DNA of 64,000 bases from Xiphophorus maculatus (Eukaryota > Chordata > Actinopteri > Cyprinodontiformes > Poeciliidae): contig NC_036458.1 in assembly GCF_002775205.1 (NCBI RefSeq), positions 310,001-374,000 on the forward strand, read 5' to 3'. The position numbers and the translations under genes are program-made. The notes beneath the pieces were generated by a model. It was not told where the DNA came from and searched no databases. It saw only the letters and a program-made list of their open reading frames with translations. Shown here piece after piece: positions 1 through 64,000 of the stretch; within the stretch, counting starts at the first letter, position 1, and the number at the start of each line of letters is the position of its first letter.

Positions 1-150
1 GCAACTCTTATGTCTCCCTGGTTCAACACACTTGAATCCAACAGCTGAATCAGCTCCTCAGTGCAGTCAGGTTCTCCAGAGTCCTGCTAACAACCTCATT
101 ATTTGACTCAGGAGTGTTGAAGTAGAGACACATATAAAAGTTGCAGAAGA

Positions 151-282
151 CGGCCCTCCTGCCCTCCGGCCCTCCGGCCCTCCTGCCCTCCGGCCCTCCT
201 GCCCTCCGGCCCTCCTGCCCTCCTGCCCTCCGGCCCTCCGGCCCTCCTGCCCTCCTGCCCTCCGGCCCTCCGGCCCTCCTCT
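151..282. repeat. GC-rich minisatellite, 8-bp unit
   Basis: About 16 tandem units of gccctcct or gccctccg in irregular order. The array reads through in several frames on both strands, so short open frames here are repeat artefacts. Confidence 0.9.
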
Positions 283-1166
283 GGTTTAGGACAAGTCATA
301 TTTCGTCACAAGATGTTATTTTTTACAACTTTCAAGACTCTCCAACAAGATTTTCCACTTCAGGATGACGAGTTTCTAGAAAGGTTTAGATTTATCTTCA
401 TGATTTTTGGATTTCTGAAGTTACATTAAATATATAATTAAATGCAGCGTTGCTGCTTTTTGTTACTTAGCAACGGGTGACGCTGCGTGTTGAACGTGGA
501 AATGTGCCGTGTAAAGCAATAGTGAGTTGGTGATTTAATTTCCGGTTAGTTTTGCAAAATAAAAGCACTGGTAGATTACTAGGAAAGATCCGGTTTTTCA
601 ATCTTATTTAACGCATTTGAAGCATCTTTGATGAACTCAAATCATCAGAAGTCAAACCCAAATATTTGTTACAATTATCTACAGGATATTTTTAAATTAG
701 ACTCACTGTTATGAACTGGCTTTTAGTCAATGTTAATCCAAATAACTACAGCTCTTTAACTGTTCCTGTTGACTTATTGCCTATTTTTAGCACTATGCTA
801 TATTTAACTGTACTACAGTTTAATTATTAATATTATGATCATTATTTTCTTTCTCTCTTCTTCTCCTTTTCTAATGTGTTATTCCCACCATGAGTTTTTA
901 ATACAACTTGAATTGAATCGTTATTTATTCCTACTTGTTTTCATTTAACTTGTAAAGTTAAATGAAAACAGTTTGAGCAGTTTTAAATGTGCTACGTAAA
1001 TTACACTGACATTAATGACGTCAGACAAGGCGGAACGGCCTCCTGATACCCCACTTTAGAACCCTACAGAACCGGTCTTCTGACCATCTGGACCGGTTCT
1101 GGAGTCCAGAGTGACATTTTGTTTGACCATAAAAGAAGTTCACACTCATTTAGAGATCTGTAAAGA

Positions 1167-1168
<2 letters not shown>

Positions 1169-1233
<65 letters not shown>
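1169..1233. repeat. AAT trinucleotide microsatellite
   Basis: Roughly 21 uninterrupted copies of a three-base AAT unit, about 430 bases upstream of the QRICH2-like start codon. The length and purity suggest a polymorphic locus. Confidence 0.95.
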
Positions 1234-1235
<2 letters not shown>

Positions 1236-1660
1236 CAACTCTGATCTTTTGTTTTCTGTAAAGTGTTTAAATAATGCTTTTCTCCAGATGAATAAACTGA
1301 AGTAGTTAACCGACACTAAGTAACGCAGGGTTTTGTTTTGTTTTGTTTTTTATCATAAAATTCCTCAGAAACACGTCGTGGTTTGACATGAAGTTTATTC
1401 TGAAAGGTTCGTGACGAGTTTCCGCTGAATGCTGCTAGCTTTACATGCGGATCTTTTTTTCAGTTTAACGGATCCAGGTTGGATCAAAGTTCCGAGATTC
1501 TCCCGCAGACTGAGTCCAGAACCGGACCAGAACTACTTCTACGGACCAGAACCGCCTTGTTCCGTGTTCCGGTCCCAAAGTCCGGGGACGCTGAAGTCTC
1601 CTCGCCGCCGATGCTAACGTCTCTTTAACCGTCCAGCCGTTAGGTTCCGTTGGTCCAAAC

Positions 1661-4600
1661 ATGGAGACGAACATCACCCTGTTCGAGCTGCTCAATCTGT
1701 CCATCGGTTCCCCTCACAAAGGTACGGTGAACTTCCACGCCCTCCACGCGCTGCTGCTGGAGATGCTGAAGCTGCTGGACCTGCGGGAGGCCACGACCCT
1801 CTTTAAGTTCAGCCCTCCCGGGGACCGAGTGCCCGACGCCCCGCTGGCTGCTCCGGTGATGGTTCTGACCCACCCCTCCGTGTCGGACCAGCTGGTTCCG
1901 CTCAGTTCCGACCTACAGAAACTGACAGACTCGGTCTCTGTTCTGGATGGAACCGGAGGGGACGACCTCCGAACCTCCGGGGACGGAGTGTCACAGGTGA
2001 GGAGAACCCGGCCAGGTGAAGCTCATAATAATAATAATAATAATGTGGATATTAGTAGAAAGTTTACTTTAGTAAAAAAAATATTTAAAGTTTCTTGTTG
2101 AATAAAAACTGAACAGTTTCACATCAGAGTGAAGAACTACAGCCTGGGGCGATTTACTGGGTTTGGACTGAACCGGAACCAGAACCGGACAGCTGCTCAA
2201 TGGCGTGAATACTTTTCCACAGCACTGTAGTTGCCATGGTAACCCAGGATGGCCCTCTAAGATGATCCTCTGTGTCACGTCATAATTATTCCCCAGGGAA
2301 ACGTTGGAGGTGTTCCTGGGAGCTCCAGGGGTCAAAGGTTATATTTCTAATGAAGGTCGATGGTGGAGCTGCTCGGTTCTGCTCCGATTCTGCTGACCGG
2401 ACCAGAACCGGAGCCGGTCTGCTTTAAGCCGCTGATGACAGACAGACGGCTCAGGTGATCTCAGAACCCCCGGACCGGACCGGGCCGGTCCGCCGATCGG
2501 ACCCCCACAGAGCCACTAGCAGTGGACCGCTACCAGCTGACCCGCCGGGCCCGACGGGGAAACCTGCAGGTTAATGAGTGACGGACCTCTGGAGCTCAGA
2601 GCTAACAGAGCAGAACCGGGGCGGAACCCAGACGGATCCGGCTGAATGTTAATCATTTTAAATGAGGCCCGATTAGACCTGGTCTATCAGAACCATCAGG
2701 AAGGTCCAGATTAACCCGGTTCTCTCTGTCCCTGCAGGCCTTGAATCTCATCGAGGAGCTGCAGAAGAACAGAGACGATATGAAGCAGAAGACGGAGCAT
2801 CTGCAGTCCAAGGTGTGTTCATGTGTTTATTGTTCATGTGTTCATGTCAAACATGTTTTGTTAAAATAAAGAAAACAAATAAAAGGACAAACATTCATAA
2901 CTACAACAGATTAATGAGCTTTATGGACAAGAGAAAACTTGTCCATAAGTTACACAGAGGTGTAGCATGCTGTCTCTGTCCTCTTTGGAGTTTGTTTCAC
3001 TTCACCACTCCACCCATTGCCTGGTCAATGCATCTCTGCAGGTCTTGGCTCTTGTGATGAGGGAGCTTGGACACACGCTACACTGGTCCACACTTACTGA
3101 GCCTTGTAGGAGAACACTACAGGCCCTTCCTGTGGCTCCGGGAGAACTGTTTGGCTCTGGTGCCTTGGATCATACAGCTTAGGCCTCTCAAACAAGGCAG
3201 AAACTAGCAGGGCTTCACAGACGTGATCACCAACCAGTTGGCACTTGGGCGGCTGCCGGTTCCTCACTGAAGTCCTCGGTCCCGTCTACTTCGTTCATTG
3301 ACTCCCAGGGTCCAGTTCCAGGTCAGAGATCAGTACAGAGACCTGCTCCAAGTCAGGCAGATTGGGCTGGTGTCCAGACTTTATGCCCCTTTTGGGCTGC
3401 ACAATCTGGCTGACGTCCCCACAGGCTTTCAAGGGGCCAGGGGGCCTGCAGAGTATGTTTCAGTCGATTATTTTACCCCGGGACAGCTCAGCGACTGGGT
3501 TGCACACACTCTGGCCTTGTGAGTGCTGTCCACCATGTCCCAGGGGCACCATCTTTAATTCTGATGCTGGTCCCCTGTCCCTGAACAGGTCAGGATGATG
3601 ACCGTCCGTGACCTGGTGAAGGCACAGGAAATCTGCAGCTTGGTGGCCAAGGGTGCTATAATGTCTGTGAAGACCCTGATGAATCCAGGGGAATTTTATT
3701 CTGAGTATGTTTTCGTTCTGGAGAAAACCGGGGGTCTTGGACCTCTGAATATATATCTTAAGGTCATACCTTTTCACATCCTGATCACCAGGGAAGTTTT
3801 GCAGGCAATTTCGCCTGGCAATTGTTTCACTTCTATAGACCTTACAGAAGCTTATTTTCATGTCCCAATTGCTCCGCCTCAGTGGCGGTGTTACATCCCC
3901 AAGGCAGTCTAGGGGTATTGGAGAGGGGCTGTAACAATAGATAAACCAGGGAAAAATGAAGAGACAAAACCAGAAGGGTAAAGTTAAAGTTTTATTCTTT
4001 AAGAATAATCTGAAGAAAAATCAAAGGCGAAAATGAGAACCTAAAAGAAAAGAAAGGGGAGAGTAACAACAAAAACCAGGGTTTCTAGCAAACAAATCTT
4101 CCATCACAGCACCACAAAGTTGCAGCACACATGCTGCCCAATTGGCCAAGAGGCCCTGAAAATCAGTTTCCCAGCTGGCCTTATACTCTGCTAATCAAGA
4201 GGCAGAGTGAAACCAGCTGGGCCTGCTTAACCTGCCGGAGCTCAGCAGCAACCTGAAATGGGGGGGAAATCCTACATGCAGCCACCACTGCATGTAACAG
4301 GCAGTTTGTTTGTTTTGCTTTCCAAGGGACGCATGTCCAGTTTGGGGTCCTTCCATTTGGATTTTTGCTGTCTCCCAGCGAGAATTCACCCAGTGTGTTG
4401 CAGTTACCCTCTGCCTGCAGGTACAAGGGTTAAGAAACTTCTCGTACCTGAACGACTTGCTCATTTGAGAAGCAACTCGCAACCAAGCAGGCCAGGACAC
4501 CCAGTTGTTGCTCGGTCATGTGAGGAGCCTGGGGCTGCTTTGCAGATTTCTGTGAAGTAGCCAGAAAAACAGTTTGACTACCTCACAGGAGACAATCTTC

Positions 4601-7600
4601 CTGGACGTCGCTGTGAGTTCTGTCTCAATGACTGCTTACCCTACAAGTCAACAGTATATTGAGCATGCTCCCAGAATTCAGACACAACATGCTGCCACCT
4701 CTTGTGCAGTATCTTTGCCTTTTGGGCATGCATCTAGCGTGCTGTCTTTAGGGTTGTTCTCATTGTGGCCTCTCAAGATGTTGATCAATACCCAGATCAA
4801 TACCCAAGTGGGACCAGGTCAAGGAAACTGTTGTGCTTGACTCAACACCTTCTGACCTTCTGACCAGACACCCTACGGAGAAAACCCATTTCGGCCGCTT
4901 GTATCCGCAATCTTGTTCTTTCGGTCACGACCCAAAGCTCATGACCATAGATGAGGGTGGGAACGTAGATCAACCGATAAATCGAGAGCTTCTCTTTTTG
5001 GCTCAGCTCTCTCTTCACCACGACGGACCGGTACAGCGCCCGCTTGACGGCAGACGCTGCACCAATCCGCCTGTCAATCTCCCGCTCCCTTCTTCCCTCA
5101 TTCATGAACAAGATCCCGAGATACTTGAGCTCCTCCACTTGGGGCAGGACACCCACCCCCCCTGACCCGGAGAAGGCACTCTACCCTTTTCCGGCTCAAG
5201 ACCATGATGGCCTCGGATTTGGAGGCACTGATCCCCATCCTGGCCGCTTCACACTCGACTGCGAACCGCTCCAGCGAGAGCTGCAGATCACAGCCTGATG
5301 AAGCCAAAAGGACCACATCATCCGCAAAAAGCAGAGATGAGATCCTAAGGCCACCAAATCGGATCCCCTCAACACCTTGGCTGGTCTAGAGATTCTGTCC
5401 GAGAATCGGTGACAAAGGGCAGCCCTGGCGGAGTCCAACTCTCACCGGAAACGAGCCCGACTTACTGCCAGCAATGTGGACCAGACTCTGACACCGGTCA
5501 TACAGGGACCTGACAGCCCGTATCAAAGGGCCCGGTACCCCATACTCCTGGAGAACCCACACAGGGCTCCCCGAGGGACACGGTCAGATGCCTTCTCCAA
5601 GTCCACCAAACACATGTAGACTGGTTGGGCGAACTCCCAGAACCCTCCAGGACCCTGCCAAGGGTGTAGAGCTGGTCCAGTGTTCCACGACCAGAACCAG
5701 AACCACACTGTTCTTCCTGAATCCGAGGTTCGACTATCCGATGGACCCTCCTCTCCAGGACCCCTGAATAGACCTTGCCAGGGAGGATTAAGAGCGAGAC
5801 CCCTCTATAATTGGAGCACACCCTCCGGTCCCCCTTTTTGAACAGGGGGACCACCACCCCGGTCTGCCAATCCAGGGGAACTGCCCCTGATGTCCATGCA
5901 ATATTGCAGAGTCGTGTCAGCCAACACAACCCTACAACATCCAGAGCCTTAAGGAACTCCGGGTGGATCTCATCCACCCCCGGGGCCTTGCCACCGAGGA
6001 GCTTTTTAACCACCTCGGCGACCTCATCCCCAGAGATTGGAGAGCCCAACCCAGAGTCCCCAGGCTCAGCTTCCTCAGTGGAAGGCATGTTGGTGGGATT
6101 GAGGAGGTCTTCAAAGTACTCTGCCCACCAGCCCACAATGTCCCGAGTTCAGGTCAGCAGCACACGATCCCCACTATAAACAGTGTTGCCCTCCTGAGAT
6201 GCCGGATGGTCAGTCCCGCCGTCCCTCAGGCTCCTCCAGTGATTCAGTGACATAGCTGCAAAGGGTCAGTAGCATACTTCCATAATCGTAGTTTTATCAT
6301 AAACAAATAAAATAAGGTGGGTGAGAACCAGTGTCAAAACCGGGATTAGAACCTCCCTGTTTGGACCGCAGTCGAGCCGAGTGTTTGTTCTGCAAACTAA
6401 CCCTCTGCCCTGGTAGGAAATCCAAGCTGTTCTGCTGAAGTGGACTGGTGTCTGATCCGGTTAGACCCAGTTTATCAGAACCGTCAGGAAGGACCAGATT
6501 GACCTGACAGCTCATGTTCTCCCTGCAGGCCTCGAACATCATTGAAGACCTGCAGAGAAACAGCGCAAATCTGAGGGAGAAGGCAGAGGAGTTGCAGCAC
6601 AAGGTGAGTCAGAAGCTACCAGAACCAGGTTTAGAACCTCGTAGCAGTGTTTGTTCTGCAAACAGGTCTGCAACCCTAGCAGGAAATCCAACCCACACTC
6701 TGCTGATATGGAAACGGTGTCTGAACTGATTGATCAGCACTATCAGGAAGGTCCAGATTAACCTGAGGGTTCATGTTCTCCTACAGGCCTTGAAGGTCAT
6801 CGAGCAGCTGCAGGACAGCAAAGATCTGAAGGAGAAGACCGATGACATGCAGCACAAGGTGGGTCAGAACAAGATTTAGTAGCAGTAAGAACCTGGGTCA
6901 GAACCAGCGTAATTTGACTTTCTTTGACATTAAATTCTTGAACAAGCAAGATATATTCTGCCAAACATGGATACATTTACTGGTTTCGACCAGCTTAAAC
7001 CAGTAAAACCAGTCGCTGCAGTTGTTTTTATTCCTGTTTAAATGAATAAAAATCCAGAATATTCAGATTATTCTCAGTCCTCCTCCTTCTGTGTTCAGAT
7101 GGAGGTGCAGGCAGGTCTGGAGAACTGCTGCCAACGTCTGGACGTCCTGGACAAGGCAGTGGTGAGTCTGTAGGGCTGCACTCTCACCTGTGGGGGTGCT
7201 CTAGACAAAACTTCTGCAGATGGTCTCTGCTTCTGATTTCTACTGGAATCTGGAGTCTATTGTTTCTGAGCTGAGCAGAACCGGAACCATGAACTGGACC
7301 TGAACGAGGTCAGAACTTCTCTCATTCTGTGTTATGGTTCCAACAGGAATCCATACAGGAACTCTTCCAGATGTATCCGGACCCAGAGGAGCTCAACCAA
7401 TGTGTGACCTGGGTCCAGTTGGTTGAGAAGGACATGGAGGTTGATGAGGTAAGGAGAAGAACCTTAGAGAGGAACCAGTTCAGTGAACTGTTTGTCCCAA
7501 AGGGATTCACTTTCAGAATATCCGAAAACAACCATTTCTGGCAGTTCTGATGACAGATCTGGGAATTAGTCAGGAAGTAATGTACACTTCTTGGTTCCAT

Positions 7601-10600
7601 CAGTGGATGTTACCCTCAGATCTGTGTTTCTGCAGAAACTGGTGACTTCAGAGGTTCTGGACCAGCCCTGGTTGGTAGAACAGACTGGACCTGACCCTTC
7701 AGCGCCGTCCTCTGGTGTCCCGGCGCCATCAACTGGTGTACCGGTGCTATACTCATGTGACAATGAGCCGTCCTCCGCTGCAACTGCGCCGACCTCTGGC
7801 ACTTCTGTGCCAGCCTCTGGTGTACCAGTTCCATCCCCAGGTGCCTCTGCACCATCCTCTCATCTCTCAGCGCCATCTTCTGGTACCTCTGCAGCATTTG
7901 CCGATGCCTCTGCACTGTCCTCCCATCCCACAGCACCGTTTTCCGGTGCCTCTGCGCCGTCCTCTGGTGCCTCTTCACCATCCTCTGGTGTCTCAGTGCC
8001 GTTGTCTGGTGGTCCCCTTCACCCAGAGAGCTCCCCCCCGTCTGCTGCTCCATCTTTTCCAAGCATCTCTGCCAAGGATCGGTCCTTGGAAGCAGCAGCA
8101 GACTCCACTCAAGCCTCCTCTGATGGGTCTGAAGGCGGAACAATAGCTGGGGACCGGGGCAGAGCCACAGAACCACAACCTGTGACCTCATCTGTCCTTC
8201 CAGGGTCCACCCCAGAGACTGTACCACAAGCTGGAGCACAAGATGGAGCACAAGCTGGAGCACAACCTGGAGCACAAGCTGGAGCACAAGCTGGAGCACA
8301 AGATGGAGCACAAGCTGGAGCACAAGCTGGAGCACAAGCTGGAGCACAAGCTGGAGCACAAGCTGGAGCACAAGCTGGAGCACAAGATGGAGCACAAGAT
8401 GGAGCACAAGCTGGAGCACAAGCTGGAGCACAAGCTGGAGCACAAGCTGGAGCACAAGATGGAGCACAAGATGGAGCACAAGCTGGAACACAACCTGGAA
8501 CACAACCTGGGGCACAACCTGCTAAGGTGGCCTCCAGCATCACTCCTGCGTCTTCTGCAGGGATTCGTGGAGATCTGAAGAGACCCTCGGAATCTGCTAT
8601 GAGTAAGACCTACATCCTGCAGATGGAGGAGTTTTTGAAGAACATCAGGAAGTTACAGGAGAGGGTCACCCAGCTAGAGGCCCAGACAAGGATTCTGGAG
8701 GAGGAGAAGGTGGACTGGACTGGGTTGGCCCAGTTTATCAGCTCCAGAGGTAATGTTAGCCAAACATCTCCAGGTCGTACCTGGTGAGGTGTTTCACTAG
8801 GCGCCCTGCCCAGGTGACCAGGTGTTTTCTCCTCAGGTTCTCTTGACGTCCCTGGCGGCAGCACGGCAGATCAGGTGCAGCAGCACCAAGCTCTGATGGA
8901 GAACCTGAAGACCGAAGACAAGGTGAGAACCTGTTGCTCCACTCAGCCTCCCATCACTCTGTTCTGGTTCCAGTTCTGGTTCTGATGGGCTGACGTGTCT
9001 TCTGAAGCTGGAGCATCTGGAGGACATGTTGGACAACCTCAGGAGCCAGGAGACGGGCAGCAGCGCAGCAGGAGCGGCAGATCATCCTGATCCAGGGATT
9101 AAAGATCTCACTCAGCAGGTGTCTGACCTCAGGTAAAGATAGAGAACCTGAAACCTGTCCCACCAGGTAAACCAGGTGTTGGTCAGGTGGGCTGCTCTCC
9201 TGTGCAGGTCTTCCCTGGTCCAGGTGGAGCAGGAGGTGGAGCTCCTGAAGGAGAAACAGGCTCAGAGTGAGGAGAGAGCTGCAGACCATCTGCAGGACCA
9301 GGTCAGAGGAGAACCTCCTTCCTACCATCCTGCACCCTTCCTCCAATCTAACCTCTGACCTCTGCCCTCAGCTGAACGACCTGCGGGGGACGTTGGAGGA
9401 CACCATTGTGTCTCTGTCGTCCCAGCTGTCCAGCAGCCTCCAGCAGGAGGTGGAGAAGAAGACGGAGGAGGCGGAAGAGGAGGAGGCGGAAGAGGAGGAG
9501 GCGGAAGAGGAGGAGGCGGAAGAGGAGGAGGCAGAAGAGGAGGAGGAGGCATTCAGCAGCTCGGTGGAGGTGGGCCGGAAGCTCAGCCTGCTGTTCCAGA
9601 ACTATGAGCAGCTGGAAGACACGGTCAACCTGCTGGTCCAGCAGCAGCAGCAGGGCTCAGCTAGGGACGGCCTGGACGAGGACCGAGACATGGGCAGGGT
9701 CAGTCAGGGACAGGGACAGGGACAGTGGCGAGTCCGCCACAGGGACGCGGCCGGACCTTTATGGACTCTCTGTGTCTGTGTTTGGGTCAGAGCCTGGACC
9801 TGGTGTACGACGTCCAGAGGGCCATCCAGGAACTGCAGGCTGAGTGCGAACGCCTGCAGGAGGCAACCAGGAGTCTGCATGAGGACAACCAGCAGAAGCA
9901 GGGACACATCGAGGTAGGCGGGCCAACACCTGGGTACTGACGAGCTGGACTACAGACGCTTTACTGACAGTGGACCGACTTTGCACACCTGGAGACGTCG
10001 TCCACCTGGAAACACTCAGTGATGGCGGCTGCTTCCACAGGAGCTCTACAAGACGGCAGAGGAGCTGCAGGTGAAAAAGGCCGACAAGCTGATGGTGGAG
10101 AGCGAGATTGTGAGTTCTGCTCCTGGTTCTGGTGACCTTGAATCTCTAGTTCCAGTGGAGATGCTGGGAGCTGCGTCGGCGGCTGATGACGGATTTACTG
10201 TCCCCTCAGAAAGCGGACAAGCTGGCCCTGGACAGCAAGGTGAGCCGTCTTCAGTTTGACGCGGCGACGGAGCAGCTGACCTCCATGTTCCATGAGCTGC
10301 TCAACAAGATGACGGGTCAGGAGCACGACTGGCACCAGCTGGTGGACAAGCTGTCCACCGACATGGAGTGCAAGGTACCGGTCCTCGCTAGAAACCCGGC
10401 CCGGTTCTGGTCCGATGCGGAGGTTCTGATCCGTGTGTGTGCAGCTGAACCGAATGGAGTTGGACTCGGTGAAGCTGCAGCTGGAGGAGCGCTGGCGCAG
10501 CATCCTGAAGAAGCTGCAGACGCAGAGCGCGCCGCTGGAGGACGACGCCGCCGGCATCAGGAAGTGAGTCCGGCCGGTTCCGGTTCAGGTCCGAAGTTCC

Positions 10601-12636
10601 GTTCATTATGGAACGGTATGATTTGAACGGTCTGTCGATCCCCCAGGAAGCTGCTGGAGCGGTTCCAATGCCTGTCCTGTGACCGCGTCATCATGAAGCA
10701 GACCCCCGGCCCGTGAGTCGACCCAGAACCCCCGGTTCTGTTGTCGTGGCGTCCTGTCCCTTTAATGTGACATCACAGCTCTGTCTCCTTCCCCAGCATC
10801 GTGCAGACGCTGCCGATGTTCCCTCCCTTCCCCGCGCCGAAGTCCGCCCGGCCCTGGACCATGGATCAGATCCGCCAACACTACCGCAGGTGAGTCCGGC
10901 ACCAGAACCAGAACCACAGCCAGCCCGTCCCACATTCTGTCCCAGCAACAGTTTTCTATCAGGGTTGATCTGAAAAGTGCGGCCTGCATGTCGGTCTGAA
11001 CGACTCCGCCACACTTTTTGGATTTTTCTCAGTGAATCGTTTCGTCGGTTCTGACCCGGTTTGGGTCGATCTCAGAACGTCAGAGAAAATGTGAAGTTGT
11101 TTTATAGAGGGGGACAGAATGAGCTGCCATATTGGACCTTCAGAACCAGCTGTGTGTTGTGATTCCAGCCTGACGCCCGGAACCAGCCAGCGCCGGGTCC
11201 AGCTGCAGAAGAACCACGCCGACATGCTGCGGCAGCTAGACAGCATCGAGCGCCAGCGCCGCCTCCGCCAGCGGTGAGTCAGGCCACCGGTTCTGACCTG
11301 GTCCATTCCCGGATCCATGGCAGAACCTGCGGTCGGGACCAGCTCTAACCTCCTCCCGGTCTCTGTGCAGCCCCAACCGGGTCGCCGAGTCGCCAGCCCG
11401 ACCAGCCGGAGTGCCGCACGCCAGCACGTCTGCGGGTCAGCGCCGCAGCGGCCCCCAGCACCACCGACTGCCGACCCAGGCCGAGGGCGTGGACCTGATG
11501 CAGGTGCGGTGGTAAATTTGTTTTCCGGTTGGTCCATGAAGCTACACTAAGCGTGTTCAGTCTGTCCGCTCACCTGCATTCATGCACCCGCCGCGCTCTT
11601 CACCGGATGGCTGCCGTATCCCAGGCAACGCGCCGGTCATTTAAAGGATGCTTATTGGCCCCCCAAAAACAATAAAAAGCCGGACATTATCACAACTCAA
11701 TGACATACCGGGCCCAACTTGAAAATTGGACATTATGCTGCTAACGCTTAGCAACAACTCAGAGGCGGAACATGGTGCGCTAAATAACAAAACATAATTT
11801 AACGAAGCTTTGAGGCAAGAAGGGGGTCAGCAGGGGGCGCCTCTGTCTGACTGCCCCAGGGCAGCTGTGGCTACTATCCAGTAGCTCCACCATCAGAGGA
11901 GCAATGACTGACTCCTTGTTGCTATGGTTACGCGTCATAGCAACAGAACCAGGTATAAAATGTTTTGGCAAAAATCAGTCCAGCTACACAGACCCCAAAA
12001 CACGAAGGAACGATTGCCCCAAAAAAGCTAATTTTCCCCCATAAAGACAGGAACAAAAGTTTCTTACAAACAGAAAGTAACAGACCTACCCAGCCTGCCA
12101 CCTGAGCAACCTTTGACCTCTGGGTTCCAGGAAGCCGACATCATCGGACGAGACGGGCGGATCTACAAAGGACGCTTCAACATCGGCCAGCTGAAGAGCA
12201 CAGAAACCAAGTTGCCCAACATCGTCTCCAGAGACGGTGGGTTCTACTGAGTCTGGACCCGGCTCCGGTCCTTCTGGACCCGGCTCCGGTCCGTAGTTTA
12301 GAGCTCTCTCTCTCTGACGGCTGCAGGTAAACTGAAGGAGAGGACCAGGAGCGCCCCCAAAGCCCCCGCTGCGTCTCCGGAGGCGGAGCCTAGCCCTCTG
12401 GCCACGCCCCCGTCTCTCAGCACCAAAAGCCTGCAGCCCAGCCAACCAGGTGAGACCTGGAGGTCCGGTTCTGATCCAGTTCTGGTCTGGTTGGTCTTAT
12501 ACAACTCTAACACCATGCTGTCTTCTCCTCTGCAGCCTCCAGCGGTTCTGGTCCGGACTGGGCCGTGTCGGCCGTGTCGCCTCTGGGCTCCGTCAGTCCG
12601 CTGTCAGCAGCAGAGAGCGAGCCGCTCGGCCTGTAG
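1661..12636 (+). CDS. qrich2: QRICH2/C16orf96-like coiled-coil protein (DUF4795 family), 22 exons
   Basis: Exons read with GT-AG borders and consistent phase: 1661-1996, 2738-2812, 6529-6603, 6787-6858, 7099-7161, 7347-7448, 7636-8749, 8837-8922, 9008-9132, 9208-9301, 9372-9698, 9791-9913, 10041-10109, 10210-10374, 10445-10563, 10647-10712, 10797-10889, 11169-11273, 11371-11503, 12131-12236, 12327-12449, 12536-12636, giving about 1223 residues. The N-terminus (METNITLFELLNLSIGSP...VNFHALHALL) is the family's conserved start. Residues 113-186 are three near-copies of one coiled-coil exon. Residues about 258-365 are Ser/Pro-rich, about 438-537 a Gly-Ala-Gln-Ala repeat, and 714-823 contain a poly-Glu run. 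Exons 12-18 match the DUF4795 core, with CLSCD near residue 988. QRICH2 is known for sperm-flagellum assembly; a cilium or flagellum role here is inference. C16orf96 is the close alternative, although the Gln repeats and the UBALD/FOXJ1 neighbours favour QRICH2. Confidence 0.82.
2230..2243. promoter_or_regulatory. Perfect RFX X-box palindrome in qrich2 intron 1
   Basis: The 14-mer GTTGCCATGGTAAC fits the RFX consensus (GTNRCC, 0-3 spacer, RGYAAC) at every position. It lies 234 bases after exon 1. RFX factors act with FOXJ1 on cilia genes, so a role as intronic enhancer of this cilium-type gene is plausible but untested. Confidence 0.5.
3290..4700 (+). mobile_element. DIRS-like (tyrosine-recombinase) retrotransposon fossil, RT portion
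   Basis: Translated pieces match the reverse transcriptase of DIRS1-type retrotransposons: a GGL block, then PGNCFTSIDLTEAYFHVPI, and further on a QFGVLPFGFLLSPREFTQC block. Only part of the RT region is present and both ends are missing. The element is broken at several places and looks old. About 370 bases (roughly 3925-4300) that do not belong to the RT lie inside it, probably a later insertion. It sits in intron 2 of the QRICH2-like gene, on the same strand. Boundaries are approximate. Confidence 0.65.
4850..6235 (-). mobile_element. Rex3 (RTE-clade) LINE fragment, reverse transcriptase
   Basis: The minus strand encodes the Rex3 RT region: KAPGVDEIHPEFLKALDVVG, WQTGVVVPLFKKGDRRVCSN, then blocks around 5300 (VLLASSGCDLQLSLERFAVE) and 4900-5150 (KYLGILF, YGHELWVVTERTR). 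The two sites used by the common fish Rex3 PCR primers are both present and intact, at 5407-5427 and 5850-5869. The copy is truncated at both ends and the frame is interrupted, so it is dead. No target duplication was found. It lies in intron 2 of the QRICH2-like gene in reverse orientation. Confidence 0.88.
7690..8010 (+). repeat. Degenerate Ser/Pro/Ala-rich coding repeat
   Basis: Within exon 7 of the QRICH2-like gene, blocks such as SAPSSGTSA and PSSGVSVP recur about every 8-13 residues. The DNA word ccatcctctggtg returns repeatedly, showing expansion from a short ancestral unit. The protein segment is predicted to be disordered. Confidence 0.7.
8224..8523 (+). repeat. 12-bp coding minisatellite encoding GAQA/GAQD
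   Basis: About 25 tandem copies of ggagcacaagct (variants gat, cct) in exon 7 of the QRICH2-like gene, giving a roughly 100-residue Gly-Ala-Gln tract. Because 12 is a multiple of 3 and the unit lacks stops, the array is also open in other frames on both strands; those frames are shadows. Glutamine every fourth residue resembles the Gln-rich repeats of mammalian QRICH2. Confidence 0.92.
9454..9549 (+). repeat. 15-bp coding repeat encoding EEEAE
   Basis: Five or so copies of a gaggaggcggaaga-type unit in exon 11 give an acidic EEAEEEE run between two coiled-coil blocks. The strand is strongly purine-rich. Confidence 0.85.
11855..11935. repeat. Short fish SINE-like fragment in qrich2 intron 19
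   Basis: The segment gccccagggcagctgtggct with the following tactatccagtagctccacc resembles a fragment common in teleost SINE or LINE tails. It is too short to classify. The rest of intron 19 (11504-12130) shows nothing else I recognise. Confidence 0.4.
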
Positions 12637-12688
12637 GGGGCGGCGCTGAGCCGAAGCGCTGCTGCTAATATTTTCAGATCAGTTCAGG

Positions 12689-12694
12689 AATAAA
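12689..12694 (+). terminator. Polyadenylation signal of the QRICH2-like gene
   Basis: AATAAA 53 bases after the TAG stop, the nearest canonical hexamer downstream. Confidence 0.75.
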
Positions 12695-12699
12695 GCTCA

Positions 12700-13199
12700 C
12701 TGAACACATCTGATGGGTCCAGGAGGTTCTGTTACTTATTACCTATTAATCCATGGTGGTTCTGTGACCGCAGGTTGGTGACCCAGCTGTGGGATCATCA
12801 GGGGAAGTTCACGGCTGCAAGCAGCTTCCTGTTGCCAGAAACACCAGGCGGCAAGCCGAAAGGGTTCTACTGTGGAATCCCGGTTCCAATCCGGTTCCAC
12901 TCCGGTGTATGTCTGAACACAGATCAGGTTTTTTAACGCGACCCAGGCCACTTGCATTTCCGATCCGTATCTGAGCTTTCCAAATGTGACCTGTGACCCC
13001 TCCGACCTGAACTTCATTCAGACTCGACATACGTCACCATTCTGCGTCGTGAAAAGCAGTGAAGAAAAGGAACAGCCATGGCGGACGGCGAGGGTTAGGT
13101 TGTTAATGTTCCGGTTAATCATGCGATACGCTGCATCGTTAGCATCTACATTTACTGAGCTCTTCTTCTTCTTTGTGCCGGTTACCACACCACACCAAC
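12700..13199. other. Spacer without recognised features
   Basis: No coding exon, RNA gene or repeat recognised between the qrich2 poly(A) site and the LINE at 13200. Confidence 0.5.
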
Positions 13200-15660
13200 T
13201 TTATTTATGAAGCACTTTATACACCCACAGGACCAAAGTGCTATCCACAATCATAAAATACAATGCGATTATAAATAGAAAAGACTGAAATATAAAATAC
13301 ATATTAATATACAGACACAATAAAACAAAGTGAAACCTCTCAGATTTTGCCAAAAGCCAAAGAAAAAAGATGGGTCTTAAGAAGGACTTAAAAGCAGCGA
13401 GTGAAGAGGCCAAAGGAAGATCATTGCTTAGCTTGGGAGCTGCCACAGAAAAAGCCCGGTTCCCTCTGAGCTTGGACTTTGTCTTTGGTACCTTCAGGAG
13501 CAGCTGATCATCTGACCTGAGGGAACGGGACGGTGTGTAAGAATGTAACAGCTCAGACAGATAGGGAGGGGCGAGGCCATTAAGAGCTTTAAAAACAATT
13601 AAAAGGATTTAAAATGAATCCTAAAATTTACTGGCAACCAGTGTAAGGAAGCTAAAATAGGGGAAATATGGTCATATTTTCATGTTCCTGTTAAAAGACG
13701 TGCAGCAGCATTTTGTACCCTCTGAAGCTGGGAAATATATAAATCACTGAGTCCTATATAAAGTGCATTACAGTAATCCAGCAGTGTGGTCACAAATGTA
13801 TGGATCACTGTTTCAAAGTGCTGTCTGGAGAGAAAAGGTTTTACTTTGGCAGCTGCCTTAAGTGGAAAAGGCTGGATTTTACAACGGCTCTAATTTGTGC
13901 TTCCAGCTTAAGACCAGCATCCATCTTGACCCCTAAATTTGTAATAACTGGCTTGACATACTGGGCCAAAGAGCCAAAATTGGTCAGGGAATCTAAAGTG
14001 GATCTGCCAAAAATCACCACCTCTGTCTTATCCTCATTAAGTTTCAAGAAATTTAGGGCCACCCAGGCCTTCAAATCTTCCAGACATAAAAACAGAGACT
14101 GAATGGAGTCTGCATTCTTTAGTAGTAAATATATCTGTGTGTCATCTGCATAACAATGAAAAGCAATCCCATATTTTCTATAAATAGAGCCAAGAGGAAG
14201 GAGGTACAACAAGAAAAGAAGAGGGCCTAGAACTGAGCCCTGTGGGACACGACAGTGGAGCAGAGGGAGACCTACGGGCATCAAGACAGACACAGAAAGG
14301 CCAAATAAGATTTAAACCAATCCAGCACGATGTGACCGATCCCCACCCACTGTTCCAAACAGGAAAGTAAAATGCCATGATCGACTGTATCAAGAGCAGC
14401 TGATAAATCCAAAACAACACAGTCACCAGAATCAGTTGCTAAAAGTATAACATTAAAAACTTTTAAAAGAGCTGACTCTGTGCTATAAAATGGTTTAAAA
14501 CCTCTAAAATGTTATGTTCATTAAGATAAGCTGATTATAGACTACCTTCTCAAGAATGTTTGAAATAAAAGGCAGTTTAGAGATGGGTCTATAATTCGCC
14601 AGAACAGTAGGATCCAAAATCGGTTTCTTAAGTAGAGGCTGCAGAACTGCATGTTTCAGAGCTTTAGGAGCAACACCTGAGGACAAGCTGCTATTTACAA
14701 GAGCAAGGACTGAAGGACCTATAGTAAGAAAAACATCTTTAAATAATAGGAGAGGAATAGCATCATCTGGAGAACCAGTTGGCCTGAAGTGACCAACCGC
14801 CTCCTGCAATGACTGCAAGGTCTCACATTCAAAGCTGTAAAACAGCAGAACAACGACTGAAGGGTCATCAGGGACGATCTGGGCCCTAATAGAAACGACT
14901 TTCTCATCAAAACAGTGTAAAAAGCTTTCAGTAGGTGAAGTTTCCATAAAACCACTATGTGGATCATTTAGAACAGAGTTAATAGTTTTAAATAAAATAG
15001 CAGGATTGTGACTGTTTGATACAATCAGACCGGACAGGTGTCTTCTTTAGGCGTCTTTTACAATCCTTTGATAACGGCGCCAGCATTCCTTCAGGATTTG
15101 GAGCGACACCTGTAGTTTGTCCTTTTTCCATTTGCGTTCAGCTCTGCGACAGTCTCTCCTGCAGCCCAGTGACCTCATTTTACCAGGGTTCATGCTGGGA
15201 TTCTGGAAATCTAATTTTTAGTGGTGCCACCAAATCCAGAGCTGCTTTACTGGTAGAATAAAACCAGTTGCTGAGTTCCTTGGTGTTATTTCCCACAGCC
15301 TCTGGGATGGTACACTTCTGATTAAAAACAAGAAAACTGACCAGCAGTAGTAGAGTTAAGAACACGACAGAATCGAGCTGCAACGCCTGCTTTAGCTTTA
15401 GCACAGGACAGCGTTATCTCAAATAAGACAAGCATGTGGTCTGAAAACAATGAGTCACCAATGACTAAACTAAAAACTGGTAGACCACAAGATAAAACCA
15501 GATCAAGAGAGTGACCAGGCTCATGGGCAGCACCAGTCACAGACTGCACCAAATTAAAAGAACTTTAAGAAATGACTGAGCCATAGGTGAAGTAGGACAA
15601 CAGACATGAATATTAAAATCACCAACAATGAGAACTCGGTCATACCTTGGTTGGCAAAAT
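13200..15660 (-). mobile_element. L2/Maui-like LINE, 5'-truncated
   Basis: Read on the minus strand, an apurinic endonuclease block (VLIVGDFNIHVC near 15640, SLDLVLSCGLPV near 15500) is followed by RT blocks (LANYRPISKLPFISNILEKV near 14600, [20 protein letters not shown] near 14250, [16 protein letters not shown] near 14150) and a long 3' UTR. The 3' end at 13200 reads AAAGTGCTTCATAAATAAA, the L2-type tail. The frame is broken in several places, so the copy is inactive. The YADD catalytic motif is kept. The Maui name is from memory of fish L2 elements; the clade call is firmer than the family. Confidence 0.75.
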
Positions 15661-16559
15661 ACTGAGCGCTCTCTATGTGTGATGTCATGGCGCCCTCTAC
15701 TGGGCATGCGGGCACTTTCAGGTTGTTTGCAGTTCACAGATCACATATAAGTTGCATTTATTTGGAAATATGAGCGACAAAGCAAAAAAAAACAAAAAAA
15801 ACCACATCGGATGTCTGTCCTTCATCCTGAAGGGCGAACATGGCCTAAATTTCTCTTTTTTTTCATACAGAGAAGCTGAAATCTTCGATTGGGTGATAAA
15901 ACAGACGATTCTGAGCTTGAGTTTTTATGTCACCACGGGCCGGATTCAGGTTCTTGACCTGGGATCTCACGCTAAAGCGGCGTACGCACAGAAAGTGTGC
16001 AGCGCCATGTTTTACGCACAAGTTGGCATGAAAATGAACGTGGCGTGAAAGACATGCCGTGAAAATGTGAGACAGCCACGCAAACTTTATCTGTGGACAA
16101 TAAGAAACTAAATGGCGCCAAAACTCATCTAAACACACTGAAACCAGAGAAACCAGGGCTGATCAAACAGTTTGATTATTGATCAGGTGATCAGGTGTGG
16201 AGACAATCCCAGGTATATCAGTAGCTGCACCAAGGTGAGCCGCTACCTGAGGAGCTTTGGCTCTGATGGAGAACATGGAGCCATTGATCAGAGATCAGAT
16301 TGATCTGCTGGTTTCTGATCGTTTAGATTCATCCAGACTGATCATCCTGGAGCTCTATGGAAGCAACTTTTCTCAGATAAAAAGCTACCTTCAAAAATTT
16401 GATGAGAATTGAATGTGGTAACAATGTGAGGAAGGTGGATCAGATGTTCAGTCAGAACAGCTTAACGATGCTTCACTGCTCGTTAGGTCTGGACTGAGAT
16501 GGACGGTTGCTACTAAAATGATATTTTCAGTTGATAACTTGATGGATGTTAAAACTGAA
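15661..16559. other. Unclassified spacer
   Basis: No gene recognised. It contains a gcgtacgcacagaaag word that recurs in similar form near 18790 and may be part of an undefined dispersed repeat. The open frame at 15752-16048 has no family resemblance and low coding character. Confidence 0.35.
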
Positions 16560-18290
16560 GGACATATTTTAATTAGTCGTGTTTATTGAACTCCTGGCTC
16601 TTCCATAGATGAGTTTAGTAAGAAAATATTAGACGTATGCAAGGCACAAACAAAAGTTAACTTTTATTTGTGGAGATTTTCACATTGATTTGCTGAAATA
16701 TAATGAGAATACTAAAACAACAGAATTTATAAAACAGTGTTTGGTTTAGGTTTCTGTCCATTCATATTAATATCTACATGAATAAGTAATGAAAGCAGAA
16801 TTATTAAACTATAATTGGCCAAATGTTCATGTTGATGATGTTAACCAGTCATATAATACGGCTTTGGAAATATTTGTAAGAATTTATAATCATTATTATC
16901 CCCTAAAAGAACAAACATCAGAAATAGATCAATCGATTTCATCAGGAGCCAAACTCAGGAAAAATATAAAATACATAAAAATAAGTTAACATCAGTGCTG
17001 AGAAAGCAAAACAGAATTATTTTATGCTGCTGCAAAACACAGCAGTGATATTAAGTTAGTTGGAATATAATTAATAGTATTAAAAACAATAAAGAGAGAG
17101 ATTTCCCAATATGTATTAAATACAACAAGTGAAAAATAAAGAGGAAATTGTTGAAACCTTTGATCAGTAGTTTGTTAATATTGGTTCTAATTTAGTAAAC
17201 GAACTGCCACACAATTATACATTTAATAATATTAATAATATTCATACAATGTTCCTGAGACGTAGTTAAAAAATAAGAAATCCAGAGATTGTAACGATAT
17301 TGATATCATGAAAGAGATCATTTATAATATTATTAAACCTTTCATCTTTATTTGTAACAAATTGTTTTGACTGAAACTTTTCTGACAAAATGAAACCAGC
17401 AAAAGTTTTTTCATTAAACTGGAGACAAAGATTCACAGACTGCAGGCCGTCGTCACGGAAACCAGGATTCACTGAAATATTGGAAAAATATTCATAAAAA
17501 CTTTTAAATAAAATAATAAACTCAACAAGATGATCTAGAGTTTATAGGTCTAGTTATTAATGTAGAGTTTATAGATCTAGAGCTTATAGATCATCAGAGC
17601 TTATCGTCAGGAACCTGTGACCTGTACAGTTTCTTATCAGTGGTTCAATAGTTACTAGAGTAATAGATTACAATATGTACAGATTAATAAAGTCAAACTG
17701 AAACAGTAAAATGTTTTCCTCAAGGCTCAGTAAATTATTTAGACTTTATTTAAACCATATTTTTCAGTGTCCAGTATTTTGAAGTCTATGTTTGACGATA
17801 CAAATGTATTTTTTTCTGGAAAAAAATATGGATGAAATAATGAAAATGTGGTTAGATTACAATAAGTTATCAGTAAATGAAGAAAAAACTAAGTTTATGC
17901 TTTCTCTATTAATCGGATCTATAATAATGTAAAGTTGAAAGTCATCGAGTTTATGAGACATTTTTAGGGATTATTATAGACAACAAATTCAGTTTGTCTC
18001 ATATTGAATATATTAGAAATAAAGTTGCGAAAACTATGGAAATATTGTTTAAAATATAAGATTTAATAAATGCTAAAGCCTTGCATATCATATTTTCCTC
18101 TGGCTTTGCCTTATTTGTCTCAGAAATCTGAGAGAATGCAAGTTAAAAAAACATTGATATTTTAGTTAAGTTGCAAAAAAAAGCTATAAGGCTTATTAAT
18201 AAAGTGGAATATCATGAACCAACTAAAATTCTTTATTCAAAGTAATACTTTAAAGTTTAAAGAAATTGCATATATATATAAACATTGGAG
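16560..18290 (+). mobile_element. Decayed non-LTR retrotransposon (LINE) remnant
   Basis: Plus-strand pieces in several frames resemble a LINE ORF2: RTPGSSIDEFSKKILD and CGDFHIDLLKYNENTK (endonuclease, 16590-16710), then NKLSVNEEKTKFML and IIIDNKFSLSHIEYI (RT end, 17860-18010), and LVKLQKKAIRLINKVEYHEP near 18170. The order is correct for one element, but the RT core is largely missing and many stops are present. It is AT-rich and clearly older than the L2-like copy upstream. I cannot name the family. Confidence 0.6.
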
Positions 18291-18425
18291 ATAATGTATA
18301 CATATATCGTCAGGAACCTGTGACCTGTACTATATATATATACATATATCTATCTATATATATAAATATATATAGATAGATATATATGCATTGTGTGTAC
18401 ATGTATGTATATCTAGGATAGAAAA
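18240..18425. repeat. AT-rich microsatellite with TATC/TATA units
   Basis: Runs of tatatata, tatctatctata and tagatagatata form partly self-complementary arms. A 24-bp block at 18307-18330 inside the array is identical to 17604-17627. Confidence 0.8.
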
Positions 18426-19282
18426 TATCTTTTATGACGACAGGCAAGTATAAGTTTTGGCTCCAGGAAAAATGATGGGTTTGTTTATTGTCATTTTTTT
18501 GTTTCCTGTGTTTAATGTTGATCATTTACCAAAATAAAGTGACCTGAACCCTATTGGCTGAGAGGTTGCCAGGCGACAGAACTTAAGCAGAAAATGTTTC
18601 GCTAGCAAGCAGAAAGTTTTGAGTGGAAGGAGAAAAGTTAGAGAAGCAGAGTGAATATTTGAAAGAGCAGAAGTTTGGAGTAACGAGACATGAAATCCTG
18701 CTTTCAAAATGAAAATGTGCTCTGGAAGTTTGGCAGGAAAATTCCCCCATAAACTGTGATGTGTAAAGGAAAGGTGCGCCGGTGTGAGCGTACGCACGGC
18801 TTCATACAGCTGAACTTTTCTGTGCGCTGCACTTTTCCAAGTTTGTCTGAACGCCAAGTTTTAGTCTTAATACCTGAGGCCAGAATAAAGATCTAATTTG
18901 TGTTCTGATCCACAAAATCCTGGACCTGGACCTGAACCCGGGTTCTCTTTGTTTCATCTTGACTGAGACAGAGTATTTTTCCTGGCCAACACATCTGTGT
19001 GAAAGAAATTATTAATCTTGGTGAATTTCCACCCTGGAAAAAGAAGTTTTTTAAAAACCTAACATGAATATGAAGTCATTCATGTTCAGATGGAGTGAAC
19101 CCGAACGCTTCATAAAGAACACAGATTCTTCTTTATGAAGCGACAGTTCAGAACTTCCTCCCAGGTTCCAACTTTCCGAAATGAATAAAACTGAAGACCA
19201 CCTTCGTTGCCAGTGGCGGCCATGTTTTCCTGTTTCATATTGCTAAGATGTTTGCTAGCATTTATCAGAGCAAAAATATCCT
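18426..19282. other. Unclassified spacer
   Basis: No exon recognised. An open frame on the minus strand (18522-18857) has no detectable homology. Nothing firm can be assigned. Confidence 0.4.
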
Positions 19283-19769
19283 TTTGAAAGCTAACTACAT
19301 GCTAGCGCTTTGAAAGCTAACTACATGCTAGCGCTTTGAAAGCCAACTACACGCTAGCACTTTGAAAGCTAACTACATGCTAGCACTTTGAAAGCTAACT
19401 ACACGCTAGCACTTTGAAAGCCAACTACACGCTAGCGCTTTGAAAGCCAACTACACGCTAGCACTTTGAAAGCTAACTACACGCTAGCGCTTTGAAAGCC
19501 AACTACACGCTAGCACTTTGAAAGCTAACTACACGCTAGCGCTTTGAAAGCCAACTACACGCTAGCGCTTTGAAAGCCAACTACACGCTAGCGCTTTGAA
19601 AGCTAACTACACGCTAGCGCTTTGAAAGCCAACTACACGCTAGCGCTTTGAAAGCTAACTACACGCTAGCGCTTTGAAAGCCAACTACACGCTAGCGCTT
19701 TGAAAGCCAACTACACGCTAGCGCTTTGAAAGCTAACTACACGCTAGCGCTTTGAAAGCTAACTACATG
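19283..19769. repeat. 26-bp minisatellite with a GCTAGC core
   Basis: About 18.7 head-to-tail copies of gctttgaaagccaactacac plus gctagc. The main variation is ct/cc at one site, at/ac at another and gcgc/gcac at a third, arranged in alternating patterns that suggest higher-order duplication of two-unit blocks. Confidence 0.95.
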
Positions 19770-20921
19770 GCTCCATACATTGTAACCATTTTTTATTTCA
19801 CAGATCCAGCTCAAATGTTTGTATTTTCTAAAACTTTATTGCTAAGCTTTTCTTTTGTCAGAGATCAAACAGTTTCCTAGAAACATTGGAAGTTTTTAAA
19901 TCTTATAAAAATCCACCATAAAGTTTCTCTTTGACGCTCCAGACCAGAGATAACCCGGCCCGGATGGTTCTGGTTCCGGCCCGGATGGTTCTTCACACCA
20001 GATCACAATGTCTTTCATTAAACATATAAAGTCCAACAGCATAATTAAAAGTACAGAAACTCAGGAGGTCCAAACTAAATAAAGGTTTAGATCAATTCGT
20101 CTCCATAGCGACAGAACCAGGTGGGTTCAGGAGGTTTGACCCGACCCGGAAACTAAAACCTGAAAATGTTCATGTTCACCAACCCGTAGAACCCTGGCAT
20201 CATTTAAAGGGCCAAACATCCGGACCAGAACCAGAACCAAACCGGTTCTGGTTCTGGTTCTTTAACTTTAAATGAAATTTGACATTTTTTAGATCTGGAA
20301 GCAAAGATGAAAAAAATTCTGATTTATTGATAAAATCTCCCATTAAAGAAGCCGTGACCCAGTTCCGTGACCCGGTTCTGGAATTTAGCCTAAAGAGATT
20401 CTGAGGATTTGCGGGTCGGTTCCGGTCGGAGTCCAGTTTGACCCGGAAGTGAAAAATCAACCGGAACAGAAACGAGCTGTGAAGGAGGAGTGTTCTGGTA
20501 CTGGTTCTGGTTCTAGTTCTGGTTCTGTGTGCAGCAGAAAAACATTCAGGAAACTCAGAGGTTCAGCGTCTCAGGAGCCTTCCTCTGACCTCTGACCTCT
20601 GACTCTGTCATGGCCAACATTCAGCATGGAGGAGAACCGGAGCGGTTCTGAACATCTGGACCCAAACGGCTCCCAGTCGTTGAGCGAACAAAGGTTTGGT
20701 TCCGGGTCCCACTCGGGTCCAGGACAGCAGAACCGGGCCGGGTTCTGATGGATCCGCTTTCAGAAAGTTTAAAGTCTGGAAAAAAATGGAAATAAAAATC
20801 AATTTGAAGCAGAACCGGGTCAGTTTACCTCCAGGCAGAACCCGGCCGGACTCGGACCTGGTGCCTGATATTCTGACCTCATGGCTCTGGGTTCTGAGTC
20901 CAGCGGGCCGGGTCAGAATCC
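19770..20921. other. Spacer and likely UBALD 3' UTR
   Basis: Unique sequence with dense ggttctg/cagaacc words (20220-20260, 20500-20530). It probably includes the 3' UTR of the minus-strand UBALD gene. A tttatt at about 20323 (AATAAA on the minus strand) is a candidate poly(A) signal, but it is not decisive. Confidence 0.4.
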
Positions 20922-22921
<2,000 letters not shown>

Positions 22922-23086
22922 CTAAATTCATGGGCGGCGTCAAGAAATCTGATCGGAGTTATGAAGCGACCCGCCCGTCTGACTGACCTGGTGAAACTAC
23001 AGAAGGTCCCTCCTTCGGTCCGTTAAAGTGACGTCATGTGTGAGTGGAGGAAATCATTGAGCTGATTGGCTGCTTTGTCCAAGTCC

Positions 23087-23827
23087 ACCTCGCTGCAGCA
23101 AACAGGAAGGGGCTCTACCAACTAACAGGCTCAGAATAATATACATGGGACAGTAAAAATAAAAATGTGAATTATTGCTTGTATCTGTTTAACAATCCTG
23201 GTTATTCTTCTGTGAACCTAATTCATTTGTTCGTTATTGACTTTTGCTCAGTTAAATTTCTTATGTATATATTGTAAATTGTATTTTTATTATAGTCGAT
23301 CATGTTGTTTTTCATGTCTGCTTATTTCTTTTGTTCCTCCTATAATTGGTGGAGATATATAGATATTATTTATAATGTATAAAGGTATTGTTTAAGTCAC
23401 CTAATTAGCTCTACATCCTGAAGAAAATGGAAAAAATATAATGTTTTAGAAGATCATTTATCTTTTATGGTTCCAGTAATGCCAGAATTAATAATAAATA
23501 ATAAAGACTTTGTGCTATTCTGATTTAGTAATGTAATTATATTAGCTGTGTTACCACCCCACGCCACTAGAGGCAGTATCAGGCCCGAAAAGATGCGACT
23601 AATGAGCAGATTTAGAAGTTCACAGAAAACTACGGAATGTGTTAAAAACTGTGAGCTGTGCTGAAGTAAGTTCAAATAAATGCTGGGAGTGAAAATCCTT
23701 CCTAAAGATGAAGATATATCACCGATTTCAAAAGAAAATAAAAACGGGAGACTGTCGATAATATAGGAAATAGCGCCCCCTTCACTTCCGGAGTGCAATG
23801 GTCCCTTCCTGTTTGCTGCAGCGAGGT
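23087..23827. mobile_element. Candidate MITE with 25-bp perfect inverted repeats
   Basis: The arms 23087-23111 (acctcgctgcagcaaacagg...) and 23803-23827 are exact reverse complements over 25 bases and enclose 691 bases of AT-rich noncoding DNA. No matching target-site duplication was found, so a small inverted duplication is an alternative. Confidence 0.45.
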
Positions 23828-25779
23828 CCTTCTCGTTTTGTTTGGCAACTTCATTTACGCTAAAACACACACACTTCTCTGGAGGTTTTAAAAGATCAAA
23901 CCTTAGATTTCAGTTTATTCCTCAGTGTAAAATTCAGATTATGATCAGATTATTTTACGCACAAAAAGTAAAACTGGAACATTGTATAGCTTAGACTCTT
24001 GAACTGATGACTTTCTATAATTGCTTCATTAATAATCCATTACTCTGTTTTATTGGGACGAAATATGAGACCAATTTTCCTTTGCCATTTTTCAAAATGG
24101 GAAAGACAAAAGAACATTTGATTCAAGGAGGCAGATGGAAGCAATCATTAGCATTAGCAGTTTAAAGAAATGGAACATCAGGCGGACCAGAGTTTATCCT
24201 CTAAGTCATTCCAGAAGACAAAATGTCCCAAAGCTTCCTGGAAGAGACACAGAGCAAACTTCACACTTTGTCCTACCGTCAACAGGTAGCTAGAATACGA
24301 TCACTAACGTTAGCAGGAAGCTAGCATATCATCACCAACGTTAGCAGGAAGCTAGCATACATCACTAACATTAGCAGGAAGTTGGCATACCATCACTAAT
24401 GTTAGGAGGAAGCTAGCATATCATCACGAATTTTAGCAGGAAGCTAGCATACCATCCCCAAAATAAACAGGAGGCTAGCACACTACCAACATTTGACCTG
24501 GACCAGAACCAGAACCAGAATGATGGTGGTGGTGCTGGTAGGAGTTTGTCCTGCAATTTCATTCTCGCTCTGTCCACCTGTTTTTGTGTCCTTGGGCAAG
24601 AAACTTTACCCACATCGCCTGCTGGTGGTCAGGGGGTGAACTGCATAAAGCTGCTGCTGCTAACAGCTGCTCTGGAAACATTTCTTCTCTCCAACAAGTT
24701 TTCCAATAAATCTGCTGAGTTTCTGATGATTATTTGAAAAACTACATTTATTATCCCTTTTGAAACTCAGCAGGAAAGTTTGGACTGTGGTCTGTTGTTG
24801 GTCCGTTCTGCCAAAGTGGAACGCTCTCAAACAGAGCATAGAGAAGAACAACGACCCAATTCATTTTCAGTGAATTCAGAAACTGTGCATGGAGAGGCAG
24901 ATGGTACCACGGATCCTCCCAGCAACAAGGTCCAGGGGTCAAGGTTCAAGTCCTGCCAATGGATCATAAGCCTGGAGTTAAAAGGTTCTGGCCGCTGCTA
25001 TCTCTGGAAGGATTTCAGTAAAGATGGCCGCTGCAGTTCTCTGTTTCCAGCAGTAAAGATGGATTGTAAAGTTGCAGAGAGCGACAGCACGGTCAGCACA
25101 GGAAGGAAACAAACAAACAGGAAGCTCAGCTAACAGCAGCGGCCGTTAGTGGACCGTTGGCTGCAGCGGATGTGATGCGTTCACTGACTCAGAGTGCTTT
25201 CAGTTCATTATCATCATTTTCAGCCATTGTCTATTTTTACCGTCTGCCTTCGTCTTCTTCTGCTGATGCTGAATTCACCACCTGTCTCACGTTGATGATG
25301 TAACAGTCGGCTAAAATGCGACTCGGCCTTCTGCCTGCAGACGCTTTGAAAACTTTGGGGTTTAGTTCCACATCTGGAAGAGGAACAGATCAGGTTTATC
25401 TTGAGAAAAGATGGGATCTGGTTGCGTTGTGCTTTGGCAGCTGGCGGTTCTCCTCACTCCAAAGTTCTCCAGGTTTCCAACATCAGATTATCTGCAGCTT
25501 CCCGCCGCCCAGCCGTCATGCTGCCTCTAAGCAGCCAATCAGAGCCCAGCTGCTGAGTCATGCCGCCATGTTGAGCTTTTCCAGCTGAGAAATTAGTTCA
25601 AAGCTTTGAAAACTGACAGAAAGGCAGATGATGAATTATTAATACGTTCTGTCTGAGTTTCTGCTCCGGTCAGACTCTAGTCTCTGTTCTCAACTCCAGC
25701 TGGGCCCCCTGGAGAGGCCCCCGGGCCTCAGGTTGGGAACCTCCCCGGTCAGCTGCAGAGTGGTTAGAAACGCAGCACC
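23828..25779. other. Intergenic DNA between UBALD and foxj1
   Basis: No coding exon recognised. It holds a minisatellite at 24284-24482. An open frame at 24780-25133 (117 codons) shows no recognisable domain, and I see no splice context for it. Part of this divergent spacer may contain foxj1 enhancers. Confidence 0.4.
24284..24482. repeat. About 31-bp minisatellite with GCTAGC core, six diverged copies
   Basis: Units of the form gttagcaggaagctagcata plus ccatcactaac, with substitutions and small length changes between copies. More diverged than the array at 19.3 kb, so probably older. Confidence 0.85.
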
Positions 25780-25870
25780 ATGGAAACCGGCCGGCCAATG
25801 GGGGAGCGGGAAGCTGTTTACTGGGGGGTGTCCCGTTACCATGGTTCCGGGACAAACCTCCGTCAGCAGG
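25780..25870 (+). promoter_or_regulatory. foxj1 promoter with CCAAT box and two degenerate X-box motifs
   Basis: GTTACCATGGTTCC near 25836 keeps the left half of the RFX palindrome, and ACCATGGAAACC near 25779 keeps the right half. A CCAAT box (ggccaatggggg) lies between. RFX factors regulate foxj1 in vertebrates, so these are reasonable sites, but neither is a full consensus. Confidence 0.4.
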
Positions 25871-26028
25871 TATTAAACTGGCGCCCCGGCGGAGCCCCGA
25901 GCCGCGGACACACACACGCACAGAGGAGCGCAGACTGTAGCGGGACTGGCGCAGACTGCAGGTGTCCGGTTTTGGTGTTTAAAGTTCTCCAAACTGTTTC
26001 CTTTGGGATCTAAAAGTTTCTCTTCAAG
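25871..26028 (+). other. foxj1: Non-coding 5' exon of foxj1
   Basis: A GC-rich segment ends in a good donor (caag|gtgagttt at 26028/26029). A matching acceptor (cttcacttttag) lies at 26405, and the start codon follows at 26475. This gives a 5' UTR intron of about 377 bases. The 5' end is a guess from base composition. Confidence 0.55.
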
Positions 26029-26474
26029 GTGAGTTTCTGGATTCCTTAGAGGCTTCTGGTTCCGAAGACCTGAAATATCTAAACTGATACTTTTACTGAC
26101 TGTTACTTAGAGTCAAAGTGGTTTTATTAATTATTAATGCCATAAAAGTGGCTGCTGGGTAAAGACTGGCGGCGATCAGGATATAACGGGTAAAATGTCA
26201 TGAGAAAAACCAAATGAGCAGATAATGTGAGTTAAGTCACATTTGAATATTTCCACCATTTTATTAGTATCATCAGTAGTTTCTAGTAGTTTCCAGCCGT
26301 TAGCAGCAGAGGAAACGCAGAGACGTCGCTGCGGCAGCGCAAAGATATGCGTCAAACAGGCATGCAGTCATTAAAACACTAAATGTTTCTCGTCTTCACT
26401 TTTAGCGGCCAGGTTGCCTCGAGGTTCGAGTCGGGTAGCAGAACCGAGCCCTGTGTGGCGCAGGACGGGGAGCC

Positions 26475-28607
<2,133 letters not shown>

Positions 28608-28951
28608 AGAAGGGGTCAGTGACTAAAGTGGCTGGGAAGCTGCAGGGAAACGCCTCTTCCTGTCCTGTAGACTCTTGTCCACGCCTGCTTCCTGGAGACG
28701 CCACTAGAGGAAGCAGGAAACAGACGAGACAGAGTCCAACATTAAAAACTAAATGAACAATATTTCTATAGTAAATCTGTAGTTTATAGAGTTGTAGTCA
28801 AATTTGTTCTGACATGTTTTGTTATTGATTTGTTATGAATGGGTTCATGTTCATAGTTCAATATTTTAAAATTCTGAGCTATGTTTCAGGTACCAACATG
28901 AACTAGTTCTCGTTCAGTGGCTCATAAACTGTATTTTCATACAAATTTCTA

Positions 28952-28957
28952 AATAAA
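28952..28957 (+). terminator. Polyadenylation signal of foxj1
   Basis: AATAAA about 345 bases after the stop codon. A second AATAAA follows about 15 bases further on. Confidence 0.7.
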
Positions 28958-28959
28958 GT

Positions 28960-30580
28960 CCATTTAAATAAAATCCTGCCGCTGTCATAAGGAAGCAGAA
29001 AAACAGCTGGAAACTCGTTCCTGAAAGATTCCAGGTTTTCCTAAAATCCTGGCTAAAGTTCCACAAACAGCTGACATGAGGACAGACTTGATCTGTGCTG
29101 CTGGACAGAGGTCAGAGGTCACAGTGTAACACCCTGACCACGCAGCAGACAACAAGTTTAATTCACAGACGGATCCTGAGAGGATGCTGTTCAGGTCCGA
29201 CTCGGAGCTCCGTGTCGGTTGGCCTGGAGTCGGCTAAGGTGCTGCGCTAGCTATGCTGTGCTATGCTACGCTAGCTGTGCTAGCATAGTTGTCAGAGGAA
29301 AGACCTTGGAGTCAGCAAGGTGACGCTTAGCTAGCAGGAGTGTGTTTCCTCGGATTCCAGAGTTTTCCAGAGTTTTCCAGACTGTCATGGTGTCCAGCCT
29401 GATGTCTTCCTGCCATCATGGTGACTCTCTGTCAGCTGCTTCCTCTTCCCTTATTGGCTCAGTGGGGGGTCCAGCCCTCCCCCTCCCAGTGATGAGGTAA
29501 CGATGACCTCACATCGCCGTCATGGTAACCTGAAGCAGGTGTTGCTCTGCAGGTAAGACGATCCTGCGGCTGAAATGCGACGCTGCAAACTGAAAGTTCT
29601 GAAGCAGGAAAGTATTCACACCCTCTGGAGTCCAGATGGATGTAAAATTCTGACCCACCATGATGAACGGGGACTGGATCATCCAGAACCTTTTGGACGA
29701 GCAGAGGTCCAGTTAGCTCATACTGGCCCTGGTTCTGGTTCTGCAGCCCAGCCCGGAGCACTGTACTGCTACCACCGTGTCTGCCTGTAGGTTCTACTGA
29801 TAGTATTGGGTTCAGAACCGGGCCTCAGATTTGTTTTGTCCAACAGGTCGGGTTCAGAGGAAGCATTTGGATCAGAACCTCCGGCTCTAATCAGTGATCC
29901 AGTAACCTGGCACTGCGAGAATCATTGACCACAAATCGACCTCCCAGAACCTCCCAGAACCTCCCAGAACCTCTGGGCCCGGCCCGTTGGCGGCGCTGCC
30001 TCCTACTCGGACCGGACCGGCAATCATTAACCGGTAGGAATGCAGGGAGGAGGCTGGACCCGGCCAGAACCTCCAGAACCTCCAGCAGGAGGATTCAGCC
30101 AAACACGGCGCCGGTTCTGTTAATGATGGACCAGACCAACCTTCTCCTCCAGCAGAACCAGAACCAGCAGAATCTTCTGTGGTTGTTTCTGGTTGGTTCT
30201 GGTTCTGCTGGATCAGTTGCTGCCAGATTCCTCCTCCTGATTGGCTCCCACTCGGCCCGGTCGCCATGGAGACAGGCCGGATGGGGGAAGAATCTGGGTT
30301 TACTGGGAACACCGGCTTTAATGTGGACTGGGAGGACTGGAGGGAGGGAGCAGGGGGGGCGCTGAGCAACCTCCGAGTCCGCCAGGACCTGGTTCAGTTC
30401 TGGTTCGGTTTAGTCTCCCGCTGTGAGCGGGTTCTGGTCCAACAACAGAAAACGCATGGACTCCTTCTGTATGCTGTGTGGCGCCCCCTAGAGGATGTGT
30501 GAGGGAGCAACAAGCTGAGGCGTTTAACTCAAACAAAAACCAGAAATGAAAAATAAAAATGGCCGAACTAAACGGAAAAG
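28960..30580. other. Intergenic DNA downstream of foxj1
   Basis: No coding exon recognised. It contains gctagc-rich sequence (29240-29290), an RFX half-palindrome gtcatggtaacc near 29519, and dense ccagaacctc words (29940-30100). Confidence 0.4.
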
Positions 30581-30584
30581 TTCT

Positions 30585-31790
30585 TTGTTTTGTTTTTTGT
30601 TTATTCATTTATTTATGTATTTATTTATTTTGTTTTTATTTTATTTATTTATTTATTTTTACATTTTATTAGTAATCTTTGAAACATTGATATTGTACAC
30701 AAACATAAGAAGAAAAGAAAAGAAAAAAATATATATAAATAAAATAAAATATGCCAGGGGGGATTTTATACATACAGTGACAAGAAAATCATCTAGAGAG
30801 AATTACAAGATATTAAATTTGCGTAATAAATTTACAATTTCCATGGCTTTTGGATTATTAGAAGACATAATGAGATGATTGTACATATTGAATTATTTAA
30901 TCAAGATGATGAACTTGCTCTTATGTATAAATAATTTAGCAAGAAATAAAATTAGGTTGACAACAAAAAAAGAATCAGTTCTTCTTGTCAGAAGCAGCAA
31001 AGCCAAGAATAAGAGTTTCATAACTGAGAAGAGTTTGAGGATAAATATGAAGAATAAGGTTCATGATTTGGTCCCAGAGTTTCTACTTAAAGCTCCAAAA
31101 CAAACGATTCTTGTCTTCAGCCTGAGAGGGACAGGAAGAGCAAAATGGATCAATATTTGTCTTGAATCTGTTTGGTTGGGCAGCATCTCAGTCACGTCTT
31201 TAACTTTGTTAGTAAAGAGTTTATGAGGCAGAAACCAAACCGTCTCCAGGTGGGACCATCAGGAACCGGGTCCAGCAGAACAGGTTGAGAAATGATCCGC
31301 TGCTGGAAAAGGGAACAAATTTTCTGGTTTTTGGATTTAGACACCACACAAATTTTAGCAACAGAAGAGTCCATTAAATTGTCTGAGGCGGTTCTGGTTT
31401 CTGATTGATGATGCCGTTCAGAACCCTAACCGGGCCAGAGGGAACGATCGGATCCAGCAGCTTCTGGAAACTTAAGATGAGACAGAAATTCACTGTAAGT
31501 GAACAATGACTCTTGGTTATTAAACAGCTGCCTTACATACATTAGATTATTTGTTTTCCAGTAGTCAACATAGAGACGTTTAATCTTGTATAAAATGTCC
31601 TTATTATGCCAGATTATACATTTGTGAGGAGAATATTTGTGCTTATAGATCCAAACATGGTTTGGACAGTTTGACTGGGATTTTCTCAGGATTAAAGTTA
31701 CAGAGCAGAAGAAAATCAACTGAGAGAGAATCTAGAATTAGGACTGAAATTAAAACATGAGGCAGATTGACAGGTTTAATCCATCAGACC
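30585..31790 (-). mobile_element. L1-like LINE 3' fragment
   Basis: The minus strand encodes L1 ORF2 C-terminal blocks: YVRQLFNNQESLFTYSEFLS near 31550 and WRRFGFCLINSLLTKLK near 31220. Its 3' end at the left is a long imperfect (TAAA)n tail (30590-30660). The copy is 5'-truncated with broken frames. Fish L1 such as the Swimmer group is the likely source. Confidence 0.65.
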
Positions 31791-32457
31791 TTTAGAGTTT
31801 TGTTTAAAGTAGAAAAGTCCAGGAAATTTAAATCCCATATCAAGTGGGTTCATGATAACAGACTTTTTAATGTAGCAGATTTTGTGCTTCCAAAGAAAAC
31901 TGAATAATAATAATAACTGGTCAAAACTTTTACAGGTGCTGATAGGGGTAGGGTTAGGGTTACCCTAACTAGTTACCCAAAACAGTGTAGCATCATCTGT
32001 TAGTTGGCTTATTAGTATATTCCTGTTGCTATGGCGATACCCTGAAAGGAGTCGGCCGCTAGGAGGAAGAGAAATGGAGGAAGAGAACGAACTGCCTGAC
32101 GCCTCCAGGTAACTGAAATCTAGAGGAAGTTCCAGGTTTGAACTTTATAGCCCTGTTGCCATTAGCATAAAGAGTTTGAATAGCTTTAATGAAGACGGGA
32201 CCGGAAAAGGTGAGTTTAGATCATTTCAAACTGATTTCTGATCGGTGGAGAATCTGGAACAGTATCTGAGCTTTTGGGTTCAGTTAAACTGAAAAACATA
32301 ACATTTGATATTCAAACTGAAGAAATCCAAGAAGTAGATAAGAATATAAGAAGCTTTGCACAAGATACAAAAACAATATTTCATGTAAAATAATTGATTT
32401 GATTTGATATTTGGTGGATTATAGTTTAGTTTGTCACTTAAGACATGTTCAAGGAGT
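31791..32457. other. Spacer with a short telomere-like palindrome
   Basis: At 31946-31975 a gggtagggttagggtta block meets its complement ccctaac head to head. It is too short to mark a chromosome fusion. No gene is seen; X-box-like gttgctatggcgatac occurs near 32025. Confidence 0.4.
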
Positions 32458-33498
32458 AATGGGCTCTTTGCTCCTCAGCTTCCGCGTTCGGGGAAAAGCG
32501 GCTCAATCGTTTCCAATCTATTGAAAAAGGCTCTTTACACTGGGTGTTAGCAGGGCTTGTCCAAGGTAACAATTAATGATGAACATCGATCCGAAGCCCC
32601 GACAATAAGCTGGAGAAAGGTTTTAAGATGTTCGCCTCGTTATACGTTCACAGATAAGAAGGTGAGTTTTACTTTAAACTTTGTGGCTAACATTAGCTTT
32701 AGCTTATGCTAGACATTTTTCTTATAAAAATGTGCTATTTAAGTGTCTAAACATTTTTCATCCATTCTAACGGACAATGTTTTTACCTTGTTTTCAGTAT
32801 ATTACGTGGTTTATTGTCGTTAGTGTCAGAGACCAAGTAACGGGGATTTTACGGTTCAGGCTTTTTGCTTCTGAAGCCTGAGGAACAACAAGCCCATAGC
32901 TTAACAGTAGAGCAGCTCTGGTGTCGGAGTTCTAGTTCAGCTGATGGTTCAGGTTCAGTTGTTGCTTTTAGAAAAATATGGCCGTGTTCCTTAAGGTCTC
33001 CATGTTATTTCGCTTTATTAGTTTAGCATGTTTCTAGTGAAGCAGGACGGTGTTTCCAGCAGTCTGTACAGGCGGGTCAGTAGCTCGGCTGTCTGGCTCT
33101 GGTCTGCTCTCTGGTTCCCATAAACTCTTTCAGGCTGAATACAGAAGTGATTCCATGGAAATAACACAGGAGGCTCCTTTACCTTCTGCTTTAGGCTGAA
33201 CAAGTTGATCCGGAGTGAAGTGAAGGCTGTAAACTTTGCTGTGCAGCGTTAGCTTTAACTGGTAGCGACGAATATTTACAAACCACCGTCTTCTTAATTC
33301 AGGACTGTTTGGAAATCCATGAAAACTTAAAAGCCCTTTATATTAGGAAGACAATAATGTTCATAGTATAGTTTTATTTGCGTCTGAAATACGACTTTGT
33401 CTTTTCTAGCTGTCATGGTAACTCAAAGCGGGGAAAAAAGAGAGCCGCATTTGCGCATGCGGTTGTGACGTCAGCGCGGCAGGTGCAAAGAGCCCATT
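32458..33498. mobile_element. Non-autonomous DNA transposon with 17-bp TIRs, family unassigned
   Basis: The left end aatgggctctttgctcc (32458-32474) and right end ggtgcaaagagcccatt (33482-33498) match as inverted repeats at 16 of 17 positions. GAGT flanks both sides and may be a short target duplication. The interior (about 1 kb) holds a short open stretch before a GTGAG donor near 32660 (INDEHRSEAPTISWRKV) that might be a relic of a coding exon, but no transposase is recognised. Confidence 0.6.
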
Positions 33499-35087
33499 GA
33501 GTGAAAAACAATATAATTAGATGTTGCATTTTCTTGTTCAATACTCATATTTGGAATGAAACACTTCTTTTCGTTAGATAGCTGTGTTCGCTTTATTGCT
33601 AACGTTCAGGTTATAAACTTCTTCACTTCCATTGGTTAGAACAGTGTTGCCTATACACAAGAACTCGCTCTCACTGCCCCCAGTGGACAACAGCAGTACA
33701 ACATGCACATAAACAGAAAGTGACAGGATACAGAACTTGCCACTGTACCTTTCAAAGTAAATTAGAAAACATGGACACAGACCACAAAGTAACTCAAAGA
33801 TAAGTTAAGATGAGAACATATTCTAACATTAGATCTATAATATCTAAAAAAGAGCAGTGAAACTGAATACATATTTTAACGTCCTTCATTAATTTCAAAT
33901 TTTGTCCCAGAACTGTCTTAAATATATTATTTTGAAATAATTGTTTCTATATTTTTATTAATGTGTTAATAAAAGCAGAGAGTGTTCGGATGCAGATTTC
34001 TGACTTGATTAAAACATAAATTCATGTTTTATTTTCTTCAGATTTTCAGCAGATGAGAACTGAAGCTGACTTTTCGCTTCCGGTCAGCTGACTCTTCTTT
34101 TCCGGTCAGCTGACCTGCAGCTGTGTTCTGTCACATGACTGCGCTTCTTCCGCTGACCCCTCCAGCTCCAGTTAGACCAGTAAATCCCCGAGCAGTTCTT
34201 ACTGGGATTCCTGGAGAACATCTGTCTCTGCTGTTTCCGGCTCCAGGAGTCCGAACCGGACCACGACCGGACCTGTTTCCGGGGGTTAGTTTGTGCCGAA
34301 GGAACCTCCAGGTAGGATGACCCGTGGAGCTCTGAAGCGGTTTCTGTGGGAAGGTGAGAAACCGGAGTCAAACCGGATTCTTCCAGAAACGGACGGGTTT
34401 TAAACGCAGTCCGGCGCAGAGACGCCACAGGGGCAGAAACAAGTCAGGGGTCAAAGTTCGCATCAGCAGAGAAGTTAAGACAAGAGTCCGCCATGATGGC
34501 TGCTTCACGGGAAAAGCTCAATAAAACAAGGAGGTCGCTGGTTCTGGTGCCGGTTCTGGAATCCAACAAAAGCTAGAGACGAACCCTTCTGGATCAGGCA
34601 GAACCAGACAGCCTGTGTAGATGGTTCAGGGTCCAGCTGGATGGGTTCTGGTTCTGATTGGCCCGGGGTCGGTCCAGGATGGAGCAACAGGCTGTGTGGC
34701 TGAGTCCGGACCGGGACAGAACCAGTACTTTCCTGCTGGTTGCGACCCGTTTCGTCATGAACAGAATCGGTACTGTCAGGTTCTTGAGACGTTTGAGTTT
34801 GATTTATGTGAACCGGGTCTTTAGGTTCTGGTCCGATGTTGGGAACCGGGTTCCTGTCCAACTCTGCGCTCCTTTGATGCTGAAGCCATTTTATTTTATT
34901 CACCTTTAATGTTATAAAATGGAAAACCTATTAAAAATCCTTCGGTTCTGATTGAAGTCTGTAATTTGGTTTTATTCTTATTTATTTTATTCCTCCACTG
35001 GTTGTCTTCTGCAGCTTTTCTGTATATTGTTTCTGTTGCTTTCATCTTCTTTTAATAATTCTAAAAAAGCTTTCATTTCCGGCAGAG
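33499..35087. other. Intergenic DNA upstream of amdhd2
   Basis: No coding exon recognised. Two identical ccggtcagctgac words lie at about 34080 and 34101. 34500-34870 is dense in ggttctg words. Confidence 0.4.
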
Positions 35088-35143
35088 CGGAGCGTCTGAT
35101 TGGCCGAGCCCCCTGCAGATCGGAGCGTCTGATTGGCCGAGCC
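35088..35143 (+). promoter_or_regulatory. amdhd2 core promoter: duplicated 23-bp block with inverted CCAAT boxes
   Basis: The block cggagcgtctgattggccga plus gcc occurs at 35088-35110 and 35121-35143, exactly 33 bases apart. Each copy has an ATTGG (inverted CCAAT), the last one 21 bases before the start codon. Such NF-Y tandem sites are typical of TATA-less promoters. Confidence 0.55.
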
Positions 35144-35156
35144 GCCGGGCGCCAAC

Positions 35157-38100
35157 ATGCCGTCCAACAAGTCCGTGTCCGACGCTCCCATCATCCAGTT
35201 CACCGACTGTAGAATCCTGAGGGAGCACAAGCTGCAGAGGTACTGTCAGGGTCAAAGGTCAAAGCAACGTGGCCTGCTTAGATCAGTGTCAGGTATATCT
35301 GTACTAAACTGGCTAAATATAAGATACCTGATAACTCCGTCGGCGCCTCCTACAGGAATGGGTTGTTCCAATACTTCATTTTTTTTTTTTTTTTCTTTCG
35401 AAAAATTTTTATTGTTACTGTAAACATTTAAAAACATTACATTGTTGCAATTATTCAGAAATTTCTAAAAACTTTCAAATTCATCAATTTAGGCTAAAAG
35501 AAGCTAAGAACAAGAATTATAAAATACAAAATCTCTGTGTGTTAAAAGTTGAGCAGGACCGGGGTGACTCCCTCCCAAGTCCGGAGCCGTCCCGTCCTTC
35601 CAGACAGCGCTTGGTGCTCAGAGGGGATCCCGCCCTAAAGCTCCTTCCCTCCTGCCTCACCCGGAGAGCCAGGCCGCCGCTGCTTGGACCTCTGCTCGTG
35701 GAGCGCCGGCTCCTTCGTCCACGGAGGCGCAGGCGATTCTTCTTGGTGGCTGTGTCCTTGGCGCGCCACCTGCAGCCCTTGATGTTCCTCTTTTGCTGCT
35801 GCCATCCGGATCACAGCCACGGGGGGCATCTGCCTGCGCCTGCTCACCAGCAAGTTTCTGGAGGTCCAAATGGCGTCTTTGATGGTGGCTGGGGTGAGCC
35901 ACCTCTCAGCGAAGTCTTTTTTAGTCATTTTCTGCTGGCTCACCCCGTACAGCACTAACTGTGCATGGAGGACCTCCCTTGCTGGCAAGTGTGGGAATTG
36001 CAAGGAGCCGGCCTTCGCCCACAGGTCCACAGCAGCGCTGCACTCCCACAGCAGGGGCCTCACCGACTCCGGCGCGCCACAACCGGGTCGGGGGCAGATG
36101 GACGTTGCAGACATGCCGCGTGAGTGCATAACGGCTCCGACCGGCAGGATCCCATGAGCCACCATCCATGACATCCTGGAGTCTGTTTGGAAGGACGGGA
36201 CGGCTCACGTTGCGCCAAACGGTGGAGGCGTCTCCGTACAGGAGGCCGCGCACTGGAGTCACTGGTTCCCGGTCCTGCACAACAGGGGCAATAAAACAAT
36301 TAGTTAAAATCTTGTTCTCCTCTCCTTCCAGTCCAAAATGTTCTAAAAATTTCCGAATAAAAGCATATATAAGAGAAAGGTTAAAACCTACTGGGGTTCT
36401 AAAATCTCTTATTTTTAATTTTCTGTATCTTTTTCTGTCTAAAAAGTCATACCTGTCTTGTTTGTCATTAAAGCCATAAATATTTAAGAGGTTAAAATCC
36501 TGTCCGTTAAAAGTCAGATTTGCTAAAAGTGCTCGTCCCTCTCTCACCACGGTGCTCCCCTTCACCAAGATGTGCGGGTTGTTTATTAAAATGGCCACGC
36601 CGTCATTTTTATTTCCATTGGAGCCGCTCCATATAGACGGCCGTGGCCACAAGTCCTGCCACCGGGTGTAAGTCTTTAAAAACGGGAGTGAACATTCTTG
36701 TAGTAAAACCACATCTGACTGTACGGAGGTTAAAAAGGATAAAACACTCTGGGCTCTAACTCGCGACTTCACACTTCTAACATTGATGGTTGAGAAGGTG
36801 AGAGTCATGAGTATGATGGCTAAAATCACGTACGACATTTTAAAGGATTAAAGACAAGATAAGACTAATTTAAACCCATGTTAAAAAACGGGCGGTCATT
36901 AAAACAAGGCGGGTTCAGAGACTGTCCTGTGAACAGAGCTCTTCCTTCCCACATGGTGGTGCAGGTCGGGTTGGAGCTCCATTCCCCCTTCGGACTCTCG
37001 GTGTCGGCCGTCTTTCTAAAGCCGTTACCTTGTTTGGGTCCTCCGGGGTTGATTGGTGAGCAAAGTCTAGGAACGAGACCTCATTGGATGAGCCAGCGAG
37101 GAAGGCTTTGGATTCCTCTCCGAAAGAACCGAAGAGTTCCTCCAGCCTTCCTCTCTTCCCTACCTTGGGGGTAAGGTCGGGAGGTGACTCAGATGCCGGC
37201 CTCTTAGCCAGCTGGGCGTCGGGGAGGGGGGCATCATCGCTGCTGTCCGTCTGTTCCTCCTCAGAATCCGAGCTAGCTCCGCCTTCGGTTAGCATCTCCC
37301 CCCCCTCACTGGATGTTTCGGTCTGGGGGGGGGCTTCCTTCCCCTCCCCGCTTCCCGCCCTCTCCTCCTCTCCTCCAATCAGAGGACCTGGCGGGAGATT
37401 TGAATTTTCCGACCCAGCTGAGTCCACTTGCTCATTAGCCGTTTCTGTTGGCGTCTCTTTTCCTTTTTTCAGTTTATTTGCAAACGACTTTGGACAGTCT
37501 CTGAACAGATGATCCTGTCCACCACACAAATTACATTTCCGCCCGTTCCTACATTCATCAAAAGTGTGTCCCACTTCTCGACATTTACCACAGAAGACTT
37601 TCTCACAAGTTTCGGCCAGATGACCATGCTCGCCGCACTTCCGGCACAGTTTGGGTTGGCCTTGATAGTGAATGTAGCCTCTGTTCTCCCCCAGGACTAT
37701 CATTGAGGGGAGATGCTTCAGGCCCTGGAAGCCTTGGGGGTCTTCCCATTGTTTAATGGGGACCCGCCAAGCACAGTTCCAGATACCGTCCACATCCCGC
37801 ACCTTCATAGCCTGGCCTCTCACAGTGCAGTATCTACCCAGCCACATACAGATGTCTTCAGCACTGACAGTCTCATTGAACATCCTGACAATCACCGTTT
37901 TCAGGGAGTTGTCAGTCAGTTTCTCGACGTCAAAAGCTGAAAACTGGGTCTTAGCATTTTCAAACCGTGTCCAAAATTCCTTAAGAAGTGCGGCAGAGCA
38001 AAAACTTACGTCATATCCTTTGTTGAAAGGCAGGGTAAGGATACAATTCAGGTCATCTGGCCGAAACTTCAGCACCTGTTGGATTAGTTTTCTGGAAAAG

Positions 38101-41100
38101 TCCAATCTTGTTACTCTATTTTCTTCTTCTCTTTCTTTAAATAAAAATCGAACACTGTGGTGCCTCCGCATGCCGGCATGGCTAGCCGCCATGGTGGAGG
38201 CACCACCAGTTAAAAGTTTAAAACCTTTACTAAAACCAATAAATAGTTAAAAAAAAACACCAATAAATACAAATAAAAGGTAAAAGATATTTTCCACTAC
38301 TTAGTGGTCAATATCTCACCCGGGGACGAAATTTACTGAACCTCAAAATCAGTGGCAACAGCCAAGTCACAAAGACTACCGCTATCACCACCCAAAGGAG
38401 GGGACCGCTGTCTTAGCCAAAAGGCCGAGAAGCGATCCAATACTTCATGGTTCAGGAAACCTTGAAGAGGTTTTATTTAGGCCAATCCGACTCATAAACA
38501 AGCTCCGACACTAAATGTATTCAGAACCCAAAACTTCTTCATGGTTTTAGTGAGCTGTTCTCTGTTATTGATAATGTTTGGATATTTTGAAACTGGAGGA
38601 CGGGTAACCTGGACGTCCTTTGTCTCTGTAGGGAGGACCTGTGGGTCCGGGACGGGAAGATCCTGGACCCAGAGAAGCTGTTCTTCGACGAGCAGGGCTA
38701 CGCCGACTGTCGCCTCGACTGCGGAGGCGCCATCGTCGCCCCGGGCTTTATCGACGTCCAGATCAACGGTGAGGGACGCGTCCCTCAAGAGGACGGCCGG
38801 GGGACGGACGCTCAGACGTCTTCTCTCGTCCCGCAGGAGGCTATGGCGTGGATTTCTCCCAGCCCTGCGAAGACGTCTCCGCCGGAGTGTCTCTGGTGGC
38901 CAAGAAGATCCTGGAACACGGCGTGACGTCCTTCTGTCCCACCCTGGTTACGTCTCCGCCCGCCGTCTACCACCAGGTGGCGTCCTCCTCTGGACTGGAG
39001 AACCTGAAGGTCCAACGGGTCCAACGGGTCCTGCTGCTGGGTTTAACATCCTGAATGTGTTTCAGGTTCTGCCTCAGATCAACGTTCACAATGGAGGACC
39101 TGATGGAGCCGGAGTCCTGGGTAAGACCAGAGGGCAAAGTTCAGTTCTTGTTTTTGATGTCTTCTGGGTCCGACCGGCACCAAGTAGAGCAGAACCTTCT
39201 GAACAGTGTGGCAGGATTTTAAACAGGTCCACAGAGACAGAAACCAGTAGAATTTCCTGCCATCCGGTCTTCAAGGAGAACACCAGTTTTTAGGGATTCA
39301 GGTCTGACTTTAACTAGGCCATACTAACCTATGAAGCCCATGATGAGCAGAAATGAACCCTGTTGGACCCCAGGGCGATCCATGTTGTCTGCTGCTTGTC
39401 CAGCCTGTCCCCCATGGACAGACTCCTGTCTCATGTCCCCGGCGTCCAGGGTTCCACCTGGAGGGTCCGTTCATCAGCTCGGAGAAGCGGGGCGCCCACC
39501 CGGAGCGGTTCTTGAGGACGTTCCGGTCCGGAGGGTCGGACGACCTGATGGAGACCTATGGCAGCCTGGACAACGTTGCCATGGTGACGCTGGCTCCCGA
39601 GTTGCCCCACAGCCAATCGGTGGTCAGCACTCTGCGGCAGAAGGGCGTCACTGTGTCTCTAGGTGGTTCTCCCTGACCCCACGGTTCTGGTTCTGGTGAG
39701 TCGGGTCAGCCGTGTGACGTAGAGACGCTGTTTGCAGGACATTCGGTGGCCAACCTGTCCCAGGCGGAGGACGCCGTGCGCCACGGGGCCTCCTTCATCA
39801 CCCACCTGTTCAACGCCATGCTGCCGGTGAGTCCCAACAGAACCGGGGCTGGTCAGGACCTGGCTCGGTCAGGAGGTTCTGACCCTACCCTCTCTCTACC
39901 TGGCCCAGTTCCACCACCGCGACCCGGGCATCGTGGGTCTCCTGACCAGCGACCAGATCCCGGCGGGTCGCACTGTGTTCTACGGGATGATCGCTGACGG
40001 GATCCACACCAACCCGGCCGCCTTGCGCATCGCACACCGGGCGCACCCTTCAGGTCCGTTCCGGGACGTTCTGACCGGACCCGAACCAGAGACGTGTAAA
40101 TGTCCAGGATGTGTGTGTGTCCCTCAGGGCTGGTGCTGGTGACGGACGCCATCACGGCCATGGGCCTCCCTCCGGGCCGCCACACGCTGGGCCAACAGGT
40201 CGTCCAGATCCAGGGACTGCACGCCTACGTGGCAGGTCTGCGTCTCCCTCGCCGCTGCCGCCGCCGCCGCCATTAGCTGCTGAGCAGGGGAAAAGTAGTT
40301 GACCCTTCCGGATTCCTCCTGCTTTGGATGTTTCATTTTATTGATTAAAGTCAAGGACAAATTTTAAAACAATTTCGGAAATATTGATCTAGCTTCGAGG
40401 CTGGCCTAGTCAAAGTCTGGATATAAATCAGACTGAGATGGTACGTCATGACCTTAATCAGGTTGAATCAGCCCTCCCATTTGTCTGAAAGAGCAGGGTC
40501 AAAGGTCATCCACAGTGATGTTAGTCAGCTGTCAGATTCTGTTTTTAAGTGATGAATACTTTTTCACAAATTAGTTGAATTTAGGAGTTTTTTTTTCTTT
40601 AACAAGTGAAGTTATCAGGTTAAAGCCGCTATCTTTGTCCCGTTAAAGTTAGTTTAATCTGAAACCAAATTATTTTCCTTTGGAATCAATAAAGGGCTTC
40701 TGAATTTGAGCATTTAGGTTAGGTTAGGCTAAACTTTATTAATCCCATAGGGAAATTGAGGTTATCTGTTGCTCACACATTAATTCACATCCACACAGCA
40801 TTAAAATCCTACAGCTGGAGACATCCATAAAAGGTAGTTCATCCCGCGAATCCACAAATCTATTAATGCTGACTTGCATTAGCAGATTTAGGCTAATCGT
40901 CCACACAAGAACAAACTTATCACATTCACGCAGCACCGACCAGTGAGCAACAAACGTGCAGCCTCGCTCACGCAGGCTCAAAAAGAGAGTTTTTTCCGTT
41001 TTACGAAGCAGCAGCAGAAATCTGAAAGGGGCTGAAGTACACAGCAATACTACACATTGCTGTGTGTTTGTAATTATTCCCAGTTGATCCTGTGGGATTA

Positions 41101-42070
41101 ATGTGAGTTAGCCGATTAATCTCCTGGACGAGCCCCCAAAACCGTCACAGCACAGGATCAGCATGAAAACCTGGACTGGACTGGAAGACACAGGAACCCT
41201 GAACGATACAGATTACCATATCGGACCGGACCAGAGTGGAAAGAATCTTTGGTTCATCTGAAACCCGGACCTGTCAGCAAGCTGTCTGCTGATTGGATGA
41301 TGTGTCAGTTAAACTGGCACATGCATAAACTCTGTGGTTCAGGGTCAGGTCAGAGGTCAGGGGGCAGAGTGGAAATGTAAATCAGCAGGCGATCACAACT
41401 CTGTGTGTTTCAGGCACCAAGACGCTGAGCGGCAGCATCGCCACCATGGACATGTGCGTTCGCCACTTCAAGCAGGCTGCAGGTCAGTTTGCCGCCACTT
41501 CCTGTTTCCATGTTGCTGCTGGTTCTGTTGCGATACCGGGCTGCCATACTGGGTTACTGGTACTGCTTCATTTGTGCTAATCATTTCTTTTCAAAATGTG
41601 CTGAAACGGATCCATTGTTCTGGTCTGTGATGAATGGAGCCAGCACCTCAGCATGATACCTGCCCTACCGTGCATCACAGCCTCTTCAGGCCCTGAGACG
41701 CTCCTCCACCAGAGCCATGGGGTTGGGCTGAGCTCCAGCTGCTGGTTCTACAGAACCTGTTGGTTGACTGTGCCCCCTCAGACCCCGCCTCTGACTCCGC
41801 CTCTTTGTCGCCCCCAGGCTGCAGCGTGGAGGACGCCCTGGAGGCGGCGGCGCTGCATCCGGCCCGGTTGCTCGGTATCAGCCACAGAAAGGGCAGCCTG
41901 CACTACGGCGCCGACGCAGGTCCTTTTCTCCCTCTGGACGGTTCTGGAGGTTCTGGAGCCGCTCTAACTGTGTTTGTCTCCGTGTCACAGACCTGGTTCT
42001 GCTGGACGACGGGCTTCGGGTCAGAACCACCTACATCTCTGGAGAGGAGGTCTGGAGGGCAGAACTATAG
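35157..42070 (+). CDS. amdhd2: N-acetylglucosamine-6-phosphate deacetylase
   Basis: Eleven exons: 35157-35239, 38632-38768, 38837-38976, 39066-39120, 39450-39662, 39738-39826, 39909-40053, 40128-40235, 41414-41482, 41818-41919, 41991-42070, all in consistent phase, giving 406 residues (human AMDHD2: 409). The enzyme removes acetate from GlcNAc-6-phosphate in the cytosol, feeding the hexosamine pathway backwards. Family motifs are present: [20 protein letters not shown], the metal-binding [23 protein letters not shown], and VTDA with the catalytic Asp. Exon 1 encodes only [20 protein letters not shown] and the next few residues. Intron 1 (3.4 kb) was enlarged by a LINE insertion on the opposite strand. 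Splice sites around it look intact. Confidence 0.96.
35380..38435 (-). mobile_element. Tx1-clade (Keno-like) LINE with internal deletion and U2 snRNA leader
   Basis: On the minus strand the element starts at 38435, runs 3056 bp and ends in an 18-base poly(A) (poly-T at 35380-35397) preceded by a CAATAAAA signal. A 13-bp duplication, TCCAATACTTCAT, flanks it (35367-35379 and 38436-38448) without mismatch. ORF1 (38192-36915, 425 codons, intact) ends in three CCHC zinc knuckles ([42 protein letters not shown]). ORF2 starts at 36838 with an endonuclease N-terminus ([29 protein letters not shown]), then near 36455 jumps to the far C-terminus ([20 protein letters not shown]). The whole RT is gone and one more frame slip follows near 36174, so it cannot mobilise itself. 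Tx1-clade Keno elements are known to insert in U2 genes. Confidence 0.88.
38411..38436 (-). ncRNA. First 26 nt of U2 snRNA fused to the LINE 5' end (fragment)
   Basis: Read on the minus strand, the element begins ATCGCTTCTCGGCCTTTTGG and continues CTAAGA, identical to vertebrate U2 snRNA nucleotides 1-26, then diverges into LINE 5' UTR. Base 38436 is shared between U2 position 1 and the target duplication, so the leader is 25 or 26 nt. It is not a functional U2 gene: no branch-point region, Sm site or 3' stem follows. Confidence 0.85.
40700..41100 (-). repeat. Probable LINE/SINE-derived repeat in amdhd2 intron 8
   Basis: The minus strand ends in AATTTCCCTATGGGATTAATA plus AAGT, a tail type common to fish non-LTR elements, with about 350 bases of unique-looking sequence before it. 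A minus-strand open frame (739-1047 of this kilobase) has no clear homology. Family unknown. Confidence 0.4.
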
Positions 42071-42206
42071 AAGAAGAAGAACCTGTGTGCCTTCAGATTG
42101 ATTCTTCTTATTTTATAAAGAACATGGTTCTGGTTCCGGACCGGTACAGTCTGTGGTTCTGTTGCCAGCGGTTCTCCACCTGATGTGGCCAATATGGCGT
42201 CCAAAA

Positions 42207-42212
42207 AATAAA
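42207..42212 (+). terminator. Polyadenylation signal of amdhd2
   Basis: AATAAA 137 bases after the TAG stop, within an A-rich stretch. Confidence 0.65.
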
Positions 42213-42539
42213 AAATAAGAACTTTATCAACTTTATTTTTATTGATCTTTATTTATAAAAGTTGCCTTATAAATACATGTCATTGTTTCACTTTACAGAC
42301 TAAATTAAAATTTGCTAATAATTTTTAATCTTGATGTTGACCAATAGGAGAGAAGCTGACTGTGAAGCCCCGCCCACTTCCGTTTCCCATTTTATAACTT
42401 TACATGTGAAGATCCAGTACCAGCTGCTGGGTATTTATATACGCCTTTATATTTTCAAAGGCTCATACTATGCCGTAAAATAAAACGAGTCCTTACTCTT
42501 GCATATCATTATATCAATATTTTATTCAATTCATTATTC

Positions 42540-42612
42540 TGTAAGGTAATTTTATTTCTATAGCACATTTTCAGTAACAAGGCAATTCAAAGTGCTTTAC
42601 ATGAAATAAAAA
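42540..42612 (-). repeat. L2-type LINE 3' tail fragment
   Basis: The minus strand reads GTAAAGCACTTTGAATTGCC and continues to a GTGCTATAGAAATAAA end, the same tail as the fragment at 63385-63725. Only the last 70 or so bases are clear. Confidence 0.65.
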
Positions 42613-42899
42613 GAAATGCAAACAAAATAAGAAGCCAAAGAAAGGAGCAAAGATGTAATAATGTTGATCCAAAGGATATAAACTAGATACTCCTGACCGG
42701 GTCGAAGATCCTCTGGTCTGATTCCTTTTCTGGGTTGGAAGAACAGGAGTCTAAAAAGTCATTTAATTTACTAAGGTAGTTTTTCTACCTCAGCAATTAT
42801 ATTAGCTGATGTAAAACTAAAATATGAAGTTTGTTGCAATAGATACAATAAAACAGTTGACAGAAAAGGCAGTGATGAAAAATCATTTTTTAACAATAT

Positions 42900-43570
42900 G
42901 TTTAATAATATAGAATAAAATAGAAGAGAATAAAATAGAACAGAACAGAAGTACTTTATTCATCCCAGCAGGGAAATTATTTCGCAGTTACAGCTTAGAG
43001 ACAAGACACAATAACAACCGCCACTGAGTAGCAATGTAGACAAAATAAAAATAAAATATAAAATGCTGTCAGTATAAAAAGCAGCTTAGAGCAGTCCTTG
43101 CAAGGATTCAAAATGCAGAAACAGTATGTATATGTAAATATATGTACAGCAGTGTGCCACAGTGCATTGTGTGAAATTGGACTGATTAGTGCAGAACAAT
43201 GATTTAGCTTTTATTGTACAGTGAGATGGCCTGTGGCAGGAAGGATTTCCTGTATCTGTCCCTACGACAGCGGAGCTGGAGCAGCCTATGTGAGAAGGTG
43301 CTCCGCTGTCTGTCCACTATGTGGTGGAGAGGGGGCTGTTTATTGTCCATCATAGACAGAACCTTCTTCAGTGTCCTCCTCTCCACCACAGTTTCCAGGG
43401 ACTCCAGCCTTAGTCCCAGTACAGAGCCAGCTTTCCTGATGATTTTCTCCAGTCTATTAGAGATATTCTCATCTCTATAAAAATGTCCACCTCCTAAAAG
43501 TTTAAACTTTATTTCCTTCAAACAAAAAATTACTTGGCACCGAGATGTGCCCTGCTTGGTGCGCATGAGC
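42900..43570 (-). mobile_element. Non-LTR retrotransposon 3' end (ORF2 C-terminus plus 3' UTR)
   Basis: The minus-strand frame 43566-43204 encodes a LINE C-terminus (RKAGSVLGLRLESLETVVER and STFSHRLLQLRCRRDRYRKS). A 3' UTR of about 250 bases follows, ending in GGGATGAATAAAGTA and a (TTCTATTTTA)-type tail at 42900-42950. The last 43 bases before the tail (42952-42994) are identical to the SINE tail at 48779-48821. The copy is heavily 5'-truncated. Confidence 0.7.
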
Positions 43571-44039
43571 AGTTCTTTTTCATCTCATATTTCTGTTTAA
43601 TCAGTTTATTAACAGGAAACACAATTTATTTGACATTATTCTTATAATTCAGCCCAGAGGAAACGATGATGGCGATCATCATAGATTATTTCCTTGTTTC
43701 CGGATTCGCTGCGAGATGGCACAGCGTGTGACCTCTGACCTGCGCCATGTGGATCTGTTAGTCCTGCCGTGGACGTGGACTGCTGGTTGGTTCGTCTGTG
43801 GACCTCATCGGTGATCCAGGATGTGTTTGAGTGAGTAGCCAGACGTATTTCAAGGGAAAATGTCTGCTAAGACTAGCCGAAAGGAAGCGCATGCTGCTAG
43901 CTTTAGCAACGGGAACAAGCTAGCTTCAGAGAACATAAATGGATAATAGATTTTACTGAACATGAAAGTTTCCTCCCTCCACAGCAGGAACCAGACCCTC
44001 AGGAGCAGAAACGCTCGGCGCTGCTGCTCGTCAAACACC
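43571..44039. other. Spacer before the protease pseudogene
   Basis: No gene recognised. The N-terminal protease exons (signal peptide, IVGG, catalytic His) that should precede the pseudogene are not seen here. Confidence 0.4.
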
Positions 44040-45013
44040 GGAGCTGCGAGGACAGAACCAAAGATGGCGACCTGGTCCTGCTGCAGCTGTGATCAGGCTG
44101 GTCAGCCTGGCGGCTGAACGCAGCTTCTTCCCCGATGGACTGAAAGTCTGGCTCAGCGGCTGGGGGCGGAGCCTAAGCGACGGTAAACATGGCCGCTGCT
44201 CCGAGTCCAAGCGGTGAACCTGGTGACCTTTGATCCATTATTGACCTTTGGTTCTTGGTGACCTTTGATCTCCTGACTTTAGCTGCATTTAGCCTGAATG
44301 AACTGTTAGCCTCGCCATCAGTGCGACCAATCAGGTCACTGTTCCTACTCTGCCATTGCGCTCAAAGCAAGTACATATTTGGTCATATTTCCTTCCCCAT
44401 CAGCACCTCTGATTAGCTCAGTGTGGTTGTTGACGCTTCCTGCCCTCTGTTGCCAGTAGGAGGCGCTGCTGCACTTCAGGACTGATCTGATCGTTTCTCT
44501 TCCAGCTTATTTTCCGTCTCCTGAGACGCTGCAGGAAGTCGAGCTTCCCATCATGTCAAACATCGAGTGCAGCGCCACGTACGGCTGCGTCACGCCCAAC
44601 ATGATCTGCGCCGGGCCGGACTTATGAGATAAAGGGTTCTGTGACGCAAGTCTGGTTCTGTTCTCCTCTGGGGTCCGGTTCACTCTGCTGCTGGAGACAG
44701 ACTTGTCTGGAGTGTCGGTGACCTGTCTGACCCGTGTGCGGCTAGCGCTGAGCCTTGGTGGCGCTCAGCGCTAGCCGCTGAGTTCAGGCCGGTGTGGCTA
44801 GCTTCGCTCAGCGTTTCGGCCCGGTTCCCTGGAGTCTACAGCCGGGTTTTCTGGTACCGGGCGTGGATCGACAGCCAGGCCCATCGGGACCGACCCGGTT
44901 ACGTCACATTCTACCAGGCGTCCGGCGTGTCTGCGACCCACTGGGGGTCCGCGGCCCTCGTGTTGAGCCTCCTGCTGGGCGTCTGGCTGAAAACGGCTGC
45001 AGGTGATTCATGA
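44040..45013 (+). pseudogene. Decayed trypsin-like serine protease (prostasin/testisin type)
   Basis: Three exon remnants follow the order of the intact protease at 52987-63096. 44060-44185 encodes a relic of the catalytic-Asp exon (DGDLVLLQL, stop, then SFFPDGLKVWLSGWG in a shifted frame) ending at a gtaaac donor. 44505-44640 encodes ETLQEVELPIMSNIECSATY and VTPNMICAGPDL, then a stop. 44790-45013 encodes RFPGVYSRVFWYRAWIDSQ, RPGYVTFYQASGV and a hydrophobic tail. The exon with IVGG and the catalytic His, and the GDSGGP motif, are missing. Two in-frame stops and frame slips make it non-functional. It probably arose by tandem duplication with inversion, then decayed. Confidence 0.78.
44739..44777. 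repeat. 15-bp perfect inverted repeat with 9-nt loop
   Basis: The arms cggctagcgctgagc and gctcagcgctagccg pair perfectly around cttggtggc. It lies just before the last exon remnant of the protease pseudogene and contains GCTAGC in each arm. Confidence 0.85.
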
Positions 45014-45333
45014 CCAGATTCATTTAAACTTTGTGTAAAATGCACTGTAAATAATCTGATTCATCCAAGAAAAGCTCTTGTATTTATTTGAGTAAAATCT
45101 AAAATCAGTAAACAGTGTTTCACTTTTTCAGTTTTTTTTTCTAACTTCCTGTTCTCCAGAAATGAAAAAAAAAAAATCACAGTGATCTTCTGAAGTTTTC
45201 TTTAATTCCATTTTCTGGTTTTAAATTGAAACATTAATTAGATTTTTAAAAGCATAAATCCTCCAGGACAAGTTTGAATCCCTGGAGTAAATCCTGAATC
45301 CGGTTCCTGCCAAGTTTTCCTTCCTGCCGGCAC

Positions 45334-47198
45334 TCAGCCCAGGAAGGTGGAGATGAAGACACTGGTGTCCAAGTTGAGGGTGGCGTGCCACCAGCGGTCC
45401 GGGAAATACAGAACCTGACGGACCAGAGAGGGATCGGTTAGCACCGACGGAAAAACCCCGAAGGAAAACTTTTGGATGAACCGAGGCCGGCTGACCTCTC
45501 CGGGTCGGACCGTGCACTCCAGCGGCGCCTCGGCCTCCGGCAGGTCAGGGTAGATGTCGGTCAGCCAGGACAGGGTGGTGCGGTTCGGGTGGAAAAGAGG
45601 CTCCCGGTCCGGCGGGTAGAGGAACCAGCGCTGCGGTGCCGAGGGAACGACAACGGGACTTTATTTGATCAGGTCCAGAAAATGTTTATCAAACGATAAG
45701 TGAAATGTCGCTGCGTCATCGTTGTCATGAATTTTGTAGATTTTCACAGAACAGCTCCTGGTTTCCAGTTAAAATGAAGACTGGTTGCCATGGCAACATT
45801 AACCAAGACTGAGATGAACAGCAATAAATCGGTTTACTTAGCTTTAATGCTAACAATATGGGTTAGCCTTGGTCTAATACTACTATGTTGTGTTAACATG
45901 CTAATGCTAGCATAATACTAATGAGCATGCTAACACCTCATACTAGTGTGCTAATGCTAACAGCAGCTAATATTTTTTCAGACCTGGTGAACAGAATCAT
46001 CACGTGTCGGTTGCTCACTGAGATAAAAGATTTCACTGCTTAGCATTAACACAGCAACACGAAGAGTTAGCTTCAGCTAAAGCTAATGGCTAATGCAGTG
46101 ATTCTTGGCCCCAGAACAGAAGTTTCCACTGTTTGGTTCATTTTCTGATTCTGACAGAATATTTCAGTGTTAGCATGAACATTAGCATGCTAACGTTTTG
46201 GACTAGATATGGTGCTGCCCAGTAGAACCTGAGAGGTTCTTCCTGTGTCTCAGCCTGGCAGGTTCTTCTTCTGAGCCTGGTTCAGGAGACGAACCGGAAC
46301 CCAGTCAGAACCAGAACCGGTTCTGTTACCTTCCTTCCATAGATGACCTCAGAGAATCCCGGTCCGTGCCAGTGGAACGGGACTCCGGTTCCCGGACCTG
46401 AGGGCCAAACAGGAAGCGCATCTGATCAGAACTTCCATCAGAACCTCTGGATCAGAAACAAAAATAAAATAAATGAACAAAATGCATAAAAACATAAACT
46501 ACTCGTTTATTAAAACGGATTCAGACTAAAGGTTCTGATCCGGTTCTGCTGTCAGTAATGGACCAGTGGTTCTGATCCAGCAGATTGGACAGAACCCCGG
46601 AGGTTCTGGAGAGGAGACGATGGTTCTGACGGATCCAGGATGATTTGGACCGTTTGTTATGGACTGATGAGTCCAAAGGGCGGCTTGTGGGCCGTTTGTG
46701 GCCCGTAGCAGGTCCGGTCCGGTCCGGTCCCCTCCCACTGACCAGCGATGCCGAAGCTGTAGGCGGCGCTGCGGCCTGGCAGGAAGTACGGCGGCGCCCG
46801 GTACCGGTCCAGAAGGTTCTGCCACTCCGTCAGGTTGTTGTCTCCAAAGAAGTACAGCGTCTCTGCAGAGGATAGGAACCGGGTCAGAACCGGGTCTGGT
46901 ACCGGGTCAGAACCAGGCGGGTCCGACTCACCGCTGCCCAGTGCGGCGGCGTCCTGCGGCCTCAGCAGTCGATCCACGTAGTCCTGGAAGGCGACGTCCA
47001 CTGACGGGAGAGAGAGAGTTAGCCGGGGTCAGAGGTCAGAGGTTGGCCTGGTTCTGACCCGGTTCTGACCTTTCCTGTAGGAGTGGGTGTTGGCCGTACT
47101 CAGCCTGACGGTCAGGGAACCGTACCGCTGCAGCAAACTGGACCTGGAGCACAGAACCCGGAACCGCTGGAGACGAAACGCCAGATAAAAAAAAGATC

Positions 47199-47230
<32 letters not shown>

Positions 47231-50162
47231 TACCCCCCTCGGTACCGTGTTGTCGGTCACGCCTCTGATGATGACGGGTCGGCTGAAGGCAAACCTGCAA
47301 ACAGAACCAGTGGATCAATTTGGACTCCAGGTTCTGGAGACTTTAACAGAACCAGCTCTGGATCTACCTGGTCGGCTCGGTTCTGCTGAAGACTAAACCC
47401 AAACTGCTCAGTTAGCAGCTAGCATTAAGGTTCTAATGAAGCATCGGAACCAGATCTGGACCTCAGTGTTACGGGTCAGCTGTTCTAACTATCTGTGCTG
47501 CCCATCGATCCGTGCTACCTGGTGGTGATGCTAACGTTGATGCTACGTCACGTTCTGCTGACTCAGCAGGTTTCTTATCCTACCTGTGGAAGTTTTGTCT
47601 CAGGTTTTATTTCATTTATTTTACACCGTGTTCCAAATTATTAAATTGGATTCAAGAGTCGTAAAGATAAATTTTTTTGTGGTGCTATTAAATTTATAGA
47701 TGCTATTGTGTGTCAGGGCTCTTTGAATCACTATAATTATTTCAGAGATCTGGTTGATTAGTTTGTCTGGTCAATGAAAGGAAATCTACTTAAGAAGGAT
47801 GTTCCACATTATTAAACAGGCCACAGGTTTCAAGCAACATGGAAACAGAAAGAATCTCTGCTGATGAAAATCATCAGATAGTTTAGTGCCGTATGACAAG
47901 ATATGAAAACTCGAGATATTTAATGAAAACTGAAGTGTTATGGTTCTGTGAAGAGATTTGTGGCTGATTCAGAACAAAGATGGTTTTACAGATAAAGGCA
48001 GAATGAGGAAAGTTTCTGTTGGACACATTCATCAGATTCAGAGAGCAGCTGTTAAAATGTCCTTACAGCAGCAAACAGTTATTAGAAGCTGCTGGAGCCT
48101 CAAGGTGGAGGATCCTCCAGAGGCTTGTGGTGCAGGAACCTACTATTGGGCCCCTAACCAGAACTCACAGGCAGAACCGGTCCCAGTGGGCCCAGCCGGA
48201 CATGAAGATTCATTTTCAAACAGACTTGTTCACTGATGACTGCTGTGCAGCCCTGGATGGTCCAGATGGACGCAGTAGTGGATTGGTGGTGGACGGCCAC
48301 CACGTCCCAACAGGCTGTGACGTCAGCAAGGAGGTGGTGGAGTCATGCTGCGGGCCGAATCATGGGGAGAGAGAGAGAGAGCTGGTCGGCCCTGATGGTG
48401 TGAAAATGACCTCAGCAAAGTATCTGGACTTTCTGACTGATCACTTTCTGTCATGGTTCTAAAAGAAGAGCCGAACCTTCGGTAGCAAAATCATCTTCAT
48501 CATGACAATCCACCATCTGATGCTGCCAGGAAAACCACTGTGTCATTGGCTGCTATGGGCATAAAGGGGAGAAACTCATGGTGTGGTCACCATGACCTCT
48601 GACCTCTACCCTACTGAGAACCTTTGGAGTTTCCTCCAGCAGAAGATCTGAATCCAGTTCATATCAACCAGCAGCTCTGGAAGGTTTTCTGACATCCTGC
48701 AGAGAAATTCAGCAGAAACTTTCCACAAACTCACAAGTTCAATGGATCCAGAATTGTGCTGTGATAAAGATAAAGAATTACTTTATTCATCCCAGCAGGG
48801 AAATTATTTCGCAGTTACAGCAAGAATTTTTTATACACAGATTAACACACGACGGAGCTGCGTCTGCAGGCAGCCAGCTGAGCCGGCGCCATTTTTGAAG
48901 GAGGACATGCTGCAAAGGTCGTCGGGACCGGGAGTCGAACCCGCGACGTCCGCGGGTCTAAGGCCTCCAAATGTGGGGCGTGCTAACCCGCTGCGCCACC
49001 ACAGCACGCCTCTTACATATCAGAGAGTTAACATGGAACTGGGTCTGTTAAGATGGTTCTGATTGAAATAGCTTTTGATTTTACTACATGTGAACACTTA
49101 ATGCTTTATGATCCATAAAATGTTTAGAAAATCTGCTGTGCATAATAATTTGGAACATTTTGAGTTTTTTATTTTTGAACAAAATCCTGTTCTCATAAGG
49201 AGCTTTGTTCAGTAAAATTAGATTTATACTGTAATAGTTCATGACTTGAAAATTATACTGACCGTCATTTGCATTGAACATTTAGGAAAATATGAGAAAA
49301 TATCACTTGCATAATAATTTGGAAGATGGTGTATATTTGGTTTTCATTAAGCTGCTGTATTACTTCATGTTTTTAGTTTACAGTACTTTACAGCAGCTTG
49401 TAAATATATTTATAGCTTTAGTTTGCCGTCTGCAAAGTCGTTACTGTAAACAAGTTATTGTTAATCTGGATAAAAGAAGTTGTTTTATGGCTATTTTGTC
49501 CCTATACTTTAAAATATTTTAGTTTAATTTAATTAAACTTTGCTAAATAGACGTTGGTAGCGACACTATGTGGGATTGAAGCTGTAATAGCCGTGTAATA
49601 TTAGTGTATATTAATCATATCCCATCATTGTGGCCGCTGCTGCTAACAGACCCAATGCAGAAAGAGTCACTGATCGGTATTAGTCTGTCTGTTTGCTGCT
49701 TTAATGTCCTGAAAAATTTAACCTTTATTAAGAGAATAAACTACATTATATTATTTTAAAATAAATGAGTTCTTTTTTTATTAATCTTTTTTTCAAATTT
49801 ACTTGTAATTTTTGTTGTTTATTTTTAACTTTTAAATATATTTTCCCAGTTTTATTCAATCAAGGATTTATTTTTAATTAATTAATTGGTCAGTTCCTCT
49901 CGATTCGATTCGGTTCGGTTACCTCTCCAGGAACTGCTGCCGCGAAAGTTCCGACCCGTCCAGAACCTCGATGGAGCAGCCGCCTTCATCCTCCAGGCCG
50001 GAACCTTCCGGCTGGGACCTGCGCAATACAGCGGGCCGTTATTAGCGAGTCGACCCGAACCGAGCCCGGCGTCCCGGTTCCATGGACCCACCATCCTCCG
50101 TCCTCCGCTCCCGCGGTCCAGACCAGCCACGCAGCCACAAACTGGACCGCTCCGAACCCCAT
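45334..50162 (-). CDS. jmjd8: JmjC domain-containing protein 8
   Basis: Nine exons on the minus strand: 50092-50162, 49923-50018, 47246-47294, 47070-47166, 46932-47000, 46743-46862, 46330-46397, 45496-45630, 45334-45414, consistent in phase, 261 residues (human: 264). It opens with a signal peptide (MGFGAVQFVAAWLVWTAGAE), as expected for an ER-lumenal protein. Diagnostic blocks: CSIEVLDGSELSRQQFLER, RLSTANTHSYRK, ETLYFFGDNNLTEWQNLLDR, YSFGIAG, VPFHWHGPGFSEVIYGRK, RWFLYPPD and YFPDRWWHATLNLDTSVFIS. The metal site reads H-W-H rather than the canonical H-X-D/E, as in other JMJD8 proteins, so enzymatic activity is uncertain. JMJD8 has been tied to TNF/NF-kB signalling and angiogenesis. Intron 2 is swollen by nested transposons. 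Confidence 0.95.
45784..45797. promoter_or_regulatory. Perfect RFX X-box palindrome in a jmjd8 intron
   Basis: GTTGCCATGGCAAC is the fully symmetric RFX consensus. It lies in the intron between jmjd8 exons 7 and 8. Function is inference from the motif only. Confidence 0.45.
47195..47230. repeat. ATC trinucleotide microsatellite
   Basis: About 11 copies of atc between jmjd8 exons 3 and 4, within 20 bases of the exon 3 donor. Length changes could affect splicing. Confidence 0.9.
47624..49331 (+). mobile_element. Tc1/mariner DNA transposon, degraded transposase
   Basis: The ends are inverted repeats (left CACCGTGTTCCAAATTATTA, right complement CACCATCTTCCAAATTATTA) flanked by TA on both sides (47622-47623, 49332-49333), as expected for the superfamily. 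The plus strand keeps transposase pieces: RILQRLVVQEPTIGPLTRTH, a LDGPDG block near 48250, GVKMTSAKYLDFLTDHFLSW near 48440, and YPTENLWSFLQQK near 48615. Stops and frame changes make it inactive. A SINE interrupts its 3' part. Confidence 0.85.
48779..49010 (-). mobile_element. tRNA-derived SINE nested in the mariner element
   Basis: The minus strand has a perfect RNA polymerase III A box (TGGCGCAGCGGG, 48987-48998) and B box (GGTTCGACTCC, 48931-48941). Its 3' tail (48779-48821) is identical over 43 bases to the 3' end of the LINE fragment at 42952-42994, so that LINE family probably supplies its reverse transcriptase. It lies where the last transposase codons of the mariner should be. Confidence 0.85.
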
Positions 50163-50204
50163 CCAGCTCCTAACCGGCAGCTAGCCGCGGCTAATGCACT
50201 TCCG

Positions 50205-50220
50205 GGTTGGCAGCCAATCA
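50205..50220 (-). promoter_or_regulatory. CCAAT element upstream of jmjd8
   Basis: gcagccaatcacaaag lies about 50 bases upstream of the jmjd8 start codon, inverted relative to the gene. No TATA box was seen. Confidence 0.4.
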
Positions 50221-50503
50221 CAAAGCGTCAAATAAATTCGACCCATGGCGCATTCACGGACACCATGAAAAAAACAGAACTCCTCAGTTCCAGGGTAACT
50301 GGGTTTTACGAGCTCATAAACTGAACTTCCGGCTGGGATTAAAAATATTTTTAGTAATATAGATTAGAGGTATAGGTATTATTAAATAGTACTATAATTA
50401 ATAAACATAATAATGGCTATTGTAATTGTTGTAAAAATTAGAAACAGTACAACATATATTTTTAGAATGTAATAGGTATATTCATGAAAGAGAGGTCTTA
50501 ATT

Positions 50504-51722
50504 TAGGGTGACCAAACGTCCGTATTTCCCGGGACATGTCCGTATTTCACGTCCTGTCCCGGGCGTCCCGGGTTTTTTTTAGAAAGTGAGGAAATGTCCT
50601 GTTTTTTAAATTACCTTCATTGGACCATTATATTTACAGGCACTAGGGCCCTGCGCACGGCCCTGCGTGTGACGTAATCCCTGAGCCGCGTCAGTGCGGG
50701 CAGCCCTGTTCTTAATCAGAAGATAGATAGCGTGGCTGTCAGTAGCCAACAACATAGGAAAGCGCAAATGTATGTTTACCTACTATTTACAAAAGAGTTT
50801 CCCCGCTTTCAGACCGGGTCGAGACAAATGGGAGGCCTTGTGCACAGTGTGCAAAGCAGGCACATATGTCTCGGTGTCCAATGGAGGTGCAAGGGATCTG
50901 AAAAGCCACCGGGACACCGAGACACCCAAAAACAGCTGTCCGAGGTGAGAGTAGTGCTAGCTCGATCACACAGTACTTTGTCAAACCAGGGAACGAGGAT
51001 GCAGTGAATGCAGCGCAGGCTGCAGGGTCATTCCACACAGTGAAACATCTCAACAGTTATCGATCTATGGACTGCACGAGTTCATTGTTGAAAAAGAAGC
51101 TGCTGAGAAAGATCAGCTCTACAGCAAAATATAAATGGGCAGACAAGGACAAGGAAGAAAAACCGGATGAAGAGGAAGAAAAACCGGATGAAGAGGAAGA
51201 AAAACCGGATGAAGAGGAAGAAAAACCGGATGAAGAGGAAGACGAGGATTAAACAGGAAAGTAAAGATAGTCTATTGATATGTTTGTTCGTTTTTGGTAC
51301 ATTTTGAGTTATTTTTGCTACACAAGAGGTATTTTTTGTTAATTAGCTCATTTGTTAATTTATTTTTTCCAATAGCCTACAGAACAGACATTATTTCGTT
51401 CATTACTGAGGCTGAGTATCATGTGTTATTGGGAGTTGAGAGTTATTGTTAACTTTTATTGTTAAGTGAGGGATGTTTAGATGAGACATTATTTCTTTCA
51501 TTCATTACAGGAATTGTTAAGCATTTTTTAATAAATACATTTTGAATAAAATTATCATTTGTTATTGGAGTTATTGCTGTTGAGTTTTACTGAAAAGCAT
51601 TTTTAATAAACCAACTGTAAATATCATGTTATTGTAGGATTACCACAGACATCTCTATGCATGGGAACAGAGATCCGCTCCAAGGTGTCCTGGTTTTCCC
51701 AAATGAAAATATGGTCACCCTT
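50504..51722 (+). mobile_element. hAT-superfamily DNA transposon, internally deleted
   Basis: Ends TAGGGTGACC and GGTCACCCTT form inverted repeats, and a perfect 8-bp duplication TCTTAATT (50496-50503, 51723-51730) flanks them, the hAT hallmark. The plus strand near 50800-50950 encodes a zinc-finger-like N-terminal piece (PCFRPGRDKWEALCTVCKAG, GGARDLKSHRDTEKH) typical of this hAT group. The catalytic RNase H-like domain is absent, so it is non-autonomous. It sits between the 5' end of jmjd8 and the 3' end of the protease gene. Confidence 0.85.
51150..51246 (+). repeat. 24-bp tandem repeat encoding EEKPDEEE within the hAT element
   Basis: Four copies of gaagaaaaaccggatgaaga in frame with the short open frame starting at 51004. 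The repeat is purine-only on one strand apart from cc and t positions. It probably expanded after insertion. Confidence 0.85.
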
Positions 51723-51730
51723 TCTTAATT

Positions 51731-52986
51731 AGACAATTAGATAGGAATAAATGTAAATTAGATATAAGGGATTTTTTTCAGAGATCATCTGGAATGAAGG
51801 TTTAGTCGTTTTAGTTTTTTAAGAAAAACGGGGAGAGGAGGAGAACCACATCCTCTGGCTGGTTCTGGTTCTGGACCAGAAGTCTGTTGGAGACAAGCCG
51901 CTCTGATCCGGTTCCTTTAATCTGATGTAAACTTTTGATTTGATTCTGACCTGGGAACGGATCGACCTGGAAGTTTGTAGAGCAGAATAAAAACCAAAAA
52001 CGTTTCTCCTCATTTCTGGACATCATCGTACAGCCCCGATGCAGGGAGCGGTTCCCACCAGCAGGTGGCAGAACTGCTCCATTTCAGCCATTTTAGCCAA
52101 ACGTCAGACATCTTGGACAGGTAAGGGGCCCTAACCCGAACACCTGGACAGTTCCCATGGAGGGGAATACGGCAACACGCACAGAACAAAAAGGGTATAT
52201 AAACGATCCAAACACAAAAACAGAGGGACAATTTGTTTCCTTTATTAAGAACTTGGCACCCGGAAAGTCCAACAGAAAAATATTTAGATGTATTTGATTG
52301 ATTTACTTCATATAGTAGCAGAGAAAAGCTGATCCCTGAGTATTTTTATCAAGACACAAACATGAAAATTTCTTCATTTAATAATAAATCACAGTAAAGG
52401 TCTAAAAACAAAAACAATTCCAACACAAACAAAAATAATCAGAAACTAAAAACTTCATCAGTTACATTATGTAAAATTTGTGCAAAACATTTAACAGCAA
52501 AACCTTTAAACCTTTTTCTGACTGAATCCTGCTGAGTTTGGAGCCAAGAAGCAGAAAATAACATTTAAATGTGACACTTTATTATCATGTACACCGTAAA
52601 AATGTAATAAAATCTAATTTTTCTGTCTTTAATTTTAATCTCAGTTCTGATGATCAGGGAGAAGAAAGTTTCTTATTGTTTTAAATATATTTAAAACCTT
52701 ATTATGAATACTTTCATATGGTGAAGGTCACCATAACCCTCTGCAAATACAAAATATTTAAATTAATTACTTAAAGATCAAATTGGGGTTTTAAAGTTTT
52801 GATGAAAACTTTGGATTCATTTTATTTGATGAAAATCGAAATAAGTCCCCTACATTTTAAACAAATTTTTGATGATTTTTATGACATTAATGAGTCCCAA
52901 TGTTAAGAATCTTCTATAAATAAGGAATTGTTTCTGTTTATAGCAGTTTTGTTAATAATCAGCAGTCACATCTCCGGTTCTGGACC
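51731..52986. other. AT-rich spacer and probable protease 3' UTR
   Basis: No exon recognised. The minus-strand protease 3' UTR probably starts here; tttatt near 52237 (AATAAA on the minus strand) is a candidate poly(A) signal. Confidence 0.4.
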
Positions 52987-55900
52987 TCAGGACAGGAGCA
53001 GAGCGAGGCTGAGTGTGGGGACGGCCAGCAGCGACGCGGCCAGAGGGCGAGCGGCGGCGGCGGCGGCGCCCTGGAAGCTGATGTATCCCGGCTGCTCGCC
53101 GCTCACCTGGCTGTTGATCCAGGTCTGGTAGTTGGAAATTCGGGCGTAAACTCCGGGATAGCCGGGCTGGGCGCAGCCGTTCCCGTAGCTCACCACGCCG
53201 GCCTGGACCCACACCGTCCCGTTTTTGGTGACCAGAGGTCCGCCGGAGTCTCCCTGCGCCACAGGAACGGCCTCAGGTCAGAAAGCTTCCAGCGTGACCT
53301 TTAACCCCTTAGAGGGAGGAACAGGTGACTCACCTGGCAGGAGTCCTTCCCTCCATTGGTCAGACCGGCACACAGCATGTTGTTTGTTAACGTGCTGTAG
53401 GAGGCGCTGCACTGGCTGTTGGACACAATGGGAACGTCCACTTCCTGCAGCGTCTGAGAAATGCCTGCAGGGGGAGACAACGGACCAATCAATGATCAAA
53501 GTTTTACCGATTCAGGAATCGCTGCTATCCGAGGAAACATCGGAGAACAGGCTGAGCCGCAGACGGGCCGCCTGGAAACGCCTGGAAACACCCGCACAGG
53601 TAAACAGGATCCCACCTGAGATGTGACGCTAAAGCAGAACAAAAGACGGGTTTTTCACTCCACTGTGAAAAAGTTCTAGAGTTTCAATGGCCGTAGTAGA
53701 CCACTTCCTGTTTCGGTGGCCGTAACAGACCACTTCCTGTTTCGGTGGCCGTAACTTCCTGTAACTGTTCTCTCCATCCGCGACTTTTAGCTGTTATAAA
53801 TTTTCAGTTTTTATTTTAGATATTTTTAAAGAACAAAATCTGTTACTGACAGAAGCAACTGATGTGAGAGAATAAATCATGCAGTACATTGACCTCTGAC
53901 CCCTGACCTCTGTCACATGCATCGCCCTGACCCCTGACTTTGTGCAGGTGAGTTTAAATGCTGTACGTTTCCTCTCTGCTGGCTCCTGGCCCGGTTAGCC
54001 GTTTGTTGTTTCTCTGCTCAGACCTTAATGCCCCAAAGCGGGGCATCACTTCTCTCCCCGGTGGCAGAACTTCCTCTATGAGGTCAAAGTTCAGCAGAGG
54101 CCTGCTAACGACCATCTGACCTGGGTGTGTTGAACCGGGGAGAGAGCGGAACCGTGCAGGACCCCCAGAGGGGGCCTGGCTGCTCCTACGCATCATCGTT
54201 GCCTTCAGCGAAGCAACAGGAAGTGAATCTTACTGCCGCCGTAGCTGAGGGTCCCCCAGCCGGTGACCCAGCAGTCCAGTCCGGACGGGAAGACGCTGCC
54301 GTCGGCGGCCAGGCAGACAGGCCGGACGTAGTTGGTGAAGGTGACGGCGGAGGACAGCTGCACCAGGGCCACGTCGTTGTCATTTGTGTTGGAGTTGTAG
54401 TCCGGATGGACGATGATCTGCGCCGCGCTGCGGGACACCACGTTAGCGGAGGACGTCAGACTCTGAAGGCCGAGGTCAACGGTCACGCCCGACGTGCTGG
54501 TGCTGAAAGAAACAGGTGACACTTTGTTTATGGGCGAACTCCGAACCCAACGCTGGATACTTCCTCCAAGAACTTCTCATTTATGACTCAAATATTCCCA
54601 ACAAGAAAACTAGTTCAGGATTCGGAGCCTGCTGCCCGTCTGCAGGCCGCCTGGTTCTTTGTCTGTAAATCTGTGTTTCTGTATGTCCAACAATTTTCAA
54701 TTAAAAAAAACTTAGTTCACTTCCTGTTCAGCAGCTGTCCCTGGTGCTGAACAGGAAGTGATGTCACATGAACAGAACTCACCTCTTAAAGCAGTGCGCG
54801 GCAGAGAGAACCCACTGGCTGTTGATGAGGGACCCTCCGCACAGCCCACCCTGGATGTGCAGCCGGGCCTGCCACGGCCACGCCCCGGCCGCCGCCTCCT
54901 GGCCGCCCACGATCCGCGTGTCGCTCCTGGTGTTGAGCGGCGCGGCGCCGCAAACTGCAGAGACACGTCAGAGCATCAGGTCACCGGAAACGTTAGCTGC
55001 TCTCACCTAAACGTCCAGCAACACCAACTCAGTAGTTAGCAGAAGCTAATGCTAAAGCAGCAGCTAATGACTCAAAGTGTCATTTCACCTCCAAGGTCAA
55101 GGTCAAATTACTCTACGTCACTTCCTGCAGGGCTTGGCCTCCAGGAAGTGATTGTTCGTTTCAGACTTTTAGTCGTTGGATTTTGCTAACTCAGGTTTAG
55201 CCGGTCAGTTTAGAAACGGTTTTCTCTGGGTTAGTTAGCCTGTTATAACATGAAGAGACAGGGGCTCATATTTTATGATTTATATATAAATACGTTTATA
55301 TGTGGTATTTATTGAATTATAAATGTCTCAGCTTCAAACTTAATATTTAGTTTGATATCTGAACATTTAGTCTATATTTAGCTCTAAGCTCAAACCAAAT
55401 AGCCAAATGTAGCTAACTACATTTGCATCTCTACATTTGGAAATAAATATTTCGTTTGAAACTGACATTTATAAATGAATGAAGAACAATTAAAACTCCA
55501 TTATTTTTTATTAAGAAATGATAAATAATGATAAACCATGGCTGTGAGTTGGTCAGCGTTACTCAGCAGCGTATTGTTAGCTGCCCTGTCGTTTGTTCAA
55601 GATGATTTTTCTATTCCTTGGATTTTTGCCACTTGCTCAAAATGAGGAGAGGAAATGGAACTCCAAAATAAGAGCATGGACATAAACGGCTAATTACCTG
55701 AGAAATTCTTAACAGTCGTTAAGCAAAACTTCACATGTTGAACTTTTCTCAGCTGAAAGTTTACAAAGCAGCCAAGGAAATGAGTTTCAGAAGTTTCTGG
55801 AATTTTTTTATGGGCATTTCAAAGTTAGCAAGAACGCTAACATGCTAAGCTGAGAATTTGAGCTGCAACCATTAGCATTAGCATTAGCAGTAGCAGTAGT

Positions 55901-58900
55901 GTTTCCACCCCTGGAATAATAAATAAAATGTCAGTAACTAGGCCTGTCGGTAAATCAATTAATCATACCATAAATTAAAACTATCGACCTCATTTCAATT
56001 ATCGGCATTATCGTCTCTTCCGGTCTTTTTCTCTTTCTGCTAATGACACCGAATGAAAAAAGGCTCAACTCCGGTGCTCTCCACTGACCTCTGACCTCAT
56101 TTCCTTAGTGTAAAGCCCAGCTCACACAACACGATCTTAGAGCTGCCAGCTGATTGTCGGCCCATTTTTAAAACCTGACAGAGACCAAACATTAGCCGAC
56201 AGAAATCCTAGGTATAACGGTTCGATCGGGTTCGTTCCTGCCGTGTGGTGTCCAACAATGGGCACAAAATAATGGCTACAAGTTCAGTGAACTAATTTTA
56301 AAACCAGGCTTTAATCAATGCTTTACTACAATCTACCTGCAATGTATGTGGCTAGTGTCAGCGTAAAGTCCTGACTGAATGAAAATCATTAGAACCTGTT
56401 TACGTCACGTTAACAAGAACAGCTGAAAAGTTACCAGGTTTATCAACTGCAGTAGCAATTTCGCTCCAACTCCTCCTCTTGTCATTTCTATATTCTTTGC
56501 ATGTTGAATAAACATTAATGTTGTTTCCACATATCATCTCCAATGTAGGCTGGACTTCAGGTTGCGCCGTGTCAGCTGTTTGGGATTCCCCTCCGTAATT
56601 TCCCCTCAGAAAACACTGAGGAGAATCCGCGCTTTCTGATTGGCTGCCTGTCACATTCAACAGGCTGCGTTAAGATCCCAGTCGGGGAAAACCTGTGATT
56701 TGGATCAGAGCGGCAACGACGATCTACCGTAACACACCACACAATCTTAGAAAGACCAACGATCTAAGATTGTTGTATGGGGAAAAATAGGAGCAAAAAA
56801 CCTGTAGTGTGAATTATTGCATCAGGTAGTCGATGTGCCCATCTTCTCTATTTAAATCTAATTATTACTGAAGGGCAACATAATATACAGACTTCATAAT
56901 CTGCAATCTTTTGGTTGAATGCAGTATTTATTTACACTTTGGCTTTATGTTGTTTAGTTTTTATCAAGTACATTTTTTGTTAATGGAGACTGAGAATCCA
57001 TTTTGTTTTTGTTTTTGGTTGTTTTGTTTATTTTGTTGATCAGGTCCAGTGTTAAATATTCTTTTGAAATTAAAGTGTATCTTTCTTTGGCAGGAAATCA
57101 CATGCATTATTACGTCATTTCCATTAAATCAGTGTAAAAAGGTCTTCAAACAATATTATTGTTTATCGCAATAATTTTTGAGACAATTAATCGCTCAGCA
57201 TAATTTGTTATAGTGACAGGCCTATCAGTAGCTGATTTTAAACTGGAGATCTCCAGTTCTGCTGAACTAATGAACCGAAATCCTCTGCAGGTCTTCCTCT
57301 CCATCCTCCTCATCCTCATCCTCTCCTGTCCTTACCTTTCAGCCATTCCTCCAGTCCTGATTAAAGTTTTTCATCTCGTTAATTTGCTTCATTCCTCTTT
57401 TTCGCCACTCATTTTTCTAACTTCTACCCGATTTATTTCTACATCCAGTCTCTGTTGCAGCTGCTCTCATCCCACTCATCCCTGACCAGCTGTTCTAACT
57501 ATCTGTGCTGCCCATCGATCCGTGCTACCTGGTGGTGATGAGGCGAACATCGATGCTACGTCACCTTCTGCTGACTCAGCAGATTTCTTATCCTACCTGT
57601 GGAAGATTTGTCTCGTGTTTTATTTCATCGCAGATTACAGTAAGTATTATTTAATTTATTTTATTCCAGGCTTTCATTAAGCTGCTGCATTACTTCATGT
57701 TTTTAGTTTACATGACAGCAGCTTATAAATTTATCTATAAATGGTTTTAGTTTGCCGTCTGCAAAGTCGTTACAGTAAACAAGTCATTGTTAATCAGGAT
57801 AAAATACGTTGTTTTGTAGCTTTTTTGTCCCTATACTTTAAAACATTTTAGTTTAATTATACTCTTTTTTTTATTAAATTTTGCTAAAACTTAATAAAAA
57901 GTTAAATGATGATGGGATATATTAATCATATCCCATCACTGTGGCTGCTGATAACAGAAGCTATGAAACGGATCAAAGAATCACTGATCTGTATTAGTCT
58001 TTCATTTAATTCCAATAAAAACCTGCTTCCCCTGATCCGGTTTTATTCTTACAAATCTCTGTATTTAAAATAGTTTCAACAGGTAGGATAAAAGGATTAG
58101 TGCAAACATCTACAGCTGTTGATTTTAAACAGGTAGATATTCAGATGAAGGAAGTGATCTTCTTGTGGTTTCGTCATGGATAGAAATTGTTCTGATGCTA
58201 AGCTAACCATAACTGCTAAGCTTCCACTTTAGTTACTCAAATATTGTTATCCAATATATTTAACATTAACAACCTGCTGTAGTTTGTAAACATGACAGTA
58301 GCAGTTTTAGACGGGTAGCACAGACAGATAGACCTAGCCATCTATTCGTGCTACTGTAGGAAAATCTGACAAGGTAGCACTGATTGTCAGAACACCAGGT
58401 TTACATCTGCTGCTGCGCAGAGCTGCTCAGGTGTGTTAGGATCATGGCAGCAAACCAGCAGAACGCAAAGAACATTGCAGTTTTTCCCCCAAACTAACCG
58501 TCTAACGAGGTAGCATCAATTGATGGTCCAATAGATTTTGGCTCATGTTTTTCTGGTCCGATGTTTTTCATTCGGAACCAGGCAGGACTTGAAGTGGAAT
58601 CTGGATTCTTGTTTCAGAAGATTTTCAGTTCTTCATAAGAAGAACTGTTCAGTTCAGTTCTTCATACTAAGAACTGTTCAGTTCAGTTCTTCATAATAAG
58701 AAGAATTGTTCTGTTCAGTTCTTCATAATAATAAGAACTGTTCTGTTCAGTTCTTCATAATAAGAAGAACTGTTCAGTTCAGTTCTTCATAAGAAGAACT
58801 GTTCAGTTCAGTTCTTCATAATAAGAAGAACTGTTCAGTTCAGTTCTTCATGATAATAAGAACTGTTCAGTTCAATTCTTCATAATAATAAGAACTGTTC

Positions 58901-61900
58901 AGTTCAGTTCTTCGTGATAAGAAGAACTGTTCAGTTCAATTCTTCATAATAATAAGAACTGTTCAGTTCAATTCTTCATAATAATAAGAACTGTTCAGTT
59001 CAGTTCTTCGTGATAAGAAGAACTGTTCAGTTCAATTCTTCATAATAAGAACTGTTCAGTTCAGTTTTTCATGATAATAAGAACTGTTCTGTTCAGTTCT
59101 TCATAACAAGAAGAACTGTTCATTCAGTTCTTCATAATAAGAAGAACTGTTCAGTTCAGTTCTTCATAACAAGAAGAACTGTTCAGTTCAGTTCTTCATA
59201 ATAATAAGAACTGTTCAGTTCAGTTCTTCATAACAAGAAGAACTGTTCAGTTCAGTTCTTCATAATAAGAAGAACTGTTCAGTTCAGTTCTTCACAATAA
59301 GAAGAACTGTTCAGTTCAGTTCTTCATAACAAGAAGAACTGTTCAGTTCAGTTCTTCATAATAAGAAGAACTGTTCAGTTCAGTTCTTCACAATAAGAAG
59401 AACTGTTCAGTTCAGTTCTTCATAACAAGAAGAACTGTTCAGTTCAGTTCTTCACAATAACTACAACACTGTGTCATTTCCCTAACAAATTCACATTTCA
59501 GAAGGAATGAGACGAGGACTCACCACTAAGCTGCGCGTTGCTTCCTGTGGGAGAGAAAGCAGATAATCAGTTGCGGTTCCGACCCGACGGCTTCTTCCTC
59601 CGGGCGCGGCCGGGGAATTTTCAAGAACAAAGCAGGAATTCAACTTATTTAAATTGCAGGTAGACAGGAAAAGGTGATGATGATGTCAGCTGCGCCTCGA
59701 CATGCAGCATAATTTAGATTAATTTTAGATAGTAGAGAAATGAGAAGGTTCGTTGGTTTGACTGTCATTTATTAATTTCAGTGAATAAAATGTGAATCGA
59801 AAAGGAAGAACTGGAAACATTCAGGCTGTTTTACTGGGCTCCAGTTGAAACGACTGGTGTTCATTTCCTCTAAATAAAAACCGGTTATCTATTTTATCAG
59901 ATCTTTGCCGGTTCCATTGTGTTTTATTTCTGTTCATGTTTGAGTTTCATGACGTTTTTCTTCAGTCCTGGTTCCTCCTGTTTCCCGTTGCTCAGAAACC
60001 GGTGAGCTCGTCTCCTCCCTTTTCTCTCCCTCAATGAGATTTTCTCTAAATTTACTTTTTTTTTTTATCAAACTGGTTTTTGTTGCTTTTTGGTCTCTGT
60101 GCATCACATGACAGTTTGGTGAAGAAAAGATTAAATTTGAACCTTAAACTGTTAGAAATTCATCCAGGGACCCGAGATTAAAACATATTATTAGAAATGT
60201 GGGAACAGACGATCCTGAATTTAAATCCTTGTGAGCAATAATGAATACATGAATAAAATCAAAGCTTTAATGTAGTTTGGAAATCGGAGCTTTGAGTTTA
60301 AATGCCCTCAGTTTCGCTCTGACTTGTTTAAATGCCCGACTTTCAGGTTTGGACTCTGCTGAATGAAGCTGGAAGCGTCCATGTTGGTGTGGGGCAGGGA
60401 TCACAAGGTTCAACTGGTTGGGCTGGTTTCAGCTTGAAGGCAGACTCTGTTTTCTGAGAAGTTTATTGTTGACTCTAACTCATTGTTTGGAGTTTCAGGT
60501 ATTTTTGCATCTAAACCGTCTTGGATCAAGATTTCCCAGAATCCACTCTGTCACCGGCAGACGAAGCGCAGAGAAGAATTCAAACATGTTCAGGTCCAAC
60601 ATCGCATGATAACGACAACTGGCTGGTTCTCCTCATTCTGCACATTATCTGACAGAAAATAAAATAATATAAAAAGTTATTTTAATAATAATCTGTGAGG
60701 AATCCTGGTAAAGAAACAACAGTTTAAAAACTGGACTCAGAAGAACTGGGACCAGTTTGGGTTTGTGTGTTTGGGAAGCATTTTGTTTTATTTCTTTGCT
60801 TTGTTCTCTTTTTACTGAGCCAACAAGGTCAAAGTTCACAAGAAGGACAAAGCCTGGAGGCTTTCAGGTTCAGAACAATCCCCCTAATGGACCAATTAAA
60901 GTTTTCCAGCCTTTCACACCTCAGGATTAAAACATGTTATTATTAGAAAGGCGTTGACATCATCAACACTGAGCTGAATGGAGGGAAGGGCCGCTGACGG
61001 CCCGGCCCGGCCCGGCTCGGCCCGGCCGCTTGTCAGTGACCCAAAGGTCAACAGTCTGACTGAGGGTCAACACCTGCTGCAACCAACCCGACCTGACCAC
61101 GGAGTCGGGGCCGTGGCGTCTTTGGAGCCACTAAAGGCCTCGGGTCCACGGCTCTGAGGGAAGAACCGGGTCCATGTGGGTCCAGTGGTTCAGACACAAA
61201 CAGTGAAGCAGTGACGGCCAACTTCAGGAAAAGAATCTAAAGGCGAGTCCGGAACCGTTCGGATCATCGCTGGCCTGCGGTGCGACTCCTCCTGAACCCG
61301 TCTGATCCAGGAACAATGGACAAACCAGTTGGTGTTCAAACCTCCTGACCCGGAATCAGCAGTGTGAGAAAGACACAAACTATGCCAAGAATCATCCCCA
61401 CCCGTAACCTTTAACCTTTGCTCCTTAAAACGGGCCACCAACAACCTTCCAGCTCTTAAGCAACAAACCCAGTTAAGACATCGGTCTGGTTTCCCTCTCT
61501 CTAGTTCGGACTCGATGGTCCCAGTGTTCAGGATCTAACAACATGCTAACAGCAGCAGGGAACAGGGAACTGCTGGCCTTCAGAGGACAGCGATCATCTC
61601 ACCGTGTGACGGAGGTTGAAACTGCTCCCTCCTAGTTTCACTAGTTATTTCCTCTCTGGCTCAGCGAACGACAGAAAAGGAGGATTATTTGTGAATGTGG
61701 AAGATTTTCCAGGTGTTTCTAACGTCTCGAATCGAATTCTTTAGCCGGTTTGTCTCACGGTGAAGAGTGAAGGTTTGTAGAAAAGAAAGTACAACAGTTA
61801 TCAATGTTATGATAGAGGAAGCGTCCTTTTAGCAAACCGCTGCCAAATACTGAACCACATTAAGCATTTAGTTTTTATTTCTACTTCCTATATTTAAATT

Positions 61901-63096
61901 ACTTGCACCTGTTGCTTCCAATATGTTAGTGTCCTCTGTTGTTATGTAGAAAGTAATTCTGGTTTCTGAACTGCTTTAAGCAAACGCAGTGGAAACTGGC
62001 TGGCTAACCGCTAACCGGCTGGCTAACCGCTAACTGTGCTCCACTGGTAGCTGAAACCCTCCTGGGTCCGGTGGGTCTGGTGGGTCCGGTTCTGACTGCT
62101 GGGACCTCAGTGTCTGACGCCAACCTTCATTCTCAGATTAACTTTTGAACGCTGAAGGATTCCTGCTTGGAATAATCCTGAGTTCAAGTTTGAAAATTAA
62201 ACTTTTGGTTTTTGCTTAACGTGCTTTTAAATCCATTAAAGTCGTTAATTTTTAAACTCTGCCATCATCAGATAAATTCTTCCTGAATCTCTGATTTGAG
62301 GAGTTTAAAATGAGCTGGTTAGCGAATGTAGCATATTAAAGTTGATTTTGTCATTTTAACAGTTTATTGTGATAATAATTAGACTTTTAGGTTCGCTTGT
62401 CATGTCTTGCAGCGCACTGATAAAAAGTGAACCTGGACTGTATCAACATATTTACATCACAAGACAACTGTAACATTTTTAGACATACCGTATTATGTTT
62501 TTACAAATACAGCAAACAAAGATATAATAAAAAAAGCGACAGGAAAAGTTTCCCATCTGTATGTAAGAATATAAACCCAATAATCTCCAACATGAAGCTC
62601 TGCTTTTGCAAAAAGGTAAAAGAAAAGGTGGAACCAAAACCTTTCTGACTTTACTAAATGTCGAACAGGAACATTTAAACCTCAAAGCAAACATTTGAAC
62701 TTTTTATTCTGATACATTGATTACACGTCAAAATGTCCCTGGATCAAGATTTATTAAGGATTAATACTTTCTGAGAGACAGAAGTAAAAAATATACCAAC
62801 ATAAGTTTTAGTGTTATACTATAATATAGTATAATATAATATAGAACAATTATACTAACCTTTATTTAAACTGCTTAATGCTGAGTTTTTAGATTATCAT
62901 TCATCAAACTTAATTTTGTTATTTTTTAACAGCTGCTGTTTAAATGTTCTGATAAATCCAGAATGATGTCAGAAACTCAGCAGGAACAAGAGCGATTTAA
63001 AGGTTTCTGCTCTGAACCGTCACAAAGGTGAGACTCACCTGCAGCCCAGAGGGTCAGCAGCAGCAGGACTCTGGAGGAAGACAACCCGACCTTCAT
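52987..63096 (-). CDS. Trypsin-like serine protease, prostasin/testisin type, membrane-tethered
   Basis: Six exons on the minus strand: 63039-63096, 59524-59544 (a 21-bp microexon), 54783-54954, 54234-54502, 53334-53464, 52987-53253, with phases that fit exactly, 305 residues. A signal peptide ([20 protein letters not shown]) precedes a short propeptide with the linking cysteine ([12 protein letters not shown]) and the activation site RIVGG. The catalytic triad is complete: [15 protein letters not shown] and GDSGGPL. Asp six residues before the active Ser (KDSCQGDSGG) predicts cleavage after Arg/Lys. The C-terminus ends in a hydrophobic stretch ([19 protein letters not shown]) after GYISFQG, suggesting a GPI anchor or membrane tail as in prostasin and testisin. 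Introns 1 and 2 are 3.5 and 4.6 kb and rich in repeats. Exact orthology is unclear. Confidence 0.93.
55939..57224. mobile_element. hAT-like element with nested foreign segment
   Basis: Ends TAGGCCTGTC and GACAGGCCTA are perfect 10-bp inverted repeats. Flanks TCAGTAAC (55931-55938) and TCAGTAGC (57225-57232) make an 8-bp duplication with one mismatch. The middle (about 56105-56815) has different composition and a minus-strand open frame (56400-56660) with [20 protein letters not shown], similar to MADF/Myb-like proteins of Harbinger-type transposons. That suggests a second element inside. No complete transposase remains. Confidence 0.65.
57487..58398 (+). mobile_element. Repeat family copy B, possible DNA transposon with imperfect TIRs
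   Basis: Uninterrupted relative of the repeat at 47477. Its left end (tgttctaactatctgtgctgcc) resembles the complement of its right end (tgttctgacaatcagtgctacc, at 58374-58396) at about 17 of 22 positions, so it may be a non-autonomous cut-and-paste element. No coding capacity seen. It lies in intron 2 of the protease gene. Confidence 0.5.
58618..59458. repeat. 31-33-bp minisatellite in which every unit can form a hairpin
   Basis: About 26 copies of a unit such as agttcttcataataagaaga followed by actgttcagttc. Each unit holds AGTTCTTC, a 6-8-base spacer, and GAAGAACT, giving a stem of eight pairs. Units vary mainly in the spacer (ataataa, ataacaa, atgataata, cacaataa). It ends about 65 bases before the protease microexon at 59524-59544. 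Confidence 0.92.
59545..63038. other. Intron 1 of the serine protease gene
   Basis: About 3.5 kb. Contains a cggcccggcccggc GC run at 61000-61030 and AT-rich stretches, e.g. tataatatagta at 62820. No exon or named repeat was recognised. Confidence 0.45.
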
Positions 63097-63185
63097 CACG
63101 AAGAGACTCTGGAGCTTCTGCTCTCAAAAGGAGAAGATGAAGAAATGCTGCTCTGAACCGACCCAACTGCTGATGGAGCAACACC

Positions 63186-63252
63186 ACACACCCTCATACA
63201 CACAGAGACACACAGACACACACACACAGACACACACACACCCTCATACACA
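63186..63252. repeat. CA-rich microsatellite upstream of the protease gene
   Basis: Runs of acacaca interrupted by g or ccctcat, about 90-155 bases upstream of the minus-strand start codon, so it may overlap the promoter. Confidence 0.85.
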
Positions 63253-63384
63253 CCCTCACTGCAAACACAACAAACGCCTCCAGACATAAAAATGCTCCCA
63301 CACTGGCAAATGTTATTTCTTTAATGTATTATTATATACATATATACTGTATGTATTATTATATTATATATCAGTATTATTATA

Positions 63385-63725
63385 AGACCTCTCAGGTTCT
63401 GCTCTGCATCCCCAGAACCAGAACCAAACGAGGAGAAGCAGCTTTCAGCATCTATGCACCACAAATTTGGAACAAACTTCCAGAAAACTGTAAAACAGCT
63501 GAAACACTGACTTCCTTTAAATCTCAACTAAAAACCCACCTGGTTAGGATTGTATTTGAAATGTAATCAATTACTAATTTATTGATGGAACTTGACTTAA
63601 TGCTGTGTTTTGATGATTGATTCTATGTTACTTTGTGTTTCTGTGTTTGTAATGATGTAAAGCACTTTGAAATGCCTTGCTGCTGAAATGTGCTATACAA
63701 ATAAGATTTGATTGATTGATTGATT
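63385..63725 (+). mobile_element. L2/Rex1-type LINE 3' end
   Basis: Plus-strand open frame AFSIYAPQIWNKLPENCKTA and TSFKSQLKTHL is the C-terminus of fish L2-like ORF2. The 3' UTR ends GTAAAGCACTTTGAAATGCC ... GTGCTATACAAATAAGA with a (TTGA)n tail at 63709-63724. It is strongly 5'-truncated. It lies upstream of the protease gene, opposite in orientation. Confidence 0.75.
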
Positions 63726-64000
63726 TTATTCATTTTTATTTATTTGTTTGTTTTTTATTTCATCCATTGATGTATTTTTATTTGATTTATTAGAGAATGT
63801 TCAGGAAGCAGATGCAGATCACACAGCGCCCCCTGCTGGTTTTATACGCAGACAAAGATGCAGCAGAAAATTACAAGTTAGATTGAAGTGAATGAAACCA
63901 GAGATCCAGTGATCCAGATGATCCAGGTGATCCAGTGATCCAGATGCTTCTGGTCCGTAGATCTGGTTGTAAATGGTTCTCCTGGTTGTTCCTCATTATT

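Follow-up and report, generated by a model that had tools for sequence, protein, structure and literature searches.

A dispersed, internally deleted LINE copy headed by the first 26 nucleotides of U2 snRNA and its probable sources in U2 genes

The window copy and its U2 leader

The window, the whole 64,000-nt stretch of DNA that was analyzed, contains on its minus strand a LINE retrocopy whose 5' end consists of U2 snRNA sequence (Table 1). Read on the minus strand, positions 38436-38411 are ATCGCTTCTCGGCCTTTTGGCTAAGA, identical at 26/26 nt to the start of the U2 genes L001, L006, and L007 of the same genome, and the first base past this leader opens the LINE 5' UTR (CAGCGGTCC...). This confirms the original prediction of an exact match to U2 nt 1 to 26 that gives way to LINE sequence. 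The Rfam U2 alignment at the leader places model position 1 at 38436 with a score of 25.3 bits against a gathering score of 46 (E = 0.0024); at the gathering threshold, Rfam gave no match anywhere in the 64,000-nt window. The leader stops exactly where the pairing of U2 stem-loop I (nt 7 to 26) ends. The retrocopy lies between the two halves of a perfect 12-bp duplication, the 5' one of which abuts U2 nt 1. No reverse transcriptase match was found with Pfam in the window copy, which is internally deleted.

On the plus strand, a segment coding for N-acetylglucosamine-6-phosphate deacetylase (window positions 38630-38770; PDB 7nut, E = 2.8e-19) is separated from the LINE 5' end by about 190 bp. 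The LINE is antisense to this gene, which we take to be AMDHD2, and probably sits in an intron of it. Elsewhere in the window (27489-28607, plus strand), a reading frame with a forkhead domain is followed by an 11-residue unit repeated in tandem about 11 times.

Table 1. Features of the retrocopy in the window (window coordinates)
Feature	Position	Strand	Evidence
U2 snRNA nt 1-26 leader with stem-loop I, 5' end of the retrocopy	38411..38436	-	identity to host U2, Rfam alignment
Target-site duplication, 5' copy (ATGAAGTATTGG), touching U2 nt 1	38437..38448	-	repeat match
Target-site duplication, 3' copy	35368..35379	-	repeat match
Entire retrocopy: U2 leader, 3.03-kb internally deleted LINE, poly(A)	35380..38436	-	
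LINE 5' UTR, starting CAGCGGT	38193..38410	-	junction common to the family
ORF1: ZCCHC3-type RNA-binding domains and CCHC zinc knuckles	36915..38192	-	reading frame and domain match
ORF2, N-terminal part: AP-type endonuclease (Exo_endo_phos), shortened by the internal deletion	36438..36838	-	
Internal deletion breakpoint, where the reverse transcriptase region is missing (query 1999-2015)	36421..36438	-	
ORF2, C-terminal segment: zf-RVT similarity (E 0.00029, below Pfam's cut-off)	35638..36204	-	
Poly(A) tail, 15 A	35380..35394	-	

Leader-bearing copies in the genome

One genome (704 Mb in 101 contigs), of which the window is C16:310001-374000, was searched, and all copy counts given here are lower bounds. 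The first 300 nt of the element were found in at least 40 places (40 of 49 first-look candidates were scored), and U2 nt 5 to 26, with up to 2 mismatches, in at least 58. A reversed control pattern had no match in the 704-Mb genome, which excludes a chance origin of the leader. Among the 58 or more leader places, 38 are leaders of this LINE or of a diverged relative (32 of them read, and 6 assigned by their position in the 300-nt search); the remaining 20 are genes or fragments of U2 or belong to the outer part of nested copies. The 5' end was read in 33 copies, namely, the 30 copies L009 to L038 together with L059, L061, and L064, a set from which 8 of the 40 places of the 300-nt search were left out. 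The leader, either whole or up to 5 nt short at its start, was joined to CAGCGG or a close variant in 31 of these 33. The other two are L061, in which the leader is joined to a diverged body, and L032 (the same locus as L056), which has no leader and yet a perfect duplication. The diverged copy L064 has retained the CAGCGG junction and all but one of the 26 leader bases. By the promoter test described below, 28 of the 33 read copies, L064 among them, lie outside U2 genes. The search proposed with the original prediction, for dispersed copies with the same leader and an identical junction, therefore returned many, and the leader is a property of the family rather than a peculiarity of the window copy. 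Ordinary 5' truncation seems to occur too, with at least 117 first-look candidates for the LINE 3' end against at least 49 for the 5' end.

Independent insertion events are fewer than copies, because several copies are duplicates or are arranged in complex ways. Seven leader-bearing copies in two flank types at C13:6240292-6569126 apparently spread by segmental duplication of one insertion. L021 (C14), L023 (C1), and L030 (C5) all begin at U2 nt 5 and have a common 150-nt 5' flank (97 to 100% identity), forming a duplicated or composite unit. At C2:428609-431866, two leader-bearing 5' ends, L034 and L037, stand 3 kb apart in a complex arrangement; a TGATGGTCAAAC-like sequence is common to the 5' flank of L034 and the 3' flank of L037, as if one insertion had been interrupted or duplicated.

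Both flanks and the target-site duplication could be placed at 12 dispersed loci, with duplications of 10 to 17 bp. U2 nt 1 stands directly at the duplication in 5 of the 12 (the window copy, L041, L045, L051, and, with its outer leader, L048). In L044, leader nt 1 follows two extra bases, and in L043 the leader begins at nt 2 after one extra base. The start lies at nt 3 or later in another 5 of the 12: at nt 3 to 6 in L040, L042, L039 (with 14 filler bases), and L057 and at nt 27 in L056. None of the 12 begins upstream of U2 +1. The start of L056 coincides with the foot of U2 stem-loop I, and a stop of the reverse transcriptase there might explain this one copy. Poly(A) tails together with the duplications at these 12 loci are features of target-primed retrocopies, and leader-bearing copies with duplications outside U2 genes support the earlier proposal that the RNA was copied into non-U2 sites. 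A close similarity of the dispersed target sites to U2 was considered and rejected; the sites show only a weak preference, in that A precedes the first base other than A of the duplication at 10 of the 12, as counted by eye (binomial P of about 1.5e-4 at an assumed A frequency of 0.29, with L044 and L045, which lie in the same repeat, being nonindependent). These two insertions occupy almost the same position in separate copies of one repeat (148-nt flanks, 97% alike), with different duplications.

Long and internally deleted forms of the LINE are both present. When 20 loci were compared, 14 (L040 to L043, L045 to L047, L049, L051, L053, L054, and L056 to L058, with L043 in two pieces) matched the window copy from near one end to near the other without the reverse transcriptase region. 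L044, in contrast, has about 4.07 kb of additional sequence between query positions 1999 and 2015, including an RVT_1 domain (E = 1.1e-33), and its zf-RVT match exceeds the Pfam cut-off, unlike that of the window copy; its reading frames are broken. L055 continues through the breakpoint with a longer endonuclease frame (PF03372, E = 6.6e-10, compared with 2.1e-5 in the window). Within the reverse transcriptase part of L044, a minus-strand reading frame at 6084-6569 presumably resembles the end of a hAT transposase.

Copies resident in U2 genes and the apparent exchange of leaders

A second search proposed at the outset, for LINE copies inserted after U2 nt 26 in U2 genes, yielded five copies with a U2 promoter upstream, four of this LINE and one of a diverged relative on C18. 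In L046 (C8), which adjoins a U2 tandem array, and in L049 (C4), the U2 promoter is followed by U2 nt 1 to 26, LINE, poly(A), and U2 from nt 39, with U2 nt 27 to 38 missing; the resumed U2 of L046 carries one substitution. At C4:336968, the same two end types (L059 and L060), of which the ends alone were read, stand 4.3 kb apart, and the resumed U2 has a 3-nt gap. The 5' flank of L036 (C5:710131) is identical over 60 nt, and at 91 of 100 nt, to that of a U2 gene on C1; downstream lie another LINE 3' end and a U2 fragment, both known by coordinates only. In L061 (C18:3698633), the U2 promoter and U2 nt 1 to 26 precede the diverged body, and a U2 fragment, likewise known by coordinates, follows. 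The 3' end was read in three of the five resident copies, and U2 resumes at nt 39 in all three. The junction of U2 nt 26 with CAGCGG is present in four of the five, in support of the predicted parent LINE inside a U2 gene. Since L046 and L049 are of the deleted form, the deleted form itself occupies the source site.

The promoter test relied on a motif upstream of U2 genes that we call PSE-like. Its core occurs at -66 to -44 in all five resident copies and in none of the 28 other copies read, for which the flank of L064 was extended and each nested copy was checked upstream of both its leaders; all eight U2 genes examined have an extended version of the motif at -58 to -60.

Base 23 aside, five of the six changes in the leaders of L020, L059, L061, and L064 (four resident or diverged copies, picked post hoc) fall in the UUUU loop (nt 15 to 17) of U2 stem-loop I, and none falls in the stem. 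L062 (C5:2585290-2585470) is a fragment of U2 nt 1 to 35 flanked by the direct repeat AAATTAGCTGACTTT, without LINE sequence, and looks like a short U2 retrocopy.

Leader base 23 is either A or C, and both alleles exist in the U2 of the host: C in matches above the Rfam cut-off at C3:16812595, C5:8099137, C5:8389768, and C18:3444863 (158 to 175 bits) and A in the C8 array and on C20 and C1 (192 to 195 bits). On a tree of 29 LINE bodies built without the leader (L034, of 296 nt, was left out; L032, having no leader, was in the tree and outside the allele count), the alleles require at least 7 changes over 28 rows, and a tree holding the A leaders together was rejected (p-AU = 1.1e-5). A check on 17 rows, leaving out 13 of 30 (duplicates, short rows, L032, and L034), required 6 changes (p-AU = 8e-6). 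Different alleles are carried by the members of two well-supported sister pairs, L012/L036 and L015/L035, both with support of 99/96. Base 23 does not follow the body tree, as if leaders had been exchanged. The exchange would come about either by renewal of leaders from the target gene or by recombination between LINE RNAs, and both routes point to sources with different U2 leaders; exchange between LINE RNAs and renewal at U2 genes are indistinguishable here because the 17-row tree has 1 well-supported branch among its 14 inner ones and both trees have an extreme rate shape. With base 23 excluded, the pairwise difference in the 20 of 30 copies used was 0.011 for leader nt 7 to 26 and 0.015 for nt 1 to 26, compared with 0.027 for LINE nt 27 to 300, the leader itself being short.

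Origin of the leader and comparison with known systems

Collectively, these findings suggest, with a probability of roughly 0.85, that the window copy belongs to a Keno-like LINE that has its sources in U2 genes and whose RNA starts at U2 +1, and that it is a dispersed and internally deleted member of this family. U2 snRNA genes are transcribed by RNA polymerase II. In the source copies, the LINE after U2 nt 26 would stand directly under the U2 promoter; judged from the 5' ends of the copies and the position of the promoter, transcription would begin at U2 +1 and give a LINE RNA headed by U2 nt 1 to 26, and the transcript would have to extend through a 3-kb or 7-kb insert as far as its poly(A) site. 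For the deleted form, the enzyme for target-primed reverse transcription would be supplied in trans. Copying of the RNA into a non-U2 site, either completely or with a few bases missing at the 5' end, would yield the observed order of duplication, U2 nt 1 to 26, LINE, poly(A), and duplication. At a U2 site, the leader may instead pair with U2 nt 1 to 26 of the target, which would rebuild the order of promoter, U2 nt 1 to 26, and LINE seen in the resident copies, with nt 27 to 38 lost. A leader that did not pair would be expected to leave a nested junction (U2 nt 1 to 47, U2 nt 1 to 26, LINE), and two dispersed copies carry such a nested leader.

The original prediction had named template jumping as the alternative and had preferred a one-off switch in case no other copy had the leader and no U2 gene carried the LINE; copies of both kinds were found. 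Jumps of R2 onto U12 snRNA are known, and recurring jumps of L1 onto U6 are mentioned as well, in the available text of PMC3414825. A single switch of the reverse transcriptase, on reaching the LINE 5' end, to nt 26 of U2 snRNA would nevertheless leave unexplained why the junction of U2 nt 26 with CAGCGG is the same in differently flanked dispersed copies and in four of five resident copies, whereas independent jumps would scatter across U2; as the origin of the window leader, this explanation fails and is extremely improbable. A more serious alternative is that U2 nt 1 to 26 was captured once, long ago, that an internal promoter of the LINE starts there, and that residence in U2 genes reflects target choice only. 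The presence of the leader in 32 of the 33 read copies, the greater number of dispersed than of resident copies, and the interleaving of the two in the tree would all fit a single capture. Against it, the start base is exactly U2 nt 1, the PSE-like motif precedes every resident copy and none of the others read, base 23 switches between two host U2 alleles regardless of the body, and the leader, though short, is less variable than the LINE. We consider a single ancient capture improbable and retain transcription from the U2 promoter. A ribozyme at the junction of leader and LINE was also considered as the source of the defined 5' end and rejected, as no ribozyme family was among the three Rfam matches in 38150-38460 (E up to 10). 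The 5' UTR can pair with U2 nt 1 to 6, extending stem-loop I, and the 86-nt fold beats all 200 shuffles (z = -4.77); we give this pairing little weight because some random 12-mers do equally well (180 of 5,000 pair all six leader bases, and 262 of 5,000 match the energy).

The nested leaders bear on the proposed return to U2 genes. In L047 and L048, both on C2, an outer U2 fragment running to nt 47 (from nt 4 in L047 and nt 1 in L048) is followed by U2 nt 1 to 26 and then the LINE. The outer fragment is the variant seen in the U2 gene L008 on C5, and its end at nt 47 would be expected if an insertion at nt 38/39 had duplicated the 9 bp of nt 39 to 47. The two sites lie 17.8 kb apart and have different flanks, with a 12-bp duplication in L048 and a shorter, imperfect one, read by eye, in L047; the copies are sisters in the body tree (100/99). 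The simplest history is that both stem from a parent in a nested U2 gene, transcribed from U2 +1. A U2 gene with this arrangement was not among the copies read, and jumps of reverse transcriptase onto snRNA are known (available text of PMC3414825), so that jumps from LINE RNA onto U2 RNA might have produced the nested copies. This seems doubtful to us, given that two differently flanked insertions of one clade have the same outer fragment and that it stops at the far end of the 39-47 duplication and not at the U2 3' end. The findings can be extended to a renewable, host-supplied 5' end: the U2 promoter would write U2 nt 1 to 26, up to the end of stem-loop I, onto each RNA, return to a U2 gene would re-form the fusion with a new host-gene allele through pairing of the leader with the target, and off-target copies would be promoterless escapes. 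We regard the odds of this extension as even. If it is true, a target-specific LINE would have captured the promoter of an snRNA gene in a manner that restores itself, and the LINE RNA would perhaps also make use of the U2 5' hairpin or an snRNA-type cap. By restoring the promoter at each return, leader pairing may offer an element tied to a low-copy, essential snRNA gene a route to persist.

The transcription of most LINEs is described as poorly understood in the available text of PMC3774820; the case that has been studied in depth is R2, with its ribosomal cotranscripts. Here, because a leader from the first base of the gene reaches dispersed copies, genomic sequence can show where the transposing RNA starts. 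The same source describes an R2 ribozyme cleaving inside 28S and proposes that the resulting leader on the cDNA pairs with the target, giving uniform 5' junctions. Here, Rfam (E up to 10) detected no HDV-like ribozyme at the LINE 5' end, and the RNA end would instead be set by the start site of the U2 gene itself. R2 SIDEs, as described in the available part of PMC3414825, are internally deleted, nonautonomous LINEs that are maintained in the target gene and believed to be mobilized in trans; in contrast to these, the present deleted form retains ORF1 and part of the endonuclease, and the same deletion recurs in 14 of 20 loci.

Two elements of U2 genes invite comparison. Utopia is inserted at U2 nt 39, with the same flank as Keno, and has the same 3' boundary in U2 as the present LINE; it differs in its restriction-like endonuclease (PD..D/ExK), that found here being of the AP type (available text of PMC4640811, which also mentions weakly target-specific families of Utopia). 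Keno, a Tx1-type LINE of U2 genes with an AP endonuclease, is quoted with the target TCTGTTCTTATCAG, 37 nt downstream of the U2 start (available text of PMC6136364), and L046, L049, and L060 have a 3' flank beginning with TCTGTTCTTATCAG. The target site and the AP-type endonuclease in ORF2 (PF03372) are the features that suggest a Tx1-clade Keno as the parent, and we say Keno-like because insertions are not confined to U2 genes, a confinement that the available text does not use to define Keno. For Keno, no mention of a U2 leader, a fixed junction at nt 26, nested junctions, or many off-target copies was found in the available text. No report of a U2 leader on Keno copies was found in the available text of PMC4640811, PMC6136364, PMC9323068, and PMC3706591, a scope that does not extend to the original Keno description.

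A close precedent is the melanogaster-type R1 of Drosophila, for which Stage and Eickbush (available text of PMC2718515) describe a precise target deletion, a 28S leader on off-target copies, and junctions in which duplications are followed by the leader. In R1 copies outside 28S, the 28S segment has a length of 7 to 28 bp and ends at -9; duplication-type junctions include 16 to 27 bp. Both elements appear to have a host-gene leader in the transcript that is carried into off-target copies, both have a target deletion with a precise 5' junction (9 bp in R1 and 12 nt here), and both have junctions of duplication and leader. They differ in that the host gene of R1 encodes 28S rRNA, whereas here it encodes U2 snRNA and the leader reaches the first base of the gene.
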